Shown here: positions 1-64,000 of the stretch, piece after piece
How positions within the stretch are numbered: position 1 is the first letter of the stretch
Layout of the letters: each line of letters begins with the position of its first letter
NCBI RefSeq assembly: GCF_041103235.1
Contig: NZ_JBGCUN010000001.1
Span: 2,542,001 to 2,606,000, forward strand
Reading direction: 5' to 3'
Length of the DNA stretch: 64,000 bases
From: Yoonia sp. R2331
GTDB taxonomy: Bacteria > Pseudomonadota > Alphaproteobacteria > Rhodobacterales > Rhodobacteraceae
Made by a program: the position numbers and the translations under genes
The notes under the pieces: generated by a model
The model's input: only the letters and a program-made list of their open reading frames with translations
Databases searched by the model: none
Told to the model about the DNA's origin: nothing

Positions 1-1
1 C

Positions 2-664
2 GCCGGGCAATTGACCTATGATCTGGCCTGGGATGGGCCGTCGTTCCTGTTCAGCTGGCCCAGCCGGGGCCGCGCGATCAACTATCTGTCCGACAGCACA
101 ATGGCGCAGCGCTCTGTCCCCGATCTGAAGCGGGTTTTGCGTGATCTGGCAGCGCAAGACCCCGACCGGATCATCGTGATCGCCCATTCGATGGGCACCC
201 GGATCATCAGCGAAGCGATGGCCGAAATGGTGGCCGAAGATGACCCGGCGGTTGACGAGATCACCACCATCGTGCTGGCCGCCCCCGACATTGATGAGGT
301 CGTGTTCCGCACCCGCATTGCCCCCCGTTTTCGGGAGGCGACATCGACCCATTTCACGCTGTATGCCTCGGCCGAGGATTCCGCGCTGAAAGCATCAAAA
401 GAAGCAAATGGCTTTCGCCGCATTGGCGACACCACCGACGGTGTGCCGCAATTGCCGGGGATAGATGTGATTGATGCCACCGGTGTGGTGTCGGATTTCT
501 TTGGGCATACCTACTTTGGCGATAACACCTCGATCCTGTCGGACATCTACGAAATGGTGCACACCGGCAGCCCGGTGAACCGCCGCGCGATGCTGGCCCC
601 CGTCCCGCCAGAGCCGCCGACGCCAGAGGCGATTACCCACTGGCGGATCAACTTGCAGAACTAA
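2..664 (+). CDS. Alpha/beta hydrolase, DUF900 type (5' end outside window)
   Basis: The reading frame is open back to base 2 with no convincing start or ribosome site, so the gene begins upstream and only the last ~220 residues are seen. The visible part has a strand-nucleophile elbow, VIAHSMGTR (GxSxG-like, Ser nucleophile), followed by an AAPDID stretch that could carry the acid and GHTYFGD that could carry the catalytic His. This is the pattern of the DUF900 esterase-like family, which is common in alphaproteobacteria and is often exported or lipid-anchored. The substrate is unknown. The missing N-terminus would show whether there is a signal peptide or lipobox. Confidence 0.75.
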   Translation, partial: AGQLTYDLAWDGPSFLFSWPSRGRAINYLSDSTMAQRSVPDLKRVLRDLAAQDPDRIIVIAHSMGTRIISEAMAEMVAEDDPAVDEITTIVLAAPDIDEVVFRTRIAPRFREATSTHFTLYASAEDSALKASKEANGFRRIGDTTDGVPQLPGIDVIDATGVVSDFFGHTYFGDNTSILSDIYEMVHTGSPVNRRAMLAPVPPEPPTPEAITHWRINLQN

Positions 665-727
665 GCGTCAGGCTCGACTTCGCTGGGCCGGCTGCGTAGG
701 GTTTTCGCAGGCTTGAGGGAGGCAGAC

Positions 728-1840
728 ATGCACGGCGTCGCGATCACCGGAACCGGGGTGTTCACCCCTGACAACGTCATTACAAACGATGAATTGGTCG
801 TCGCTTTCAACGCCTATGCCGACCGGTGGAACGCTGAACACGCGGATGCGATTGCTGCAGGTGAGGCAGAGGCAAAGACCCATTCGTCATCCGACTTCAT
901 TGTCGCCGCATCCGGGATTGAGCGCCGCTATGTTCTTGATAAGGCAGGTGTTCTGGACCCCGACCGGATGTACCCGCGACTTGATCCGCGCCCCGATGAT
1001 GCCCCCGCCGTGATGGCAGAGATTGCCGTGGATGCCGCGCGCAAGGCGCTGGGTGATGTCGACCCGGCATCCATTGATCTGGTGATCTGTGCCGCCTCCA
1101 ACATGGAGCGCGCCTATCCGGCGGTGGCTGTGGAAGTGCAGCAGTTGCTGGGCGCGGGCGGCTTTGCCTTTGACATGAACGTGGCCTGTTCGTCGGCCAC
1201 CTTTGGTATCCAGACGGCAGCGGACATGATCCGTACCGGCAGTGTGAAGACCGCGCTAGTGGTGAACCCAGAGATTTGCAGCGCGCATCTGGAATGGCGC
1301 GACCGGGATTGTCATTTCATCTTTGGCGATGTGGCCACGGCCACGCTGTTGCAGCGGGATGAGGGGCTGACCGGTCCGCACTTCAAGGTGAAGTCCACCC
1401 GCTGTGCCACGCAGTTTTCCAACAACATTCGTAATAATAACGGCTACCTGCGCCGCGCCCATGACCAGATGGAAGACCGCCGCGACATGCAGTTCATGCA
1501 GAACGGGCGCAAAGTGTTCAAAGAGGTGTTGCCGATGGTCAGCAAACACATCGCCGGTCATATGGCCGATGAGGGCGTGGCGGCGGATGACCTGAAACGG
1601 TTGTGGCTGCATCAGGCCAACAAGACGATGAACGACTACATTGGCAAAAAGGTGCTGGGCCGCGACCCCGAACCGGGCGAGCAACCCAATATCTTGCAAG
1701 ATTATGCCAATACATCATCCGCCGGGTCGATCATCGCGTTCAGCAAACACTCCGCCGATATGAACCCCGGTGACGTGGGGCTGATCTGTTCGTTTGGTGC
1801 TGGGTATTCGGTGGGGTCGGTGATTGTGGAGCGGGCCTGA
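728..1840 (+). CDS. Beta-ketoacyl-ACP synthase III-like (FabH family)
   Basis: A 370-residue thiolase-fold enzyme expected to condense an acyl-CoA with malonyl-ACP, starting fatty-acid or related acyl-chain synthesis in the cytoplasm. The FabH triad is visible: Cys154 in NVACSSATFG, His295 in LHQAN and Asn328 in ANTSSAGS. I start at ATG 728, which follows GAGGGAGG and gives the family N-terminus MHGVAITGTGVFTP; the in-frame TTG at 713 lies inside that ribosome site. The protein is about 50 residues longer than E. coli FabH (~317 aa), with extra sequence between residues ~25 and ~90, so it is a divergent paralogue rather than certainly the housekeeping enzyme. It stands alone, downstream of the hydrolase. 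Confidence 0.85.
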   Translation: MHGVAITGTGVFTPDNVITNDELVVAFNAYADRWNAEHADAIAAGEAEAKTHSSSDFIVAASGIERRYVLDKAGVLDPDRMYPRLDPRPDDAPAVMAEIAVDAARKALGDVDPASIDLVICAASNMERAYPAVAVEVQQLLGAGGFAFDMNVACSSATFGIQTAADMIRTGSVKTALVVNPEICSAHLEWRDRDCHFIFGDVATATLLQRDEGLTGPHFKVKSTRCATQFSNNIRNNNGYLRRAHDQMEDRRDMQFMQNGRKVFKEVLPMVSKHIAGHMADEGVAADDLKRLWLHQANKTMNDYIGKKVLGRDPEPGEQPNILQDYANTSSAGSIIAFSKHSADMNPGDVGLICSFGAGYSVGSVIVERA

Positions 1841-1876
1841 GCAAGGGAGGCTAAGAGCCCAAAATGACATCAGGCC

Positions 1877-2012
1877 AGGTCCGGGTACTGCCCGACCTGG
1901 AGGGCATCCGCAACGGGTCCGTGGCGCGGGGCGACGCCACATGTCCGACGTCATTCTGCTTGAGAGGTTGCAAAACTGCCCTCCTGGGGGAGGTCGGGCA
2001 GTGCCCGGACTT
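1877..2012. repeat. Pair of inverted REP-like palindromic units
   Basis: The 249-bp gap between two convergent genes holds two 22-bp units in opposite orientation, at 1877-1898 and 1991-2012. The reverse complement of the first matches the second at 20 of 22 positions. Each unit is itself a near-palindrome (AGGTC, one bulged base, GGG, a 5-base loop, CCC, GACCT). This resembles a BIME, a paired arrangement of REP units found between convergent genes in other bacteria. The short open frames across it look spurious. Confidence 0.6.
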
Positions 2013-2089
2013 GCGCCGGGCGGTGGCACTTTGGGGTGATCTGTTTCGCGTAAGGTGGACGGCGGTTTCGTCTGCAAAGCCGCCTAAAT

Positions 2090-2806
2090 CTAAATCCGGC
2101 TGACGCGCTCGTGGACTTTGGCGGCGTCCTCGACCCGTTCAGAGTAGCGGTCGGTGAGCGCACCGACACGGGCGCGGGTCATGTAGGTGAAGCGCACGAG
2201 TTCTTCCATCACATCGACGATCCGATTGTAGTGTGAGCCTTCGGTCATGCGGCCATCCTTGAACCGGTTCCACGCGGCAGGCACAGACGATTGGTTGGGG
2301 ATCGTCAGCATCCGCATCCAGCGCCCCAAGATGCGCATCTGGTTGACCGTGTTGAACGATTGCGACCCGCCGCAGACCTGCATCAGGGCCAGTGTCTTGC
2401 CTTGGGTCGGGCGGATGCCGCCAATGGCGGACAGGGGGATCCAGTCGATTTGCGCCTTCATCACGGATGTCATCGCGCCATGCCGTTCCGGGCTGGACCA
2501 AACCATGCCTTCGGCCCAAAGCGCCAATTCACGCAGCTCTGCCACCTTGGGGTGCTTTTCGTCGGCGTTGTCGTCTGGCAGCGGCAAACCATGCGGATCA
2601 AAGAACCGGGTTTCGCACCCCAATGCGCGCAAAATGCGCGCAGCTTCTTCCGCTGCCATCCGCGAATAACTGCTTTCGCGCAGCGATCCGTAGAGCAGCA
2701 AAATGCGCGGCGGATGCCCCGGATCATCGGGCGGGGCGAATGACGTGACGTCAATGTCACGCAGCTGCCCATTTGCGATGTTGGGCAGGTCCGAGGTGTC
2801 AACCAA
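2090..2806 (-). CDS. arsH: ArsH, NADPH-dependent FMN reductase (organoarsenical resistance)
   Basis: A 238-residue flavodoxin-fold protein. ArsH enzymes use NADPH and FMN to oxidise trivalent organoarsenicals or reduce azo compounds and quinones in the cytoplasm. The FMN phosphate loop [10 protein letters not shown] is near residue 40, followed by [20 protein letters not shown] near residue 105 and the [10 protein letters not shown] and [12 protein letters not shown] segments, all typical of the family; the length is also typical (~230-240 aa). Its start overlaps the end of the upstream CII-like gene by 8 nt, so the two are probably co-transcribed. No arsR, arsB or arsC is visible nearby, so this is an isolated ars gene. 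Confidence 0.9.
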
Positions 2807-3254
2807 TGACGTCGCCTTCCAGATGCAGCTTCATCCGCAACAGCACCTTTTGCAGACCGGTGGTTTCGTTCAGCAGGCGCTTGGCCTCATTGATCGAAAT
2901 CGTACCGTCCTGAATGCTCTCGTGATACTCTGCCATGAGGGCCGCAAATCGCTGGCTAAGTGCCACAACTTCGGAGTTTACGCCACCTTCGCCAGCGCCA
3001 TCGACGTCACCCAAAGACATTGTAATTCCACGCAAATCTGCCAATGCAGACGTCACGTGCGGATAGCTTGCTGCCGCTTCAAGCTGGGCCACCGTATCGA
3101 TGGGCATGAAGCGGTCGGTATGCTCGACCTTGTCAGAATAATAGCGGCCCAACGTGGCCTTTGATTTACCGGTCAACTCGCATGCCGCAGCGATGCCCAC
3201 GTCCTTGACGAGGGCCTCGGTGTGACGTTTCAGATAGGTGTCTGGCGTCGCCAT
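2799..3254 (-). CDS. CII-like helix-turn-helix protein
   Basis: A 151-residue protein with a probable N-terminal helix-turn-helix: GIAACEL, then [13 protein letters not shown] as recognition helix. A C-terminal segment ([16 protein letters not shown], then [21 protein letters not shown]) probably oligomerises. The arrangement is like phage CII-type regulators, but no phage genes flank it. I chose ATG 3254 over the GTG at 3281 because the sequence from [11 protein letters not shown] reads as the natural N-terminus. It overlaps arsH by 8 nt, which suggests it regulates or at least co-expresses with it. The CII assignment is by pattern only. Confidence 0.6.
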
Positions 3255-3478
3255 GTTGTTATCCCCATTCTTCCCCACCACCCCGTGGGGAAACTCTCTC
3301 CGGTATTCCCATTAAAACGGATGCGGGGAATTGTCATGTTCTAATCACACGATGCAGCAGAAGCGTTGCCCAGTAACCCCAATGTTTCGGGGGTGGTTCA
3401 CGATCAAACCGCTGCAAACGTCAGGCCGGACTTGGTTGCCCCAATCGACCAACGCCTGGCCGCCACTCACGTCAACCG

Positions 3479-3502
3479 GGCACGCTTGCAAAGGCGTGCC
3501 CG
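3479..3502 (+). promoter_or_regulatory. Leader hairpin in front of tdk
   Basis: GGGCACGC, an 8-base loop, then GCGTGCCC form a perfect stem that extends to 10 bp if the flanking CC and GG are paired. It ends about 18 nt before the tdk start and just before the ribosome site, and there is no T-run after it. It could act as an attenuator or limit translation initiation of tdk. It could also be the 3' edge of an unrecognised element in the 267-bp gap (3255-3521), where I see nothing else. Confidence 0.45.
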
Positions 3503-3521
3503 GCGCTTGTATCAGGCGGGT

Positions 3522-4100
3522 ATGGCCAAGCTTTATTTCAACTACTCGACCATGAATGCCGGTAAATCGACGGTGCTTTTGCAGGCCAGCCACAACTATA
3601 TCGAACGTGGGATGCAGACCTATCTGTTGACCGCCAGCTTTGATGACCGAGCCGGTTCAGGTCGTATCGCCAGCCGGATCGGGATCGGGCAAGAGGCGGA
3701 CACCTTTGCCGCGGGCGAAGACCTGTTTGCCAAAATTGCCGCGCGGCTGGATGCGGGCCCCTGCGCGTGCGTTTTTCTGGACGAGGCGCAGTTTCTGGAG
3801 CGCGAGCAGGTTTGGCAATTGGCACGGGCCGTGGATGACCTGTCGGTGCCGATCATGTGTTTTGGTCTGCGGGTCGATTTTCAGGGCAACCTGTTCCCCG
3901 GCTCTGCCGCGCTTTTGGCGCTGGCCGATGAAATGCGCGAAGTGCGCACGATCTGCCATTGCGGCAAGAAGGCCACGATGGTGATCCGGCAAGACGCAAA
4001 GGGCAACGTGCTGCGCGACGGGGATCAGGTGCAGGTGGGCGGCAACGAAAGCTACGTCAGCTTGTGCCGCCGCCACTGGCGTGAAGCGGTTGGCGACTAG
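3522..4100 (+). CDS. tdk: Thymidine kinase
   Basis: A 192-residue type II thymidine kinase that phosphorylates thymidine to dTMP in pyrimidine salvage. Seen in the sequence: the P-loop variant STMNAGKST at residues ~9-17, a Walker B-like FLDEAQFL near residue 85, and the C-terminal zinc site built from TICHCGKK and SLCRRHW. ATG 3522 follows AGGCGGGT and gives the conserved N-terminus MAKLYFNYS; the longer frame upstream covers a hairpin and is not coding. It converges with the hydroxyacid dehydrogenase gene, and the two share a CTAG stop. Confidence 0.95.
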   Translation: MAKLYFNYSTMNAGKSTVLLQASHNYIERGMQTYLLTASFDDRAGSGRIASRIGIGQEADTFAAGEDLFAKIAARLDAGPCACVFLDEAQFLEREQVWQLARAVDDLSVPIMCFGLRVDFQGNLFPGSAALLALADEMREVRTICHCGKKATMVIRQDAKGNVLRDGDQVQVGGNESYVSLCRRHWREAVGD

Positions 4101-5038
4101 ACCGGGTTGAGCAGCGGTTGACCGGCGGCCCAAGCGGCCAGGTTATCCAGCGCCATCTGCCCCATCGCCTCGCGCACTTCCAGCGCCGCAGTTCCCAGAT
4201 GCGGCAAGAGCACCGCGTTTTCCAATTGCTGCAAGGCCTGCGGCACCACCGGTTCCTGCGCATAGACGTCCAGTCCGGCCCGGATGCGCCCGGTTTGCAA
4301 TTCTGCGATCAACGCCGCCTCGTCCAGCACGTCACCGCGCGCCACGTTGACCAGCACCGCGCCGTCTTGCATTTGCGCCAGCGCATCCGCGTCGATCAGA
4401 TGGGTGTTACCTCCCGGCACAGTGATAACAATGATGTCCGACTGACTCATCAAGCTGTGCAAGTCCGGCACTTGCCGTGCGGGCACGTCGACGACCTTTT
4501 CAGAGCGGTTGAAGTAGATCACTGGCATGTCAAAGCCATAGTGCGCCCGCCGCGCCACCGCCTGCCCGATCCGGCCCATGCCAACAATGCCAAGCCGTTT
4601 GCCGGTCACATGCGCGCCCAGCATCTGCGTCGGTTTCCAGCCGTCCCACGTGCCACTCCGCACCTGCCGTTCACCTTCGCCCGCGCGACGGCAGGTCATC
4701 AGGATCAGTGTCATGGCGATGTCAGCCGTGGCATCGGTCACGACATCTGGCGTGTTCGATACTTGCACGCCCGCACCACGTGCCGCTGCCACATCAATGT
4801 GGTTATAGCCCACGCCGAAATTGGCAATCATGCCGCAGCGCAGGTCTTTTTGGGCAAAGGCGCCGGCGGTGAATTGGTCACCGATCGAACACAGGATCGC
4901 GTCAAAGTCCTTCGCCGCCTGCGCCGCCTCAACCGCCGTCAGCGGGGCGTCGACATCACGGGTTGTGACCGCATAATCCGCAGCCGCCGCCTGCACCGTG
5001 GCCTGCGGAAATGTCCGCGTCAAAAGCAGGCGTTTCAA
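4097..5038 (-). CDS. D-isomer-specific 2-hydroxyacid dehydrogenase
   Basis: A 313-residue NAD(P)-dependent oxidoreductase of the glyoxylate/hydroxypyruvate or 2-ketogluconate reductase type. The nucleotide-binding motif GIVGMGRIGQAVA is near residue 148. The catalytic Arg (VNVARGDVLDE), Glu (AGLDVYAQEP) and His (LLPHLGTAA) are present. The start is a TTG that overlaps the csaA stop as TTGA and is preceded by a G-rich ribosome site, so this is the third gene of the proC-csaA operon. Exact substrate not determined: hydroxypyruvate or glyoxylate are the family defaults. Confidence 0.88.
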   Translation of the reverse strand: MKRLLLTRTFPQATVQAAAADYAVTTRDVDAPLTAVEAAQAAKDFDAILCSIGDQFTAGAFAQKDLRCGMIANFGVGYNHIDVAAARGAGVQVSNTPDVVTDATADIAMTLILMTCRRAGEGERQVRSGTWDGWKPTQMLGAHVTGKRLGIVGMGRIGQAVARRAHYGFDMPVIYFNRSEKVVDVPARQVPDLHSLMSQSDIIVITVPGGNTHLIDADALAQMQDGAVLVNVARGDVLDEAALIAELQTGRIRAGLDVYAQEPVVPQALQQLENAVLLPHLGTAALEVREAMGQMALDNLAAWAAGQPLLNPV

Positions 5039-5373
5039 TGCAACCGCCCCCCGTTTGGCACGTCTTGGTCAGGACCGACCAGCACGACCTCTCCGTCCGC
5101 ATCGGGCATGCCAAGCACCAGAACCTCTGACATGAATTTGCCGATCTGGCGGGGGGGAAAGTTCACCACGGCCAGTATCTGCTTGCCCACCAGCGCCGAC
5201 GGGTCGTAATGCGCGGTGACCTGCGCGCTGGTCTTTTTCTCGCCCAGCTCATCGCCGAAATCGACCCACATCTTGATCGCGGGCTTGCGCGCCTCGGGGT
5301 ATGGCTCGGCCCGGGTCACGCGCCCGACGCGCAGGTCGACCTTTAGAAAATCGTCAAACGTAATCTCAGTCAC
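5035..5373 (-). CDS. csaA: tRNA-binding domain protein, CsaA family
   Basis: A 112-residue OB-fold protein. The family was named for suppression of SecA defects in Bacillus and has a tRNA-binding EMAP-like fold with proposed chaperone activity. The hallmark VDLRVGRVTRAEPYPEARKP lies at residues ~12-31, and VNFPPRQIGKFMSEVLVLG marks the C-terminal half; the length is exactly that of CsaA. The start is GTG at 5373 after GGAG, overlapping the proC stop by 8 nt. The function in this organism is uncertain. Confidence 0.85.
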   Translation of the reverse strand: MTEITFDDFLKVDLRVGRVTRAEPYPEARKPAIKMWVDFGDELGEKKTSAQVTAHYDPSALVGKQILAVVNFPPRQIGKFMSEVLVLGMPDADGEVVLVGPDQDVPNGGRLH

Positions 5374-6181
5374 GCCCCAGCTCCCGTGATCTATCTGCCG
5401 CAGCCGTCACCGCGCGGTTCAGCAATGCCGGAAATCCATGGCTTTCGTCCATCAACACGTCAAGCGCCGCCTGCGTGGTGCCATTGGGCGAGGTGACGTT
5501 CACCCGCAATTGCGACGGATCCTCCTCCGCATCTTCGGCCAATTGCCCTGCCCCGCCTACGGTGGCCTTGGCCAATTGCATCGCCATTTGCGGTGACAGA
5601 CCTTGCGCCACGCCAGCCGCGGCAAGGGTTTCGATCAGGTGAAACACATAGGCCGGGCCAGACCCCGACACAGCCGTGACCGCATCCATCTGCGCCTCGG
5701 CCTCCAGATGCACGGTCTGACCGACGGCGGCCAACAAGGTGTCAGCCAGCGCCAAATGCGCAGGCGTGGTATGGTCATTGCCAATCAGCGCCGTGATCCC
5801 CCGCCCGATCGCCGCGGGCGTGTTTGGCATAGCGCGGATCACCGGTGTCTGATCACCCAATGCGGCCTCAAATGCTGCAATTGACGTGCCCGCCGCGACA
5901 GAGACAAACAACGTGGTGCGATTGCCAAGTGCGGTCATCGCGGGCAATGCATCCCCCATCATCTGCGGTTTGACGGCCACCAGAACGATCGCCGGATCGC
6001 CCGGCAAAGTGGCATTCACATGCACGCCTTGGTCCGTCACCCAGTCCGACGGCGACGGATCCAACACCCAGACCGACGTGGGCGGCAGCCCGCCTTTTAA
6101 CCACCCGGCCAACATCGCAGAGCCCATCTTGCCGCATCCCAGCAGCACCAGGCCACGCTGCGCAACATCATTCAAATCCAT
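5366..6181 (-). CDS. proC: Pyrroline-5-carboxylate reductase
   Basis: A 271-residue enzyme that reduces 1-pyrroline-5-carboxylate to L-proline with NAD(P)H, the last step of proline synthesis. Visible are the Rossmann motif LVLLGCGKMGSAML near residue 9, IVLVAVKPQ near 62, the MPNTPAAIGRG segment near 115 and the C-terminal signature around SGSGPAYVFHLIE and VTSPNGTTQAALDVL. I start at ATG 6181, which has GGGGAG 8 nt upstream; the longer frame has no support. First gene of an overlapping operon with csaA and the hydroxyacid dehydrogenase. Confidence 0.95.
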   Translation of the reverse strand: MDLNDVAQRGLVLLGCGKMGSAMLAGWLKGGLPPTSVWVLDPSPSDWVTDQGVHVNATLPGDPAIVLVAVKPQMMGDALPAMTALGNRTTLFVSVAAGTSIAAFEAALGDQTPVIRAMPNTPAAIGRGITALIGNDHTTPAHLALADTLLAAVGQTVHLEAEAQMDAVTAVSGSGPAYVFHLIETLAAAGVAQGLSPQMAMQLAKATVGGAGQLAEDAEEDPSQLRVNVTSPNGTTQAALDVLMDESHGFPALLNRAVTAAADRSRELGRD

Positions 6182-6251
6182 GCGCCATCTCCCCTTTGCC
6201 AGTTGTGTAGGCCCTTGCCCGCCTGACAACAACCTGTCCCGGGCGGGTCCG

Positions 6252-6311
6252 ATCTTCTTCTGGCCAAAATAATCCCGGGGGAGTCAGCTTTGCTGACGGG
6301 GGCTGGCCCCC
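6252..6311. repeat. Short intergenic element followed by two small hairpins
   Basis: Upstream of proC the sequence TCTTCTTCTGGCCAAAATA leads into CCCGGGGGAG, then two perfect stems: GTCAGC/GCTGAC with a 3-base loop (6283-6297) and GGGGGC/GCCCCC with a 2-base loop (6298-6311). On the other strand this reads as a CCCGGGAtTATTTTGGCCAGAAGAAG-like string. From memory, strings of this kind recur between genes in Rhodobacteraceae genomes; I see only one copy here and cannot verify the recurrence. Confidence 0.4.
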
Positions 6312-6344
6312 ATCTGCCCTGTCCACCCCGCGCAAACGTCAAAA

Positions 6345-6372
6345 GGGGCAGCCCGCGTCAGCGGGCTGCCCC
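6345..6372 (-). terminator. Intrinsic terminator of the YbjN-family gene
   Basis: A perfect 12-bp GC-rich stem, GGGGCAGCCCGC with loop GTCA and GCGGGCTGCCCC, lies 38 nt beyond the stop of the minus-strand gene ending at 6411. On the minus strand the stem is followed by TTTT, as expected for a rho-independent terminator in that direction. Confidence 0.8.
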
Positions 6373-6410
6373 CTCGCGACGCGCATCGCGCGGCGCAAAA
6401 CCGTTTTCAA

Positions 6411-6914
6411 TCAGGCGCGGCCATAGGCCTCTGTCATCGCGACCTGCAAGGCCTCTGCCGGGGTCCGCTCGGCCCAGGTCACAAGCTGGATTGCTGGGTA
6501 ATAGCGCTCGCAACTCATCACTGCGGCATTGATCATCGTGTCAATCTGCTCTGGCCCGGCGGTCTGTTCCCCCGCAAGCACAAGCCCATAACGATATACC
6601 ATCATCTGCTGTTCGCCCCACCAGGTGAACGCCCCGGCCCAGCATTGATCGTTGATCGCGTTGAGCGCCTCATAAAGTGCGCCTATCCGTTCGGCAGGTG
6701 GCTCCATCTCGAAGGTGCAGATCAGACGCAGGGTTTCGTCATAGGCCGACCAGGCCAAGGTGATGGAATAGGTGCGCCACTGGCCTTCGACCGCCATGGC
6801 GATCTGATCGTCGTGAATCCGGTCAAATTCCCACGCATAATGCTCTGCGACATGTTCCACCATATCGATCGGGTGAATTTCATCCGCGTCCAAATAATGC
6901 TCTGATAGTGCCAT
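6411..6914 (-). CDS. YbjN domain-containing protein
   Basis: A 167-residue cytoplasmic protein of the YbjN/type III chaperone-like fold. Its biochemical role is not established; E. coli YbjN affects motility and stress responses. Family features are the HYAWEFDRIHDDQIAMAVEG N-terminal strands, CTFEMEPP, and the AINDQCWAGAFTWWGEQQMM helix-strand region. ATG 6914 has AAGGGG at good spacing; the longer frame upstream is not used. It is transcribed alone, divergently from the M42 peptidase, and ends at an intrinsic terminator. The 262-bp divergent gap (6915-7176) shows no other feature. Confidence 0.85.
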   Translation of the reverse strand: MALSEHYLDADEIHPIDMVEHVAEHYAWEFDRIHDDQIAMAVEGQWRTYSITLAWSAYDETLRLICTFEMEPPAERIGALYEALNAINDQCWAGAFTWWGEQQMMVYRYGLVLAGEQTAGPEQIDTMINAAVMSCERYYPAIQLVTWAERTPAEALQVAMTEAYGRA

Positions 6915-7176
6915 GCCTGCAGCCCCTTGGTCCTTTGCCCTTGGGAAATTGGCAGCCCCAACGGCTATGCCTCTGCTCAATGGGCGGTATTTTTTGTATC
7001 TCGCCCTACGACATATGGTGGGCCAGCCACACCCCATCTGTAAAGCACTTTCTTGGGGATAACTGTTGGCGCGGCGCGGTTTCTTTGCGCATTGCACCCT
7101 TGTGCCACCAATTGCTTGCACCTGCTGCAAACTGGATCATGCTGGGCGCAAGACACCCAATCTCTGGAGACGCAGC

Positions 7177-8208
7177 ATGAACCTTACCCTTTTGAAAGCC
7201 CTGTGCGAGATGCCCGGCGTGCCGGGCAATGAACACCGGGTGCGCGATCTGATCATGGGTGAGATCACGGACCTTTTTGACCATGTGGACACCGACGCGA
7301 TGGGGTCATTGCTGTGCCGCCGTGACGCGACCAAGGCTGATGCGCCCAAGGTCATGCTGCTGTGTCACATGGACGAGATCGGCTTTCTCGTCAGCCACAT
7401 CGACAAAAAGGGCTACCTTTACCTGCAACCGGTCGGCGGCTTTGATCCGCGCAACTTGTTTTCCCGCCGCGTCCGGGTTTGTACCGATGATGGCGACTTT
7501 TTGGGGGTGATGAACCCCGGCGGCAAGCCGATCCACATCTCCTCACCCGAGGACCGCAAGAAGATCCCGCAGGTCGGCGAATTCTTTGTCGATCTGGGGC
7601 TGGGCGAAGCCACGCATGACCATATCAAGGTCGGCGATTTTGTGGTGATGGAAGAACCCTTTATCGAAATCGGCGACAAGATCGTCAGCAAGGCGCTGGA
7701 TAACCGTATCGCCTGCTGGCTGGGGATCGAGGCGATCCGCGCGTTGGGCAAAAAGGGACGCGGGGCAGAGGTGCATGTGGTCTTTACCACCCAGGAAGAG
7801 GTCGGGTTGCGCGGTGCGCGCACCTCATCCTTTGCGGTGCAGCCCGACATCGGCATCGGCATCGACACCACGTTGGCCTGTGACACGCCCGGCATTCCGG
7901 ACAAGGATGCGACGACGATCCAGGGCAAAGGTTTTGGCCTGCATGTGCGAGATAGCAGCTTTATCGCGGATCGTGATCTGGTGCGCGACATCGCTGCACT
8001 GGCTGAAAAGCATGACATCCCCTATCAGCGCACAATGCTGGCCGCAGGCGGTCAGGATGGCGCGGCGGCGCAGCAAGCCGCGGCAGGCGCGCGCGCCGTG
8101 GGGATCGTTGTGGGTACCCGCTATATCCACACGGTGACAGAGATGATCCACAAGGATGATCTGCAAGCCGCGCTCGATATCCTTGTGGCCTATCTGTCAG
8201 AGTTCTAA
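7177..8208 (+). CDS. M42 family metallopeptidase (glutamyl/deblocking aminopeptidase type)
   Basis: A 343-residue dinuclear-metal aminopeptidase that forms large cytoplasmic tetrahedral assemblies in characterised relatives. Metal and catalytic residues are recognisable: His and Asp in LLCHMDEIGFLV (~residue 62), Asp in KALDNRIACW, the Glu pair in FTTQEEVGLRGA, Asp in GIGIDTTLACD, and His in RYIHTVTEMIHKDDL near the end. ATG 7177 is preceded by GGAGA and starts MNLTLLKALCEMPGVPGNE, a family-like N-terminus. It is close to ubiK on the opposite strand (6 nt between stops). Confidence 0.9.
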   Translation: MNLTLLKALCEMPGVPGNEHRVRDLIMGEITDLFDHVDTDAMGSLLCRRDATKADAPKVMLLCHMDEIGFLVSHIDKKGYLYLQPVGGFDPRNLFSRRVRVCTDDGDFLGVMNPGGKPIHISSPEDRKKIPQVGEFFVDLGLGEATHDHIKVGDFVVMEEPFIEIGDKIVSKALDNRIACWLGIEAIRALGKKGRGAEVHVVFTTQEEVGLRGARTSSFAVQPDIGIGIDTTLACDTPGIPDKDATTIQGKGFGLHVRDSSFIADRDLVRDIAALAEKHDIPYQRTMLAAGGQDGAAAQQAAAGARAVGIVVGTRYIHTVTEMIHKDDLQAALDILVAYLSEF

Positions 8209-8214
8209 GGGCGC

Positions 8215-8460
8215 TTAGCCTGCTTTGCCTTCTAGGGCTGCGATCCGCGCCTCGAGCGCGGCGTTCTCTTCGCGGGCCTTCTGGGCCATTGCCCGTACCG
8301 CGTCGAATTCTTCACGGGTGACAAAGTCGCGGTCCGCCAGCCAGCGATCCATCATGGATTTCATGGCTGTGTTCGCCTCGTCCTTGGCGCCCTGTGCGAC
8401 GCCCATCGCATTGGTCATCAACTGGCTGAGGTCATCAAAGAATTTGTTATTGGGCTGCAT
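8215..8460 (-). CDS. ubiK: Ubiquinone biosynthesis accessory factor UbiK (BMFP family)
   Basis: An 81-residue protein with an N-terminal amphipathic helix (FFDDLSQLMTNAMGVAQGAK) and a C-terminal coiled coil (REENAALEARIAALEG). This is the YqiC/BMFP architecture. UbiK assists the ubiquinone pathway with UbiJ and binds lipids. The start is ATG 8460 with GGAGGG upstream. It is divergent from lgt across ~100 bp. The small size and heptad pattern are the main evidence. Confidence 0.85.
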   Translation of the reverse strand: MQPNNKFFDDLSQLMTNAMGVAQGAKDEANTAMKSMMDRWLADRDFVTREEFDAVRAMAQKAREENAALEARIAALEGKAG

Positions 8461-8562
8461 CGCACCCTCCGGATTTTGATCTTCACTTCATATGGGGCGG
8501 GCACGCGCAAAGCGCAACTGCCCCGGTTGACTTCACCCCCGCCGCATCAGAGGAATGGCCCC

Positions 8563-9435
8563 ATGTTTGGCGCCATTCCTTTCCCTCAGATTGACCCGGT
8601 GATTGTCCAGATCGGCCCGCTGGCGTTGCGCTGGTATGCGCTGGCCTATGTGGTGGGGATCGGACTTGGCTGGCTGTTGATTGCCGCCGCCCTGCGCCGC
8701 ACGCGCCTGTGGCTGAACGACACGCCGCCGATGGCCCCGGCCAAGCTTGAGGATCTGGCGACCTATATTGTGCTGGGTGTGATCGGTGGCGGGCGTCTGG
8801 GCTATGTCTTGTTTTATCGGCCCGGCCACTACCTGCAAAACCCGCTGGAAATCCCGATGATCTGGACCGGCGGGCTGTCGTTTCATGGTGGATTTCTGGG
8901 TGTCGTCTTTGCCGTCTGGCTGTTTTCGCGCAGGCACGCGGTGTCCCTGCCCGCGCTGTCCGACATCATCGCACTGGCCGCCACGCCCGCCGTGCTGCTG
9001 GTGCGGATCGCAAATTTCATCAATGCAGAGCTTTGGGGCCGTCCAACGGATGTACCTTGGGGGGTGATCTTTCCCGGCGTTGCAGCACAGGATTGCCCCG
9101 GCATCACCGGTGCTTGCGCGCGCCATCCCAGCCAACTGTATGAGGCGGGGCTGGAAGGGTTGCTGTTGGGGTTGATCCTGCTTGTGCTGGCCTTCCGGTT
9201 TGGGGCATTGAAACGCGGTTGGCTGATAACGGGCGTGTTCTTTTTGGGGTACGGTGTGTCGCGCTTTGTGGTGGAATTCGTCCGCCAACCCGATGATTTC
9301 TTCCAGACCCCCGACAACCCCCTGGGCTGGCGGCTTGATTTTGGCGAATGGGGTCTGACGATGGGCCAAATTCTGTCGACCCCGATGATCCTTGTGGGAC
9401 TGGCGCTGGTCTTTGTGGCGCTGCGCAAGCGATGA
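8563..9435 (+). CDS. lgt: Prolipoprotein diacylglyceryl transferase
   Basis: A 290-residue inner-membrane enzyme with about seven transmembrane segments. It moves diacylglycerol from phosphatidylglycerol to the lipobox Cys of prolipoproteins. The signature includes GGRLGYVLFYRP, the GGLSFHGGFLG motif with the essential His near residue 107, and NFINAELWGRPTDVPWG. I start at ATG 8563 (MFGAIPFPQIDP); the longer frame adds a non-family N-terminus. The gene overlaps midA by ATGA, and midA in turn overlaps pgeF, giving a translationally coupled operon. Confidence 0.95.
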   Translation: MFGAIPFPQIDPVIVQIGPLALRWYALAYVVGIGLGWLLIAAALRRTRLWLNDTPPMAPAKLEDLATYIVLGVIGGGRLGYVLFYRPGHYLQNPLEIPMIWTGGLSFHGGFLGVVFAVWLFSRRHAVSLPALSDIIALAATPAVLLVRIANFINAELWGRPTDVPWGVIFPGVAAQDCPGITGACARHPSQLYEAGLEGLLLGLILLVLAFRFGALKRGWLITGVFFLGYGVSRFVVEFVRQPDDFFQTPDNPLGWRLDFGEWGLTMGQILSTPMILVGLALVFVALRKR

Positions 9436-10490
9436 ACGCTTTGGCGCAAAAACTGGCGGCACAAATTGCGGCAAATGGCCCGATCACGCTGGCCGATTTC
9501 ATGGCCGCCTGCCTGTTTGACCCGACCCATGGCTATTATACGACCCGCGAACCTTTTGGCGCGGGCGGCGATTTTGTCACCGCCCCCGAGATCAGCCAGA
9601 TGTTCGGAGAAATGCTGGGGCTGGCGCTGGCCCAAAGCTGGTTGGATCAGGGCGCACCAGCACCCGTCACCCTTGCAGAGCTGGGGCCGGGACGTGGCAC
9701 GCTGATGGCCGACATCCTGCGCGCGACGCGGGGAGTGCCCGGCTTTCACGACGCTGTTCAGGTTCATCTGGTCGAGGCATCGCCGCGCCTGCGCGCGCTT
9801 CAGGCCGATGCAGTGCCGCAAGCACGCTTTGCAGACACGTTAGCGGATCTGCCGGACGCGCCGCTGTTGCTGGTGGCGAATGAGTTCTTTGATGCGCTGC
9901 CGATCCGTCAGTTCACCCGTGCCGGTGACGGGTGGGCCGAAACACTTGTAGGTGTGGCTGAAGGGGCATTGCACCTTGGCCGCTCTGCCGCAGCGCCGCG
10001 CGCATTTCTGACGGCACGGCTGGCCGACACTGCAGAGGGTGATGTGATCGAACATTGCCCCGGCTTGCCCACGATGATCGCAGAGATCGACGCGCGCATC
10101 GCCGATCGAGGGGGGGCCGCGCTGATCGTCGACTATGGCGATTGGGTCAGCCAAGGCGACACATTTCAAGCGATGCGCCAGCACAAGCTGACGGATGTTC
10201 TTGCAGACCCCGGTCAGGCCGATCTGACGGCCCATGTGGATTTTTCGGCGATCGCCGGAGCAGTTTCGCGCAGCCACCATAGCCGCCTGACCCCCCAAGG
10301 GGTGTTCCTGGAGCGCCTGGGCATCACCGCGCGGGCGCAGGCCTTGGCCGCACAGATGCAAGGTGCGGCGCTGGATGAGCATATTGCCGCGCATCGCCGC
10401 TTGACCCACCCCGGCGAAATGGGTGACCTATTCAAGGTAATGGGCCTGTGGCCACACGGCGCGGCCCCGATCCCGGGATTGAATGCATGA
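9432..10490 (+). CDS. MidA/NDUFAF7-family SAM-dependent methyltransferase
   Basis: A 352-residue class I methyltransferase of the DUF185 family. The eukaryotic homologue NDUFAF7 methylates an Arg of a complex I subunit, so an NADH dehydrogenase target is possible here but unproven. Family marks are FMAACLFDPTHGYYTTREPF near the N-terminus, SAM-motif LAELGPGRGTLMADILR near residue 80, NEFFDALPIRQF near 150 and VDYGDW near 230. The start ATG 9432 overlaps the lgt stop as ATGA. It ends overlapping pgeF. Confidence 0.9.
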   Translation: MNALAQKLAAQIAANGPITLADFMAACLFDPTHGYYTTREPFGAGGDFVTAPEISQMFGEMLGLALAQSWLDQGAPAPVTLAELGPGRGTLMADILRATRGVPGFHDAVQVHLVEASPRLRALQADAVPQARFADTLADLPDAPLLLVANEFFDALPIRQFTRAGDGWAETLVGVAEGALHLGRSAAAPRAFLTARLADTAEGDVIEHCPGLPTMIAEIDARIADRGGAALIVDYGDWVSQGDTFQAMRQHKLTDVLADPGQADLTAHVDFSAIAGAVSRSHHSRLTPQGVFLERLGITARAQALAAQMQGAALDEHIAAHRRLTHPGEMGDLFKVMGLWPHGAAPIPGLNA

Positions 10491-11242
10491 CGCTGGACAT
10501 CATCACCGACGACAGCCTGCACGGGACAACGCACGGCTTTTTTACCCGTGTGGGCGGTGCGTCATCGGGTGTGTTTGCGGGGTTGAACTGTGGCTATGGA
10601 AGTGCGGATCAGCACGAGATCGTGACGATCAACCGCGCCCGTGTCGCCAAGGCGTTGTCCGTCCCTGCCGATGAATTGGCCGGCGTGCATCAGGTGCATT
10701 CCGCCGAGGTTGTTCATGTGAAAAGTGCCGCAGAGGGCGGGGCAAAGGCCGATGCCTTGGTCACTGCCACACCGGGCGTCGCCCTGTCGGTGCTGACCGC
10801 AGATTGTCAGCCCGTGCTTTTTGCCGACCCGCAAGCCAAGGTTGTGGGTGCCGCCCACGCGGGGTGGAAAGGTGCGTTGGACGGCGTGCTGGAAAACACC
10901 ATTGCCGCGATGGAACAATTGGGCGCGGACCGCAGCCGTATCAACACGGTGATCGGGCCAAGCATCAGCCAGCGCAATTATGAGGTTGGGCCGGAATTTC
11001 TGGAGCGGTTTCTGGACACCGATGAGGAGGCCGCGCGCTTTTTCGCGGGTGGCGCGGGTGATCGGCTTCACTTTGACTTGCCGGGATATGGGCTTTGGCG
11101 GTTGCGACAGGCGGGCGTCGCACAGGCGCAGTGGACGCGACATTGCACCTATGCAGACCCGGACCGGTTCTACAGCTACCGCAGATCGGTTCACGCCAAA
11201 GAGGCCGACTATGGCCGCCTGATCGCGGCGATCCGTCTGTGA
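10487..11242 (+). CDS. pgeF: Peptidoglycan editing factor PgeF (DUF152 family)
   Basis: A 251-residue copper/zinc-binding protein once called a polyphenol oxidase or laccase. In E. coli the family removes peptides carrying L-Ser wrongly placed in peptidoglycan precursors. The three metal residues are visible: His in GVHQVHSAEV, Cys in LTADCQPVLF and His in AAHAGWKGALDG. ATG 10487 overlaps the midA stop as ATGA. The pairing with lgt and midA is a recurrent alphaproteobacterial gene order as far as I recall. Confidence 0.9.
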   Translation: MTLDIITDDSLHGTTHGFFTRVGGASSGVFAGLNCGYGSADQHEIVTINRARVAKALSVPADELAGVHQVHSAEVVHVKSAAEGGAKADALVTATPGVALSVLTADCQPVLFADPQAKVVGAAHAGWKGALDGVLENTIAAMEQLGADRSRINTVIGPSISQRNYEVGPEFLERFLDTDEEAARFFAGGAGDRLHFDLPGYGLWRLRQAGVAQAQWTRHCTYADPDRFYSYRRSVHAKEADYGRLIAAIRL

Positions 11243-11522
11243 TTTTGGCGCGATTGCGGCGACGACACGCCCTTTGATTGCCACAAATCCCGAAACAATC
11301 CGGCTGGCGATGCGGGATTATACAACAAAACAGGCATAAATCCCCTGCAATCATGGGCTTTGACGCAGCGGCGGGGGCTTGCCGCGATTTGTCCGTTGGG
11401 GTCGCGGCAAATTTTGCGAAAATCGTTGTCTTTGCCAAACTCCCGCCAAAACTGGCGGACAAACTGTTCTCGAATTCGCAACAAAATGCCTGCTGGGGCA
11501 ATCGGATTGAGGAGAAGAGTAC
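11243..11522. other. 280-bp intergenic region before a small basic protein
   Basis: No gene is convincing here. It contains a small stem CCGCCA/TGGCGG with a 4-base loop (11443-11458), a near-palindromic ATTTTGCGAAAAT (11411-11423), and a strong GAGGAG ribosome site at its 3' end for the 62-residue gene. The promoter of that gene is probably inside, but I cannot place it firmly. Confidence 0.4.
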
Positions 11523-11711
11523 ATGGCAAGCAAGACACGCTGGATGAAGGCCACCATCACCGAGGCGAAAGCCTGCACAACCAAGATGCCGTGGGAACGC
11601 GGCGCACGTCGTCAAGCGATGATCGCACAGCGGCTGGAAGACAGTGACCGCAAAGCAAAGATCACCCTGCCGCCGATGCCCGAAGGTGTGTTTCTGGCCG
11701 CTACGGCCTAA
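11523..11711 (+). CDS. Small conserved basic protein, unknown function
   Basis: A 62-residue Lys/Arg-rich protein (KTRWMKATITEAKACTTKMP, then WERGARRQAMIAQRL). It has no signal peptide or membrane segment. GAGGAGAAG lies at good spacing before ATG 11523, and I recall similar short proteins in other Rhodobacteraceae, so I treat it as real. The basic, amphipathic character would suit nucleic-acid or ribosome contact, which is only a guess. Its TAA overlaps the stop of the convergent GGDEF/EAL gene as CTAA. Confidence 0.65.
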   Translation: MASKTRWMKATITEAKACTTKMPWERGARRQAMIAQRLEDSDRKAKITLPPMPEGVFLAATA

Positions 11712-13252
11712 GCGCGCAGCGGGACCACGGACAGCCCCGGGCCGCCACTGTTGATCTGCGCCAGTAGTGCTGTTGCAGACAACGGACGGCTAAGCAGATA
11801 GCCTTGCGCCCGGATCGAGGCGAAGTCCTGCAGGAAAGACAGTTCTGGCGGGTGTTCCACACCAACCGCCGTCACCGCCATGCCCAAGGTATGGGCGATG
11901 TCGACGAGCCCTTTGATCACCGCGCGGTTCACCGGGCTATCGTCGACGTCGCGGATCAGGTGACGGTCGATCTTGATCCGGTCAAACGGATAGGTCGTCA
12001 GCAGGGACAAGCTGGACCGATCAGCCCCAAAATCGTCAAGTGCGATGCGGATACCGGCGTCCATCAGTTCCTGCATCAAGACGCGCGCCCGCGGTTCATC
12101 GGACAAGAGCGCTCGTTCGGTCACTTCAACCTCGAACAACGCGGGGGGGCGGCCAAACTGATCCAGCACCCGCAGGATACGCGGCACAAGGTGCGGGTCT
12201 GCAAATTGTGATGGTGTCACATTGAAGCTGAGCACCAGGTCATCGGGCCAGTCTACCGCCACGCGACACGCCTGTCGCAGTAACTGATCCGACAGTTTGT
12301 CAATCAGCCCTAACTTGTCGGCAAGGCGAATGAAGCGGTCCGGCGGGACGTGCCCCAAGGTGGGATGGTGCCAACGCGCGAGCATTTCGGCCCCCGCAAG
12401 TCGTTGGTTGGGCAGATCAAAATAGGGTTGGTAAACGCAATAGAGCCCGCCACTGTCAATTGAGGCGATCAGGTCGCTTTGCAGTGACGCCTCTTCCTCC
12501 AGGGTCAGGCCAAGGGCCGCGTCAAAGAACCGAAATTGCGCGCGCCCGTCGGCCTTTGCAGCACTCAGGGCCTGCCCCGCCTCTGTCAGAATGTCGGCGA
12601 CCATCATGCCCGCCGCACATTGCGCCACACCGCAACTGGCCGATACCGCGATGGTGAAGGGGCCGATGGAAAACGGATCCGACAGCGCGGCAAGACACTG
12701 CGAAGCAATGGATGCGGCATCAAAGTCAGGGCTGTTTGTGGGCGCGAGGATTGCAAAGCGGTCTTCTTCAATGCGGGTCAGAAGCGCGCCCGCCGGCACA
12801 GCAGAGCGCAACCGTTTGGCAACCGCGATCAGAACCTGATCACCCACGTCCCTGCCCCGCATGGCGTTCACCGCCTTGAAGTGATCGAGATCAATCAGGA
12901 TGAACGACAGGCCAGCACCGACCGGTTGCGGGCTGTCCAATGCATCCTGCAGGGCCATGTGATTGCCAAGACCGGTCAGCGGATCATCACGGGCTGCCTG
13001 ATGCGACCGAAGATGTGACAGCGCATCCAATTTGGCCTGCATCGCCCGCGTCCGCTGCAGCGTGATTGCGGGAAACAGGATCAACACCACCATCATCACC
13101 CCGAACACAGAGTTCACCGCATGCGGTGAGAGGTTTTGCAGCCCAGGCACCACAAAGCGGGCGGGGTCAGCCCAGAGCACAACACCAAAGATCAGCGCCG
13201 TTGCAGGCGGGATCAGCCACAATGACAAAGAGGGTGATGCGTGACGTGCCAT
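11708..13252 (-). CDS. Membrane-anchored degenerate GGDEF/EAL protein
   Basis: A 514-residue protein with two N-terminal transmembrane segments (residues ~10-30 and ~42-64), a GGDEF-like domain (~85-250) and an EAL-like domain (~260-505). Both active sites are altered. The GGDEF motif reads EEDRF, losing both Gly and the catalytic Glu, although DPLTGLGN and DLDHFKAVN remain. In the EAL domain, EAL is EML (the Glu is kept), NVTPSQ, EVTE, DDFGADRSS, IKID and the final QGY are kept, but the usual AEGVE reads AVGVE. Cyclase activity is therefore unlikely and phosphodiesterase activity doubtful. A c-di-GMP sensor or scaffold is possible. Single gene, convergent with the small basic protein. Confidence 0.85.
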   Translation of the reverse strand: MARHASPSLSLWLIPPATALIFGVVLWADPARFVVPGLQNLSPHAVNSVFGVMMVVLILFPAITLQRTRAMQAKLDALSHLRSHQAARDDPLTGLGNHMALQDALDSPQPVGAGLSFILIDLDHFKAVNAMRGRDVGDQVLIAVAKRLRSAVPAGALLTRIEEDRFAILAPTNSPDFDAASIASQCLAALSDPFSIGPFTIAVSASCGVAQCAAGMMVADILTEAGQALSAAKADGRAQFRFFDAALGLTLEEEASLQSDLIASIDSGGLYCVYQPYFDLPNQRLAGAEMLARWHHPTLGHVPPDRFIRLADKLGLIDKLSDQLLRQACRVAVDWPDDLVLSFNVTPSQFADPHLVPRILRVLDQFGRPPALFEVEVTERALLSDEPRARVLMQELMDAGIRIALDDFGADRSSLSLLTTYPFDRIKIDRHLIRDVDDSPVNRAVIKGLVDIAHTLGMAVTAVGVEHPPELSFLQDFASIRAQGYLLSRPLSATALLAQINSGGPGLSVVPLRA

Positions 13253-13521
13253 GACATATTCACTAGGGCGTCAGACTTAATGAATCGTCACCGGTTGCGA
13301 TTCGAGTGTTACCGCACCGGCGAATTTTGCGAAATATGGCGCGATCAGCCACGAACCGGGGACAATACGGTGCAGCACCCCCCGATTGATCGCCGTTCAT
13401 GGCCGAAAATTAAAACTTTTTGACAGCCGCCGCCCGGATTCGCCACATTCTATCCAACAGCAACGCTCCTCAGATGTTGTCGGTGGGGGCCGGCATTTGT
13501 GACGAACCGCAAGGTAAGCAC
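13253..13521. promoter_or_regulatory. Divergent intergenic region between GGDEF/EAL and Hint genes
   Basis: This 269-bp region must hold both promoters. It contains TTTTGCGAAATATGGC (13325-13340), a near-match to a string in the 16.1-16.4 kb intergenic region, and an isolated TTAA (13277-13280). I see no terminator or small gene. Promoter boxes could not be fixed. Confidence 0.3.
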
Positions 13522-14316
13522 ATGAAGACGACCCCACCTAATGCCGCAGGCCTCGCGGTACGTAATCAGTCCCCGGTGTCCTCAGACCGGTTTGCTCGTC
13601 TAGATGGGCGCCCTCGGCGCTCCAAGCCTCTTATGCGCAAGTATGAGGTCGCCCATCTGACACCCTCCTCTGACATCATTGACGTCACCCGTCTGGCCCC
13701 GGCCATGCCGCCGTTCGAAGATGCCTTTGCCGCGATCGGTCGCGGGGCGATTGTCCAGACCAGTTTCGGCCCCTGCGCGGTCGAGGATTTATTGCCCGGT
13801 GACAAGGTCTTAACCGAAAGTCACGGCACCCAAACCCTGCTATGGCGCGGCACGATGACCATTGTGCCCGGTGCCCAGAATGCCCGCCCCGAAATGGGCA
13901 CGATGACCCGGATCACCGCAGATGCCTTGGGCCTTGGCCGCCCTGCCCCCGATCTTGTGCTGGGCCCGGCAGCCCGGATGATCCATCGCGCGCCCGGTGT
14001 GCGGACGTTGACCGGTTCGGATGCGGCCTTTGTGCCGGTGCGCGACTTTATCGACCAATCGCAGATCATCGAACTTAAACCGATTGCGCCGGTCCACTGC
14101 TACCAGTTGGGCTTTGCCCATCATTGCCGGATCAACGTCAACGGGATCGAAATTGAAAGCCTGCACCCCGGCGCGGCCCATACGATTGGCCTGAAGGGTG
14201 AGATGCTGTCGCTGTTCCTGTCGCTGTTCCCGCACATGGAAACCTTGCAAGACTTCGGGTCGATGCTGCATCCGCGCGTCAAGCTGCGTGATCTGGATTT
14301 GTTTGACGTGGCCTAA
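13522..14316 (+). CDS. Hint-domain protein without the usual N-terminal cysteine
   Basis: A 264-residue protein with the Hint (hedgehog/intein) fold pattern seen in many Rhodobacteraceae surface or secreted proteins. VEDLLPGDKVLTESHGTQ, then TLLWRGT, marks the first half, and the MIHRAPG and FVPVRDFID segments mark the later strands. The position where Hint domains carry the nucleophilic Cys (usually CF.xGT) here reads FAAIGRGAIVQT, with no Cys, so self-cleavage is unlikely. ATG 13522 follows AAGG; the longer frame from 13420 has no ribosome site. No clear signal peptide; the N-terminal ~60 residues are Pro/Arg-rich and probably disordered. Confidence 0.75.
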   Translation: MKTTPPNAAGLAVRNQSPVSSDRFARLDGRPRRSKPLMRKYEVAHLTPSSDIIDVTRLAPAMPPFEDAFAAIGRGAIVQTSFGPCAVEDLLPGDKVLTESHGTQTLLWRGTMTIVPGAQNARPEMGTMTRITADALGLGRPAPDLVLGPAARMIHRAPGVRTLTGSDAAFVPVRDFIDQSQIIELKPIAPVHCYQLGFAHHCRINVNGIEIESLHPGAAHTIGLKGEMLSLFLSLFPHMETLQDFGSMLHPRVKLRDLDLFDVA

Positions 14317-14390
14317 GCCCGGCGCAGGGTGCGTGCGATGCCCGTATCAGAAGCACATTGTATACCGATCAAACCCTGATCGCGGGTGAA

Positions 14391-15524
14391 CTATGCCTTA
14401 GGAATGGGCGGTGCGGCTGTGCCTGCATAGGTGATCCGCCGCAGGACCCATTCGAAGGGTCCAAACCGGAACCAGATACGCCAAATTGACAAAAACAGGA
14501 TCAGCCCGATGGTCACAAGGATGGCGATGGCAATTGCGGCCGCCGGGCCTACGGCGTTCCACATGTCCAGCCCATAAGGGGCAAAGATGGTCGACAGGAT
14601 GATCGACTGGCCAAGGTAGATGCTGAGGCTGGAGCCGCCGGCGTTCAGCAGTCGCGCCGTGACCGGGCCCGGTGGGCGCGCGATGGCAGCGATCAGACCA
14701 AGATAGCCGATGGTGGCGATGGGGGCGGCAAGGGCTATCAACATCTCTCCTAAGGCGGGGACACCAAAGTGCCAGATGCTTGCACCCAAAAGGCTAAGCG
14801 CCACGCCCGGCCCGACACACCAGACCCGTGCGCGTCGCCACAGCGGGTGGGCCGCGTTGTCGATCAGGCCTGATTTGACTGCTGCCAACCCCAGACAGAA
14901 CCAGCCCAAAACGCCGATCCCCTGCAGCACGAGGACAACCGGCACAACCACGGCAAAGGTCAGGCTGCGAAAACCGACCACATCCCAAAAGCCACCGGTG
15001 GTAAGGACCGCAACTTCCGTCGTCCAATCGTCATCCGCCAGACCAGACAGCGCGTAGATCAGCGGCAGTGCCAGAATGATCTGAACAGCAAGCAACGCAC
15101 CGCCGAGCTTGACCAAGCGCCGCGCCTCCCAGTTTCGAAAGAGGTAGAGGACCGCGCCGAACACCGCATAGGTCACCAGAATGTCACCGAAAAAGAAGAA
15201 CACCCCATGCAGCACACCCAGCAGCAAAAGCCCGAAAATGCGATTGCGGTAAAGACGTCCAAATCGCAGCGTGCGCCGGTGGGCGGACTGCATCAGAAAG
15301 CCAAGTCCAACGCCGAACATAAAGGAAAACAGGCCATAGCTTTTGAGCAAGGCCAAACCGCGCACCAACCACATCGCCAGCGCGTCAAGAAAGGTTCCGT
15401 CAGCCGCGGGCGGATAGCCGGTTGCAAGGGGGAAGGCCAGGCCTTCGACGTTGACAACAACAATGCCAAAAAGCGCAAAGATACGCAGATAGTCGGGCAT
15501 CAATGCACGTTGAGATGTGGTCAC
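14391..15524 (-). CDS. DUF418 polytopic membrane protein
   Basis: A 377-residue inner-membrane protein with around eight or more hydrophobic segments. It begins RALMPDYLRIFALFGIVVVN, and family-typical GVLHGVFFFFGDILVTYAVF lies near residue 110. The DUF418 domain covers the C-terminal part (SLSIYLGQSII near residue 295). Function is unknown; related YeiB-type proteins are loosely compared with acyltransferase-3 folds. The start is GTG 15524 with GGAGA eight bases upstream, while the ATG at 15500 lacks a ribosome site. It sits 75 nt downstream of the Lrp gene on the same strand, so the two may be co-transcribed. Confidence 0.8.
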   Translation of the reverse strand: MTTSQRALMPDYLRIFALFGIVVVNVEGLAFPLATGYPPAADGTFLDALAMWLVRGLALLKSYGLFSFMFGVGLGFLMQSAHRRTLRFGRLYRNRIFGLLLLGVLHGVFFFFGDILVTYAVFGAVLYLFRNWEARRLVKLGGALLAVQIILALPLIYALSGLADDDWTTEVAVLTTGGFWDVVGFRSLTFAVVVPVVLVLQGIGVLGWFCLGLAAVKSGLIDNAAHPLWRRARVWCVGPGVALSLLGASIWHFGVPALGEMLIALAAPIATIGYLGLIAAIARPPGPVTARLLNAGGSSLSIYLGQSIILSTIFAPYGLDMWNAVGPAAAIAIAILVTIGLILFLSIWRIWFRFGPFEWVLRRITYAGTAAPPIPKA

Positions 15525-15599
15525 GATGGGCGTCTCCGAACGTGCTTGGGGCGTGGTCCAACAGCGGGATGTCGGATGATGCGGCGTTGGATTGGCGGT

Positions 15600-16100
15600 C
15601 TATGCCTCGCGCGCGAGGCGCTCTTCGAGAACGTCGAAGGGCACGCCCGGTTCGTCCTTGGCGCCACGGATCACCAGCGATGTCTTGACGCTTGCCACAT
15701 TCGGGGCCGAAGTCAGTTCTTCGGTCAGGAAACGCTGGAAGCTGCGCAGGTCCGGGGCCACGCATTTGAGGATGAAATCAACCTCGCCGTTCAGCATGTG
15801 GCATTCACGCACGAGCGGCCAGCCATGGCAGCGTTCTTCGAAAGCTGAAAGGTCCGCCTCGGCCTGGGATTGCAAGCCGACCATGGCAAAGACCTGCACC
15901 TCGAACCCCAGTTCGCGGGCGTCGACATCGGCATGATAGCCGCGGATGAACCCCTGTTCTTCCAGCGTGCGGACGCGGCGCAGGCAAGGGGGCGCTGAAA
16001 TGCCGACGCGCTTGGCAAGTTCGACGTTGGTCATCCGCCCGTCTGCTTGCAGCTCTGCGAGAATGGTCCGGTCAATCTCATCCAGCTTGGTGCCTGGCAT
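15600..16100 (-). CDS. Lrp/AsnC-family transcriptional regulator
   Basis: A 166-residue DNA-binding regulator. The N-terminal winged helix-turn-helix is seen in LDEIDRTILAELQADGRMTN, ELAKRVGISAPPCLRRVRTL and EEQGFIRGY. A C-terminal ligand-binding RAM domain follows (HMLNGEVDFILKCVAPDLRS). Such proteins sense amino acids and often control neighbouring or divergent genes. Here the neighbours are DUF418 on the same strand and, across 268 bp, the divergent vWA/VPLPA-CTERM gene. The effector is not predictable. Confidence 0.92.
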   Translation of the reverse strand: MPGTKLDEIDRTILAELQADGRMTNVELAKRVGISAPPCLRRVRTLEEQGFIRGYHADVDARELGFEVQVFAMVGLQSQAEADLSAFEERCHGWPLVRECHMLNGEVDFILKCVAPDLRSFQRFLTEELTSAPNVASVKTSLVIRGAKDEPGVPFDVLEERLAREA

Positions 16101-16368
16101 TTGCTATTCCTTCTGTGGATTTACGATTCATACGCTGGAACCCACAAGGGCGCAATAAAGTTTCAAGAACGCGCAACAAAATGTCGCAAATCGCTGCGAA
16201 AATATGGCCGAAATGCCTTATTTCACTGGATTTCGCCACATTCTTAACGTAAAGTTAACTCAGCCCTTTTTGGGGTTCGTTGTCTTTTTGGGGAAGACGG
16301 CGTGCATTTTTGACGTTGTTTAGATTGAAGTGTTCGCCAGTTCTCCATGTTTTTTTGGAGTAGAGTAA
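16101..16368. promoter_or_regulatory. Divergent intergenic region between Lrp and vWA genes
   Basis: An AT-rich 268-bp stretch with no gene. It carries the CtrA-like box listed separately, a TGCGAAAATATGGC string (16195-16208) resembling one before the Hint gene, and a TTTTTTGGAG ribosome-proximal sequence just before ATG 16369. It is probably the control region of both neighbours. Confidence 0.45.
16244..16259 (+). promoter_or_regulatory. Candidate CtrA box, TTAA-N7-TTAAC
   Basis: TTAACGTAAAGTTAAC matches the full alphaproteobacterial CtrA consensus TTAA-N7-TTAAC at every defined position. It is 110 bp before the vWA/VPLPA-CTERM start and 144 bp from the Lrp start. CtrA in Rhodobacterales controls motility, gene transfer agents and surface functions, which would suit a surface-anchored protein. 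Binding is inferred from the motif only. Confidence 0.6.
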
Positions 16369-17145
16369 ATGAAGATAAAGAATCTTTTGGCCGCGACGAG
16401 TATCGCGGTTATGTCCGCAACTGCGTCGATGGCTGCCGTGATCGACCTCGGGTTCCTGATGGATGAATCAGGCAGTGTTCGTTCAGCGAATTATGCCTCG
16501 GCGATGAATGCGCTGGCAGACGCCCTGGACGCAAATATCCCGGTCAATGATCCAACGTTGACATATCGCATTGGCGTGATCTCTTTTGGTTCGTCCGCGG
16601 ATACGTCGATCCCGCTGACCACAATCAACAGTCAAGCCGACCTTGACGGGCTGGTGTCGGCGGTGCGTGCTGAGGCAACCGACTTTGCCAACGCTGGCAG
16701 CACCAACTACAACTCAGCCTTCAACGCACTGGATGCAATGTTTGGCGATGTGAGCGGATCGCAGGCCAGCCTGATCAACATGACCACGGATGGCAACAAC
16801 AACTCCGGCACACCAAGCACAGCCGGTTTGCGTGCAAATGGCTGGGACTCGCTGAGCTTTGAGGCCGTCGGCCCGGGCGTCAGCACTGGACCGCTGAGCG
16901 CACTTGCGTTTGACACAAATGGCATCGGCGGCGCGCCGGTGATTGCCAATGCGGGTTTGATCACCAACCCGTTGACGGACTCCTTTGTGCTGACCGTCAC
17001 CGACTACACGCAGTATTCGCCTGCGATCAACACCAAGATCCAGCGGACTGTTGCCCCGCAGGTTCCACTGCCTGCTGGTATGCCACTGATGATTGCCGGT
17101 TTGGCAGCATTCGGCGTCATGAAGCGGCGTAAGAAAGCGGCGTAA
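16369..17145 (+). CDS. Secreted vWA-domain protein with VPLPA-CTERM sorting tail
   Basis: A 258-residue exported protein. A signal peptide (~residues 1-22, ending SMA) leads into a von Willebrand A domain whose MIDAS DxSxS is FLMDESGSV (~30), with further MIDAS-type residues near STNYNSAF and NMTTDGN. The C-terminus is a three-part sorting signal: VPLPAG (~231), a hydrophobic helix (MPLMIAGLAAFGV) and a basic end (MKRRKKAA). That is the VPLPA-CTERM pattern processed by exosortase in marine Rhodobacteraceae. vWA domains mediate metal-dependent adhesion. No exosortase gene is in the window. A CtrA-like box lies upstream and a bidirectional terminator downstream. Confidence 0.88.
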   Translation: MKIKNLLAATSIAVMSATASMAAVIDLGFLMDESGSVRSANYASAMNALADALDANIPVNDPTLTYRIGVISFGSSADTSIPLTTINSQADLDGLVSAVRAEATDFANAGSTNYNSAFNALDAMFGDVSGSQASLINMTTDGNNNSGTPSTAGLRANGWDSLSFEAVGPGVSTGPLSALAFDTNGIGGAPVIANAGLITNPLTDSFVLTVTDYTQYSPAINTKIQRTVAPQVPLPAGMPLMIAGLAAFGVMKRRKKAA

Positions 17146-17170
17146 GTCGTTTGACAGCTTGAAAACAAAA

Positions 17171-17197
17171 ATGCCGGCGGAGACGCCGGCATTTTTC
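17171..17197. terminator. Bidirectional intrinsic terminator
   Basis: ATGCCGGCG, loop GAGA, CGCCGGCAT form a perfect 9-bp stem flanked by TTTTT on the plus strand and by a run read as TTTTGTTTTC on the minus strand. It lies between the convergent vWA and 116-residue genes and can stop transcription both ways. Confidence 0.85.
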
Positions 17198-17220
17198 TTG
17201 TGTGGGTCAAAGTGGCAGGG

Positions 17221-17571
17221 TCAGTTTGTCGCTTCGGCCTGCAGGATCACAAGCTGGTCCGCCTCGTTCATCCAGATACCAAGTGCTGCGCGCACGCTGT
17301 CACCGGGGATTTTGTCGTGTGAATCGGGCGCCTCTGATGGAACAGAGGCGGCGTCATCCCAGATCCAGGCGCCGCAGGGCTTAGTCTCGCCGCAATAGGC
17401 TTTGCCCTCTTGCGACAGCGCCGTGTGATCAAGCCCCACCGGACACAAGAGCATCGCGACCATGCCGTTAGCGCCCTTCTGTTCACAGACCGGTTCATAG
17501 GTGTCCTGCGCCAAAAGCGGCACAGCGCTGAGCAGGGTTGCGGCCGCAGCCGTCAAGATCAGTCGTTGCAT
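17221..17571 (-). CDS. Small exported protein, unknown function
   Basis: A 116-residue protein with a clear signal peptide (MQRLILTAAAATLLSAVPLL, then cleavage after AQ) and a mature part of ~95 residues with four Cys (EPVCEQKG, LLCPVG, AYCGETKPCGAW) that could form two disulfides in the periplasm. I do not recognise the family. It faces trxB across a 139-bp divergent gap and ends at the shared bidirectional terminator. The disulfides and a thioredoxin reductase next door are suggestive, but adjacency alone proves nothing. Confidence 0.65.
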   Translation of the reverse strand: MQRLILTAAAATLLSAVPLLAQDTYEPVCEQKGANGMVAMLLCPVGLDHTALSQEGKAYCGETKPCGAWIWDDAASVPSEAPDSHDKIPGDSVRAALGIWMNEADQLVILQAEATN

Positions 17572-17710
17572 GTCTCATCCTTCAAAAACCATTAACACAA
17601 TAACGCGCGGGGCCTTTGCGCCCGGGTCTGGCCCGACTATATCGGGGGAAGGCGGAATCGCCAAAGGAACAAATGGCCCAGCGCGCGCCAGACACGAAGG
17701 ATTGACCAAG

Positions 17711-18679
17711 ATGACCCAGACACAGCACACCAAGGTTCTGATCGTAGGGTCTGGTCCGGCGGGCTATGCCGCAGGGGTCTATGCCAGCCGCGCCATGCTG
17801 GAGCCGATGTTGATCCAAGGGATCGAGCCGGGTGGGCAGTTGACCACCACGACAGAGGTTGAAAACTGGCCTGGCGACACCGAAGTCCAGGGCCCTGACC
17901 TGATGGTCCGGATGGAGGCGCACGCCCGCGCAATGGGGTGCAATATTGTGCATGATATCGTGACCGATCTGGATCTGAGCAAGCGACCATTTACCGCAAC
18001 ATGCGACAGCGGCGCGGTGGTCACGGCGGATGCGGTCATTCTGGCTACTGGCGCGCGGGCCAAATGGCTGGGGCTGGAAAGCGAAGAGGCGTTCAAGGGG
18101 TTCGGTGTCAGCGCCTGTGCGACCTGCGACGGGTTCTTTTACCGCGGGCAGGAAATTGTTGTGATCGGCGGCGGCAACACCGCCGTGGAAGAGGCGCTGT
18201 TCCTGACGAATTTCGCCAGCAAGGTGACACTGGTCCATCGTCGCGACGAGTTGCGGGCTGAAAAGATTCTGCAGCATCGCCTGATGAAGAACCCCAAGAT
18301 CGAACCACTCTGGTTCCACGAGCTGGTAGAAGTGTACGGGGAAGACAACCCCAAGGGTGTCGAAGGTATCAAGGTCAAGCACACCAAGACCGGAGAGATC
18401 ACGGATATTCCCTGCAAGGGCGTCTTTGTGGCCATCGGCCATGCACCTGCGAGTGAGCTGGTCAAGGATCAGCTGGACACCCATTCGGGCGGCTATGTCG
18501 TTGTCGAGCCCGGCAGCACGCGCACCGCGATCCCCGGCGTTTTTGCCGCTGGCGATCTGACCGACCACGTTTACCGGCAGGCGGTCACATCGGCGGGCAT
18601 GGGCTGTATGGCGGCGCTTGATGCGGAAAAGTTTCTTGCTGAGATGGAAGACGAAGGCGAGGCTGTCGCGGCAGAATGA
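17711..18679 (+). CDS. trxB: Thioredoxin-disulfide reductase
   Basis: A 322-residue FAD enzyme that uses NADPH to reduce thioredoxin in the cytoplasm. Seen: FAD-binding LIVGSGPAGYAAGVYASRA near residue 12, the redox CxxC in SACATCDGFFY near 138, NADPH-binding VVIGGGNTAVEEALF near 155 and a C-terminal FAD segment GVFAAGDLTDHVYRQAV. ATG 17711 gives the expected N-terminus; the longer frame has no support. The stop overlaps the start of the RES-like gene as ATGA, so the two are translationally coupled. Confidence 0.95.
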   Translation: MTQTQHTKVLIVGSGPAGYAAGVYASRAMLEPMLIQGIEPGGQLTTTTEVENWPGDTEVQGPDLMVRMEAHARAMGCNIVHDIVTDLDLSKRPFTATCDSGAVVTADAVILATGARAKWLGLESEEAFKGFGVSACATCDGFFYRGQEIVVIGGGNTAVEEALFLTNFASKVTLVHRRDELRAEKILQHRLMKNPKIEPLWFHELVEVYGEDNPKGVEGIKVKHTKTGEITDIPCKGVFVAIGHAPASELVKDQLDTHSGGYVVVEPGSTRTAIPGVFAAGDLTDHVYRQAVTSAGMGCMAALDAEKFLAEMEDEGEAVAAE

Positions 18680-19116
18680 TCCCCTTTGCGGGTCAGGTCT
18701 GGCGCACGATTTTTGCCGGGGCCGATGATGCAACCCGCCCCGTGGCTTCGACCGAGGGTCGATTTCATCACGATGGGCAGACGGCGATCTACACGTCCCT
18801 GACAGCCGAAGGCTGCCGGGTGGCGATCAAGCGCTATGTCGGGTCCAACGAGCCACCGAGGATCATCGTGCCGCTTGACGTGCGGCTGACCAAAGTCGTT
18901 GACCTGCGTGGGCGGGCCGAGCTGTCGACGGTTTGGCAGGACATCCGCGCAACTGGTGCCCCCGCCCCCACCTGGGCCTATTCCGATGCTGCGCGGGCGA
19001 GTGACGCGCAGGGGCTGCTATATTCCTCGCGCTCGCGACCTGATTTGACGCATCTTGTGGTTTTTTCCGGCGATCCCGATGCCGTCGGCGTGGCTGGGCC
19101 GGCACTTCCATTTTGA
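18676..19116 (+). CDS. RES-domain-like protein, orphan
   Basis: A 146-residue protein with the RES pattern: an N-terminal VWRTIFAG, then EGRFHHDGQTAIYTSLTAEG (compare GGRFNPKG.PALY), VPLDVRLTKVVDLR and a C-terminal YSSRSRPDLTHLVVF. Canonical RES toxins of type II systems hydrolyse or phosphorolyse NAD+. The Glu usually found about 12 residues after the Tyr seems to be replaced (VAIKRY), so catalytic ability is uncertain. No Xre/MbcA/ParS antitoxin flanks it. Instead it overlaps trxB by ATGA. I am moderately sure of the fold and unsure of the function. Confidence 0.6.
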   Translation: MIPFAGQVWRTIFAGADDATRPVASTEGRFHHDGQTAIYTSLTAEGCRVAIKRYVGSNEPPRIIVPLDVRLTKVVDLRGRAELSTVWQDIRATGAPAPTWAYSDAARASDAQGLLYSSRSRPDLTHLVVFSGDPDAVGVAGPALPF

Positions 19117-19309
19117 TTGTGAGGGGCAGAGGTTGCTTTGAATCCGTACTGGTCGGAATGCCGCGTCACGAGCAGGCCCGCCAGAACAAACCCGCAGGGA
19201 CATAGCCAAAAGTTGAGACGCAGGGTGAAATAGGCACCTGCCTCCCATTGTCGCAAAAGCGCATCGTTTCTTAACCTTCAACGCAGTTTTTCGGGCAACG
19301 CCAAAAGTT

Positions 19310-19325
19310 TGTTCTTTTGTGAACA
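19310..19325. promoter_or_regulatory. Operator 1, TGTTC-N6-GAACA
   Basis: TGTTCTTTTGTGAACA is an inverted repeat 74 bp before ATG 19399 of the MarR-type frame. Together with the second copy the shared sequence is TGTTC-N4-GTGAACA. Palindromes of this size are typical MarR-family operators, so autoregulation is a reasonable inference. Confidence 0.6.
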
Positions 19326-19341
19326 CATTTGCCGTGCAATA

Positions 19342-19357
19342 TGTTCAGGCGTGAACA
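19342..19357. promoter_or_regulatory. Operator 2, TGTTC-N6-GAACA
   Basis: TGTTCAGGCGTGAACA repeats both half-sites of operator 1 exactly and the GT before the right half. The two centres are 32 bp apart, about three helical turns, so two dimers would bind the same face of the DNA. The site ends 41 bp before ATG 19399. Confidence 0.6.
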
Positions 19358-19374
19358 AAGATTGAGTCGGGCCC

Positions 19375-21450
19375 GTGCAGCCAACACCCCAGACACCGAT
19401 GACGGATGAACAAGAGGCGTTGTTTCGCCTGTTGCGTCAACTGGATCATGCGCCGGACGCCGCCCAGCGTCAAACGGCGCAGGCGGTCGGCGTGTCCTTG
19501 GGGCGGCTGAACGCACAGCTTAAGGCGGCTGTGGCCGCAGGCTATATCAAGATCGGCAACCGCAACAGCACCGACAAACGACAGCGCATGGCATATGGGC
19601 TGACCCCCAAGGGCGCCGCCGAAAAGGCCCGGCTGACGGACCTTTTCCTTGCCCGGAAATTTCAAGAATACGACGCCCTACATGCAGAGCTGAAGGGCTC
19701 TGCCAGTGGCTATGTTCCGACTAACCAAAGGACCCAACTGATGCAAAATAACCTTGCCCCCATTCCAGAGCTTTATGTCAGTTTTGACAGCGCCCAAAAG
19801 ATGAAGATGGACGCTGCAGAGCTGACCAGCCACGACCTGACCCCACGCCAGATTTGCGATCTGGAACTTCTGATGAACGGCGGGTTTAACCCGCTCAAAG
19901 GGTTCCTGAGCGAAGACGACTACAACGGCGTTGTCGAAAACATGCGCCTGGCCGACGGGCAGTTGTGGCCGATGCCGATCACGCTGGATGTGTCCAAGGA
20001 CTATGCCGAAAGCATTGAAATTGGGCAGGACATCGCGCTGCGCGACCAGGAAGGCGTGATCCTTGGCACGATGACCGTGACCGACAAGTGGGTGCCGAAC
20101 AAGGCGCGCGAGGCCGAGATGGTGTTTGGTGCCGACGACAGCGCCCACCCCGCCGTAAACTATCTGCACAACACCGCCGGAGAGGTTTATCTGGGCGGGC
20201 CGGTGACCGGCATTCAACAGCCTGTGCATTATGATTTCCGTGCCCGTCGCGACACGCCGAACGAATTGCGCGCCTATTTCCGCAAGCTGGGTTGGCGTCG
20301 TGTGGTTGCGTTCCAGACCCGCAACCCGCTGCACCGGGCGCATCAGGAACTGACGTTCCGCGCCGCCAAGGAAGCGCAGGCCAACCTGCTGATCCACCCG
20401 GTTGTCGGTCTGACCAAGCCGGGCGACATTGATCACTTTACCCGCGTGCGCTGCTATGAGGCTGTGCTGGATCAATACCCCGCCTCGACCACCACAATGT
20501 CCCTTTTGAACCTTGCCATGCGCATGGCTGGCCCGCGGGAAGCGGTCTGGCACGGGCTGATCCGCAAGAACCACGGCTGCACCCATTTCATCGTGGGCCG
20601 CGACCACGCTGGCCCCGGCGCCAACAGCCAGGGCGAGGATTTTTATGGCCCTTATGATGCGCAGGACCTGTTCCGCGAGCATCAAGAGGAAATGGGTATC
20701 GAAATGGTCGACTTTAAGCACATGGTTTATGTGCAAGACCGCGCCCAGTACGAACCTGCAGACGAGATCACCGACAAGGATGACGTGACGATCCTGAACA
20801 TTTCCGGCACCGAATTGCGCCGCCGTCTGGCCGAAGGTCTGGAAATTCCCGAGTGGTTCAGCTTTCCGACTGTGGTGGAAGAGCTGCGCAAGACACGTCC
20901 CCCGCGCGCCAGCCAAGGGTTCACCGTGTTCTTCACCGGCTTTTCGGGCTCTGGTAAATCCACCATTGCCAACGCGCTGATGGTCAAGCTGATGGAAATG
21001 GGTGGCCGTCCGGTGACGTTGCTGGATGGTGATATTGTCCGCAAGAACCTGTCGTCCGAGCTTGGGTTCAGCAAAGAACACCGCGATCTGAACATCCGCC
21101 GGATTGGCTATGTCGCCTCTGAGATTACCAAGAATGGCGGGATCGCGATTTGCGCACCCATCGCGCCTTATGCCACCACGCGCCGGGCTGTGCGCGAGGA
21201 TATTGAGGCCTTTGGTGCCTTTATCGAAGTCCACGTGGCAACGTCGATCGAAGAATGCGAACGCCGCGACCGCAAAGGGCTTTATAAGCTGGCGCGCGAA
21301 GGCAAGATCAAGGAGTTTACAGGCATTTCAGACCCTTATGACGTGCCTGAAAACCCTGAGCTGTCGCTCGATACCGAAAATGTTGAGGTGGACAACTGCG
21401 CGCATCAGGTGATCCTGAAGCTGGAATCGATGGGTTTGATCAAGGCCTGA
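19375..21450 (+). CDS. MarR-type EPS-associated regulator domain in frame with sulfate adenylyltransferase/APS kinase
   Basis: One 691-codon frame without a stop joins two parts. The first ~110 residues read MTDEQEALFRLLRQLDHAPD and VSLGRLNAQLKAAVAAGYIK, closely resembling the EPS-associated MarR-family regulators (TIGR04176-like). After a short linker (GSASGYVPTNQRTQL) comes a complete Sat-CysC bifunctional enzyme. The family start is ATG 19399; GTG 19375 is also in frame, and neither has a strong ribosome site. An internal ATG at 19741 has AAAGGA at ideal spacing and gives the usual Sat-CysC N-terminus. Both a fusion protein and free enzyme may therefore be made. Two palindromic operators lie just upstream. 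Confidence 0.75.
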   Translation: MQPTPQTPMTDEQEALFRLLRQLDHAPDAAQRQTAQAVGVSLGRLNAQLKAAVAAGYIKIGNRNSTDKRQRMAYGLTPKGAAEKARLTDLFLARKFQEYDALHAELKGSASGYVPTNQRTQLMQNNLAPIPELYVSFDSAQKMKMDAAELTSHDLTPRQICDLELLMNGGFNPLKGFLSEDDYNGVVENMRLADGQLWPMPITLDVSKDYAESIEIGQDIALRDQEGVILGTMTVTDKWVPNKAREAEMVFGADDSAHPAVNYLHNTAGEVYLGGPVTGIQQPVHYDFRARRDTPNELRAYFRKLGWRRVVAFQTRNPLHRAHQELTFRAAKEAQANLLIHPVVGLTKPGDIDHFTRVRCYEAVLDQYPASTTTMSLLNLAMRMAGPREAVWHGLIRKNHGCTHFIVGRDHAGPGANSQGEDFYGPYDAQDLFREHQEEMGIEMVDFKHMVYVQDRAQYEPADEITDKDDVTILNISGTELRRRLAEGLEIPEWFSFPTVVEELRKTRPPRASQGFTVFFTGFSGSGKSTIANALMVKLMEMGGRPVTLLDGDIVRKNLSSELGFSKEHRDLNIRRIGYVASEITKNGGIAICAPIAPYATTRRAVREDIEAFGAFIEVHVATSIEECERRDRKGLYKLAREGKIKEFTGISDPYDVPENPELSLDTENVEVDNCAHQVILKLESMGLIKA
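19741..21450 (+). CDS. Sulfate adenylyltransferase/adenylylsulfate kinase (internal start product)
   Basis: The 569-residue enzyme makes APS from ATP and sulfate, then PAPS. The N-terminal Sat domain shows QTRNPLHRAHQ (QxRNP and HxxH), VGLTKPGD and GRDHAGPG. The C-terminal APS kinase (from ~residue 390) has the P-loop FTGFSGSGKST, LDGDIVRKNLSSELGFS, CAPIAPYATTRR and the FTGISDPYDVPENPEL lid. Start 19741 is supported by AAAGGA eight bases upstream (19727-19732). The role may be sulfur assimilation or PAPS supply for sulfated polysaccharide; the EPS-type regulator domain in front favours the second. It ends at an intrinsic terminator. Confidence 0.88.
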   Translation: MQNNLAPIPELYVSFDSAQKMKMDAAELTSHDLTPRQICDLELLMNGGFNPLKGFLSEDDYNGVVENMRLADGQLWPMPITLDVSKDYAESIEIGQDIALRDQEGVILGTMTVTDKWVPNKAREAEMVFGADDSAHPAVNYLHNTAGEVYLGGPVTGIQQPVHYDFRARRDTPNELRAYFRKLGWRRVVAFQTRNPLHRAHQELTFRAAKEAQANLLIHPVVGLTKPGDIDHFTRVRCYEAVLDQYPASTTTMSLLNLAMRMAGPREAVWHGLIRKNHGCTHFIVGRDHAGPGANSQGEDFYGPYDAQDLFREHQEEMGIEMVDFKHMVYVQDRAQYEPADEITDKDDVTILNISGTELRRRLAEGLEIPEWFSFPTVVEELRKTRPPRASQGFTVFFTGFSGSGKSTIANALMVKLMEMGGRPVTLLDGDIVRKNLSSELGFSKEHRDLNIRRIGYVASEITKNGGIAICAPIAPYATTRRAVREDIEAFGAFIEVHVATSIEECERRDRKGLYKLAREGKIKEFTGISDPYDVPENPELSLDTENVEVDNCAHQVILKLESMGLIKA

Positions 21451-21472
21451 ACCGCAGGCGAGAACGGAAAAA

Positions 21473-21499
21473 GGGCTGGTCTTTGACCGGCCCTTTTTT
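21473..21499 (+). terminator. Intrinsic terminator after sat-cysC
   Basis: GGGCTGGT, a 5-base loop, ACCGGCCC (8 bp with one G-T pair) followed by TTTTTT, 22 nt after the stop. Confidence 0.85.
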
Positions 21500-21507
21500 C
21501 ATGGCGG

Positions 21508-22266
21508 CTACCCCCGTCCGGCAGCCCCTTCGGGCACCGGCGCACCCAGACCTTCGAGCACACGCAAAGGGCGTTTAACCGCTTCGCCCAGACCGGGGCG
21601 CTTGGGTTGCGGGACCTGTTTGCTGACCTCGACCATCAGCACGCCACCGGCGTAGAACACCGGCATTTTCTGCCCGACCCGTTCCAACAAGTTGGCCGAT
21701 TTACGCCAGACCTTGCGCTGGCTGGGCGGCTGATAGAGTGCGGAGACGTGGCGACCGGGCAACAGCCCATGGGTGCGCAATTGCGCCTCGAGCTGGCCCA
21801 GCGAATAGGGCCTGCCATAGCCAAAGGGCGTCCGGTCGGACCGGGACCAAAGTCCCGCGCGGTTGGGCACGATAAACACCGCCTTGCCGCCTGGGCCAAG
21901 GACGCGCCAGACCTCATCCAGAAGCGCGGGAGGCGTTTCGGACGTTTCCAGCCCGTGCAGCAGCACCAGCTTATCCACCTGCCCTGCCTGCAAGGGCCAA
22001 AGCGTTTCTTCGCAGAGCACGCTGATATTGGGCTGCCCCGCGGGCCAGGGCATCACCCCTTGCGGCCCCGGCATCAAACCGATCACGCGGCGCGCTTGCG
22101 CAAGGTAGGGACGCAAAAGCGGCACGGCAAAGCCATAGCCCGCGACGGTCTGGCCCTTGGCCTCTGGCCAAAAGCGCACCAGCTCATCGCGCACGACTTT
22201 CTGCGCCGCCCGGCCAAGTGCCGAACGATAGTAAAAGTTGCGCAGGTCGAGCACATCAAGGTGCAT
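21508..22266 (-). CDS. Class I SAM-dependent methyltransferase
   Basis: A 252-residue methyltransferase of the type 11 group. The SAM motif is divergent ([15 protein letters not shown] near residue 42 in place of a GxGxG), with the acidic-loop region [15 protein letters not shown]. Later strands fit the fold: [31 protein letters not shown] near 120, and [14 protein letters not shown]. The C-terminal ~60 residues are basic and Pro-rich. It is divergent from gloB with 61 bp between starts, so the two probably share a control region. Substrate unknown. Confidence 0.85.
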
Positions 22267-22327
22267 TGCGGTTCGCCATTCCTTGGGTCAGTCTGGGGTC
22301 AACATAAACACCAACGCGCAGGATGCC

Positions 22328-23089
22328 ATGCCCCTAGAGCTTGTGACTGTTCCCTGTCTTGAAGACAATTATGCCTTTCTTGTGCACAACGCTGAAACGG
22401 GCGACACCGCCTTGATCGATGCGCCTGACGCCGCCCCTGTTCAGACGGCATTGGCCGATCGCGGCTGGACCCTGACCGATGTGCTATTGACCCATCACCA
22501 TTGGGACCATGTCGACGGCCTGCCCGCGCTGCGCGGTGACGCGCGCGTCGTTGGGGCCAGCGCCGACGCGCACCGCCTGCCTGCTCTTGATCTGGCTGTG
22601 GTCGAGGGCGAGACGTTCACGGTCTGCGGCGAAGAGGTCCAGGTGTTCGATGTCAGCGGCCATACTGTGGGGCATATCGCGTTTTATCTGCCCGGTGCGG
22701 GCCTGGCCTTTACCGGCGATAGCCTGATGGCGATGGGCTGCGGGCGGTTGTTCGAAGGGACGCCTGCGCAAATGTGGGCATCCATGCAGAAGCTCCGCGC
22801 GCTTCCGCCTAAAACACTGATTTGTTCGGGCCATGAATACACTGCCAGCAACGTCGCCTTTGCCTTGACCCTTGAACCCGACAACGCACAGCTTATTTCT
22901 AGAGCAGACGCGATCAAGGCGGCACGCAGCAATGGGGTGTTCACCGTGCCATCGACGCTGTCGGACGAACTGACCACAAACCCCTATTTGCGTGCAGATG
23001 ATCCCGGCTTGACTGCCAATGTTGGCATGCAAGGTGCTGATCCCACTGCCGTTTTCACCGAAATCCGCGCCCGCAAGGACCGGTTTTGA
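22328..23089 (+). CDS. gloB: Hydroxyacylglutathione hydrolase (glyoxalase II)
   Basis: A 253-residue metallo-beta-lactamase-fold enzyme that hydrolyses S-D-lactoylglutathione to D-lactate and glutathione, completing methylglyoxal detoxification. The metal motif THHHWDHVDG is near residue 55, further ligands sit in SGHTVGHIAFY and FTGDSLMAMGCGRLFEGT, and SGHEYTASN is followed by the C-terminal glutathione-binding region. ATG 22328 starts MPLELVTVPCLEDNYAFLV, the family N-terminus. A 9-bp hairpin follows the stop. Confidence 0.93.
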   Translation: MPLELVTVPCLEDNYAFLVHNAETGDTALIDAPDAAPVQTALADRGWTLTDVLLTHHHWDHVDGLPALRGDARVVGASADAHRLPALDLAVVEGETFTVCGEEVQVFDVSGHTVGHIAFYLPGAGLAFTGDSLMAMGCGRLFEGTPAQMWASMQKLRALPPKTLICSGHEYTASNVAFALTLEPDNAQLISRADAIKAARSNGVFTVPSTLSDELTTNPYLRADDPGLTANVGMQGADPTAVFTEIRARKDRF

Positions 23090-23098
23090 TCATCCATC

Positions 23099-23121
23099 GG
23101 GCAACTTCACAAAAGTTGCCC
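23099..23121 (+). terminator. Hairpin after gloB
   Basis: GGGCAACTT, loop CACAA, AAGTTGCCC: a perfect 9-bp stem 10 nt after the gloB stop, followed by CCGTTAC rather than a T-run. It may be a weak terminator or a 3'-end stabiliser. The rest of the gap to clpA (to 23274) shows no further gene; clpS is not here. Confidence 0.55.
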
Positions 23122-23274
23122 CCGTTACACGCTTTCACAACTTCTGACGTGTATTGTGATCGCATGACCGAAAAAAAGCCTTGAAGGTTTGGAAAATAAG
23201 CCAAACTCTATTGGTATAGGCCACGGTCAGAATGGTGACTTGCCAATCTGACCCCCGATGGAAGGAGCACTGAA

Positions 23275-25593
23275 GTGCCGTCATTCTCAACGACCCTCGA
23301 GCAGTCGATCCACGGTGCGCTGGCACTGGCCAATGCCCGCCGTCACGAACTTGCCACGCTAGAGCATTTGCTGCTGGCGCTGATTGATGAACCCGACGCA
23401 GCCCGCGTGATGCAGGCCTGTTCGGTCGATCTTGATGAGTTGCGCAAGGACCTTGAAGAATTCATTGCCGATGATCTGTCCACACTTGTGACCGATGTCG
23501 AAGGATCAGAAGCTGTGCCCACGGCGGCATTCCAGCGCGTGATCCAGCGCGCGGCGATCCATGTGCAATCCTCTGGCCGGACAGAGGTGACGGGCGCCAA
23601 TGTGCTGGTCGCGATCTTTGCCGAACGCGAAAGCAACGCCGCCTATTTCCTGCAAGAACAGGACATGACCCGCTATGACGCGGTGAATTTCATCGCGCAC
23701 GGTGTCGCCAAGGACCCCGCCTTTGGCGAGGCGCGCCCGGTGTCGGGCACCCCGTCCGAGGAAGATACCACCGTCGACGACGGCGAGGCGAAAGAAAGCG
23801 CACTGGCGAAATACTGCGTGGACCTGAACGCCAAAAGCCAGAAAGGCGACGTGGACCCGCTGATCGGCCGCGCCCACGAGGTGGAACGCTGCATTCAGGT
23901 GCTGTGCCGTCGCCGCAAGAACAACCCGCTGCTGGTGGGTGATCCGGGCGTGGGCAAAACCGCCATTGCTGAAGGTCTGGCGCATAAGATCGTCAACGGC
24001 GAAACGCCAGAGGTGCTGGCCAACACCACGATCTATTCGCTCGATATGGGCGCGCTGCTGGCAGGCACCCGTTATCGCGGCGATTTTGAGGAACGCCTGA
24101 AAGCGGTGATGTCCGAAATGGAAGAGCACGACGACGCGGTGCTGTTCATCGACGAAATCCACACGGTGATCGGCGCAGGTGCCACGTCAGGTGGCGCAAT
24201 GGATGCGTCCAACCTGCTGAAACCCGCTCTGCAGGGCGGCAAGCTGCGCTGCATGGGGTCCACCACTTACAAGGAATTCCGCCAGCACTTTGAAAAGGAC
24301 CGCGCGCTGTCGCGGCGGTTCCAGAAGATTGACGTGACTGAACCTTCGGTGCCGGATGCGATCAAGATTTTGCAGGGTCTGAAGCCCTATTTCGAAGAGC
24401 ATCACAGCATCAAATACACCGCTGATGCGGTCAAGACGGCGGTGGAACTGTCCGCGCGTTATATCAACGACCGAAAACTGCCCGACAAGGCAATTGACGT
24501 TATTGACGAGGCAGGCGCGGCCCAGCATCTGGTCGCAGAATCCAAGCGTCGCAAGACCATCGGCACCAAAGAGATTGAGGCCGTGGTCGCAAAGATCGCG
24601 CGGATTCCACCCAAGAACGTCAGCAAGGACGATGCAGAGGTCCTCAAAGACCTCGAAAAATCGCTCAAGCGGGTGGTCTTTGGTCAGGATGACGCCATCG
24701 TGGCGCTATCCTCGGCGATCAAATTGGCGCGGGCTGGCCTGCGCGAGCCCGAAAAGCCGATTGGCAACTATCTGTTTGCGGGCCCAACCGGTGTCGGCAA
24801 GACAGAGGTCGCCAAACAATTGGCGGACACGCTGGGTGTTGAACTGTTGCGCTTTGACATGTCGGAGTACATGGAAAAGCACGCGGTCAGCCGGTTGATC
24901 GGTGCACCTCCGGGCTATGTTGGCTTTGATCAGGGTGGCATGTTGACCGATGGGGTCGATCAGAACCCACATTGTGTTCTGCTGCTGGACGAGATGGAAA
25001 AGGCGCACCCGGATGTCTACAACATCCTGCTGCAGGTGATGGATCACGGGAAACTGACCGACCACAATGGCCGGACCACGGATTTCCGCAACGTGATCAT
25101 CATCATGACCTCAAACGCCGGCGCGGCTGAGATGTCCAAGAACGCCATGGGCTTTGGCCGTGAGACGCGCGAAGGCGAAGATACCGCTGCGATTGAACGC
25201 ACCTTCTCGCCCGAGTTCCGCAACCGTCTGGATGCGGTGATTTCCTTCGGTGCGCTGCCGAAAGAGGTGATCCTGCGGGTGGTCGAGAAATTCGTGCTTC
25301 AGCTTGAGGCGCAGTTGATCGACCGGAATGTGCATATCGAGCTGACACCGAAAGCGGCCGAATGGCTGGCCGACAAGGGCTATGACAGCAAGATGGGCGC
25401 GCGGCCCTTGGGTCGCGTGATTCAGGAGCACATCAAAAAACCGCTGGCCGAAGAGCTGCTGTTTGGCAAGCTGGTCAAAGGCGGGTTGGTCAAGGTTGGC
25501 GTCAAAGCCGGCAAGCTGGACCTGAAATTCGAGGAACCTGCGCAGGCGCGGATCGGCAAAGGCGACAAACCGCCACTGCTGACCGCAGACTAG
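23275..25593 (+). CDS. clpA: ATP-dependent Clp protease ATP-binding subunit ClpA
   Basis: A 772-residue AAA+ unfoldase that feeds substrates to ClpP. Domains in order: N-terminal Clp_N repeats (~1-145), first AAA+ with Walker [14 protein letters not shown] near 222 and Walker [10 protein letters not shown], second AAA+ with [13 protein letters not shown] near 503 and [14 protein letters not shown], and the C-terminal small domain. A ClpP-docking loop is visible as NAMGFG. It lacks the long middle coiled coil of ClpB. The start is GTG 23275 after GGAAGGAG. The adaptor gene clpS is not adjacent. It ends at a strong terminator. Confidence 0.95.
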
Positions 25594-25614
25594 GCGACAG
25601 ACAAAGCGAAACGT

Positions 25615-25642
25615 AAAGGGCCCCTATCCGGGGCCCTTTTTT
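25615..25642 (+). terminator. Intrinsic terminator after clpA
   Basis: AAAGGGCCCC, a short loop, GGGGCCCTTTTTT, beginning 22 nt after the clpA stop: a GC-rich stem followed by six T. Confidence 0.9.
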
Positions 25643-25762
25643 GCATCCGGGTGCCCATTCGGGACGGCGGGCGGGGCGGTGTTGACGTGGCGCAGGCCAC
25701 GGCGACAAGCGGCGTCCCGCCGGGCCGTTTTCAGCCGCCTGCGCCAGTGATAGGCTGCCACC

Positions 25763-26731
25763 ATGCGCCACCTGCCTGCCTTGATCTTTTGCCTGCCGCT
25801 AAGTGCGACCGCACAAGACATCACACTGCAGATGCCGATCGCCTGCACGCTGGATCAGGATTGTTACTTGCAGCAATTCGTCGACCATGATCCCGGCGCG
25901 GACGCCCGGGATTTCACCTGCGGCAACCTCAGCTATGACGGTCACAAAGGCACCGATTTTGCGCTGCACGACCGCGCAGCGCTTGCCAATGATGTGGCCG
26001 TTCTGGCTGCTGCACCCGGCACAGTGCGCGGGGTGCGTGACACCATGCCAGATGTGCTGCAAGGCAGCCCCGGCGCACCGGATGTCAGTGACCGGGAATG
26101 TGGAAATGGTGTTGTCCTCGACCACGGAAACGGCTGGGAAACGCAGTATTGCCATCTGGCACAGGGCAGTATGACCGTCAGCACAGGCGACACGGTCACC
26201 GCAGGTCAAAGGCTTGGCAGCGTTGGTCTGTCCGGGCAAACACAATTCCCGCATCTCCATCTGTCAGTGCGCAGGGACGGGCAAACCGTAGACCCCTTTG
26301 CGCCCGATGGCGCAATGTCCTGCGACGCAGCCCCATCCCGCACCCTGTGGCAGACCCCGCTTGCAACCCCGCCCGGCGGGTTGATCAGCAGCGGGTTTCA
26401 CACCGACGTGCCCGCCTATGAAGCGGTCAAGGCAGGGCTGCCCAGCCCGGATACGTTGCCAACAGATGCCCCGGCCCTTGTGTTGTGGACTTTTATCTTT
26501 GGCGGGCGTGATGGCGATGTGATCACGCTGGACATCACGGGCCCGGACGGTCTGGTCTTGGGCCATGAAGAAAGTCTGAACCGGACGCAAGCGCAGCTTT
26601 ATCGCGCCACAGGCCTGCGCGCGCCGCCCGATGGCTGGCCCACAGGCGACTACACCGGGCTGGCCCGGCACATGCGGGACGGCGAATTGCTTGACCAGCA
26701 AGAGGTTCAGTTGCGCATTGTCGCGCCCTAA
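25763..26731 (+). CDS. Periplasmic M23-family (LytM) peptidase
   Basis: A 322-residue exported protein with signal peptide MRHLPALIFCLPLSATAQ. The M23 zinc site is intact: His and Asp in DGHKGTDFAL (~70) and the HxH of FPHLHLSVR near residue 165, with the conserved GNGVVLDHGNGWETQYCHL strand between. M23 enzymes cut peptidoglycan cross-bridges; an intact zinc site suggests real activity rather than an EnvC/NlpD-like activator. A C-terminal ~120-residue region is of unknown type. It converges with the OmpA-like gene and shares a CTAA stop with it. Confidence 0.88.
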   Translation: MRHLPALIFCLPLSATAQDITLQMPIACTLDQDCYLQQFVDHDPGADARDFTCGNLSYDGHKGTDFALHDRAALANDVAVLAAAPGTVRGVRDTMPDVLQGSPGAPDVSDRECGNGVVLDHGNGWETQYCHLAQGSMTVSTGDTVTAGQRLGSVGLSGQTQFPHLHLSVRRDGQTVDPFAPDGAMSCDAAPSRTLWQTPLATPPGGLISSGFHTDVPAYEAVKAGLPSPDTLPTDAPALVLWTFIFGGRDGDVITLDITGPDGLVLGHEESLNRTQAQLYRATGLRAPPDGWPTGDYTGLARHMRDGELLDQQEVQLRIVAP

Positions 26732-28884
26732 CGCTCGGTCAATTTCAGCTCAATCCTGCGGTTCTGAGCGCGTGCGGCATCCGTATCAGCGGTGTTCAGC
26801 GGTTGATATTCGCCAAATCCGTTTGCCGCGAGCCGCTGCGGCGGGATGCCCAGTGCGCCCTGCATGTAGCGCACGACCGACAGTGCGCGCGCTTGGCTCA
26901 GTTCCCAATTGTCGCGATATTGGCCCGTGCCGGACAGTGGGATGTTGTCGGTGTGCCCGTCAACGCGGATCACCCAATCGATGCCAGCGGGGATGTCATC
27001 GGCGATGGTTTTCAGGATGTCGGCCACTTTGGCAATCTCACCCCGGCCTTGAAAGGACAGCTCTGCCTCGCCGGGGCGGAACAGCACCTCGGACGAAAAC
27101 ACGAAGCGATCGCCGACGACCTGCACGCCGTCCTGCCCTTCGAGGATGCTGCGCAACTCGCCAAAGAAATCGGACCGGAACCGTTCAAGGTTTTGCGCCT
27201 CTGCCTCCAGCCGGGCGCGTTCTTCTTCAAGTCGCGCGCGCTCTGCCTCTTCCAATGCGCGCCTGCGGCGCTCTTCAGCAGCAACACGCGCCAAAGCAGT
27301 GTTCAATTGCGCGCCGAGCTGTTCGATTTGCACATTGGCATCAGCGTCCGCCTCTTCGGCGATATTCAGAAGCGATTGCAAGGTGCCGACCTGATTGCGC
27401 AATTCTGCCACCTGCGCGTTGAGTAAGGCGACCTGCCGCTGGCTTTCGGCGGACAGCGCCTGTTCCTCTGACAGGGCCCGATTGGCGGTGGCCAGCAGTG
27501 CGGCCCGTTCGTCTGCGGTGCCTTCAAGATCTTGCGCCTGCGCCAATGCGGCGGCGAGGCGGGCCTGCAAATCGGCGCGATCCTGTTCGGTCTGGCTGCG
27601 CCCATCTGACAAAGACGCAACCTCGGCCTGCAAGGCCTCTTGCGCCAAAAGCGCCTCTGCCAGTTGCGCTTCGAGCGTGGCGTTCAACGTGGCCGCATCG
27701 GTGGCCGTGGCCGTTGCCGCCTCTTGCGCGAGGATCGCGGCGGCCAGTTGCGCCTGTATCTCGGCCTCTGTCGCGGCACTGCCAGCCAGCGCCTCTTCCA
27801 GCGCAGTTTGAGCGGCGGACAATTCATCTGCGGTCGCTGCCCCGGCCGACACGGCTGCCGCAAGACGCACGGTCAAGTCATCGGTTTGCGCATTGGCAGC
27901 TTCAAGGGCGGCGCGCGCCTCTGCCAATTCAGCGGCGGTGTTTTCGGCCAGCCCCAATGCCGCCAGCAGCCGCGCATCAAGGTTAGAGCCTTCGACCAAT
28001 GCCTGTGTCAGCTCATTTTCCGCGTTTTGCTGCGCCAAAAGCGCGGCGGCAAGGTTCATATCCAATTGGTCCCGCGCGGCCTGCGTTGCGGCGAGCAGGG
28101 TCAGGGTTTCTTCGGCCTCGCGTCGCTTTTCTTCCAGCGCGAGGGTCATGGCAGTCAATTCGGTGTCGGCATTTGCCAGCCGTTCGCGCAGGGCCTCTGC
28201 CGCGGCGGCATCGGCCAGACGCGCGGCTTCCAGATCGCTGATCTGTGCCGCGTCGTTGGTTGCGGCCTCTTCCAAGGCGGCGATGCGAGCGGCGCTGACC
28301 TCGCCCGTGTTTTCGAGATCGGAGATCATCGCCTCGAGCGCCTCGCGCCTGGCGGCGGCAAGGCGTGCGGCCTCAACGCTGGCGTCGATCTCATCGCGGG
28401 CCGTTGCGAGGGCGAGGTTCAAGGCCTCTTGTTCGGACAGGAGAGAGGCTTCGCGCCCTTCCAGATCAGCAATTTGCGCCTGCGCTTCGGTTCGGTCCGC
28501 CAAGAGGCCAGCGACCTGCGCTTCGAAACCGGTGATCTGGTTCTGGGCGGCGACAAGCGCGGCTTGCGTATCGTCGCGTTCGCGGGTCAGTGTCGCGATC
28601 AGTGCGGCCTGCTGGTTGGCGGTGTCGGTTGCATCGGCCAGATTGGCGGACAGATCGGCGCTGCGATCCTGTTCCAACCCCAATGCGGATGCGAGCGCCG
28701 AGACTTCTTCGGCCAATTCGTCCAACTGGCTGGCCTGCCCGGTGATGGTTTCGCGCAGCACAAACTGAATGACCATGAAAATGGTCAACACGAACATCAG
28801 CACCAGCAAAAGGCCCGTCATCGCGTCCACAAACCCCGGCCAGATGGCCTGATTCATGCGCTGGCCGCGACGGGTCAGTGCCAT
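26728..28884 (-). CDS. MotB/OmpA-like stator protein with very long coiled coil
   Basis: A 718-residue protein with one N-terminal membrane segment (FVDAMTGLLLVLMFVLTIFM, ~18-45) whose Asp matches the proton-binding Asp of MotB/ExbD/TolR. Next comes ~500 residues of Ala/Glu/Leu/Gln-rich coiled coil (~50-560), then a C-terminal OmpA-like peptidoglycan-binding domain (VIRVDGHTDNIPLSG near 635 and RLAANGFGEYQPL). With the MotA/ExbB-like gene directly upstream (TAAATG junction) it should form an ion-driven stator anchored to the cell wall. The coiled coil is far longer than in MotB. No flagellar, ton, tol or Zorya effector genes are nearby. Confidence 0.85.
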   Translation of the reverse strand: MALTRRGQRMNQAIWPGFVDAMTGLLLVLMFVLTIFMVIQFVLRETITGQASQLDELAEEVSALASALGLEQDRSADLSANLADATDTANQQAALIATLTRERDDTQAALVAAQNQITGFEAQVAGLLADRTEAQAQIADLEGREASLLSEQEALNLALATARDEIDASVEAARLAAARREALEAMISDLENTGEVSAARIAALEEAATNDAAQISDLEAARLADAAAAEALRERLANADTELTAMTLALEEKRREAEETLTLLAATQAARDQLDMNLAAALLAQQNAENELTQALVEGSNLDARLLAALGLAENTAAELAEARAALEAANAQTDDLTVRLAAAVSAGAATADELSAAQTALEEALAGSAATEAEIQAQLAAAILAQEAATATATDAATLNATLEAQLAEALLAQEALQAEVASLSDGRSQTEQDRADLQARLAAALAQAQDLEGTADERAALLATANRALSEEQALSAESQRQVALLNAQVAELRNQVGTLQSLLNIAEEADADANVQIEQLGAQLNTALARVAAEERRRRALEEAERARLEEERARLEAEAQNLERFRSDFFGELRSILEGQDGVQVVGDRFVFSSEVLFRPGEAELSFQGRGEIAKVADILKTIADDIPAGIDWVIRVDGHTDNIPLSGTGQYRDNWELSQARALSVVRYMQGALGIPPQRLAANGFGEYQPLNTADTDAARAQNRRIELKLTER

Positions 28885-30051
28885 TTAGCTGCCCCCCGAC
28901 CCGGGCCGCCCCCGCCCTTTGAGCGCGCGGGTCAGGGCTGCCAGATCGGCGCGCAGATCAGCGAGCGTTTCCTGTCGGCCTGCTGACATTTCTTCCAGCA
29001 CGCGCAGCAGTTGCACGTCGATCGAGCGCAGACGCATCCGGCTTTCGGCATCCAGACCGTCAACGCCGCCTTCTTCGAGCTTTTCGATCAGCCGTTCCTG
29101 CCCGGCGGCGACGCGGGCCAGTGTATCACTGTCAGCGGCGCCCTGCCCCATGCTGGCAATCGCATCGGTCAGCGCATCCAGGCGCGCGTCCATTTCGGCC
29201 TGTCGTACATCTGCCTGATTGACCATGGCCTGCATGGTTTCCAACTGACCCGCCATGTGTTCGGCAAAGGCAGACATCATGCCGGTTTCCTCTGACCCGC
29301 CACTGTCTTCGCCTGTCGCAAAGCCGAGGCGGGTGATGGTGGACAGCCACTCTTCAAGCTCGCGGTAAAACCGGTTCTGGCCGTGGCTGGCAAAGAGTTC
29401 CAGAAGGCCCACAACAAGAGATCCAGCCAACCCCAAAAGCGAGGATGAAAAGGCCGTGCCCATGCCGCCCAGCTGGCTTTCAAGGCCCGCTTGAAGGCGG
29501 CCAAAGACGTCCGCGCCGCTTTCACCGTCGCCGGGGTTGAGGCTACGGATGGTTTCGACAAGCGCGGGTACGGTGGTGGCAAGGCCGTAGAACGTGCCCA
29601 GAAGGCCAAGGAAAATCAGTGTGTTCCCAATGTAGCGTGTGATCTCGCGGTCTTCGTCGATCCGCTGGGCTACTGAGTCCTGAATTGACCGGCTGGAGGT
29701 GGACGAGATTTGCATCATCGCCCCGCGCGACCGCAGCAGCGTTGCCAAGGGGGCCAGCAACCCCGGTGCCTGCGTCAGGTTGTGGCCGACGCGATGGCCC
29801 GCAAACCCTTCGATCCATTCGACCGAGCGCATAAGCTGAAAGACCTGACCGAAGGTGGACAAGACACCAATGACGAACACGGCAAGGATCGCGCCGTTCA
29901 GATAGGCGTTCGCGAGGTAGATCGCGATGATCTGTTCGCGCGCGATGTAAAGACCAGACCCCACCGCCACGAGCACGAAGATCATCGAAATGATCTGGCG
30001 CACGGGCTGTGAAAACTGCGGCTTTGCCTCGGGTTCCCTGTTGTCCGTCAA
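28885..30051 (-). CDS. MotA/TolQ/ExbB-family proton channel protein
   Basis: A 388-residue inner-membrane protein with membrane segments at residues ~22-40 and ~50-72, followed by the MotA/TolQ/ExbB core (YIGNTLIFLGLLGTFYGLAT near 145 and GTAFSSSLLGLAGSLVVGLL near 200) and a cytoplasmic C-terminal coiled-coil tail (~250-385). The start is TTG 30051 with AGAGGA upstream; there is no ATG before the first membrane segment, and TTG 30108 has no ribosome site. It forms a two-gene unit with the giant MotB-like protein. Its motif set supports a proton or sodium channel role. Confidence 0.85.
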   Translation of the reverse strand: MTDNREPEAKPQFSQPVRQIISMIFVLVAVGSGLYIAREQIIAIYLANAYLNGAILAVFVIGVLSTFGQVFQLMRSVEWIEGFAGHRVGHNLTQAPGLLAPLATLLRSRGAMMQISSTSSRSIQDSVAQRIDEDREITRYIGNTLIFLGLLGTFYGLATTVPALVETIRSLNPGDGESGADVFGRLQAGLESQLGGMGTAFSSSLLGLAGSLVVGLLELFASHGQNRFYRELEEWLSTITRLGFATGEDSGGSEETGMMSAFAEHMAGQLETMQAMVNQADVRQAEMDARLDALTDAIASMGQGAADSDTLARVAAGQERLIEKLEEGGVDGLDAESRMRLRSIDVQLLRVLEEMSAGRQETLADLRADLAALTRALKGRGRPGSGGS

Positions 30052-30118
30052 AGGCTTCGGGGTCCTCTTTGATGTTGTTGCGCAAAGCTTAACGTGCTGT
30101 CGCTGCAAACGGAAATGA

Positions 30119-30646
30119 TTATTCCGTCAGCGCCCGGACCCGTGTCACGAGCCAATCCATATCCGCGTCGCTGATGCCCATCTGGGTCAGGTGGTCGGCG
30201 GTGTTGTAAAGGTATTCGGTATTTGGCCCGCGCCCGCCCACAGAGCGCGCAATCATCTGTGCCTGTGTTTCAAGGTCAAACTGGCAGTACTGCACATGGT
30301 TGCGGTTGATGACATAGGCCAGCGTCGGCACGGTACTGCCATCATCCAGCGTCACATCGAGTGTCCGTTCTTCGTAGGCGGATGAAATCAGCTCTCGCTC
30401 GCGCAGCGTGGCAAGGACCGGCTCCTCTTCTTCGGGCTTTACGCGAAAGGCCACGCCGGTACAGGTGGCATCAGGGGTTTCATCCAGCGCCAGCACAAGG
30501 CCCGGTTCGTCCTCAGACCCGCGATGGTGGATCGACAACATGCAAAAGCTGCGGTGATAGTCGCGCAGGACTGCCCGGCGGGATTCTGCCGGGGTAAAGC
30601 CCGGATTCCATAAAAGTGAGCCGTAGCCGAATACCCACATTGCCAT
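30119..30646 (-). CDS. ChaC-type gamma-glutamylcyclotransferase
   Basis: A 175-residue enzyme expected to cleave glutathione to 5-oxoproline and Cys-Gly in the cytoplasm. The N-terminal VFGYGSLLWNPGF holds the conserved YGSL loop; the region DETPDATCTGVAFRV is followed by the probable catalytic Glu (KPEEEEPVLATLRERE near residue 85). ATG 30646 has AAAGGA upstream. It is 67 nt upstream of the stator pair on the same strand and divergent from DUF2125. Confidence 0.9.
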   Translation of the reverse strand: MAMWVFGYGSLLWNPGFTPAESRRAVLRDYHRSFCMLSIHHRGSEDEPGLVLALDETPDATCTGVAFRVKPEEEEPVLATLRERELISSAYEERTLDVTLDDGSTVPTLAYVINRNHVQYCQFDLETQAQMIARSVGGRGPNTEYLYNTADHLTQMGISDADMDWLVTRVRALTE

Positions 30647-30710
30647 GTCTCTGGTCCTTTCAAGATGGGCCTTATAAACACAGGCCACAGCCAAAGGGAA
30701 AGGACCAAAG

Positions 30711-31694
30711 ATGCGCCGTCTGTTCATCATCGTGATGGTGCTGTCCACGCTTTATGGCGGCTATTGGTTTGTGGGGGCTCGGGCGGTCGAGGACGGTGCG
30801 CGGGATGCGCTGGCCGACATGGCCGATCAGGGCTGGGACGTGGCATTCAGCGATCTGGACACACGCGGCTTTCCCTCGCGGTTTGACACCACGGTGACTG
30901 ATCTGTCGTTGACCGCACCAAGTGGTCTTTTGTCTTATCAGGCGCCGTTTTTGCAGGCCTTTGCGCTAAGCTATCAACCCAACCGCGTGATTGCGGCCTT
31001 TCCCACCACCCAGACCGTTCGTCTGGGCGGGCTGACCCTGATGCTGGGCAGTGACGGTTTGCGCGCAAGTGCGGGTGTGAAGGCGAACGCGGGGCTGAGT
31101 TTTGACGAAGCGACGGTCGAAGCCAAGATGCTGTCGCTGGCCACGGACGTGGCGGGCGTGCGCACTGGCCCTGCGTTGTTGGCGACCCGTGCATCGGCGA
31201 TGCCCAATGCCTATGACGCTTATCTGGGATTAGAGCGGATCACGCTGCCTGATGACTTGTGGCAGCAGATGTTTCCGCATGGCGCGCTGCCGCTGACCAT
31301 TGACGGGCTGCGATTGGATGCCACCGCGACACTGGATCAGGAATTGAACCGCAACACGCTGCAAGCCAATCCCGGCCCGGTGCTGACCGCGCTGAAACTG
31401 ACCGAGCTGGTGTTGAACTGGGGTGATCTGTCGGTGACAGCGCGCGGCGCGTTGGATGTGGATCAAAGCGGCGTGGTTTCCGGCAAGATCACGATCACGG
31501 CGGTGGCGTGGGAAGACTTGTTAGAGGGGTTGTCGAATGTGGGAGCGATTGAACCGGATATCGCCCAGACCTATCGCAACATGGGCGATCTGCTGGCGCA
31601 GGGGTCTGAGACCCTGACTGTGCCGCTGACCTTTCAGAACGGGTTTATGACACTGGGCGCGATCCCACTGGGGCTGGCACCACGGTTGCGTTAG
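30711..31694 (+). CDS. DUF2125 domain protein, membrane-anchored
   Basis: A 327-residue protein with an N-terminal membrane anchor or uncleaved signal (MRRLFIIVMVLSTLYGGYWF) and a long beta-rich periplasmic domain characteristic of alphaproteobacterial DUF2125. Marks are the W-V-A-F-S-D-L-D-TRGFPSRFD region near residue 43 and repeated LTL/LRLDATATLD strands. Function is unknown; the AsmA-like look of such proteins suggests an envelope role. It converges with ycjF and shares a TTAG stop. Confidence 0.82.
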   Translation: MRRLFIIVMVLSTLYGGYWFVGARAVEDGARDALADMADQGWDVAFSDLDTRGFPSRFDTTVTDLSLTAPSGLLSYQAPFLQAFALSYQPNRVIAAFPTTQTVRLGGLTLMLGSDGLRASAGVKANAGLSFDEATVEAKMLSLATDVAGVRTGPALLATRASAMPNAYDAYLGLERITLPDDLWQQMFPHGALPLTIDGLRLDATATLDQELNRNTLQANPGPVLTALKLTELVLNWGDLSVTARGALDVDQSGVVSGKITITAVAWEDLLEGLSNVGAIEPDIAQTYRNMGDLLAQGSETLTVPLTFQNGFMTLGAIPLGLAPRLR

Positions 31695-32680
31695 CCCCGG
31701 CTGAACAGGCCGGTCAGCGCGCGGCTGACAAGGCCCGAAACAGAGGGACGTTTCAGCGCCGTAAAGGGCAGTGGGCGACATACCTCGATCGCGGCGACAC
31801 CGACCCGTGCGGTCAGCGCACCGTTGACCACGCCTTCGCCAAAGCGGCGCGAAACCTTCGACAGCACCCCGCCGCCTGCGACCGATCCGATCAGGTCATC
31901 ACCCACAGCGACAGCCCCGGTTGCAACCAGATGGGTCAGCACGGTGCGCGTCAGCCGCCAACTGCCAAGCGTGCCAGCGCGACCGCCGTAGATTTCAGCG
32001 ATCCGGCGGATCATGCGCAGATTGGCGGTCAGGGCCGTGAAGACATCCGCCAGCGCCAGCGGTACGATAGCGGTGACCGTTGCGACCTGTCGGGCTGCGG
32101 CCTCGACCTCTTTCCGGGCTTGGGTATCAAGGGGTTCGAGCAAAGTGCGTTCTGTCAGCCCCAAAAGCGCATCGGCGTCCAGCATGTCATTGCGCCCCGC
32201 CGCCAGCCGGTCGCGGCCCCATTTGGTGTCATCGCGGCCCGCATAAAGCGCGACGATCTGGTCGGTGACCTTGCGGGCTTGCCCAAGGTCTTCTTCGGCG
32301 ATGGCGGTTGCGGCTGCCGCCTGCACCCGGTCAATGCGACGCAGGCGCGAAATGGCCGCCAGTTCGCGCACCGCTATGGCCAGAAGAACAAGACAGAGCA
32401 GACCCAGAATGACAGTCACCGAAAGCCCGAGCAACGGGCTGCGCGCAATCAGGGCATTCACGTAGTCCCAGGTCGCAAGGCTGACCACAAAGCCCGCCAG
32501 CGCCAGAAGCAGCGACCAAAACCAGCGCCCCAGCACCGACCGGCGACGGGTGGCAATGGCCGCGACGGTTTGCATTGCGGCGCCTTGTGGTGCGTCATCG
32601 TCAATGACGGCAGGCGCTGTGGCGGGAGTGACGTCTGTTGGGTCATCGTCAAGATCGATCAGAACCGGGCCTCGGGTCAT
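31691..32680 (-). CDS. YcjF-family (DUF697) inner-membrane protein
   Basis: A 329-residue protein with two closely spaced membrane segments (~50-70 and ~82-105), an amphipathic middle, and a C-terminal DUF697 region (VTAIVPLALADVFTALTANL near 200, TRTVLTHLVATGAVAVGDDL near 250). YcjF is the partner of YcjX, a P-loop ATPase/GTPase linked with envelope stress in proteobacteria. ATG 32680 has GGAGGG 8 nt upstream and overlaps the GNAT stop as ATGA; the ATG at 32695 lacks a site. Confidence 0.85.
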   Translation of the reverse strand: MTRGPVLIDLDDDPTDVTPATAPAVIDDDAPQGAAMQTVAAIATRRRSVLGRWFWSLLLALAGFVVSLATWDYVNALIARSPLLGLSVTVILGLLCLVLLAIAVRELAAISRLRRIDRVQAAAATAIAEEDLGQARKVTDQIVALYAGRDDTKWGRDRLAAGRNDMLDADALLGLTERTLLEPLDTQARKEVEAAARQVATVTAIVPLALADVFTALTANLRMIRRIAEIYGGRAGTLGSWRLTRTVLTHLVATGAVAVGDDLIGSVAGGGVLSKVSRRFGEGVVNGALTARVGVAAIEVCRPLPFTALKRPSVSGLVSRALTGLFSRG

Positions 32681-33120
32681 GTGGGCGCCCTCCATTCATA
32701 GCGCAGGTCGGGCAGGCCTTCTTCGTTGTCGGCGCCATCGGTTTCGTCTGTTGCGGTAAAGCCGTGGCGTTCATAGAACCGCCGCGCCCCGGTGTTGGCC
32801 TGAAAGCACCACAGGTGCAGGTGGCCGCTTGTGCGTTGCGCCGCGTGCAAGAGTTGCGTGCCGATGCCCTGTCGGCGGTGGTCATGATCGACGTAGAGGT
32901 GCATGAGGTCAGCCCCATCCCGTGCCAAATAGCCAACGGCGATGCCGCGTATATCAGCCACGGTGACCAGGCCGCCGCCGATCAGTTTGCGCAAGAACTG
33001 CAAATCTTCCGGAGGGGAATGCAGGCGCGGCACCCATTCGGTTGCGGTGAACCATGCGCCCAGAATGCGGGCGCAGGGGATCGCATCCTCGACCCGGGCA
33101 TGGCGGAGGGTCGCTGTCAC
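32677..33120 (-). CDS. GNAT-family N-acetyltransferase
   Basis: A 147-residue acetyl-CoA-dependent transferase. The acetyl-CoA loop is DHDHRRQGIGTQLL near residue 85, and the C-terminal FQANTGARRFYERHGF motif is typical. The start is GTG 33120 overlapping the ycjX stop as GTGA, and its own stop overlaps ycjF as ATGA. It is thus inserted with full coupling between two genes that are usually neighbours. Substrate unknown. Confidence 0.88.
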   Translation of the reverse strand: MTATLRHARVEDAIPCARILGAWFTATEWVPRLHSPPEDLQFLRKLIGGGLVTVADIRGIAVGYLARDGADLMHLYVDHDHRRQGIGTQLLHAAQRTSGHLHLWCFQANTGARRFYERHGFTATDETDGADNEEGLPDLRYEWRAPT

Positions 33121-34529
33121 AGCTTATCCCCCAAAAGGAACTCCGCCGCCTTGTCGAGCCGGATGTGCGGTGGGCCGTCGCCCGGTTTGAGGGTCAGAGC
33201 CGCAGGCGCAAAGCGCATGACCTGATAATCCTGATCCAGCCACCTGTCCTGGCCTGCGCGCGCAGGCCCCAGCAGGTGTTGCGGGTCGCTGGGCAAGGCA
33301 CCGGGGTAGAATGCCGCCTGTTTGTCATTTTCCAACAATCGCCCCCGGACCACATTGAGCGGGCCATCGCGGTGGTCAACGGTTTCCTCGACCGTGGTGC
33401 GCAGGGCGGCAATTGACATTGCTGCGGTGCGTGCGCCAGCAAAGTCGGCACGGTCCTTGGCCTCGCGCAGAAGCGCCTGCGTGATCGCCGTAAGCTGCGG
33501 ATGCTGGGTGTGGTGCAGATGATCCGCCTTGGTGGCGGCAAACAGGATCTTTTCCACCCGGCGGCCAGCAAAGATACGGGTCAGAAACGCATTGCGACCG
33601 GGTCGGAAGGCCCCAAGGATATCGGCCATCGCGGCACGAAGATCATCCACCGCTGGCGGGCCTGCGTGGATCGCCCCCAGCACGTCGACCAGCACAACTT
33701 GCCGGTCAATCCGGGCGAAGTGGTCACGAAAGAACGGGCGCACAACATTACGCTTGTAACTTTCGAACCTGCGCGCGAACTCTCGCCCCAGCGATTTGCG
33801 CGCATAGGCCCCCGGTGGCAGCGGTGCAAAGGTCAAAACGGGCGAGCCCGCCAGATCGCCGGGCAACAGGAAGCGACCTGGCGAGCAATCGGAAAACCCC
33901 TCGGCACGAGAGGCTTGCAAATGTGCGGTAAACCCTTGGGCCAATGCCTGCGCCGTTGGTTCATCAAGCGGCGCGTCGGCATCAACACCCGCAACCTGCT
34001 GGAGGTAGGCGTCACCACCGGGCCGCCCTGCGGCGCGGGTCAGGGCCGCCTCTGACCAGGCGGCATAATCCAGATCAAGGAGCGCCAGATCCAACAGCCA
34101 TTCGCCGGGGTAATCGACAATATCCAGATGCACGGTGCGCGGGCCGGACAACCCGCCCAAAAGCCCCGATGGCTGTACCTTGAGCGACAAACGCAGTTCA
34201 GAGATATGGCGCGTGCCGTCAGGCCAGCTGGGTTGAAGCGCGGTCAATTGCGCCAGATGGGATTCGTAGGCAAAGCGCGGCAGCGTGTCATCGGGCTGCG
34301 GTTGCAGATAGGCGGTCTGGATCGCACCAGAGGCCGCCGCACGCAGCCCCGGCATCCGGCCCCGGTTCATCAGATTGGCGACAAGGGCCGTGATAAACAC
34401 CGTCTTTCCCGCACGGCTTAGCCCGGTCACACCCAGCCGGATGACCGGGTCGGAAAAGGGTGCTGTCACCGTATCGGCCACGGTTTCAACTGACCGCGCG
34501 ATTCCGTCTGCAATTGCCCCAATGACCAA
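33117..34529 (-). CDS. YcjX-family P-loop NTPase (DUF463)
   Basis: A 470-residue nucleotide-binding protein with Walker A GVTGLSRAGKTVFITAL near residue 35 and the family segments DIVDYPGEWLLDLALL near 140 and FAATKADHLHHTQHPQL near 330 (NKxD-like TKAD). YcjX proteins are predicted GTPases co-expressed with YcjF. The start is TTG 34529 with AAAGGG upstream; I see no ATG alternative before the P-loop. First gene of a three-gene overlapping operon, divergent from truA. Confidence 0.87.
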   Translation of the reverse strand: MVIGAIADGIARSVETVADTVTAPFSDPVIRLGVTGLSRAGKTVFITALVANLMNRGRMPGLRAAASGAIQTAYLQPQPDDTLPRFAYESHLAQLTALQPSWPDGTRHISELRLSLKVQPSGLLGGLSGPRTVHLDIVDYPGEWLLDLALLDLDYAAWSEAALTRAAGRPGGDAYLQQVAGVDADAPLDEPTAQALAQGFTAHLQASRAEGFSDCSPGRFLLPGDLAGSPVLTFAPLPPGAYARKSLGREFARRFESYKRNVVRPFFRDHFARIDRQVVLVDVLGAIHAGPPAVDDLRAAMADILGAFRPGRNAFLTRIFAGRRVEKILFAATKADHLHHTQHPQLTAITQALLREAKDRADFAGARTAAMSIAALRTTVEETVDHRDGPLNVVRGRLLENDKQAAFYPGALPSDPQHLLGPARAGQDRWLDQDYQVMRFAPAALTLKPGDGPPHIRLDKAAEFLLGDKL

Positions 34530-34628
34530 ATTCGTACCCTTTGTGCTCGACGTTCAGCCCAAGATAGGCGCGGGGTCGCGGCTTGGGTAGGGATTGATTT
34601 TGGCGCATCCTCCCCCTAAAGCAGCGCT

Positions 34629-35396
34629 ATGCCGCGTTTTGCCCTGAAAGTTGAATACAATGGTGCGCCCTTTGCCGGGTGGCAGCGGCAGAAGGACCAG
34701 CCATCGGTGCAGGGCGCGATTGAGGCCGCATTGGCCAAGCTGGAACCGGGGCCACACTCCATCGCCGCTGCCGGACGGACGGATGCAGGGGTGCATGCGA
34801 CCGGCCAGGTAGCACATTGCGATTTGACGCAGGATTGGGACCCGTTTCGGCTGTCGGAGGCGCTGAATTATCACCTGAAGCCCGCGCCGGTTGCGATTGT
34901 CGATTGCGCGCATGTGGCCGAGGATTGGCATGCCCGGTTTTTGGCGGTGGAACGGCGATATCTGTTCAAACTCGCGGTGCGGCGTGCGCCCTTGACGCTT
35001 GAAAAAGGTCTGATGTGGCAGGTGCGTCATCCGTTGGATGGGGCCGCGATGCAGGCCGGGGCGGACCAGTTGCTTGGCCGGCATGATTTTACGACCTTCC
35101 GATCCTCGATCTGTCAGGCAGATAGCCCCTTGCGCACCTTGGACGAATTGCGGGTTGAGGAATTGCCCGTAAGTGGCGGGCAACTCTTTCATTTTCACGT
35201 CCGTGCGCAGTCGTTTTTGCACAATCAGGTGCGCGGTTTTGTGGGAACGTTGGAACGTGTCGGCGCGGGCGCATGGGCACCGGATGATGTGGGGCGCGCG
35301 TTGGCCGCGAAGGAACGCGCGGCTTGCGGACCGGTTTGCCCACCTGAAGGGTTGTATCTGGCGGGTGTCGGCTATCCTGCCGATCCGTTCGCCTAG
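34629..35396 (+). CDS. truA: tRNA pseudouridine(38-40) synthase TruA
   Basis: A 255-residue enzyme that converts U38-U40 in the anticodon arm to pseudouridine. The catalytic Asp is in [15 protein letters not shown] near residue 52; [14 protein letters not shown] at the N-terminus and [17 protein letters not shown] near 205 are family signatures. The length is typical. It converges with DUF3726 and shares a CTAG stop. Confidence 0.95.
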
Positions 35397-35920
35397 TCGT
35401 TGTCGGTCAAACCTGCACCGGCCCCGGCCAAGCGCGATTCTTCCGTTTCAGGCACATAGGTTTTGGCCGCCAACGCCTCCCATTCCTGCCAGATGTGATC
35501 GGGGATATTCATCGGCGCAGTGGGCAGCGGTGCAGGGTCGCCAGCGGGTAAGGCGGTTAGCACGCCGCCACTATGTTTCACATAAAGATCATAGTCTTGC
35601 ATTGCGTTCCGCAGGTAGGCGTTAAGCAGCGCCTCAGGTTCCGTGCGGCGCAAGATCACTGTGCTTTCGCCTGCGCGCAGTGCATCAATCGCAAGCGGCG
35701 CGCACATCAGTATAGGACCGTCGAGCGTGAGGGGATCGTCTGAGCTTGCGACGTCAAAAGGCCCAGATAGTACGTTGGTAAGGTTGGAGATTTCGCCCGG
35801 TGCTGCCATCGTCAAGGTGCCAATTGCGCGTGCAAAATCTTCGGCATGTCCCAGCGGCACACCAGCCCCGCGCGCAGCTTTCAGCGCTATGCCCTCAATC
35901 TCGTTCCGCGCGCGTTTCAT
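35393..35920 (-). CDS. DUF3726 domain protein
   Basis: A 175-residue cytoplasmic protein starting [20 protein letters not shown], characteristic of DUF3726, a family of unknown function known to me mainly from marine Rhodobacterales. ATG 35920 overlaps the stop of the 549-residue gene as ATGA. It is the last gene of the M19-like operon. No membrane segments or catalytic motifs are recognisable. Confidence 0.8.
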
Positions 35921-37566
35921 GCAGCAAAGGTGGGCAGCCACCAGTCGTCAGCATTGTCCAATTCATCCCACAGCGGTGCGCCTTGGGCCAGTGTGATCCG
36001 GGTCCAGCGGTCGGATTTGGGATCGAACTTGGCGGCCCCAAAGAACGCCAGCTTGCAGCGCAGCATGTCGATGGGCAGGCAGCCCTCACCGATCAGGTTG
36101 TCGCGGATTTCGGCGTAAGGATGCAGGGCCAGCGTTTGCACGCGGCGCAGGGCACAGCGGTGCCGTGGATGAGCGCGCAGGAAGGCGGCGACATTGCCGT
36201 CTGTCCCAAGGTCGCGGGACAGCGCCTGCACCTGTCGGGCGATATCGAGCGGGCTTTCGCGGTCACCGCCCGGCTCTACGTGGCGGTCGCCTAGGCGGGG
36301 TTCCAGCTTGGCCTCTGACACGTACCAGAACCGCGCGCAGTTGACGGGTGTGGCATAGTCGATGTCGCAGGCCCAGCCCCAGTCGCGGGCGATCAGGGCT
36401 GCCAGATCGGCACAGGACATGGCAGGTTCAATCTGAGGCTGAAATGGTGTTGCCATGCAGTCGGTCAGCCCGTCGATCAGGTCACCGAAGGGTTCCAGGC
36501 AAAGGGCCACGATCAGCTCTTGGCAATCGACGGAATAGGCGGTGGAGGCTTTGATGATTGCGTCAATCGGGGTCGCGCCCAACATCAGCTCTGGCGTCAA
36601 ACGATTTGCAAAGGTTAGAAATTCTTGCCGCAGGGTCGCAATACGGCCAGCTGCGATATCGTCAGGCACTTGCCATTCGGCAAGGTGCTGGGCTGCACGC
36701 GCGACCAGCGCATAGAAGCGTTCAATTTGAATTGGTGACAGCGCTGGGATCGCGCGGACCCGGGCCAATGCGGTTTCACGCACCTGCATCCAAGCGTCCA
36801 GCAAAAGCGGGTGCGAGACCAGAAATGGCGCCATGCCAAGGCCAGTGGAATTGCCGATCCCAAGGTGGCGTTTCAGGTCACGGTCAAGGGTCGCACCGCC
36901 CACATGTTCGACCAGATCATGAGTGAACCCCCGGATCAGCCAGACGGTCAGCATCTCGGCCGCAAAAGGGCCAGAGAGTCCCGGACGATCCGCGATGCGG
37001 GCGCGGTCGGCGATGCCAAACTTGCCGTTGCCATAAACGGCGGTGGTGCGCATCAGGTAGCCGGTTTGCGCGACAAGCCGGCGGTCGGGTTGCCGCCCGG
37101 CGCGCAGCGCGTCGACCACGTGCGCCCAAAGGCGAATGGATTTATTGGCTCGGCTGAGCACCAGATCGCGTTCTGTATAACGCGATGCCTCTTGCTTGGG
37201 TGCGGCGGCGACAATGCGCGCGACCTCATCCGTTGATGGGACGCCGTCGTAGAGGACGTAAGCCGTGTCCCATGCGGTGGCGATCACCCGGTCGGTGCGT
37301 TGGTCGGGCGGCAAGTCGTTAGAGACTGCCACAAGGGAATAGGTAAAGCCGCCGAAATCCAAGCAGTAGACTGCATGGCCAAAACCGTCCGGCGACATTT
37401 CCCACACCGGGCGGGTGACCTGCACCTGCTCTGCCCCGAGCTTGCGGGTCAGGCTGCGCAGAAACGACAAGCGCGTGGGAAAGGATGCGCCCATGCGGCG
37501 CAGGCGCATCACTTCGCTGGGTGGGCGCAGGGGCATTTGCGGCGGGGTTTTGAAATCATCCAGCAT
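35917..37566 (-). CDS. Unknown 549-residue protein of the M19-like operon
   Basis: I do not recognise this family. It is soluble-looking with no signal peptide. Distinctive segments are the N-terminal RRMGASFPTRLSFLRSLTRK, HAVYCLDFGGFTYSLVAVSN near residue 75, TGYLMRTTAVYGNGKFG near 175 and GIGNSTGLGMAPFLVSHP near 250, with conserved-looking Trp and Cys toward the end (CARFWYVSEAKLEPRLGDRH). It starts at ATG 37566 inside the last 11 bases of the M19-like gene and overlaps DUF3726, so all three are translationally coupled and likely act together. Confidence 0.75.
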   Translation of the reverse strand: MLDDFKTPPQMPLRPPSEVMRLRRMGASFPTRLSFLRSLTRKLGAEQVQVTRPVWEMSPDGFGHAVYCLDFGGFTYSLVAVSNDLPPDQRTDRVIATAWDTAYVLYDGVPSTDEVARIVAAAPKQEASRYTERDLVLSRANKSIRLWAHVVDALRAGRQPDRRLVAQTGYLMRTTAVYGNGKFGIADRARIADRPGLSGPFAAEMLTVWLIRGFTHDLVEHVGGATLDRDLKRHLGIGNSTGLGMAPFLVSHPLLLDAWMQVRETALARVRAIPALSPIQIERFYALVARAAQHLAEWQVPDDIAAGRIATLRQEFLTFANRLTPELMLGATPIDAIIKASTAYSVDCQELIVALCLEPFGDLIDGLTDCMATPFQPQIEPAMSCADLAALIARDWGWACDIDYATPVNCARFWYVSEAKLEPRLGDRHVEPGGDRESPLDIARQVQALSRDLGTDGNVAAFLRAHPRHRCALRRVQTLALHPYAEIRDNLIGEGCLPIDMLRCKLAFFGAAKFDPKSDRWTRITLAQGAPLWDELDNADDWWLPTFAA

Positions 37567-38542
37567 CGCAGGGCCCAAAGTTCGCATCATAGAACCGCAG
37601 CCAGTTGTCGCCCATGATCCCGTCAACCTCTGCCGGGGACATGCCGACCGCACTCAGCCCATCACGGATGTTACCAAAGTCGCGGTTGTCGTTGAACCAA
37701 TCCGGCATCGGGGGAAAGCCTGCGTTGTCGGCAGAGCCTTCGCCATAATCGATGTCCTTGCTCCACCGTCCGACGCGCATCCATTCGACCACGCTGTCAG
37801 GTTGGTCCTGACAAAGATCGGTGCCGATCCCGAGGTTCTGCGCGCCATAGCGCGATGCGGCCTCTGCGATCATCTGGCAAAAGCTGTCCAACGTGCAGGC
37901 CCCGCCGCCTGCCAGATGGTGCGGATAGACCGAAAAGCCCAACATTCCGCCGCGCGCGGTCAGGGCGCGCAGCACCTCATCGGGTTTGTTGCGGCGCGCC
38001 GGGTGCCACCAGTCGGGGTTGGCGTGAGTAATCGCGATAGGGCGGCTGGAATGGTCGATCGCCTCTAGCGTAGAACGGTCCGCCGAGTGGGACATATCGA
38101 CCACAAGGCCCACGCGGTTCATCTCAGTCACCGCCTGTTTGCCAAAGCGGGTGAGACCGGTGTCGTCGTCTTCATAACAGCCCGTCGCGAGAAGCGACTG
38201 ATTGTTATAGGTCAGCTGCATGAACCGCGCACCCAATTGGTGGCAAATCTCGATCAGGCCGATGTCATCCTCAATCGGGCTGGGGTTCTGGAAGCCAAAG
38301 AAGATCGCGGTGCGGTTAGTATCGTGCGCCCGGCGCACATCATCGCCGGTCAGCCCGCGCAGGATCAGGTCCGGGAAGCGTTCGAACCAGCGGTTCCACT
38401 TTTCCAGCTCCAGCACCATTTCGCGAAAACTTTCGTGGTAGGCGATGGTGACATGCACAGCGTCGACGCCGCCCGCGCGCATCTGGCGAAAGATTTTTTC
38501 GGACCAATTGGCGTATTGCAGGTTGTCGATGAGGTATCCCAT
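37556..38542 (-). CDS. M19 (membrane dipeptidase)-like protein
   Basis: A 328-residue TIM-barrel protein of the M19 family. Two metal His are recognisable (VVDMSHSADRST and AITHANPDWWHPARR), plus GIGTDLCQDQ and the C-terminal GDNWLRFYD. The N-terminal HxD that binds the first zinc in dipeptidases is absent (it reads IDNLQYANW), and the bridging Glu appears to be Gln (FFGFQNPSP). It lacks a signal peptide, so it is cytoplasmic. Normal dipeptidase chemistry is therefore doubtful; another amidohydrolase reaction is possible. First gene of the operon with the 549-residue unknown and DUF3726. Confidence 0.8.
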   Translation of the reverse strand: MGYLIDNLQYANWSEKIFRQMRAGGVDAVHVTIAYHESFREMVLELEKWNRWFERFPDLILRGLTGDDVRRAHDTNRTAIFFGFQNPSPIEDDIGLIEICHQLGARFMQLTYNNQSLLATGCYEDDDTGLTRFGKQAVTEMNRVGLVVDMSHSADRSTLEAIDHSSRPIAITHANPDWWHPARRNKPDEVLRALTARGGMLGFSVYPHHLAGGGACTLDSFCQMIAEAASRYGAQNLGIGTDLCQDQPDSVVEWMRVGRWSKDIDYGEGSADNAGFPPMPDWFNDNRDFGNIRDGLSAVGMSPAEVDGIMGDNWLRFYDANFGPCDAG

Positions 38543-38698
38543 GCCCGCAGATTAGCGGATTCGCCCGATCCGCCAATGCCCGAATGCGACCACGCTTGCG
38601 CGGGAAAAGAACTGCGCGTTTCCCCGCAATGTGAACGCTTGCGGCATTTTCCTTTCGCCCGGCGCGGGCTATCATTTGGAAAAACAAGGGGTGGTCGG

Positions 38699-40498
38699 GT
38701 GCAGTCTGCAATCAAGCGTTTTGGTTTTGCCAGTGTGATGGCGTTGGCGGCCCCGGTTGCCGCGCAGGATATTACCTTGAACGCCCCCGACACCGGGCCG
38801 CAGATCACCGGCCTTTTGGAAAGCGCGTCGCTGGTGCTGGCGCTCGATCCCGAGACGAACCCCGCCCCACAGGATTATGTCGCAGCCGCGCGCGCCGATT
38901 ATCGGGCTTTGCTGACTGCACTTTACAGTGCCGGGTATTACAGCGGCACCGTGTCGATCACGCTGAACGGGCGCGAGGCGGCGGGTATTTCACCGCTTGC
39001 AGCCCCTGGTGCGATCAACACTATCAGGATCGAGATCGACAAGGGTCCAAAGTTCACCTTTGGGCAGGCGCGTGTGGCCCCTTTGCCGCCAGCGACTGAA
39101 TTGCCCGACGGATTTGCACCCGGTGAGGACGCAGGTGCCGACCTGATCCGGCAAGCGGCGCTTGCGGGCGTTACCGCCTGGCGTGAGGCCGGTCATGCCA
39201 AGGCCGATGTAGCGGATCAGCAGATCGTGGCGCGACATGCGGCGCAGAAATTGGACGCAAGCGCCAGGCTGGCGCCCGGCCCGCGACTGACATTTGGGGC
39301 CGTGACCGTCAGCGGCAATGCGGACGTACGCGCCACGGCGATCACCCGGATCGCGGGCCTGCCAGAGGGCGCCGTCTATTCCCCGCAAGAGGTGGAAAAG
39401 GCCGCGCGCCGCCTGCGCGAAACCGGAGCCTTTGACAGCATCAATCTGCGCGAGGCAGAGGCGATCGGCCCCGGAAAAACGCTGCCTGTTGACATTCAGG
39501 TGGTCGAGGCCCTGCCCCGGCGGATCGGTTTCGGGATCGAGCTATCCTCTGTCGAAGGTTTGAAGGTGTCGTCCTATTGGCTGCACCGCAATTTCTGGGG
39601 CGGGGCCGAACGGCTGCGGGTTGAAGGTGAAGTTGCAGGCATCGGCGGCGGCACAGGCGGGACCGACTATCGCATTGCCACCAGCTTGACGATCCCAGCG
39701 ATCTATGGCGCAGACACCGACCTGACTTTTAACGCCAGCCTCAGCCGCGAGGACGAGCCAGATTACCTGCTGGACAAGGCCGCGATCGAGGTGATCGCCA
39801 CCCGCAAACTGACTGATGACCTGAGTGCTTCGGTCGGCCTGGGTCTGCTGACCGCGCGGGAAGAGACCGATTTGGGCGTGCGGGAATACACGCTGTTCAC
39901 CCTGCCGCTGTCCGCTACTTACGACAAACGCGACGATTCGACCAACGCGCAGAACGGATATTACATCGACGTGGATGCGACGCCCTTTGTCTCGCTTGAC
40001 GGGGGTGCCAATGGCGGTCGGCTTTATGTGGATGCGCGGTACTACAAGACCTTTGGCGAGGCGGAGAGGTTCGGCATCGCTGCGCGCGGGCAAGTCGGTT
40101 CGGTGATCGGGCCGGACATCGCAGAGACCCCCGCCGATTTTCTGTTCTATTCGGGCGGCAGCGGCACGGTGCGCGGGCAAACCTACAAGTCGCTGGGCGT
40201 AGAGACTGTAGCCGCAGGTGAGACGACCACCACCGGTGGTTTGTCCTTTATCGGCGCGCAGCTAGAGGCCCGCTATGGCGTGACCGACAGCATCGGATTG
40301 GTCGGGTTCTATGACATCGGCCATGTCGGCGCGACGCAAGTGCCGGGCGAAGATGGCGACTGGCACGCAGGTCTGGGCGTCGGCGTGCGCTATAACACCG
40401 GGATCGGCCCAATCCGTCTGGATGTCGGCACACCGGCCAATGGCGATGATGCATTTTCATCGGTTGAGGTCTACATCGGGATCGGACAAGCGTTTTGA
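38699..40498 (+). CDS. tamA: Autotransporter/translocation assembly outer-membrane protein TamA
   Basis: A 599-residue Omp85-family protein. A signal peptide (FGFASVMALAAPVAAQ) is followed by POTRA-like domains (~25-255) and a 16-stranded beta barrel (~260-599) ending in F (IGIGQAF), as outer-membrane barrels do. TamA with TamB inserts or transports envelope components. The start is GTG 38699 with AAGGGG upstream; the much longer open frame to 38087 runs antisense through the M19-like gene and is rejected. The stop overlaps the tamB start as TTGA. Confidence 0.9.
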   Translation: MQSAIKRFGFASVMALAAPVAAQDITLNAPDTGPQITGLLESASLVLALDPETNPAPQDYVAAARADYRALLTALYSAGYYSGTVSITLNGREAAGISPLAAPGAINTIRIEIDKGPKFTFGQARVAPLPPATELPDGFAPGEDAGADLIRQAALAGVTAWREAGHAKADVADQQIVARHAAQKLDASARLAPGPRLTFGAVTVSGNADVRATAITRIAGLPEGAVYSPQEVEKAARRLRETGAFDSINLREAEAIGPGKTLPVDIQVVEALPRRIGFGIELSSVEGLKVSSYWLHRNFWGGAERLRVEGEVAGIGGGTGGTDYRIATSLTIPAIYGADTDLTFNASLSREDEPDYLLDKAAIEVIATRKLTDDLSASVGLGLLTAREETDLGVREYTLFTLPLSATYDKRDDSTNAQNGYYIDVDATPFVSLDGGANGGRLYVDARYYKTFGEAERFGIAARGQVGSVIGPDIAETPADFLFYSGGSGTVRGQTYKSLGVETVAAGETTTTGGLSFIGAQLEARYGVTDSIGLVGFYDIGHVGATQVPGEDGDWHAGLGVGVRYNTGIGPIRLDVGTPANGDDAFSSVEVYIGIGQAF

Positions 40499-43400
40499 GA
40501 CAACTGATCCTTGCCACCCTGACCGCTGCCCTGCCCTTGTCCGCTGCTGCGCAAGACGCCTCTGATGAAGACAAGGGTTATCTGACCACGCTGATCGAGG
40601 ACAACCTGTCCGGCGATGAACGGGTGGTAAATATTCAGGGTTTTCAGGGCGCGCTAAGCTCTGAGGCCACGATCACGCAGTTGACCGTCGCGGACAGTGA
40701 AGGCGTCTGGCTGACGCTTGAAAACGTGACACTGGACTGGAACCGAAGCGCACTGCTGCGCGGCGCGATTGACGTCGAGGAACTGAGCGCAGAGCGGATC
40801 GTCGTGGCCCGTGCGCCGCTTCCATCAGGGGTCGAAGCACCCGCCGCAGAGGCGACCCCCTTTGCGCTGCCAGAGCTGCCGGTCAGCATTCAGTTGGACC
40901 AGTTGGCCATTGACCGGATCGAACTGGGTGAGAGTTTTCTGGGTGAACCGCTGGCGTTTGCGGTCAGCGGTGCTGCAGGGCTGGCCAGTGGCGAAGGCAG
41001 CGCCAATGTCACGGCACAGCGGTTGGACGGCAAGACCGGCACGTTTGTAATCGACGGGGCTTTTGTGAATGAAACCCGCGATCTGACCCTGACCCTTGAT
41101 CTGGAAGAAGGGCCCGCAGGCATTGTGGCCAAGCTGATCGACCTGCCCGGCGCGCCTGATCTTGATTTGGAACTGCAAGGTGCGGGCCCGCTCAATGACT
41201 TTGCCGCGACCCTTGCCCTTGCGACTGAAGGCCAGCCACGGGTGCAGGGCGACTTTAGCCTGACAGCCTCAGACAACGGTCAAAGCCGCTTTGGGCTGGA
41301 TATTGGCGGCAATATCGCGCCGCTGCTGGCGCCGGATTATCAGGAATTCTTTGGCACCGATGTCGCCTTGGTCGCCCAAGGCACCCAAAGTGCCACGGGC
41401 GGTTTTGATCTGTCGACGCTGGATTTGCGCGCCGACAAGCTGCGTTTGACGGGCAGCGCCGCCATTGCGCCCGGTGGCTGGCCTAATCAATTGGCGCTGC
41501 AAGGGGCCATCTCGAGTGACGACGGTGACATCGTGCTGCTGCCGCTTGCTGGCCCCAAGACATTTGTTGACCGGGTGAACCTGAACATCGGTTACGACCG
41601 CGCGGTGTCCGACGATTGGACCGCGGCCTTTGACATCGTCGGGTTTGACCGGCCCGGGCTATTTGTCGCCCGGATCGGGCTTGAGGGCGGCGGCAAGATC
41701 ATCGCAGGCACTGGCGCTGCCGTTGGCGAGGTGACCGCAGATCTGACCTATGACGCCACGGGTGTAGAACTGGATGACGCAGGTGCTGCAGAGGCATTTG
41801 GCGATGCGATCACAGGCAATCTGTCGCTGGCCTACAAAGAAGGCATCCCCACCGAAATCAGCCGCCTGACGCTGACCGGGCCGGGAATTGAACTGATGGC
41901 CGATGCCGCCATTGCCACGCCCGCGGACAACCTGCGGACCACCGCAAACGTGGTCCTGTCGGCAGAGGCGCTGGACCGGTTTGCAACCTTGGTGGGCCAG
42001 CCCGGACTGGCAGGGTCCGCTGATCTGACGATCATCCCGATGATCAGCCCGCTGGACGGGCAGTATGATGTACTGATGTCCGGGGTGACCACTGATCTGA
42101 CTGTTGGCATTGCCCAGCTTGACCCATTGCTAGCAGGCGACGGCAGCCTGTCCCTGCAGGCTGTGCGCGACACCAACGGGACCCGGCTGGAAGGGCTGCG
42201 CATCGCCACGGACGAAGCGGTGGTAACCGCAAGCGCCACCTTGACCAGCGATGAGAGTGCGGCAGCCTTTGGTGCGCGCGTCAACGACGTCGCATTGGTG
42301 CAAGAGGGTCTGGACGGTCCGGCAGAACTGACTGGAGAAGCGGCGCGCGATGCCGAAGGCGTCATCCGTTTTGACATCGCAGGCACCGGCCCCGCCGCCA
42401 CGCTGACCGCCAGCGGCACCGTGAACCCTGCCGAAACTGGCCAGACGATCAACGCAGCAGTGACCGCGGCCATCACCGATCTGACCCGCTATCGCGCGTT
42501 GAGCGGGCAGCCATTGGGCGGTGCCGCAGAGATCACGGCGACCGGTGTGCTGCTCAGCGATGGATTGCGCTTTGATGCGGACATCAGCGCCACAACGCAG
42601 GATTTGCAGACCGGCATTGCGCAGCTTGACCCTTTGCTGGACGGGCCTGGCAGAGTTTCGGCCAGTGTGGCCCGCACCGGGGCGGATCGTTACCGGCTGA
42701 CCGATCTGAACCTTCAGACACCGGCGGTTGATCTGAAAGCCGACGCTGATGGCGGCATGACAGGTGCTGCGGCGGCTGTGCTGGATCTGACGATCAACGA
42801 TGCGGGCCGCGTGGCGCAAGGGCTGACAGGTCCGCTTGATCTGGACCTGACAGCTGACCGCGATGATGCAGGCAAGATCACCGCTGACCTTGTGGCCATT
42901 GGTACCGGTACGGACGTGCGTGTGGATGCGACCGCAACGCCGCAGGGTGATCTTTACCAGCTGGCGGGCACGGTAGACGCTGATGTGGCTGATCTTGCGC
43001 CTTTTGCGCAGCTTGCGGGGCGCGCGATTGGTGGGCAGATTTCGGCCGATATCAGTGGTACGGCGCTGTCCGATCTGAGCACGTTTAACGCCGATCTGAC
43101 TATCGGCAGCCGCGATCTGGCGATTGGCGATGCGGCGATTGACCCGATCCTCGCAGGCGATGGTGCCCTTATCGGCACCGCAAGCCGCGATGCGGGCGGC
43201 GTTGCAGAGGCGGACCTGCGGGCGACGCTGGGCGATACCTCTGCCACGGTGGATGCGACGGCCACACCGGTGGGGGATGCCTTTGACATTGCGGGCACGC
43301 TGGATGCGCGCATCGGTTCACTGACACGCTATCGCGGGATCGCGGGGCTGCCGCTTTCCGGCGCTGTCACTGCAAGCCTGACGGGTCGCGCGGTCACGGA

Positions 43401-45093
43401 CCTGAGCGGGATTGACGCGCAAATCGCCATCGACACGATCAGCCCCGCTATCGGCAATCCGGTGGTGGATCAACTCTTGCGTGGGGCTGGATCCCTGCGG
43501 GCCGAAGTACAGCGAACAGATGGCGGCTATGCGGTGCGCAACTTTGCCGTCGAAACACCGGCGCTACGCGCCAGCGGTACGGTTGATGCGCGCGATGATG
43601 GTACCGGCCGCGCAAATTTCGATGCGCGCCTGAATGACATCGGCCCGCTGACCGGCGGCAGCCTGTCTGGCCCGGCGACAGCAAGCGGCAGCGCCAGCCG
43701 CCTGAGCGGCGGATGGGGCGTGGACGTCAATGCCACTGGCCCCGGCGGCATTGGTGCAACCGTCGGCGGTCAGGTCGCGGACAGCGGCACCTTGAACCTG
43801 ACGGTTGATGGCACAGCCCCGCTTGGTCTGGCCAACAGCTTTATCGAGCCGCGCCGCATTGACGGGGATGTGACGTTTGACATCGCGGTCAACGGCCCAC
43901 CTGCCTTGTCATCCGTTTCGGGCCGGATAAGCACCGCTGGTACACGTGCCACGGCCCCCACTCTTGGGCTGGCGCTGGAAGACCTGACCGGCGGCGTAAC
44001 ATTGGCGGGCGAACGTGCGCAGGTGGACCTGCGCGGCAATGTCGGCAACGGCGGCAGCCTTTCGGTGAATGGGCCGGTCACGCTGGCGTCACCTTTCAAT
44101 GGTGATCTGGCGATTGATCTGCAGGGCGTCGTGCTGGAGGACCCCAATCTGTACCGGACAACCGTGGATGGCACCGTTGGCCTGAATGGCCCGTTGGCAG
44201 GTGGCGCGCGCATCGCAGGCACGCTGAACATCGGCCAAACCGACGTGCAAGTGCCATCGTCGGGGATCGGGGCCTTGGGTGATCTGCCGGATGTGACCCA
44301 CATCGGGGCCGACGGGCGGGTTAGGGCCACGCTGGACCGCGCAGGCGCCAGCACCAGCGGCAACACGCAAGACAGCGCCGCAGCCGCAGGCCCCGGTTTC
44401 CCGCTGGATATCACAGTCAATGCGCCTAACCGAATTTTCATCCGTGGGCGCGGACTGGATGCAGAGCTTGGCGGCACGCTGAACATCGGCGGCACCAGCA
44501 ATGCGGTCGTGCCTATCGGGCAGTTTGAACTGGTGCGCGGGCGGCTGGATATCCTGCAGCAGCGCTTTGATCTGACCGAGGGGTCAGCGACCTTGCAGGG
44601 CGATTTCCTGCCCTACCTGCGCCTTGTGGCCGCAACAGAGGCCCGCACAGGCACCCAGATCCGCATCATCGTCGAAGGGCCTGCAAATGCCCCTGATGTC
44701 ACCTTCCAATCCACCCCCGACCTGCCGCAGGACGAGGTGCTGTCGCAGTTGATCTTTGGGCGCAACATATCAGAGATCAGCCCGTTGCAGGCCGTGCAAC
44801 TGGCCGCTGCTGTCGGCACGTTGGCCGGGCGCGGTGGTGGCGGAATCATCGACAATTTTCGCGCGGGCGTGGGGCTAGATGACTTTGACGTCACCACCGA
44901 TGCCGATGGCAATGCGGCGGTGCGGGCCGGTAAGTATCTGACCGAAAACGTCTATACCGATGTAACGATCAATTCCGAGGGCGAGACAGAGATCAATCTG
45001 AACCTCGATATCACCTCTGAAATCACCGCCAAGGGCACGGTAGATGCCGATGGCGAGACCAGCATCGGCGTGTTTTTTGAGCGCGACTACTGA
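40495..45093 (+). CDS. tamB: Translocation/assembly module protein TamB
   Basis: A 1532-residue AsmA-like bridge protein: N-terminal signal anchor (MRQLILATLTAALPLSAAAQ), a very long beta-rich periplasmic body, and the conserved C-terminal DUF490 region (~1290-1532, with LPQDEVLSQLIFGRNISEIS and the final GVFFERDY). TamB-type proteins carry lipids or outer-membrane proteins between membranes. The start is TTG 40495, overlapping the tamA stop. Four repeat-like blocks centred on a GIAQLDPLL motif lie at ~540, ~707, ~880 and ~990. Confidence 0.92.
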   Translation: MRQLILATLTAALPLSAAAQDASDEDKGYLTTLIEDNLSGDERVVNIQGFQGALSSEATITQLTVADSEGVWLTLENVTLDWNRSALLRGAIDVEELSAERIVVARAPLPSGVEAPAAEATPFALPELPVSIQLDQLAIDRIELGESFLGEPLAFAVSGAAGLASGEGSANVTAQRLDGKTGTFVIDGAFVNETRDLTLTLDLEEGPAGIVAKLIDLPGAPDLDLELQGAGPLNDFAATLALATEGQPRVQGDFSLTASDNGQSRFGLDIGGNIAPLLAPDYQEFFGTDVALVAQGTQSATGGFDLSTLDLRADKLRLTGSAAIAPGGWPNQLALQGAISSDDGDIVLLPLAGPKTFVDRVNLNIGYDRAVSDDWTAAFDIVGFDRPGLFVARIGLEGGGKIIAGTGAAVGEVTADLTYDATGVELDDAGAAEAFGDAITGNLSLAYKEGIPTEISRLTLTGPGIELMADAAIATPADNLRTTANVVLSAEALDRFATLVGQPGLAGSADLTIIPMISPLDGQYDVLMSGVTTDLTVGIAQLDPLLAGDGSLSLQAVRDTNGTRLEGLRIATDEAVVTASATLTSDESAAAFGARVNDVALVQEGLDGPAELTGEAARDAEGVIRFDIAGTGPAATLTASGTVNPAETGQTINAAVTAAITDLTRYRALSGQPLGGAAEITATGVLLSDGLRFDADISATTQDLQTGIAQLDPLLDGPGRVSASVARTGADRYRLTDLNLQTPAVDLKADADGGMTGAAAAVLDLTINDAGRVAQGLTGPLDLDLTADRDDAGKITADLVAIGTGTDVRVDATATPQGDLYQLAGTVDADVADLAPFAQLAGRAIGGQISADISGTALSDLSTFNADLTIGSRDLAIGDAAIDPILAGDGALIGTASRDAGGVAEADLRATLGDTSATVDATATPVGDAFDIAGTLDARIGSLTRYRGIAGLPLSGAVTASLTGRAVTDLSGIDAQIAIDTISPAIGNPVVDQLLRGAGSLRAEVQRTDGGYAVRNFAVETPALRASGTVDARDDGTGRANFDARLNDIGPLTGGSLSGPATASGSASRLSGGWGVDVNATGPGGIGATVGGQVADSGTLNLTVDGTAPLGLANSFIEPRRIDGDVTFDIAVNGPPALSSVSGRISTAGTRATAPTLGLALEDLTGGVTLAGERAQVDLRGNVGNGGSLSVNGPVTLASPFNGDLAIDLQGVVLEDPNLYRTTVDGTVGLNGPLAGGARIAGTLNIGQTDVQVPSSGIGALGDLPDVTHIGADGRVRATLDRAGASTSGNTQDSAAAAGPGFPLDITVNAPNRIFIRGRGLDAELGGTLNIGGTSNAVVPIGQFELVRGRLDILQQRFDLTEGSATLQGDFLPYLRLVAATEARTGTQIRIIVEGPANAPDVTFQSTPDLPQDEVLSQLIFGRNISEISPLQAVQLAAAVGTLAGRGGGGIIDNFRAGVGLDDFDVTTDADGNAAVRAGKYLTENVYTDVTINSEGETEINLNLDITSEITAKGTVDADGETSIGVFFERDY

Positions 45094-45763
45094 CCCCCGC
45101 GCCGTTCTGGCGGCGGCCAACAACGCGGATTGGTATGCGATAATGGCAGCCGCGCACGGGGTACCGATTCAGCGTGATAAAGTCGCGCTTGAACTGCGGG
45201 GCGATCCCCCGCCCTATCACGGACATATGGTGGCATTGGACCCTGCCGCGGGTCAGGAGTTGAGGGCGCGGGTGGCGGCCCATCACGCGACACCAGGCTT
45301 TGCAATCAAAGACAGCTTTGCATGCCTTGATCTGGCCCGTTTGGGACTGTCAAAGATGTTCGCCGCACAGTGGTTCTGGGCCGATCACTTTGCCCCTGTC
45401 GCCCACACCGGATGGCAGCACATCACGCAGCCCGCCGCGCTGCGCGTGTGGGAGAATGCCTGGAAAGCGGGCGGGTCCCCCAGCGATCAGCGGCAGTTTC
45501 CAGACAGCGTGTTGCAGCGCGCCGACATCGCCTTTTGGGGACGCGCGGAGGGCGCGGGGTTTTCGGCAGGCGCGGTGCTCAACCATTCAGCGGATTGCAT
45601 TGGCCTGTCGAACGTCTTTGGCCCCGAAGTCCTGCCGGGTTTTGCACATATCGCCGCGCAATCCGGCAAGCCGATCGTGGGCTACGCCCACGGCGATCAT
45701 CTGCGAGATGTCCAACAGGCCGGGTTTACCTTGACCGGCCCGCTGCAGGTCTGGGGCCGCTAG
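45044..45763 (+). CDS. Unknown protein, possibly GNAT-fold
   Basis: A 239-residue protein coupled to tamB by overlap. Two starts are possible: ATG 45044 (AAGGG nine bases upstream) and TTG 45077; the recognisable sequence (DPRAVLAAANNADWYAIMA) begins after both. The C-terminal half (RADIAFWGRAEGAGFSAGAV, then CIGLSNVFGPE and PIVGYAHGDHL) faintly resembles acetyltransferase strands. I cannot assign a function. It converges with oppF and shares a CTAG stop. Confidence 0.6.
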   Translation: MPMARPASACFLSATTDPRAVLAAANNADWYAIMAAAHGVPIQRDKVALELRGDPPPYHGHMVALDPAAGQELRARVAAHHATPGFAIKDSFACLDLARLGLSKMFAAQWFWADHFAPVAHTGWQHITQPAALRVWENAWKAGGSPSDQRQFPDSVLQRADIAFWGRAEGAGFSAGAVLNHSADCIGLSNVFGPEVLPGFAHIAAQSGKPIVGYAHGDHLRDVQQAGFTLTGPLQVWGR

Positions 45764-46766
45764 GCGGTTGCGGCCAGCACGTCCTCTGCTGCGTGGAATG
45801 GGCAGGCGACGAAATGGCTATCACCGACGTCTTCGAACACCGGCAAGGCCGCAGCACAGGACGCCTGTGCTTTGGGGCAACGGGTGCGGAACACGCAGCC
45901 AGAGGGTGGGGCCAAGGGGGACGGCAGTTCACCTTCCAGAATGGGCCGCACACGGGCCTTTTCCAGTGCGGGATCAGGGATCGGGACTGACGAGATCAGT
46001 GCCTGACTATAGGGGTGTTCAGGCCGCGTGGTCAGCGTTTCGGCATCGGCCATTTCCATCTGGCGGCCCAGATACATCACGATGATCTGGTCGCTGATGT
46101 GTTTCACCACGCTCAGGTCATGGGCGATGAAGATCATCGACAGCCCCATGTCGCGCTGCAGGTCCATCAGCAGGTTCACCACCTGCGCCTGCACCGAGAC
46201 ATCCAGTGCCGAAACCGGTTCATCACAGATCAGCAGCTTGGGTTTCATGATCAGCGCGCGGGCGATGCCGATCCGCTGGCATTGGCCGCCGGAAAATTCA
46301 TGCGGGTAGCGGTTGATCAGGTTGGGCAGCAGGCCGACCTTTTCCATCAACTCTTGCACGCGTTTCTTGCGCTCGGCGCGGCTGGTGCCGGGTTCGTGGG
46401 TCACAAGCGGTTCTGCGATAATCTCACCCACGGTCATGCGCGGGTTCAAAGCCGCCAGCGGGTCTTGAAAGATCATCTGCACATCACGGCGGTGCACACG
46501 GCGTTGCGCGGGCGACATGGCGGCCAGATCGTGGCCTTCAAAGTCGATCACCCCGCCCGAGGAAGGCACAGTGCCGACAATCGCGCGGGCGAGCGTTGAT
46601 TTGCCGGACCCGGATTCGCCAACGACGCCAAGACACTGCCCTGCCTCAAGGTCAAAGGTCATCTGGCTGACGGCGTGCAGTTTGTTGGGCGGGGTCCAGG
46701 GCCATGATCCGGGGCGGCGGACGTCGAAAGTGACGGACAGATCACGGACAGACAGGATCGTGGACA

Positions 46767-46767
<1 letters not shown>
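45760..46767 (-). CDS. Oligopeptide/dipeptide ABC transporter ATP-binding protein (OppF/DppF type)
   Basis: A 335-residue ATPase with Walker A GESGSGKSTLARA near residue 48, ABC signature FSGGQCQRIGIARAL near 160 and Walker B LLICDEPVSALD. The C-terminal oligopeptide-transporter extension carries Cys residues (CVFRTRCPKAQASCAAALP) that bind a 4Fe-4S cluster in relatives. It is the last gene of the oppA-B-C-D-F set, with the ATG overlapping the oppD stop. It powers peptide import at the inner membrane. Confidence 0.92.
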
Positions 46768-47735
<968 letters not shown>

Positions 47736-47736
47736 G

Positions 47737-48663
47737 TCAGCGGTCCTTAGGATCGAGTGCATCCCGCAGGCCATCGCCCACAAAGAAGAACGCAAAGATG
47801 GTGATCACGAAAAAGCCCAAAGGAAAGGCCAATTGCCACGGCGTGCCGTTGCCGATGTTCTTGTTGCCCTCGGAAATCAGCGCCCCAAGCGAGGTGTTGG
47901 GTTCCTGCACCCCAAGCCCAAGGAAGCTGATGAAGGACTCGAAGATGATCATCGAAGGTACCAGCAGCGTGGCGTAGACGATCACGATGCCCAGCAAATT
48001 CGGCACGATGTGGCGCAGGATGATTTTCAGCGGATGCACACCGGTGGCAAAGGCGACCTCGACAAATTCCTTGTTCTTGATCGTCAGCGTCTGGCCGCGC
48101 GCAATGCGGGCCATATCCAGCCATGAAATCAAACCGATGCCCAGAAACAGCATGAACAGCGAGCGGCCAAAGATGACCAGCATCAGGATCAGCACGAACA
48201 TGAAGGGGATCGACATAAGCACATCAACGGTGCGCATCATGATGCCGTCGACCCGGCCCCCGAAATAGCCCGCCGTGGCACCATAAAGCGTACCGACGAT
48301 CACAGCGACCATCGCGCCGACGATGCCCACCATCAGCGATATCCGCGTCCCTTGCACGACGCGCGCAAACAGGTCACGGCCAGAGGCATCAGTGCCAAAG
48401 TAGTGGCCCGTCTCGAACGACGGCACACCTTGAGTCGCATTGGCCCCCATCAGGGAAAAGTCGACAAAATCGCGTTCGTACTGGGCGACAAGTTCACCCA
48501 GGAATCCAAAGGCCGCGATGCAGATCAGCACAATCAGCGACACCACGGCTGCACGGTTGCGAAAGAAACGCTCGCGGGCATCGCCCCACAAGGACCGCCC
48601 CTGCACTTCGGCCATGTGTGCGGCGTCTTCAAGGCTTTCTACGGTTGCTCGGTTGGGAAACAT
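47737..48663 (-). CDS. Oligopeptide ABC transporter permease (OppC/DppC type)
   Basis: A 308-residue inner-membrane permease with six membrane segments (the first around RAAVVSLIVLICIAAFGFLG). The ABC permease coupling motif appears as ARGQTLTIKNKEFVEVAFAT near residue 187. The long periplasmic loop (NATQGVPSFETGHYFGTDAS) is the OppC/DppC type. It sits 12 nt after oppB. Confidence 0.92.
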   Translation of the reverse strand: MFPNRATVESLEDAAHMAEVQGRSLWGDARERFFRNRAAVVSLIVLICIAAFGFLGELVAQYERDFVDFSLMGANATQGVPSFETGHYFGTDASGRDLFARVVQGTRISLMVGIVGAMVAVIVGTLYGATAGYFGGRVDGIMMRTVDVLMSIPFMFVLILMLVIFGRSLFMLFLGIGLISWLDMARIARGQTLTIKNKEFVEVAFATGVHPLKIILRHIVPNLLGIVIVYATLLVPSMIIFESFISFLGLGVQEPNTSLGALISEGNKNIGNGTPWQLAFPLGFFVITIFAFFFVGDGLRDALDPKDR

Positions 48664-48675
48664 GCGCTGCCCTCC

Positions 48676-49599
48676 TTAATACCGGATCTTGGGATCGATC
48701 CACGCGTAGAGGATGTCGACCACAAGGTTGAACAGGATGGTCAGTGACCCCACGAGGATCGTGATCCCCATGATCACCGAATAATCGCGGCTGAAGGCAG
48801 AGTTCACAAAGAACTGCCCGATGCCGCCGGTGGAGAATATCAGATCAACCACCACAGAGCCGGTGATCATACCCACGAACGCGGGCCCCAGATAGGAAAT
48901 GACGGGCAACATGGTGGGTTTGAGTGCGTGTTTCCAGATCACGCGGCTGGATGACAGGCCCTTGGCCCGCGCGGTGCGAATGAAGTTGGTGTTCAACACC
49001 TCAAGCATTGATGATCGTGTGATCCGCGCGATGGAGGCCATGTAGGATGTTGAAAGTGCAATGACCGGCATGACAAGATATTGCCATTGCCCCCCGTTCC
49101 AGCCACCGCCGGGCAGCACACCCAGCCACAAGGTGAAGATGATGATGAGGATCGGGCCCAGCACAAAGTTTGGCAGCACCTGCGCGCCGACAGAGACGCC
49201 AACGGCCAGATAATCCAGCCAGCTGTTCTGGCGGATCGCAGCGGCAGCGCCGAGTGAGACGCCGACGACAACGGCCACGATAAAGGACCAAAAGCCATAG
49301 GTCAGCGTCACCGGAAAGCCTTGGGCGATGATGTCGTTGACTGACCGATCCTTGAATTTGAACGATGGGCCAAAGTCGAATTGAGTTGTCACGCTCCAGA
49401 CGTAGGTCGTGATGCGTTTCCAGAACGGTTGATCCAGCCCGTACTTGGCTTCGAGATTGGCAAGCACCTGCGGCGGCAACGGGCGTTCGGAGTTGAACGG
49501 GCCGCCGGGGGCTGCGTACATCAGGATGAACGACAGGATCACAAGGATCAACAACGTCGGGACGGCCACAGCGAGGCGGCGAATAATATAGGCGGTCAT
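48676..49599 (-). CDS. Oligopeptide ABC transporter permease (OppB/DppB type)
   Basis: A 307-residue permease with six membrane segments starting MTAYIIRRLAVAVPTLLILV, the standard OppB/DppB N-terminus. The coupling motif TARAKGLSSSRVIWKHALK is near residue 212. It is separated from oppA by an 84-bp gap that carries a strong stem-loop, which probably sets expression below that of the binding protein. Confidence 0.92.
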   Translation of the reverse strand: MTAYIIRRLAVAVPTLLILVILSFILMYAAPGGPFNSERPLPPQVLANLEAKYGLDQPFWKRITTYVWSVTTQFDFGPSFKFKDRSVNDIIAQGFPVTLTYGFWSFIVAVVVGVSLGAAAAIRQNSWLDYLAVGVSVGAQVLPNFVLGPILIIIFTLWLGVLPGGGWNGGQWQYLVMPVIALSTSYMASIARITRSSMLEVLNTNFIRTARAKGLSSSRVIWKHALKPTMLPVISYLGPAFVGMITGSVVVDLIFSTGGIGQFFVNSAFSRDYSVIMGITILVGSLTILFNLVVDILYAWIDPKIRY

Positions 49600-49639
49600 G
49601 ATGTCAGGGTCCGCATCAGGAAAGACGGCAAATGCAATC

Positions 49640-49665
49640 GCGCCCCCTGAAATCTCAGGGGGCGC
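49640..49665 (-). promoter_or_regulatory. Stem-loop between oppA and oppB
   Basis: GCGCCCCCTGA, loop AATC, TCAGGGGGCGC: a perfect 11-bp stem in the only sizeable gap of the operon. On the minus strand it is followed by GATTGCATTT, not a T-run, so it is more likely a 3'-stabilising structure for oppA mRNA or a partial terminator than a full stop. Confidence 0.65.
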
Positions 49666-49683
49666 GGTCTTGGTCAGGTAAAG

Positions 49684-51318
49684 TTACTCGGCCTTCTTGT
49701 AGAAGTCTTTCGAGTACCAGTTCTGTTGGAAGTTATTGACCGGCCAGCCCACCAGCGCATCGTTCAGCATGTTCACGGATGCATAGTGGTAGATTGGAAT
49801 GATCGGCGTATCCTGCGCGACGATCTCTTCCACGCGGTCATAGTTGGCCTGTGGGTTATCTGCCGTTTTGGCGGCTGCCAGCAGTTCGTCCACTTCGGCG
49901 TTCTCGTACTTGGCGTCGTTATAGCCAGAGCCCGAGTCCATCAGGTCAAGGAAGGTAGAGGCTTCGTTGTAGTCAGCACACCAACCGGCACGAGCCACTT
50001 GATAGTCCTGATTGCCACGGGTTTCGAGGAAGGTCTGCCATTCCTGATTGGCAAGCGTTGTCTCGACGCCCAGTGTTTGCTTCCACATCTGGCTGACCGC
50101 GATGGCGACCGACTTGTGGCCTTCGGAGGTGTTGTAGATCAGGTCGATCTCAAGCGGGTTGTCCGCGTCATAACCTGCAGCTGACATCATCTCTGCCGCC
50201 TTGGCGTTCCGGTCGGCCTGGGTCATCGAAGCCATTGGAATGTCAGGGGTTTCAAAGCCAGCCGTCGCCCAGTGGGTGAACGTATATGCAGGCTTTTGAC
50301 CACCGGCGAGCACGTTCTCGACGATCACGTCACGGTCAATCGCAAGGCTCAGCGCTTTGCGGACGTCGGCGTCCATCAGCGCAGGGTTGCCCGTGTCGGT
50401 CAGGTTGATGGTGTAGTAGTAGGAACATGCCGTTGGCACGGACAGCGCCTCATCCGGGAACTCCTCGCTCAGGCGCGGGAACTGGCCGGTGGGGACTGCG
50501 GTGCGGTCAAGCTCGCCCGCAAGATAACGGGTCAGGGCCACGTTCTCATCCGGGATCACCAGACGGACAACTTTGTCGATATAGGTGTTTTCGTTGTCCC
50601 AGTACATTTCGTTGCGCTCGCGCACCATGCGTTCCTGCGGCACGAACTCGGTCAGCTTGTAGGCACCGTTGGACACCATGTTGCCCGCTTGTGTCCATTC
50701 GGACCCATGTGCGTCGACGGTCGCCTTGTGCACGGGGAAGGTGGTGAAGTGGGTGGTCATCTGCGCGAAATAAGGCAGCGGCTGGGTCAGGCGTACCTCA
50801 AGCGTGCTGTCGTCAATGGCTGTCACGCCCAGCTCTGATGGATCCATCTCACCCGCGATCACGGCGGATGCGTTTTCAAGGCTCATCAACTCGATAAACC
50901 AGCTGTAAGGCGAGGCGAGTTCAGGCGACGCGGCCCGCTTCCAGGCGTATTCAAAGTCGCCGGCGACAACCGGATCACCGTTGGACCACTTGGCGTTGTC
51001 ACGCAGCGTGAAGGTGTAGACGAGGTTGTCATCGCTGACCTCAAAACCGGTGGCGACGCCGGGGATCAGGTTACCGTCAGCGTCCTGGTTCATCAGGCCT
51101 TCGAACAAGTCGCGGAGGATATCACCGCCGGCGCTGTCTTCGGCAACACCGGGATCAATCGACGGGCTTTCGTCGAGATCGCGATAGGTAAAGACTTGTT
51201 CAGAAGCGAGCGCATCGCCGGTTTCGGGATGGGTTGCATGGCCGTCAGCCCATGCAGCACCGCTGGTCGCGATAAGCAGTGCCGCGGCAGAGGCCATCAT
51301 TTTTGTTTTGAATGTCAT
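49684..51318 (-). CDS. Periplasmic oligopeptide-binding protein (OppA type)
   Basis: A 544-residue solute-binding protein of family 5. It has a signal peptide (MASAAALLIATSGAAWADG), then the family signature region ESPSIDPGVAEDSAGGDILR and DNAKWSNGDPVVAGDFEYAW near residue 110, typical of OppA. It captures peptides and hands them to the OppBC channel. First gene of the opp operon, divergent from the hemerythrin gene across 273 bp in which I see no other feature. Peptide specificity is not readable from sequence. Confidence 0.9.
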   Translation of the reverse strand: MTFKTKMMASAAALLIATSGAAWADGHATHPETGDALASEQVFTYRDLDESPSIDPGVAEDSAGGDILRDLFEGLMNQDADGNLIPGVATGFEVSDDNLVYTFTLRDNAKWSNGDPVVAGDFEYAWKRAASPELASPYSWFIELMSLENASAVIAGEMDPSELGVTAIDDSTLEVRLTQPLPYFAQMTTHFTTFPVHKATVDAHGSEWTQAGNMVSNGAYKLTEFVPQERMVRERNEMYWDNENTYIDKVVRLVIPDENVALTRYLAGELDRTAVPTGQFPRLSEEFPDEALSVPTACSYYYTINLTDTGNPALMDADVRKALSLAIDRDVIVENVLAGGQKPAYTFTHWATAGFETPDIPMASMTQADRNAKAAEMMSAAGYDADNPLEIDLIYNTSEGHKSVAIAVSQMWKQTLGVETTLANQEWQTFLETRGNQDYQVARAGWCADYNEASTFLDLMDSGSGYNDAKYENAEVDELLAAAKTADNPQANYDRVEEIVAQDTPIIPIYHYASVNMLNDALVGWPVNNFQQNWYSKDFYKKAE

Positions 51319-51591
51319 AGATTTCTCCCAATTGGCGGGCCGTTGTCCGGCCCGGCTTTGTGATCAACTCATGCGCGTAAAGCGCCGATAGGGTATCCTT
51401 TGAGAGGTTTCACAAAATGGCAAGGGTGATCTTGGGCTGACCCCGCGGCAAATTGGATCACGCAATCCAAAGCCCCTTCGTGCGCAAGATATAGACACCG
51501 CGGCCCCATTCCCGCAAACAATCGTAATTGGCCCTGCCTGCACGTACGGCCGGGGCAGACCGAAAACGGCGCGTAGAAGGTGATTCGTGAC

Positions 51592-52158
51592 ATGTCAGAG
51601 GCCTTAAACCTGGAAAATCGCGCCGGATTGCCCGATCCGCTGCGGGTCTTGCTGGCGGCATACCCACGCGACGGCTGGACCACAGACCCCGGTTTTGACG
51701 CGCTGATCCGGTTCTGGCTGGACCGGCATTTGATGTTTCGGCGGCTTTTGGCCGATATGACCAAAACCGCCGAGGCGCTGATCGACGAAACGATGGAAGC
51801 ACCGCGTTTCGGCGCAGTCATGTCGCGCTATGGCGGGCATTTCGTGAACGGGCTACACGAACATCACACTATCGAAGATACGCATTACTTTCCGGTGCTG
51901 TCCCAAAAGGACGCACGGATCACTAAGGGCTTTGCGATCCTCGATGCCGATCACCATGCCATCGACAGGCACCTGTCCGATTTCGTCGATCTTGCGAATG
52001 GCGCATTGCAAAAGCTGGACAATCGCGACCCGCTCAGGGGCGCCGTTGGTGATCTGCACGATCATCTGGGGTTGCTACACCGGCTGCTGGACCGGCACCT
52101 GACCGATGAAGAAGAATTGGTGGTGCCGGTGATCCTTAAATATGGCGCCCAGATTTAG
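51592..52158 (+). CDS. Hemerythrin HHE-domain protein
   Basis: A 188-residue helical bundle protein. Its His/Glu set fits a di-iron hemerythrin-like site: FWLDRHLMF near residue 45, GLHEHHTIEDTHYFPVL near 88, LDADHHAIDRHL near 118 and LLDRHLTDEEELVVPVILK near 167. Such domains bind O2 or NO or sense iron and redox state. ATG 51592 has AAGGTG upstream. Its 3' end overlaps the convergent 154-residue gene by 23 bp. Confidence 0.85.
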   Translation: MSEALNLENRAGLPDPLRVLLAAYPRDGWTTDPGFDALIRFWLDRHLMFRRLLADMTKTAEALIDETMEAPRFGAVMSRYGGHFVNGLHEHHTIEDTHYFPVLSQKDARITKGFAILDADHHAIDRHLSDFVDLANGALQKLDNRDPLRGAVGDLHDHLGLLHRLLDRHLTDEEELVVPVILKYGAQI

Positions 52159-52600
52159 CGGCACTATAGGGGTCTTGGGCTGCAATCTCTGTGTCTTGCG
52201 CCATCACCGCCTCTACGATGGCCTGCGCGCGTGACAAAATGCGCGCACGCTCTGCCGCGGCGGCATTGGCGGCCATATCAGCCTCTGGCCCATAGATTTG
52301 CGGATCCCGGTCCGATGCAATCGCCATCATGACAGAGCGCGCATCCGCACGTACCGGCAGGCTGAGGTTTTGCATCGCCGGGCGCGGCGGCGGCGGTGGA
52401 TCGGCGCGCGTCGCAGCCTCTGCCGCTGGCACTTTTGCGGTGCGCGCCAGATCAACCGTCCCAGCGGCGCTGGCCTGTGCGACGGCATCGGCCCCTTTCG
52501 CGGCCCCTGCCCGCTGATTTGCGTTCTGATCCTGCTGCCCTTCGGCCCCGGTCCGTGACCCGGACGTCGGTGCCCCAACAGGAGAGATTGGACTGAGCAC
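52136..52600 (-). CDS. Unknown Ala/Pro-rich protein
   Basis: A 154-residue protein with a low-complexity first half (GAAKGADAVAQASAAG, PPPPPRPA) and a more conserved-looking C-terminal helix (AERARILSRAQAIVEAVMAQ). It has no signal peptide. I take it as real because GTG 52600 is preceded by a strong AAGGAGGGGG ribosome site and no other gene fits. About 95 bp upstream lies GGTTAACCTGCGTTAAC, a TTAA-N6-TTAAC near-match to a CtrA box with the wrong spacing. Confidence 0.6.
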   Translation of the reverse strand: MLSPISPVGAPTSGSRTGAEGQQDQNANQRAGAAKGADAVAQASAAGTVDLARTAKVPAAEAATRADPPPPPRPAMQNLSLPVRADARSVMMAIASDRDPQIYGPEADMAANAAAAERARILSRAQAIVEAVMAQDTEIAAQDPYSAAKSGRHI

Positions 52601-52702
52601 AGCCCCCTCCTTTCAAGCGAAAGGCCCCCACCTTTACAGATGAGAGCCTACCACAGGAGGTGTCCAAACCTCAGGAATATCGAAACGTTTGGTTAACCTG
52701 CG

Positions 52703-54652
52703 TTAACTGCGATTCATTCGGTTTGCGATCAGGTCATCGACCACTTCAGGCTCTGCCAGGGTCGAGGTATCGCCCAGTGAACCAAAGTCATCTTCGGCGA
52801 TTTTGCGCAGGATGCGGCGCATGATTTTGCCGGACCGCGTTTTGGGCAAACCGGGTGCCCATTGGATCAGATCAGGTTTGGCGATTGGCCCAATTTCGGA
52901 CCGGACCCAGGTTTCCAATTCCTTGCGCAGCGCATCGGTTGGCTCTTGCCCGCCCATCAGCGTGACATAGGCATAGATGCCCTGCCCTTTGACGTCATGC
53001 GGATAGCCAACCACGGCGGATTCGCTGACTGCGGGATGCGCCACCAGCGCGCTTTCGACTTCTGCGGTGCCCATGCGGTGGCCCGAGACATTGATCACAT
53101 CGTCAACGCGCCCGGTGATCCAGTAATAGCCGTCTTCATCCCGGCGACAGCCGTCGCCGGTGAAGTAGTAGTTCTTGTAATCAGCGAAATAGGTCTTTTC
53201 GAAGCGTTCGTGATCGCCCCAGACCGTGCGCATCTGGGCAGGCCAACTGTCCTTGATGCACAAGACACCTTCCGCCGCTGTGTCAGTGATCTCTTCCCCG
53301 CTGGTGGGTTCCAGAATGACGGGTTGGATGCCAAAGAATGGGGTTGTTGCTGACCCCGGCTTGGTTGTGGTGGCCCCCGGCAGCGGCGTTAACAGGTGCC
53401 CGCCTGTCTCGGTTTGCCACCAGGTGTCGACAATCGGCACGTTCCTCTTGCCCACAACCTCGTTATACCAATTCCATGCCTCTGGATTGATCGGCTCGCC
53501 CACGGTGCCCAGCACCTTGAGGTCTGACAGATCGTAAGGCGCAACCCACTCGGTCCCTTTGCCCATGAGCGCCCGGATCGCGGTGGGGGCCGTGTAGAAC
53601 TGGTTCACTTTGTGTTTTTCGCAGACCGCCCAGAACCGGCCCGCATCAGGATATGTCGGCACGCCTTCGAACATCAGCGTCGTGGCGCCATTCGCCAGCG
53701 GCCCATAGACGATGTAGCTGTGACCTGTGACCCAGCCCACATCGGCGGTGCACCAGAAGACATCGCCATCGTGATAGTCAAACGTGTATTGATGCGTCAT
53801 CGAGGCATAGACGATGTAGCCGCCGGTGCTGTGCACCACGCCCTTGGGCATACCCGTCGAGCCCGACGTATAAAGGATGAAAAGCGGGTCTTCGGCGTTC
53901 ATCTCTTCGGGCGGGCAATCAGCATCAACGGTTGCTTCAGCCTCGTGCAGCCAGACATCGCGTCCGTCCTGCATCGCGACACCACCACCAGTGCGCTGCA
54001 CGACCAGCATCTTGGCATTGCCTGTGATCTTCTCGAACGCTTTGTCGGCATTGACCTTCAGCGGCGTATTGCGTCCGCCGCGCGGGGCCTCGTCTGCGGT
54101 GATGACGACCTTGGCCTCTGACCCGTTGACACGGGCGGCCAGCGCATCGGGCGAGAAGCCTGCAAAAACAATGGAATGGATCGCGCCGATGCGCGCACTT
54201 GCCAGCATGGCATAGGCCGCTTCGGGGATCATCGGCATATAGATGACTACCCGGTCGCCTTTGCCCACGCCCATCGACTTGAGGACATTCGCGAATGTAC
54301 AGACCTTGGCGTGCAACTGCTTATAGGTAATGTGCTGCGCGTCATCGGCTGGGTTGTCGGGTTCCCAGATGATCGCGGTTTGATCGCCGCGCGTTGCCAG
54401 ATGCCGGTCGATGCAATTGGCGCTGACGTTCAACGTGCCGTCCTCGAACCATTTGATGCTGACGTTGCCGGGGGCAAAGCTGGTATTCTTGACCTTGGAA
54501 TAGGGTTTGATCCAGTCAACACGCTTGCCGTGGGTGCCCCAGAACGCCGCCGGGTCCGCGACGGAATCGGCGTACATCTTGTCATAGGTGGCCTTGTCGG
54601 CATGTGCGCCTGCGGCCATCGCAGCGCTTGGCGGATAAAGCGTATCGGTCAT
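52703..54652 (-). CDS. acsA: Acetyl-CoA synthetase
   Basis: A 649-residue AMP-forming acetate-CoA ligase that converts acetate, ATP and CoA to acetyl-CoA. Motifs: the P-loop-like [16 protein letters not shown] near residue 255, [13 protein letters not shown], the A8 hinge region [20 protein letters not shown] and the C-terminal [13 protein letters not shown] whose Lys is the known acetylation site. ATG 54652 has GGGGGG upstream and gives the usual N-terminus. It is divergent from the YdcF gene. The leader contains a possible hairpin at 54693-54713, not well supported. Confidence 0.95.
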
Positions 54653-54874
54653 GGTGGATCCCCCCAAACTGGTCTTTCTCGCACGAGTTGTGCTGCACAC
54701 CGCCAAAGCGGCGTGCCCTCCTGTTGCTGCACTATGCGGGTTTGTCGGGTCTTGCCAAGGTGTGGCGATCCTGGGCACGGGCGTGCTGTCAAAAAACCGG
54801 ACCAAAGGCACGCCGGGCTGAAAACTAATTTACAGCCCCTTGCGATTTTCAGACTGACGGCCAAGTTTCACCCC

Positions 54875-55351
54875 ATGGCGGATGCAATCCTGATCCTTGG
54901 CGCTGCGGTGTGGCAAACCGGCCCCTCGCCCACGCTTTTGCGGCGAACACAGCATGCGGCCATGTTGTGGCATGAAGCGGTTGCGCCACTGGTTATCCCT
55001 TGCGGCGGGCTGGGCCAGCACCCGCCGACAGAGGCAGCGGTCATGGCGCAAGTCCTGCTGGACGCAGGCCTACCCGCTGACGCCATTGCGCCAGAGGATC
55101 AATCGACCACGACGCTGGAAAACATCCGCAATGCCATGCCGATCCTGTCGGCCAAAAACGCGCGAGAGGTGGTGATTGTGACCGACCGCTATCACGCGCG
55201 CCGCGCGGCGATGGTCGCCCGGCACTTCGGCCTGCGCGCACGTACCTCGAGCCCGCAACCGGACCGCATGATGATCAAGGCAAATATTCGCGAAGGGTTG
55301 GCCTTGCCGATCTATGCCGCACGACTGCACATAAGGCGGCGCAAAGGTTGA
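54875..55351 (+). CDS. YdcF-family (DUF218) protein
   Basis: A 158-residue protein with the DUF218 core: ILILGAAVWQTGPSPTLLRR at the N-terminus, then EDQSTTTLENIRNAMPIL near 76 and VVIVTDRYHARRAAMVARH near 100. This is a Rossmann-like fold found in ElyC/SanA-type envelope proteins, but this one lacks the usual membrane helix and is short. ATG 54875 matches the family start. Function unknown. Downstream, after 40 bp, lies the outer-membrane protein gene. Confidence 0.82.
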   Translation: MADAILILGAAVWQTGPSPTLLRRTQHAAMLWHEAVAPLVIPCGGLGQHPPTEAAVMAQVLLDAGLPADAIAPEDQSTTTLENIRNAMPILSAKNAREVVIVTDRYHARRAAMVARHFGLRARTSSPQPDRMMIKANIREGLALPIYAARLHIRRRKG

Positions 55352-55352
55352 A

Positions 55353-55367
55353 TTAACACAACATTAA
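55353..55367 (+). promoter_or_regulatory. Candidate CtrA box, TTAA-N7-TTAA
   Basis: TTAACACAACATTAA has both TTAA halves with the 7-base spacing of CtrA sites, but the last base after it is T rather than C. It lies 25 bp before ATG 55392 of the outer-membrane protein and directly after the YdcF stop. Such a position would suit repression or core-promoter binding. Confidence 0.45.
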
Positions 55368-55391
55368 TCAAGATGAACGACCCTGTGGCGC

Positions 55392-56057
55392 ATGAAATCT
55401 GTGCTGCTGTCTTGTTTGCTGATGGTGTCGGCATCCCCTGCCCTTGCAGGCGCGTGGGCGCGCGAAAAGGGCGAATTATTCATCGCGGCTGGCGGAAATT
55501 TTCTGCTGTCAGAAGGCGCGCAACTGCCTGTGCACTACGACCCGACGCTATATGCCGAATGGGGTCTGACCGACCGGATCACTCTTGGGATTGACGTGCA
55601 TACCGCTGACAAGGGACAGATCGGCACAGCCTTTGCCTTTGCCAATATTCCCATCGGCGATCTGACGGCGCAAAATCGTTGGGCGGTCAACGTGGCTTAC
55701 GGGGTGCGCGCGACCAATCGGCAACCGACCGAGACGCTGTTGCGGGCTGGGTTTTCCTGGGGGCGTGGCATCGAAAACGGTTGGCTCGCGGTTGATACCA
55801 GCGCCACCATCGGCACCATAGACACAACTTGGCGGCCAAAAATGGACGCCACATGGGGCCGCAACTGGAATGACCGCTGGACCACCACATTGCAATTGCA
55901 GACCGGACAAGGCTGGACCGATGATGTCTATGCCAAGATCAGCCCAACGGTCATCTGGAACTGGAAACCCAATATGAAAGTGGCCATAGGTGCCGTTCAG
56001 GGCCTCACCGGTGATCGTGGCGCGGCCCTGAAGCTGGAAACCTGGCTGACGTTCTAG
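55392..56057 (+). CDS. Small outer-membrane beta-barrel protein
   Basis: A 221-residue exported protein with signal peptide MKSVLLSCLLMVSASPALA. The mature part alternates polar and hydrophobic residues in short strands with many Trp and Tyr (YAEWGLTDRITLGIDVHT, WRPKMDATWGRNWNDRW) and ends in WLTF, a C-terminal Phe typical of outer-membrane barrels. No family recognised. It has a CtrA-like box just upstream and ends 6 bp from the convergent beta-helix gene. Confidence 0.7.
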   Translation: MKSVLLSCLLMVSASPALAGAWAREKGELFIAAGGNFLLSEGAQLPVHYDPTLYAEWGLTDRITLGIDVHTADKGQIGTAFAFANIPIGDLTAQNRWAVNVAYGVRATNRQPTETLLRAGFSWGRGIENGWLAVDTSATIGTIDTTWRPKMDATWGRNWNDRWTTTLQLQTGQGWTDDVYAKISPTVIWNWKPNMKVAIGAVQGLTGDRGAALKLETWLTF

Positions 56058-56063
56058 GCCAGA

Positions 56064-58355
56064 TCAGGTTGGGTTATCCATCCGCACCACATAGCGCAGC
56101 TTGCCCTTTACCGGTGTGTCCCACACAAAACGAACGGACCGCTTGTCCCCGCCATAGTTGGTGTCCGCCCATGGTTGTTCATAGATCTGCCCGCCGCTGC
56201 TCGTGGTAATCGCCCCTGACGGCACGGCTGCATCGACAAACCGGGCCTGGCCTTTGAACGGCAGTGCTGGTTCTGTATCCGCCACCCAATTCCGCGACGC
56301 GGTATTTTGCGTATGCTCCAACCGCGCGGGGTTAAAGACCGGGTTGTTGATCCCGTGGAACGAATTGGCCTCGAACGTGACAACCCGCATCCGGTCATAA
56401 TCAAGGTCCGAAAATGTGGTGTCCACCTTGTCGACCCGGGTGATGTTGCCGTTGAAGACGCGGAACGCATTGCTGACAACAGAGAACCCATGCACGAAGT
56501 GGCCTGATCCAAAGGGCTTGATCACAATAAAGCCAAAGCCGGCACCGACATTCGTGGCGATAAAGATATTGCCCGTGACCGTCAGCCCGCCAAACGAGAA
56601 CTGATTGGCAAAGCCCGGATCGGCCTCGTGTTCGTTCGTCCACTCGATAAAGTTGTTGTCGATGTAGTTGCCATTGATGATCGTCGCGCAATTTGGCCGG
56701 GTTAGGACGACACCGCCGCGCCGGATGCCGTCTTGTTCGTTGTCCCCGTGGAAATAGTGGTTGCCCGTGATGATGTTCCCGGTCCCGGCCAGCACACAGA
56801 AATGCTTGAACTTGGACACGCGGTTGTCACGCAGCTTGATGTCATTGGCATTGGCGTTCAGCGCAATGGACTTGCGGCTTTGCACCGGCAGTGGTTCTTC
56901 GCTTGAAATCAACTGGCAGCGGTCGATCAGCATACCCTGACACCCGCGCCCCGGCGAAGTGATGCCGCGATCCTTTGGGTTGTTGATGAAGCAATCCCGC
57001 ACATGGAACGTCAGCCCGTCAGGCGCCATGATGATCCCGCTGCATTCATCCGAACATTGGAACTCGATGTCGTCCAGAATGAACTGGCTGAGGCTGTCGT
57101 AGCCGGAGAAGTCCAGCAGGTAGGCAAAGCGCCGGAAGGTATAGTTTTGCGTACCCGCTGCGTCATATAGCGGTTGGCTGATGTTCACCGTCGCGGCCCC
57201 CACGTTGACGGATGTCACATAGACTTCTCGGCCCACGCCAGAGCCTTCGACCAGCGCCCCAACCTTGACGTTGGCGACGTTGACCACGTTGGTCAGGCGC
57301 TTTTCATTGGTGCCGGGGGTATAGCGTGCCTGACTGTTGATGGTGTTTGTGTTCCACGCATTACCTGTGACCGACTGAAACTGCCCATTGCGGATCACGC
57401 GACGCGTGGCAAAGCTGGTGCGATCCGGGTCGCAACCCTGCATATCAAGCGGTTCTGTCAGCGAAATCCGCCGCCCACACAGATCAAGCGATTCATGATC
57501 AGCAAAGTTGATCAGCGCCTGATAGGCCTTTTTGAACGCTTCCTCTTCATCGCCAAAAGCATCGACATAGGTCTGATAGTTGAAGTCTTTGCGCAGGATG
57601 AAATGCTTACCACGGGTCTGGTCGACCGTGCCTTCAAACCGGATCCGGTTTTCAATGGTGACGTTCTTGGTCAACTTGAAAACACCGGCGGGCACCAGAA
57701 TTTCGCGCCCATCTGCAGCAGCATCCGCTGCTTCAAACGCATCGGAATCGTCTGTGCTGCCATCGCCTAACGCGCCATAGTCCCGCACATCGACCATCGC
57801 CATCATATCGCGCTGGAAAGCACTTGTGATGTCAACAATCTGAATGTCATCGACCCGGACAAGCCCGCCGCTATTGCCTGTCAGATCAATGCCAAAGTGG
57901 CCATAAGCGGCCTCGGGCCAGATCAGATCAACACCATTGCGGTCACCGGTGCCCACGATTGCCGAAATTTCGACCACCTCGCCATAGGTGGTCAGTGGCG
58001 TGGCAGGACCCACAGACGTTGCAACACTGGCAGAGCCGCCACCTGCTGCCCCGGCCCACCCTGCGATCCGCACATTAGGCAACGGGCCTGCCACCGCCTT
58101 GACCTGCGCGGTGATCTGCAAATAACAGCCCGGCAAGATTGGCGTTTCCGCCATGTAGCGGACTTTTTGGGTGTTGTTGGTCTTTTGCACCTCAAGGCAA
58201 CCGCCAAAATCCTGATCGGCGCTGACGAAAACACCGGTGCCGCTTCCCGCATAGGTGTCTGACCCCGGTGTGCCATTGCCGCTTGACCAGACACTCAAGC
58301 CTGCCGCAAAGGGCAGCGGCATCAGCACGATCCCGTCAGTAATTGCCTTGTTCAT
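56064..58355 (-). CDS. Large right-handed beta-helix protein, pectate-lyase superfamily type
   Basis: A 763-residue protein. The N-terminal ~200 residues look like a carbohydrate-binding beta-sandwich (VWSSGNGTPGSDTYAGSG). Then VDVRDYGALGDGSTDDSDAF opens a pectate-lyase/GH28-related superfamily beta-helix (~residue 205) whose coils run to ~700 (for example TGNHYFHGDNEQDGIRRGGV). This layout is shared with polysaccharide lyases and phage tailspikes. No signal peptide is visible, so it may leave the cell by a non-Sec route or be phage-derived. I start at ATG 58355. No phage or capsule genes flank it. Confidence 0.8.
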   Translation of the reverse strand: MNKAITDGIVLMPLPFAAGLSVWSSGNGTPGSDTYAGSGTGVFVSADQDFGGCLEVQKTNNTQKVRYMAETPILPGCYLQITAQVKAVAGPLPNVRIAGWAGAAGGGSASVATSVGPATPLTTYGEVVEISAIVGTGDRNGVDLIWPEAAYGHFGIDLTGNSGGLVRVDDIQIVDITSAFQRDMMAMVDVRDYGALGDGSTDDSDAFEAADAAADGREILVPAGVFKLTKNVTIENRIRFEGTVDQTRGKHFILRKDFNYQTYVDAFGDEEEAFKKAYQALINFADHESLDLCGRRISLTEPLDMQGCDPDRTSFATRRVIRNGQFQSVTGNAWNTNTINSQARYTPGTNEKRLTNVVNVANVKVGALVEGSGVGREVYVTSVNVGAATVNISQPLYDAAGTQNYTFRRFAYLLDFSGYDSLSQFILDDIEFQCSDECSGIIMAPDGLTFHVRDCFINNPKDRGITSPGRGCQGMLIDRCQLISSEEPLPVQSRKSIALNANANDIKLRDNRVSKFKHFCVLAGTGNIITGNHYFHGDNEQDGIRRGGVVLTRPNCATIINGNYIDNNFIEWTNEHEADPGFANQFSFGGLTVTGNIFIATNVGAGFGFIVIKPFGSGHFVHGFSVVSNAFRVFNGNITRVDKVDTTFSDLDYDRMRVVTFEANSFHGINNPVFNPARLEHTQNTASRNWVADTEPALPFKGQARFVDAAVPSGAITTSSGGQIYEQPWADTNYGGDKRSVRFVWDTPVKGKLRYVVRMDNPT

Positions 58356-58519
58356 GAAAAATCCCTCGCCCGGACGCAGGTCAGTGCCGGGCGCGGGCCC
58401 GGTGCACATCCGCGTATGTTTGAAAAAGACCGCACCGGATGTCGGGCAGTCACCGGGATCAGGGATAAGGCTTGCGCGTAAAGAACCGCTAAGACCACCG
58501 TGACGGTGGCCGAAGTTGA

Positions 58520-58921
58520 TCAGGCCGACAATTCAGGCGCTGGCACCACGCTGACACCATTGATCTTCCAACCGGCGTCTGTTTCCAGCATCGCATAGGA
58601 CAGCACCCACCCTGCCCCTTCTGCATCACGAATAAACACCTTTTGCAGCACCAACTGGCCCGAACCTTCAAGTTCCATGAAGGCGGCGTCGCGATTGTCC
58701 CAGACCATCGGATAGCCCTGTTCAACCATCTGCCCGAACCGTGCGGAATTGCCGAACATGCCCTGGATCATCGGGCTGGCATGTTCCCAGGCGGCGGCAA
58801 CGTCACGGTCGGTAAAGGCCTGCAATTGCTGGCCGATCACATCCTCAATCGCCTTGTTATCCTGCGCCTGCACTGGCACGGCGAAGGCCCAAAAGGCCAG
58901 GATCATCGCAAAAAAACGCAT
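58520..58921 (-). CDS. DUF4864 exported protein
   Basis: A 133-residue exported protein with a signal peptide (MRFFAMILAFWAFAVPVQA) and the DUF4864 domain, an NTF2-like fold (IGQQLQAFTDRDVAAAWEHA near residue 27, and GWVLSYAMLETDAGWKINGV near 108). Function unknown. ATG 58921 removes a 13-residue extension that would spoil the signal peptide. It follows the TfoX-like gene on the same strand (52 bp gap). Confidence 0.85.
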   Translation of the reverse strand: MRFFAMILAFWAFAVPVQAQDNKAIEDVIGQQLQAFTDRDVAAAWEHASPMIQGMFGNSARFGQMVEQGYPMVWDNRDAAFMELEGSGQLVLQKVFIRDAEGAGWVLSYAMLETDAGWKINGVSVVPAPELSA

Positions 58922-58972
58922 CAGACTTCCTCCTGCTGTCTTTCTAGATACGCAAGACAACGACCAGAGGTT

Positions 58973-59323
58973 TCATTTCTTCTTCTTTGTGGGCTTTGGT
59001 TTCAACGTTCCTGCAAAGGCCACTGACCGGGAAAACCACGCGGCAAGGGCGACTTCGTCGGCCAAAAGCGCATCAGAAACAGCCACATAACCATTCATCA
59101 CCGCATTGTGGCGGATCACCGGGGAGGCATCCCAGTCCGCGCCATAGTCAGCGATGTCGTCTTTGGACATGCGCAGGCACATCTCACAGTCCGGGCCGAC
59201 AAAGCTGAACATGTTGCCGTTCATCGCCGTATAGGCGCTGGTCTTGCCCTTGCGCACGAGGTCGGGATGCGCCGCGATCAGGCGATCATAGATTGCGATG
59301 ACAGTGTCCCGGTCCATGGCCAT
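58973..59323 (-). CDS. TfoX/Sxy-like N-terminal domain protein
   Basis: A 116-residue protein resembling single-domain TfoX_N/YjbR-fold proteins: VNGHMFSF-type strand (MNGNMFSFVGPDCEMCLRM), NAVMNGYVAVSDALL, and LKPKPTKKKK at the C-terminus. Full TfoX regulates competence in gammaproteobacteria; short alphaproteobacterial versions have no established role. The start ATG 59323 or the nearby ATG at 59317 are both possible. Upstream is the divergent peptidoglycan-binding gene. Confidence 0.65.
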   Translation of the reverse strand: MAMDRDTVIAIYDRLIAAHPDLVRKGKTSAYTAMNGNMFSFVGPDCEMCLRMSKDDIADYGADWDASPVIRHNAVMNGYVAVSDALLADEVALAAWFSRSVAFAGTLKPKPTKKKK

Positions 59324-59405
59324 GCTGCAAGCTTAGCACAGTTCCCCTTTCACATCACGCAGCGTTGTGGTGGGGTCAGCGCAACAACAAGGAAAGGGAC
59401 AACTT

Positions 59406-59963
59406 ATGTCAATTCTCAAACGCGGGATGAAGGGCGCGCCGGTCAAACGGCTGCAGGAAAAACTGGGGATCGACGCGGATGGCGCATTTGGGCCCGGCAC
59501 CGAACGGGCGCTGAAGGACTATCAAAAGGCCAACGATCTTGTCGTGGATGGCATCGCGGGTCCTGACACCTTTACCGTAATCGGCTTGCCTGAATTGATC
59601 CTGCTGCGTGTCGGTTCTCGGGGTGAGGCGGTCAAGCTTTTGCAAATGGACCTTGGGATCGAGGCAGACGGCAAATTCGGCCCCGGTACCAAAAAGGCCG
59701 TACAGGCCTTCCAGACCGCCAAGGGTCTGCCGGCTGACGGGATTGCGGGGCCAAACACCTTGTCACAGATGCTGATGTTCGCCGGCATGATGACCCCACA
59801 AACCGTGAAACTGGCAGAGGTGAAGCCCGAAGAGGAACACTTTGAAAGCGAGCCTTTGCCAGAGGTCAAAGGTGTTGAACCCGTCAAGGGCGAGGCCGTC
59901 GAAGTGGCCGAAACCTCGGAAGAGAAATCGGTTTGGGGCAAGGTCAAGGGCTGGTTCGGCTAA
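59406..59963 (+). CDS. Peptidoglycan-binding-repeat protein without signal peptide
   Basis: A 185-residue protein with two PG_binding_1 repeats: GMKGAPVKRLQEKLGIDADG plus FGPGTERALKDYQKAND (~7-45), and the second SRGEAVKLLQMDLGIEADGK plus FGPGTKKAVQAFQTAKG (~70-112). An acidic Glu-rich tail follows (~140-185). I see no signal peptide, which is odd for a wall-binding module. ATG 59406 is the only good start. Confidence 0.8.
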   Translation: MSILKRGMKGAPVKRLQEKLGIDADGAFGPGTERALKDYQKANDLVVDGIAGPDTFTVIGLPELILLRVGSRGEAVKLLQMDLGIEADGKFGPGTKKAVQAFQTAKGLPADGIAGPNTLSQMLMFAGMMTPQTVKLAEVKPEEEHFESEPLPEVKGVEPVKGEAVEVAETSEEKSVWGKVKGWFG

Positions 59964-60028
59964 GGCGCACCCCTCGCGCGATTGGAACGTGACTGCCCTT
60001 ATGTGCTATGGTGCTTCTTACCTTGCAT

Positions 60029-60048
60029 ATGGGGGCACATGGGGGCAC
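60029..60048 (+). repeat. Tandem 10-bp duplication at the AlkD-like gene start
   Basis: ATGGGGGCAC occurs twice in a row (60029-60038 and 60039-60048). Each copy carries a GGGGG ribosome-like stretch and an ATG. The second copy puts GGGGG about 8 nt before ATG 60054, and its own ATG 60039 is also in frame. Confidence 0.7.
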
Positions 60049-60053
60049 GCCGC

Positions 60054-60695
60054 ATGACACAAACGGATAAAGCCAGGAACATTCTTGCACAGATCGACCC
60101 GGTCGCCCCCAAAATGGGCGCGATCAAGTCACTCGCCACGGCGATCAAGAAAGACCACGCACTGGCAACAGAACTGTGGGCGGGCGGTGGCTTTGGCCCG
60201 CGCCTTTTGGCCCTGCTCATCATGGACAAGATGCAGCTTGGCCAGCCCGCGATCGAGGCTTTGGCCGATGACATGGCGCGCCACTCCAACGACGAGCGTG
60301 ACAAATTGTCAGAATGGCTGCTTGCGCATCAATTGACCAAAGCGAAGAAGACCGCTGCACTGATCGAGACGTGGCAGGACCATCCCTCGCCCGTGTTGCG
60401 CCGCCTGTATTGGTACCATCAGGCCCGCCTGCGCTGGACGGGCAAGATCCCGCCCAACAACACCGCCGCGCTGATGGCAAAACTAACATCAGACCTTGGG
60501 TCTGAGGACCCGCAGGTCCAATGGGCGATGAACTTTACCGCCGGGCAGATTGGTATCTATAATGATGCGTTTCGCGATGCCTGCATCAAGCTTGGCGAAC
60601 GCACTGGCCTTTATAAGGGCGATCCCGTGGCGCGCGGCTGCACACCCAACTACCTGCCAGAGTTCATTGCGATTGAACGTGCCAAGTTGCAGTAG
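60054..60695 (+). CDS. DNA alkylation repair protein (AlkD-like)
   Basis: A 213-residue all-helical HEAT-repeat protein. AlkD enzymes remove bulky alkylated bases such as 7-methylguanine without base flipping. Family features are repeated helix pairs, KLSEWLLAHQLTKAKKTAAL, then the VLRRLYWYHQARLRWTGK region and CIKLGERTGLYKGDPVARGC near the end. Starts at ATG 60054 or at in-frame ATG 60039. Catalytic activity is not certain, because the family includes non-enzymatic members. Confidence 0.75.
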   Translation: MTQTDKARNILAQIDPVAPKMGAIKSLATAIKKDHALATELWAGGGFGPRLLALLIMDKMQLGQPAIEALADDMARHSNDERDKLSEWLLAHQLTKAKKTAALIETWQDHPSPVLRRLYWYHQARLRWTGKIPPNNTAALMAKLTSDLGSEDPQVQWAMNFTAGQIGIYNDAFRDACIKLGERTGLYKGDPVARGCTPNYLPEFIAIERAKLQ

Positions 60696-60721
60696 CCGCT
60701 CTGACCACGCGCAAGCATTGC

Positions 60722-62287
60722 TTACGCTTCGGCCAACCGCCCCTCGATCAGCGCAATGGTCTCGTCGACGCCGTAAAGTGCGATGAAACCGCCGAACCGC
60801 GGCCCTTGGGATGCGCCCAGCAGCACCTCATAAAGAGCCGTGAACCAGCTGCGCAGCGGGTCAAAGTCATGCGCTTTGCCGACGGCAAAGACCTCTGACT
60901 GCAAGGCTTCGGCATCCAATCCGCCGTCCCATGCCTTCAGCCTGGCCACCAGATCTTCCATCGCGGCGCGTTCCTTTTCGTCGGGCGCGCGATAGACCTT
61001 TGTAGGCTTCACAAAGTCATTATAGTAGCGAACCGCAAAACCGGCGGCCTGATCCATCTGCGGGTTCTTTTCCGCCGACGCGTCGGGCGCATAACGCTGA
61101 ATGAAGCCCCAGAGCGTATCCTTGTCCTCTGCCCCGGACACCGACGCGAGGTTCAGTAGCATCGCGAACGGCACCACCATGTCGGACGCAGGCACATTGT
61201 GGCCGTGGATGTGGAACACTGGGTTATTTGTCCGTGCTGCGGTGTCCTGATCGGCATAGGCGCGCAGCTGCTGATGATATTCATCCACCGCCTTGGGGAT
61301 CACATCAAAGTGCATCCGCTTGGCCGTCTTGGGCTTGAGGTACATGAAATAGCTCAGGCTTTCGGTGCTGGCATAGGTCAGCCACTCATCAATCGAAATC
61401 CCGTTGCCCGAAGACTTGGAAATCTTCTGGCCGTTCTCATCGAGGAACAGCTCATAGCTGAAATGCTCAGGCTTCTTGCCGCCCAATATCTCGCAAATCC
61501 GGTCATAGATCGCAGTATTGGTGGCGTGCTCTTTGCCGTACATCTCAAAATCGACGTCAAGCGCGGCCCAGCGCGCGCCAAAATCGGGCTTCCACTGCAA
61601 CTTCACATTGCCGCCAGTGACCGGCAGCGTCCATTCGCGACCGTCTTCGTCGTCAAAGGTCACCGTGTGGTTGACCGGGTCAACGTTCTTCATCGGCACA
61701 TAAAGCACCCGACCGGTCTCTGGATGGATCGGCAGAAAGATTGAATAGGTCGCGGCACGTTCTTCGCGCAGCGACTTTAGCATGACCTTCATCACATCGT
61801 CATAACGCTCTGCGGCACGCTTGAGCACCTCGTCAAACTGACCAGAGCGGTAGAACTCGCGCGCCGAATAAAATTCGTATTCAAACCCGAAGGTGTCCAG
61901 AAACCGCCGCAGCATCGCGTTGTTATGGTGTCCAAAACTCTCGAACTCGCCAAAAGGATCGGGCACAGAGGTCAACGGCTTGTGCATATGTTCGGCCAGC
62001 ATGTCCTGTTGCGGCACATTGCCCGGCACTTTGCGCATGCCATCCAGATCGTCCGAAAAGCAGATCAGCTTGGTCGGAATATCCGAGATCACCTCGAACG
62101 CGCGCCGGATCATGGTGGTGCGCAGCACCTCACCAAAGGTGCCGATGTGCGGCAGCCCTGACGGGCCATAGCCGGTTTCGAACAGCACATGATCCTTGCC
62201 CGAGGCTTCCACACGTTTGAGCAAGCGGCGTGCTTCTTCGAAGGGCCACGCCTTGGAATTCATCGCTGCTTCGCGCAAACTGGTCAT
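60722..62287 (-). CDS. lysK: Lysine--tRNA ligase, class I
   Basis: A 521-residue class I lysyl-tRNA synthetase, the Rossmann-fold type found in archaea and many alphaproteobacteria in place of class II LysRS. The HIGH motif is [20 protein letters not shown] near residue 45 and the KMSKS motif reads [17 protein letters not shown] near 290. The C-terminal anticodon-binding cage follows. It is divergent from the TerB-like gene (110 bp apart). It is probably the essential LysRS of the organism; no second copy is in view. Confidence 0.95.
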
Positions 62288-62397
62288 TGGAATATCTCAC
62301 TTCACCTGCGGCCCCGATGGCCACATTCGCGCACTCCCTATTGCGAGCGCCCGCGCGCGTCAATAAATGGGATGCATTGGCGACGAAAGGACACCCA

Positions 62398-62817
62398 ATG
62401 ACCATAGAACACCCCATGTCAGCACAGGATGCCCTTGCAGCACTGATGTTCGCCATGTCTGCGTCTGATGCCGACATCCGCACCGCTGAGTTGGTGAAGA
62501 TCAACAACGCCATCAATAACCTGCCGGTATTTGCCGATTACGACACCGACCACCTGTCGCGATTGACCCAATTGGTGTTTGACCTTTTTGAACAGGAAGA
62601 CGGGCTGGAGGCGCTGTTTGGCCTTGTGCGCGAGTGCCTGCCTGAAAAGCTCTATGAAACGGCCTATGCGCTGTCGTGTGACGTGGCCGCAGCTGATGGC
62701 GCCATTGGCGAGGCAGAGGCGCGGTTGCTGGAAGAAATCCGGTACGAGCTGAATATCGACCGCCTGCATGCCGCCGCGATCGAGCGAGGCGCGCGCGCGC
62801 GTCATATGACCCTTTAG
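62398..62817 (+). CDS. TerB-like tellurite-resistance domain protein
   Basis: A 139-residue acidic helical protein of the TerB/DjlA-N fold: ALMFAMSASDADIRTAELVK near residue 12, and ETAYALSCDVAAADGAIGEA near 85 with the DGxIxxxE loop. The domain senses membrane or metal stress in relatives, but isolated TerB proteins lack a known activity. ATG 62398 has AAAGG upstream. It converges with dacB and shares a TTAG stop. Confidence 0.82.
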   Translation: MTIEHPMSAQDALAALMFAMSASDADIRTAELVKINNAINNLPVFADYDTDHLSRLTQLVFDLFEQEDGLEALFGLVRECLPEKLYETAYALSCDVAAADGAIGEAEARLLEEIRYELNIDRLHAAAIERGARARHMTL

Positions 62818-64000
62818 GTTCCGCCCAGATCACCCATCAGCGCCCAGCGCTGCAAGATATCCTGCTGCAATCGCTTGGCCTTGGTGTTGAACGTGATTGA
62901 CCCGGCGGGCTGTTCGTCGCCTGCGGCCTTGCCGCGCGCGCGGGCATCAAGGTCTGCTGCAAAGATCGCAAAACTTAGCGTGCGACCGCCTGACGTCGTT
63001 AAATAGCCCGCCAGCGTTGATACAAAGTTCAGCGTACCCGTCTTGGCGCGCACGTCGCCCGGCGCATCCTTGATCGGCCGCCCTTCGCTGTCGCGCATCG
63101 TGATCGACTTCAGGATCGGCGACAGCCGCCCGCGCACATCCTGCGCGTTTAGCAGCGTCACCATGTCGCTTGCCGAGATCCGCGACTGATCACCAAGGCC
63201 GGAATGATCCACAAACGCGGGCGTAATCCCTGCACGCGCCGTGGCCCAGCGCGTCATACCCAGCGCAGAAGTCCGCAAACCGCGCCGCTGCCCAGTCAAC
63301 GCAGCACTCGCCGTCATACCCGCCGCCTCTGCCGTCAGGTTGGTCGAGAACCGCAACATCGCGCGCATGACGCCGGTCAGCGAATCGCTTTCATGATCTG
63401 CCAGCACCTGCGCGTCTGGAAGTGTGGGAATCCGCGTGGCGACAGGCAGATCCAGCCCGTGATCCTTCATAAAGGTGCGAAAGACATCGCCTGCATAAAG
63501 CGCAGGGTAACGCACCGGCAACCAACGCGACCCGGCCTTACCAAGCGCGCCACGCGCGACGGTCCATTGGTCAACACCACCGCCGTCCTGATAGGCGTAA
63601 ACCGGGCTCGTCCGATCAGCGAGCCGCATCCGCGCGATACTGACTGGGGGCCGCAATGTCTCGCTTCGAGCGTCCATCGCAACGGCATAGCTTGACCCTT
63701 CGCGTTTCCACTCAAAATGGACCCGATTGAAGTTCAGGTTCAGCCCCGACACCGCAGGGTTGTAGCCCAGATGGTCCAACTGGGTGTCGTCAATCTCTTC
63801 AACCCCCGGTAGCGCACCGCCCCAGACCAGAAACTTCCCGGTGACCTCTTTCAGCCCGGTCGCCTCCAGCGTTTCGGATAGCGCATAAAGGTCATCAGTC
63901 AGCAGATTGGGGTTGCCGCCACCCGCAAGGATCAGATCGCCGTCCAGCGCGCCGTTCATAATTGGTGCAGTACCATAGACCGTTGTCTTGAAACGATAAT
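62814..64000 (-). CDS. dacB: D-alanyl-D-alanine carboxypeptidase/endopeptidase (DacB, PBP4 type), 5' end outside window
   Basis: The frame stays open to the window edge (PI before MNGALDG, and TTVYGTA before that), so the first part of the gene is missing, including the SxxK nucleophile and signal peptide. What remains carries the PBP4 C-terminal motifs: STNLTAEAAG with SxN near FSTN, a VDHSGLGDQSRISASD segment and KTG in RAKTGTLNFVSTLAGYL. PBP4 enzymes trim and cut peptidoglycan cross-links in the periplasm. The internal ATG 63959 is not the true start. Confidence 0.9.
   Translation of the reverse strand, partial: YRFKTTVYGTAPIMNGALDGDLILAGGGNPNLLTDDLYALSETLEATGLKEVTGKFLVWGGALPGVEEIDDTQLDHLGYNPAVSGLNLNFNRVHFEWKREGSSYAVAMDARSETLRPPVSIARMRLADRTSPVYAYQDGGGVDQWTVARGALGKAGSRWLPVRYPALYAGDVFRTFMKDHGLDLPVATRIPTLPDAQVLADHESDSLTGVMRAMLRFSTNLTAEAAGMTASAALTGQRRGLRTSALGMTRWATARAGITPAFVDHSGLGDQSRISASDMVTLLNAQDVRGRLSPILKSITMRDSEGRPIKDAPGDVRAKTGTLNFVSTLAGYLTTSGGRTLSFAIFAADLDARARGKAAGDEQPAGSITFNTKAKRLQQDILQRWALMGDLGGT

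Follow-up and report, generated by a model that had tools for sequence, protein, structure and literature searches.

We found that the window (the whole 64,000-nucleotide stretch of DNA that was analysed) carries a gene in which a MarR_EPS-type winged-helix head (TIGR04176) runs in frame into a complete Sat-CysC, with no stop codon between the two. Our preferred reading, to which we give a probability of roughly three in four, is that this is a two-product, self-repressing PAPS synthetase gene. One frame would give two proteins: a long form of 691 aa from GTG 19375, with the MarR_EPS winged-helix head on an ATP sulfurylase/APS kinase, and a short form of 569 aa from an internal ATG, which consists of the enzyme without the head. 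The long form, its heads paired through enzyme dimers, would bind the palindrome GTTCA-N4-TGAAC overlapping its own promoter and repress its own gene, and the stronger internal ribosome site would supply most of the enzyme. Ligand occupancy of the enzyme may modulate repression, and which state would repress, PAPS-bound or idle, is a guess. The initial annotation had proposed a two-product gene, and comparisons between genomes now strongly support it, through the internal start, an operator linked to the fusion, and a palindrome held in common with other genes of the MarR_EPS family. The features are the following.

19310-19325, no strand: upstream operator-like palindrome TGTTC-N6-GAACA; about a quarter of the fused relatives also have a second site near this position.
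19314-19340, forward strand: promoter-like elements, CTTTTG at 19314-19319 and TGCAAT at 19335-19340, ahead of the main operator.
19342-19357, no strand: predicted main operator with the core GTTCA-N4-TGAAC, overlapping the promoter-like -10 region.
19375-21450, forward strand: whole fusion gene (691 aa), open from GTG 19375 to the stop codon at 21448-21450.
19375-19740, forward strand: MarR_EPS-type head, with a winged helix (residues 11-76), a long helix (78-107) and then the start of the linker.
19696-19740, forward strand: linker that joins the head to Sat (residues 108-122), continuing to about residue 136 in the model.
19727-19732, forward strand: internal Shine-Dalgarno AAAGGA, which includes the rare arginine codon AGG at 19729-19731.
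19741-21450, forward strand: Sat-CysC (ATP sulfurylase and APS kinase), translatable alone from ATG 19741 (569 aa).

The continuous frame was already described in the initial annotation, and its two parts are now recognized by their profiles. Taken by itself, the head reaches 99.1 bits with TIGR04176 (cut-off 88); the complete protein matches the Sat-CysC profile NF004040 across both domains with 1045.6 bits (cut-off 669). Pfam domains succeed each other along the protein in the order winged helix, PUA-like, ATP-sulfurylase domains and APS kinase. The protein is a predicted bifunctional Sat-CysC with two putative activities. The probable start of the head is GTG 19375, 17 nt downstream of the downstream operator, with ATG 19399 as the alternative. 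Among relatives, the first in-frame ATG or GTG lies 15-20 nt past the operator in 70 of 93 loci. Upstream of the gene lies a RES-domain frame, preceded in turn by a TrxB-like frame that was named by eye.

Structural models place the head in the MarR family. The AlphaFold model of the head alone (pLDDT 84.1) has a MarR winged-helix fold and gave 22 Foldseek matches in the PDB at E ≤ 0.001. We take 21 of these, by title or from recall, to be MarR-family proteins; the remaining one is Sso10a-2. A sequence search of the PDB with the head returned one meaningless match (E 0.77). The full-length model is modest (pLDDT 68.5) and consists of a separate winged-helix head, a linker at about residues 108-136 and a body formed by Sat-CysC. 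In the PDB this body is best matched by fungal ATP sulfurylases and by the bifunctional enzyme of Aquifex. At residues 108-136 the model has no helix of four residues or strand of three, and pLDDT falls below 50 at 115-136. The heads and the free-standing MarR_EPS proteins have a common recognition-helix pattern around S-x-G-x-x-N. The head's last helix, of about 30 residues, ends near HAELTG, where the free-standing proteins continue as EYEALKAEIEAL and beyond. This early stop suggests, without proving it, that the enzyme's own dimerisation may help the heads to pair.

We then placed the fusion in its bacterial family, the Rhodobacteraceae. In a survey of 394 genomes of the family that samples each genus about once, at least 90 carry it, counting TIGR04176 matches whose open frame is at least about 600 residues long; this number includes two genomes of the window's own species and one frame (G036) ended by a contig edge. 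Many of the fused relatives' heads score 72-88 bits, just below the TIGR04176 cut-off. A search of 101 genomes with the head found it fused in the host genome, in four congeners and in nine further genera, the truncated G036 being one of these nine. The 95 fused genes that we examined (79 from the family survey and 16 earlier loci) include those of four congeners of the window (L032, L033, L034 and L004) and one from the same species (L031), whose head is identical to that of the window; there are no near-identical pairs of heads among the 95. A cultured strain, Cognatiyoonia sediminum DSM 28715 (L036), is also a carrier. Beyond the family, no fusion was among the matches listed for a class-wide sample of 385 genomes (E up to 1e-12), in which the only two frames of fusion length were both from the same family.

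The history of the fusion was read from two trees. In a quick tree (104 columns) the heads form a single group (SH-aLRT 100) against 37 rows of free-standing MarR_EPS proteins, which represent 34 distinct genes, three of them present twice. The Sat-CysC tree intermingles fused rows (89) with unfused ones (34) and requires 23 changes, at least six of them forced by well supported branches. From these comparisons we consider the fusion to be old and widespread. The simplest reading is one early fusion followed by repeated loss of the head, with gene transfer as an alternative. Since fused and unfused genes are intermixed on the tree, the head was probably lost often and is probably dispensable, which weighs against our preferred reading. 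Where it is present, the head is under purifying selection: its dN/dS is 0.06-0.10 (nine pairs), against 0.03-0.08 for Sat-CysC, which rules out a decaying remnant. These results also bear on the possibility, raised with the first description of the gene, that a stop codon was lost in this lineage. When the junction was compared in related genomes for a stop codon, the head was in frame with Sat in all 95 fused loci. A lost stop codon, or an error of sequencing or assembly, is hard to reconcile with a fusion that recurs in so many family genomes, with the low dN/dS of the head and with the single group of heads; nothing was found in its favour, and we reject this explanation and leave it a negligible probability.

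The initial annotation had also reported two TGTTC-N6-GAACA sites 32 bp apart. Both are exact (19310-19325 and 19342-19357), and the comparison with relatives refined the picture: the core is GTTCA-N4-TGAAC and the conserved site is the downstream one. Dinucleotide shuffles of the window held on average 0.05 exact sites, and two sites were found in none of 100 shuffles. When one mismatch is allowed, the window holds 3 sites against 1.8 expected, so the unusual feature is the exact pair. Among fused loci with enough upstream sequence (94; L218, with 391 nt only, was excluded), all have GTTCA-N4-TGAAC with at most one mismatch 376-416 nt upstream of the Sat start. These loci were selected through the head, independently of the operator. 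The ten arm positions are invariant across them, except for one base in one locus. A second palindrome lies at most 60 nt upstream in 26 of the 94 loci, at a spacing of 32 in 12, 33-35 in four, 46-49 in eight, and 26 and 29 once each.

The operator follows the fusion. In the 700 nt upstream of each of 35 unfused Sat-CysC loci, neither the core nor TGTTC-N6-GAACA occurs, even when one mismatch is allowed; L082, one of the 35, has a palindrome further out, at -1194. Supported branches yield six independent pairs, and in each of the six, fusion and operator changed together (sign test p 0.031); the best tree has 23 such pairs when unsupported branches are counted as well. Chance palindromes are ruled out for the exact pair by the shuffles and for the conserved site by the comparison of fused with unfused loci. 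Column conservation over the 94 loci gives promoter-like blocks with the consensus CTTTnC and TGnnAT. A scan with the sigma-70 consensus found no promoter on the forward strand, which counts against our preferred reading. From their conservation we infer that the blocks are a promoter, the -10 region of which would be overlapped by the operator.

Among free-standing MarR_EPS genes, 21 of 34 different ones (21 of 37 rows) have this core, with one mismatch at most, in the 400 nt ahead of them; the other 13 have no palindrome in that interval, a point against our preferred reading. The background rate is 1.2% in simulated 420-nt windows and 4 of 272 in coding windows. In five larger stretches, the surroundings of free-standing MarR_EPS genes are mostly glycosyltransferase-like, sugar-nucleotide and chain-length-type frames, named by eye from their translations. 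This co-occurrence predicts GTTCA-N4-TGAAC as a binding site for the MarR_EPS family, which would thereby gain a predicted site if our reading is true. Literature searches aimed at MarR_EPS found no paper on such a binding site.

The internal start lies where it was first seen, at ATG 19741, with AAAGGA (19727-19732) 8 nt upstream. The pattern (A/C)GG-9 nt-(A/G/T)TG is found at the Sat start of all 95 fused genes. The start codon is ATG in 90, GTG in four and TTG in one, and the codon 9 nt before it is AGG in 93 and CGG in two. By comparison, AGG accounts for 45 of the 5008 other arginine codons in the same genes (about 1%). In a scan of 521 codon columns, the AGG column reaches 6.54 bits and the next 1.52, making it the top synonymous signal in the gene. 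Judging from this conservation, the internal start is under selection. Nothing stands out in the RNA structure near the internal start (z -0.49). The median predicted pairing with the anti-Shine-Dalgarno is -4.0 kcal/mol at this start. For 93 head starts, as for 1321 other in-frame ATGs, the median is -2.2, and for 34 unfused Sat starts it is -3.2. Given this stronger pairing at the internal start, the short enzyme is probably made in larger amounts than the repressor-bearing form.

Several alternatives accept the fusion and differ in what it does. A promoter within the head, and not internal initiation, could be the source of the short form. It could also be that the internal start is inert and the fusion the sole product. 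The AGG-ATG pair would then be conserved for some other purpose, for instance to make ribosomes pause where the domains meet, and rare codons at domain borders can indeed slow ribosomes. Yet pausing would need no start codon, so the fact that this codon varies only among ATG, GTG and TTG, at a fixed 9 nt from AGG or CGG, counts against an inert start, and we regard it as very improbable. Somewhat less improbable, although still a poor candidate, is a head that has its main targets at other genes, such as those for polysaccharides, and for which the enzyme is just a carrier. The free-standing relatives are located among polysaccharide-type genes, and one-mismatch sites in the host genome (39 and 40 per strand) exceed those of a reversed-pattern control (10 and 15). 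Against this stands the fact that exact GTTCANNNNTGAACA has a single occurrence in the 4.03 Mb host genome, at the fusion gene, and that perfect GTTCA-N4-TGAAC arms occur there at five further places (L092, L104, L108, L237 and L238), all of them inside mechanical reading frames. For these reasons the target set is probably small. The one-mismatch excess counts against a small set and against our preferred reading; it could reflect further targets or sequence bias, and degenerate targets in the host genome are possible. The exact sites give no support to a wider regulon in the host genome.

If the gene is indeed two-product and self-repressing, sensing would be a further step, with APS, PAPS, ATP or sulfate as candidate ligands. 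We tentatively propose, at somewhat less than even odds, that the protein is its own one-component sensor-repressor. A ligand in Sat or CysC would alter binding by the head, the second start would set the ratio of repressor-bearing to plain enzyme, and the enzyme would tune PAPS for sulfation, especially of polysaccharides, with a head borrowed from polysaccharide regulation. A variant within the same two-product, self-repressing explanation dispenses with sensing: the long form would hold expression constant, and the fusion would tie its dose to that of the enzyme. The operator and the internal start fit this variant equally well, and the linker is modelled at low confidence and with little structure, so the coupling between head and enzyme need not be tight. 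A separate gene in the operon would suffice for such control, yet the two parts are in one frame in each of the 95 fused loci, and we find this variant rather unlikely.

Enzymes that carry their own DNA-binding domain have precedents. NadR is one such trigger enzyme. PutA (PMC6978683) and BirA (PMC5343134) are others, as described in excerpts of these papers. Our fusion resembles PutA and BirA in having, by sequence and model, catalytic and DNA-binding parts in one polypeptide. These two repress genes of their own pathway, and the fusion is proposed to work likewise. For BirA, an excerpt of PMC5343134 mentions related enzymes without the DNA-binding domain in other lineages, as is the case here. 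By analogy, the fusion would fall in the class of DNA-binding trigger enzymes, with DNA binding and ligand dependence predicted. Unlike PutA, BirA and NadR, it involves an enzyme of sulfate activation and a MarR_EPS head, its predicted target is its own gene, and the conserved internal start should also give a head-less enzyme. With MarR_EPS regulators it has in common the domain family, the recognition-helix pattern and the palindrome (the latter with 21 of 34 free-standing genes). These regulators are free-standing proteins of about 104-130 aa (reading capped at 130) with a longer C-terminal helix, whereas here the head is the N-terminal domain of an enzyme; contrary to what the family name suggests, it is fused to Sat-CysC and does not stand free in an exopolysaccharide locus. 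The Aquifex aeolicus structure 2gks has the same order of Sat and CysC and belongs to the same family (Foldseek E 7e-42, with a TM of 0.38 on our modest model), but neither it nor the 34 unfused relatives have a DNA-binding head. A full-text search, outside of which most subscription journals lie, found no paper naming the fusion in its title or at the start of its abstract. If our reading is true, sulfate activation joins the short list of enzymes carrying their own DNA-binding domain, and many genera of a large family have a fixed internal start that gives the enzyme with or without a repressor head.

The physiology of the host offers a possible use for such control. The single PF01507 match in the host genome is a CysH with the motifs CCHLRKTEPL and SIGCQPCT. 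In an excerpt of PMC3125206, these two-cysteine motifs are those of APS reductases, and the substrate is described as uncertain for the C. violaceum CysH that has them in a genome with cysC. With a CysH of this kind, cysteine synthesis may draw less on the PAPS from CysC than sulfation does, and sulfation is a likely use of PAPS here. Three of the four PF13469 sulfotransferase matches in the host genome are above the cut-off, one of these only together with its frame neighbours. If PAPS is perhaps made for sulfation, a dedicated control of Sat-CysC would be sensible, and the kinship of the head with polysaccharide regulators fits this use.

Copies of the enzyme also occur on plasmids. On the R. 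denitrificans plasmid pTB2, a head-less Sat-CysC is part of a polysaccharide and VPLPA-CTERM cluster; in the 15 kb read, no palindrome lies upstream of it. The protein listed at 64.39 kDa in an excerpt of the Roseobacter litoralis proteomics (PMC4103551) is presumably a plasmid-type copy and is uninformative on the size of the fusion. In the ten close plasmid copies found, the match to the query does not begin before residue 109.

The palindrome GTTCA-N4-TGAAC lies 5' of 21 of the 34 distinct free-standing MarR_EPS genes examined (loci L116-L145, L015-L020 and L030). From this sequence pattern, we predict it to be an autoregulatory site for the MarR_EPS family. In the own genome, versions of the operator with one mismatch are three to four times commoner than the reversed control pattern. 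Among the class-wide genomes, many other families of Alphaproteobacteria have open frames of ~200-290 residues that contain a TIGR04176-like domain with a score below the cut-off.

The enzyme also occurs without a MarR_EPS domain, on plasmid pTB2 of R. denitrificans (locus L236):

L236 14989-16701, plasmid-borne head-less Sat-CysC

This gene is surrounded by a cluster of XrtD/VPLPA-CTERM and polysaccharide genes, and its setting hints that PAPS may be used for polysaccharide sulfation.

Two further frames precede the fusion in the window:

16369-17145, + strand, secreted von Willebrand-type protein with a terminal VPLPAG-like sorting signal (likeness judged by eye)
18676-19116, + strand, RES-domain protein (PF08808, 61 bits)

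The RES-domain frame overlaps the end of a TrxB-like frame, and inspection by eye recognised no adjoining Xre-type antitoxin frame. The von Willebrand-type frame lies 2 kb upstream of the fusion. On pTB2, the neighbours of the head-less Sat-CysC likewise include VPLPA-CTERM genes and a VWA gene.
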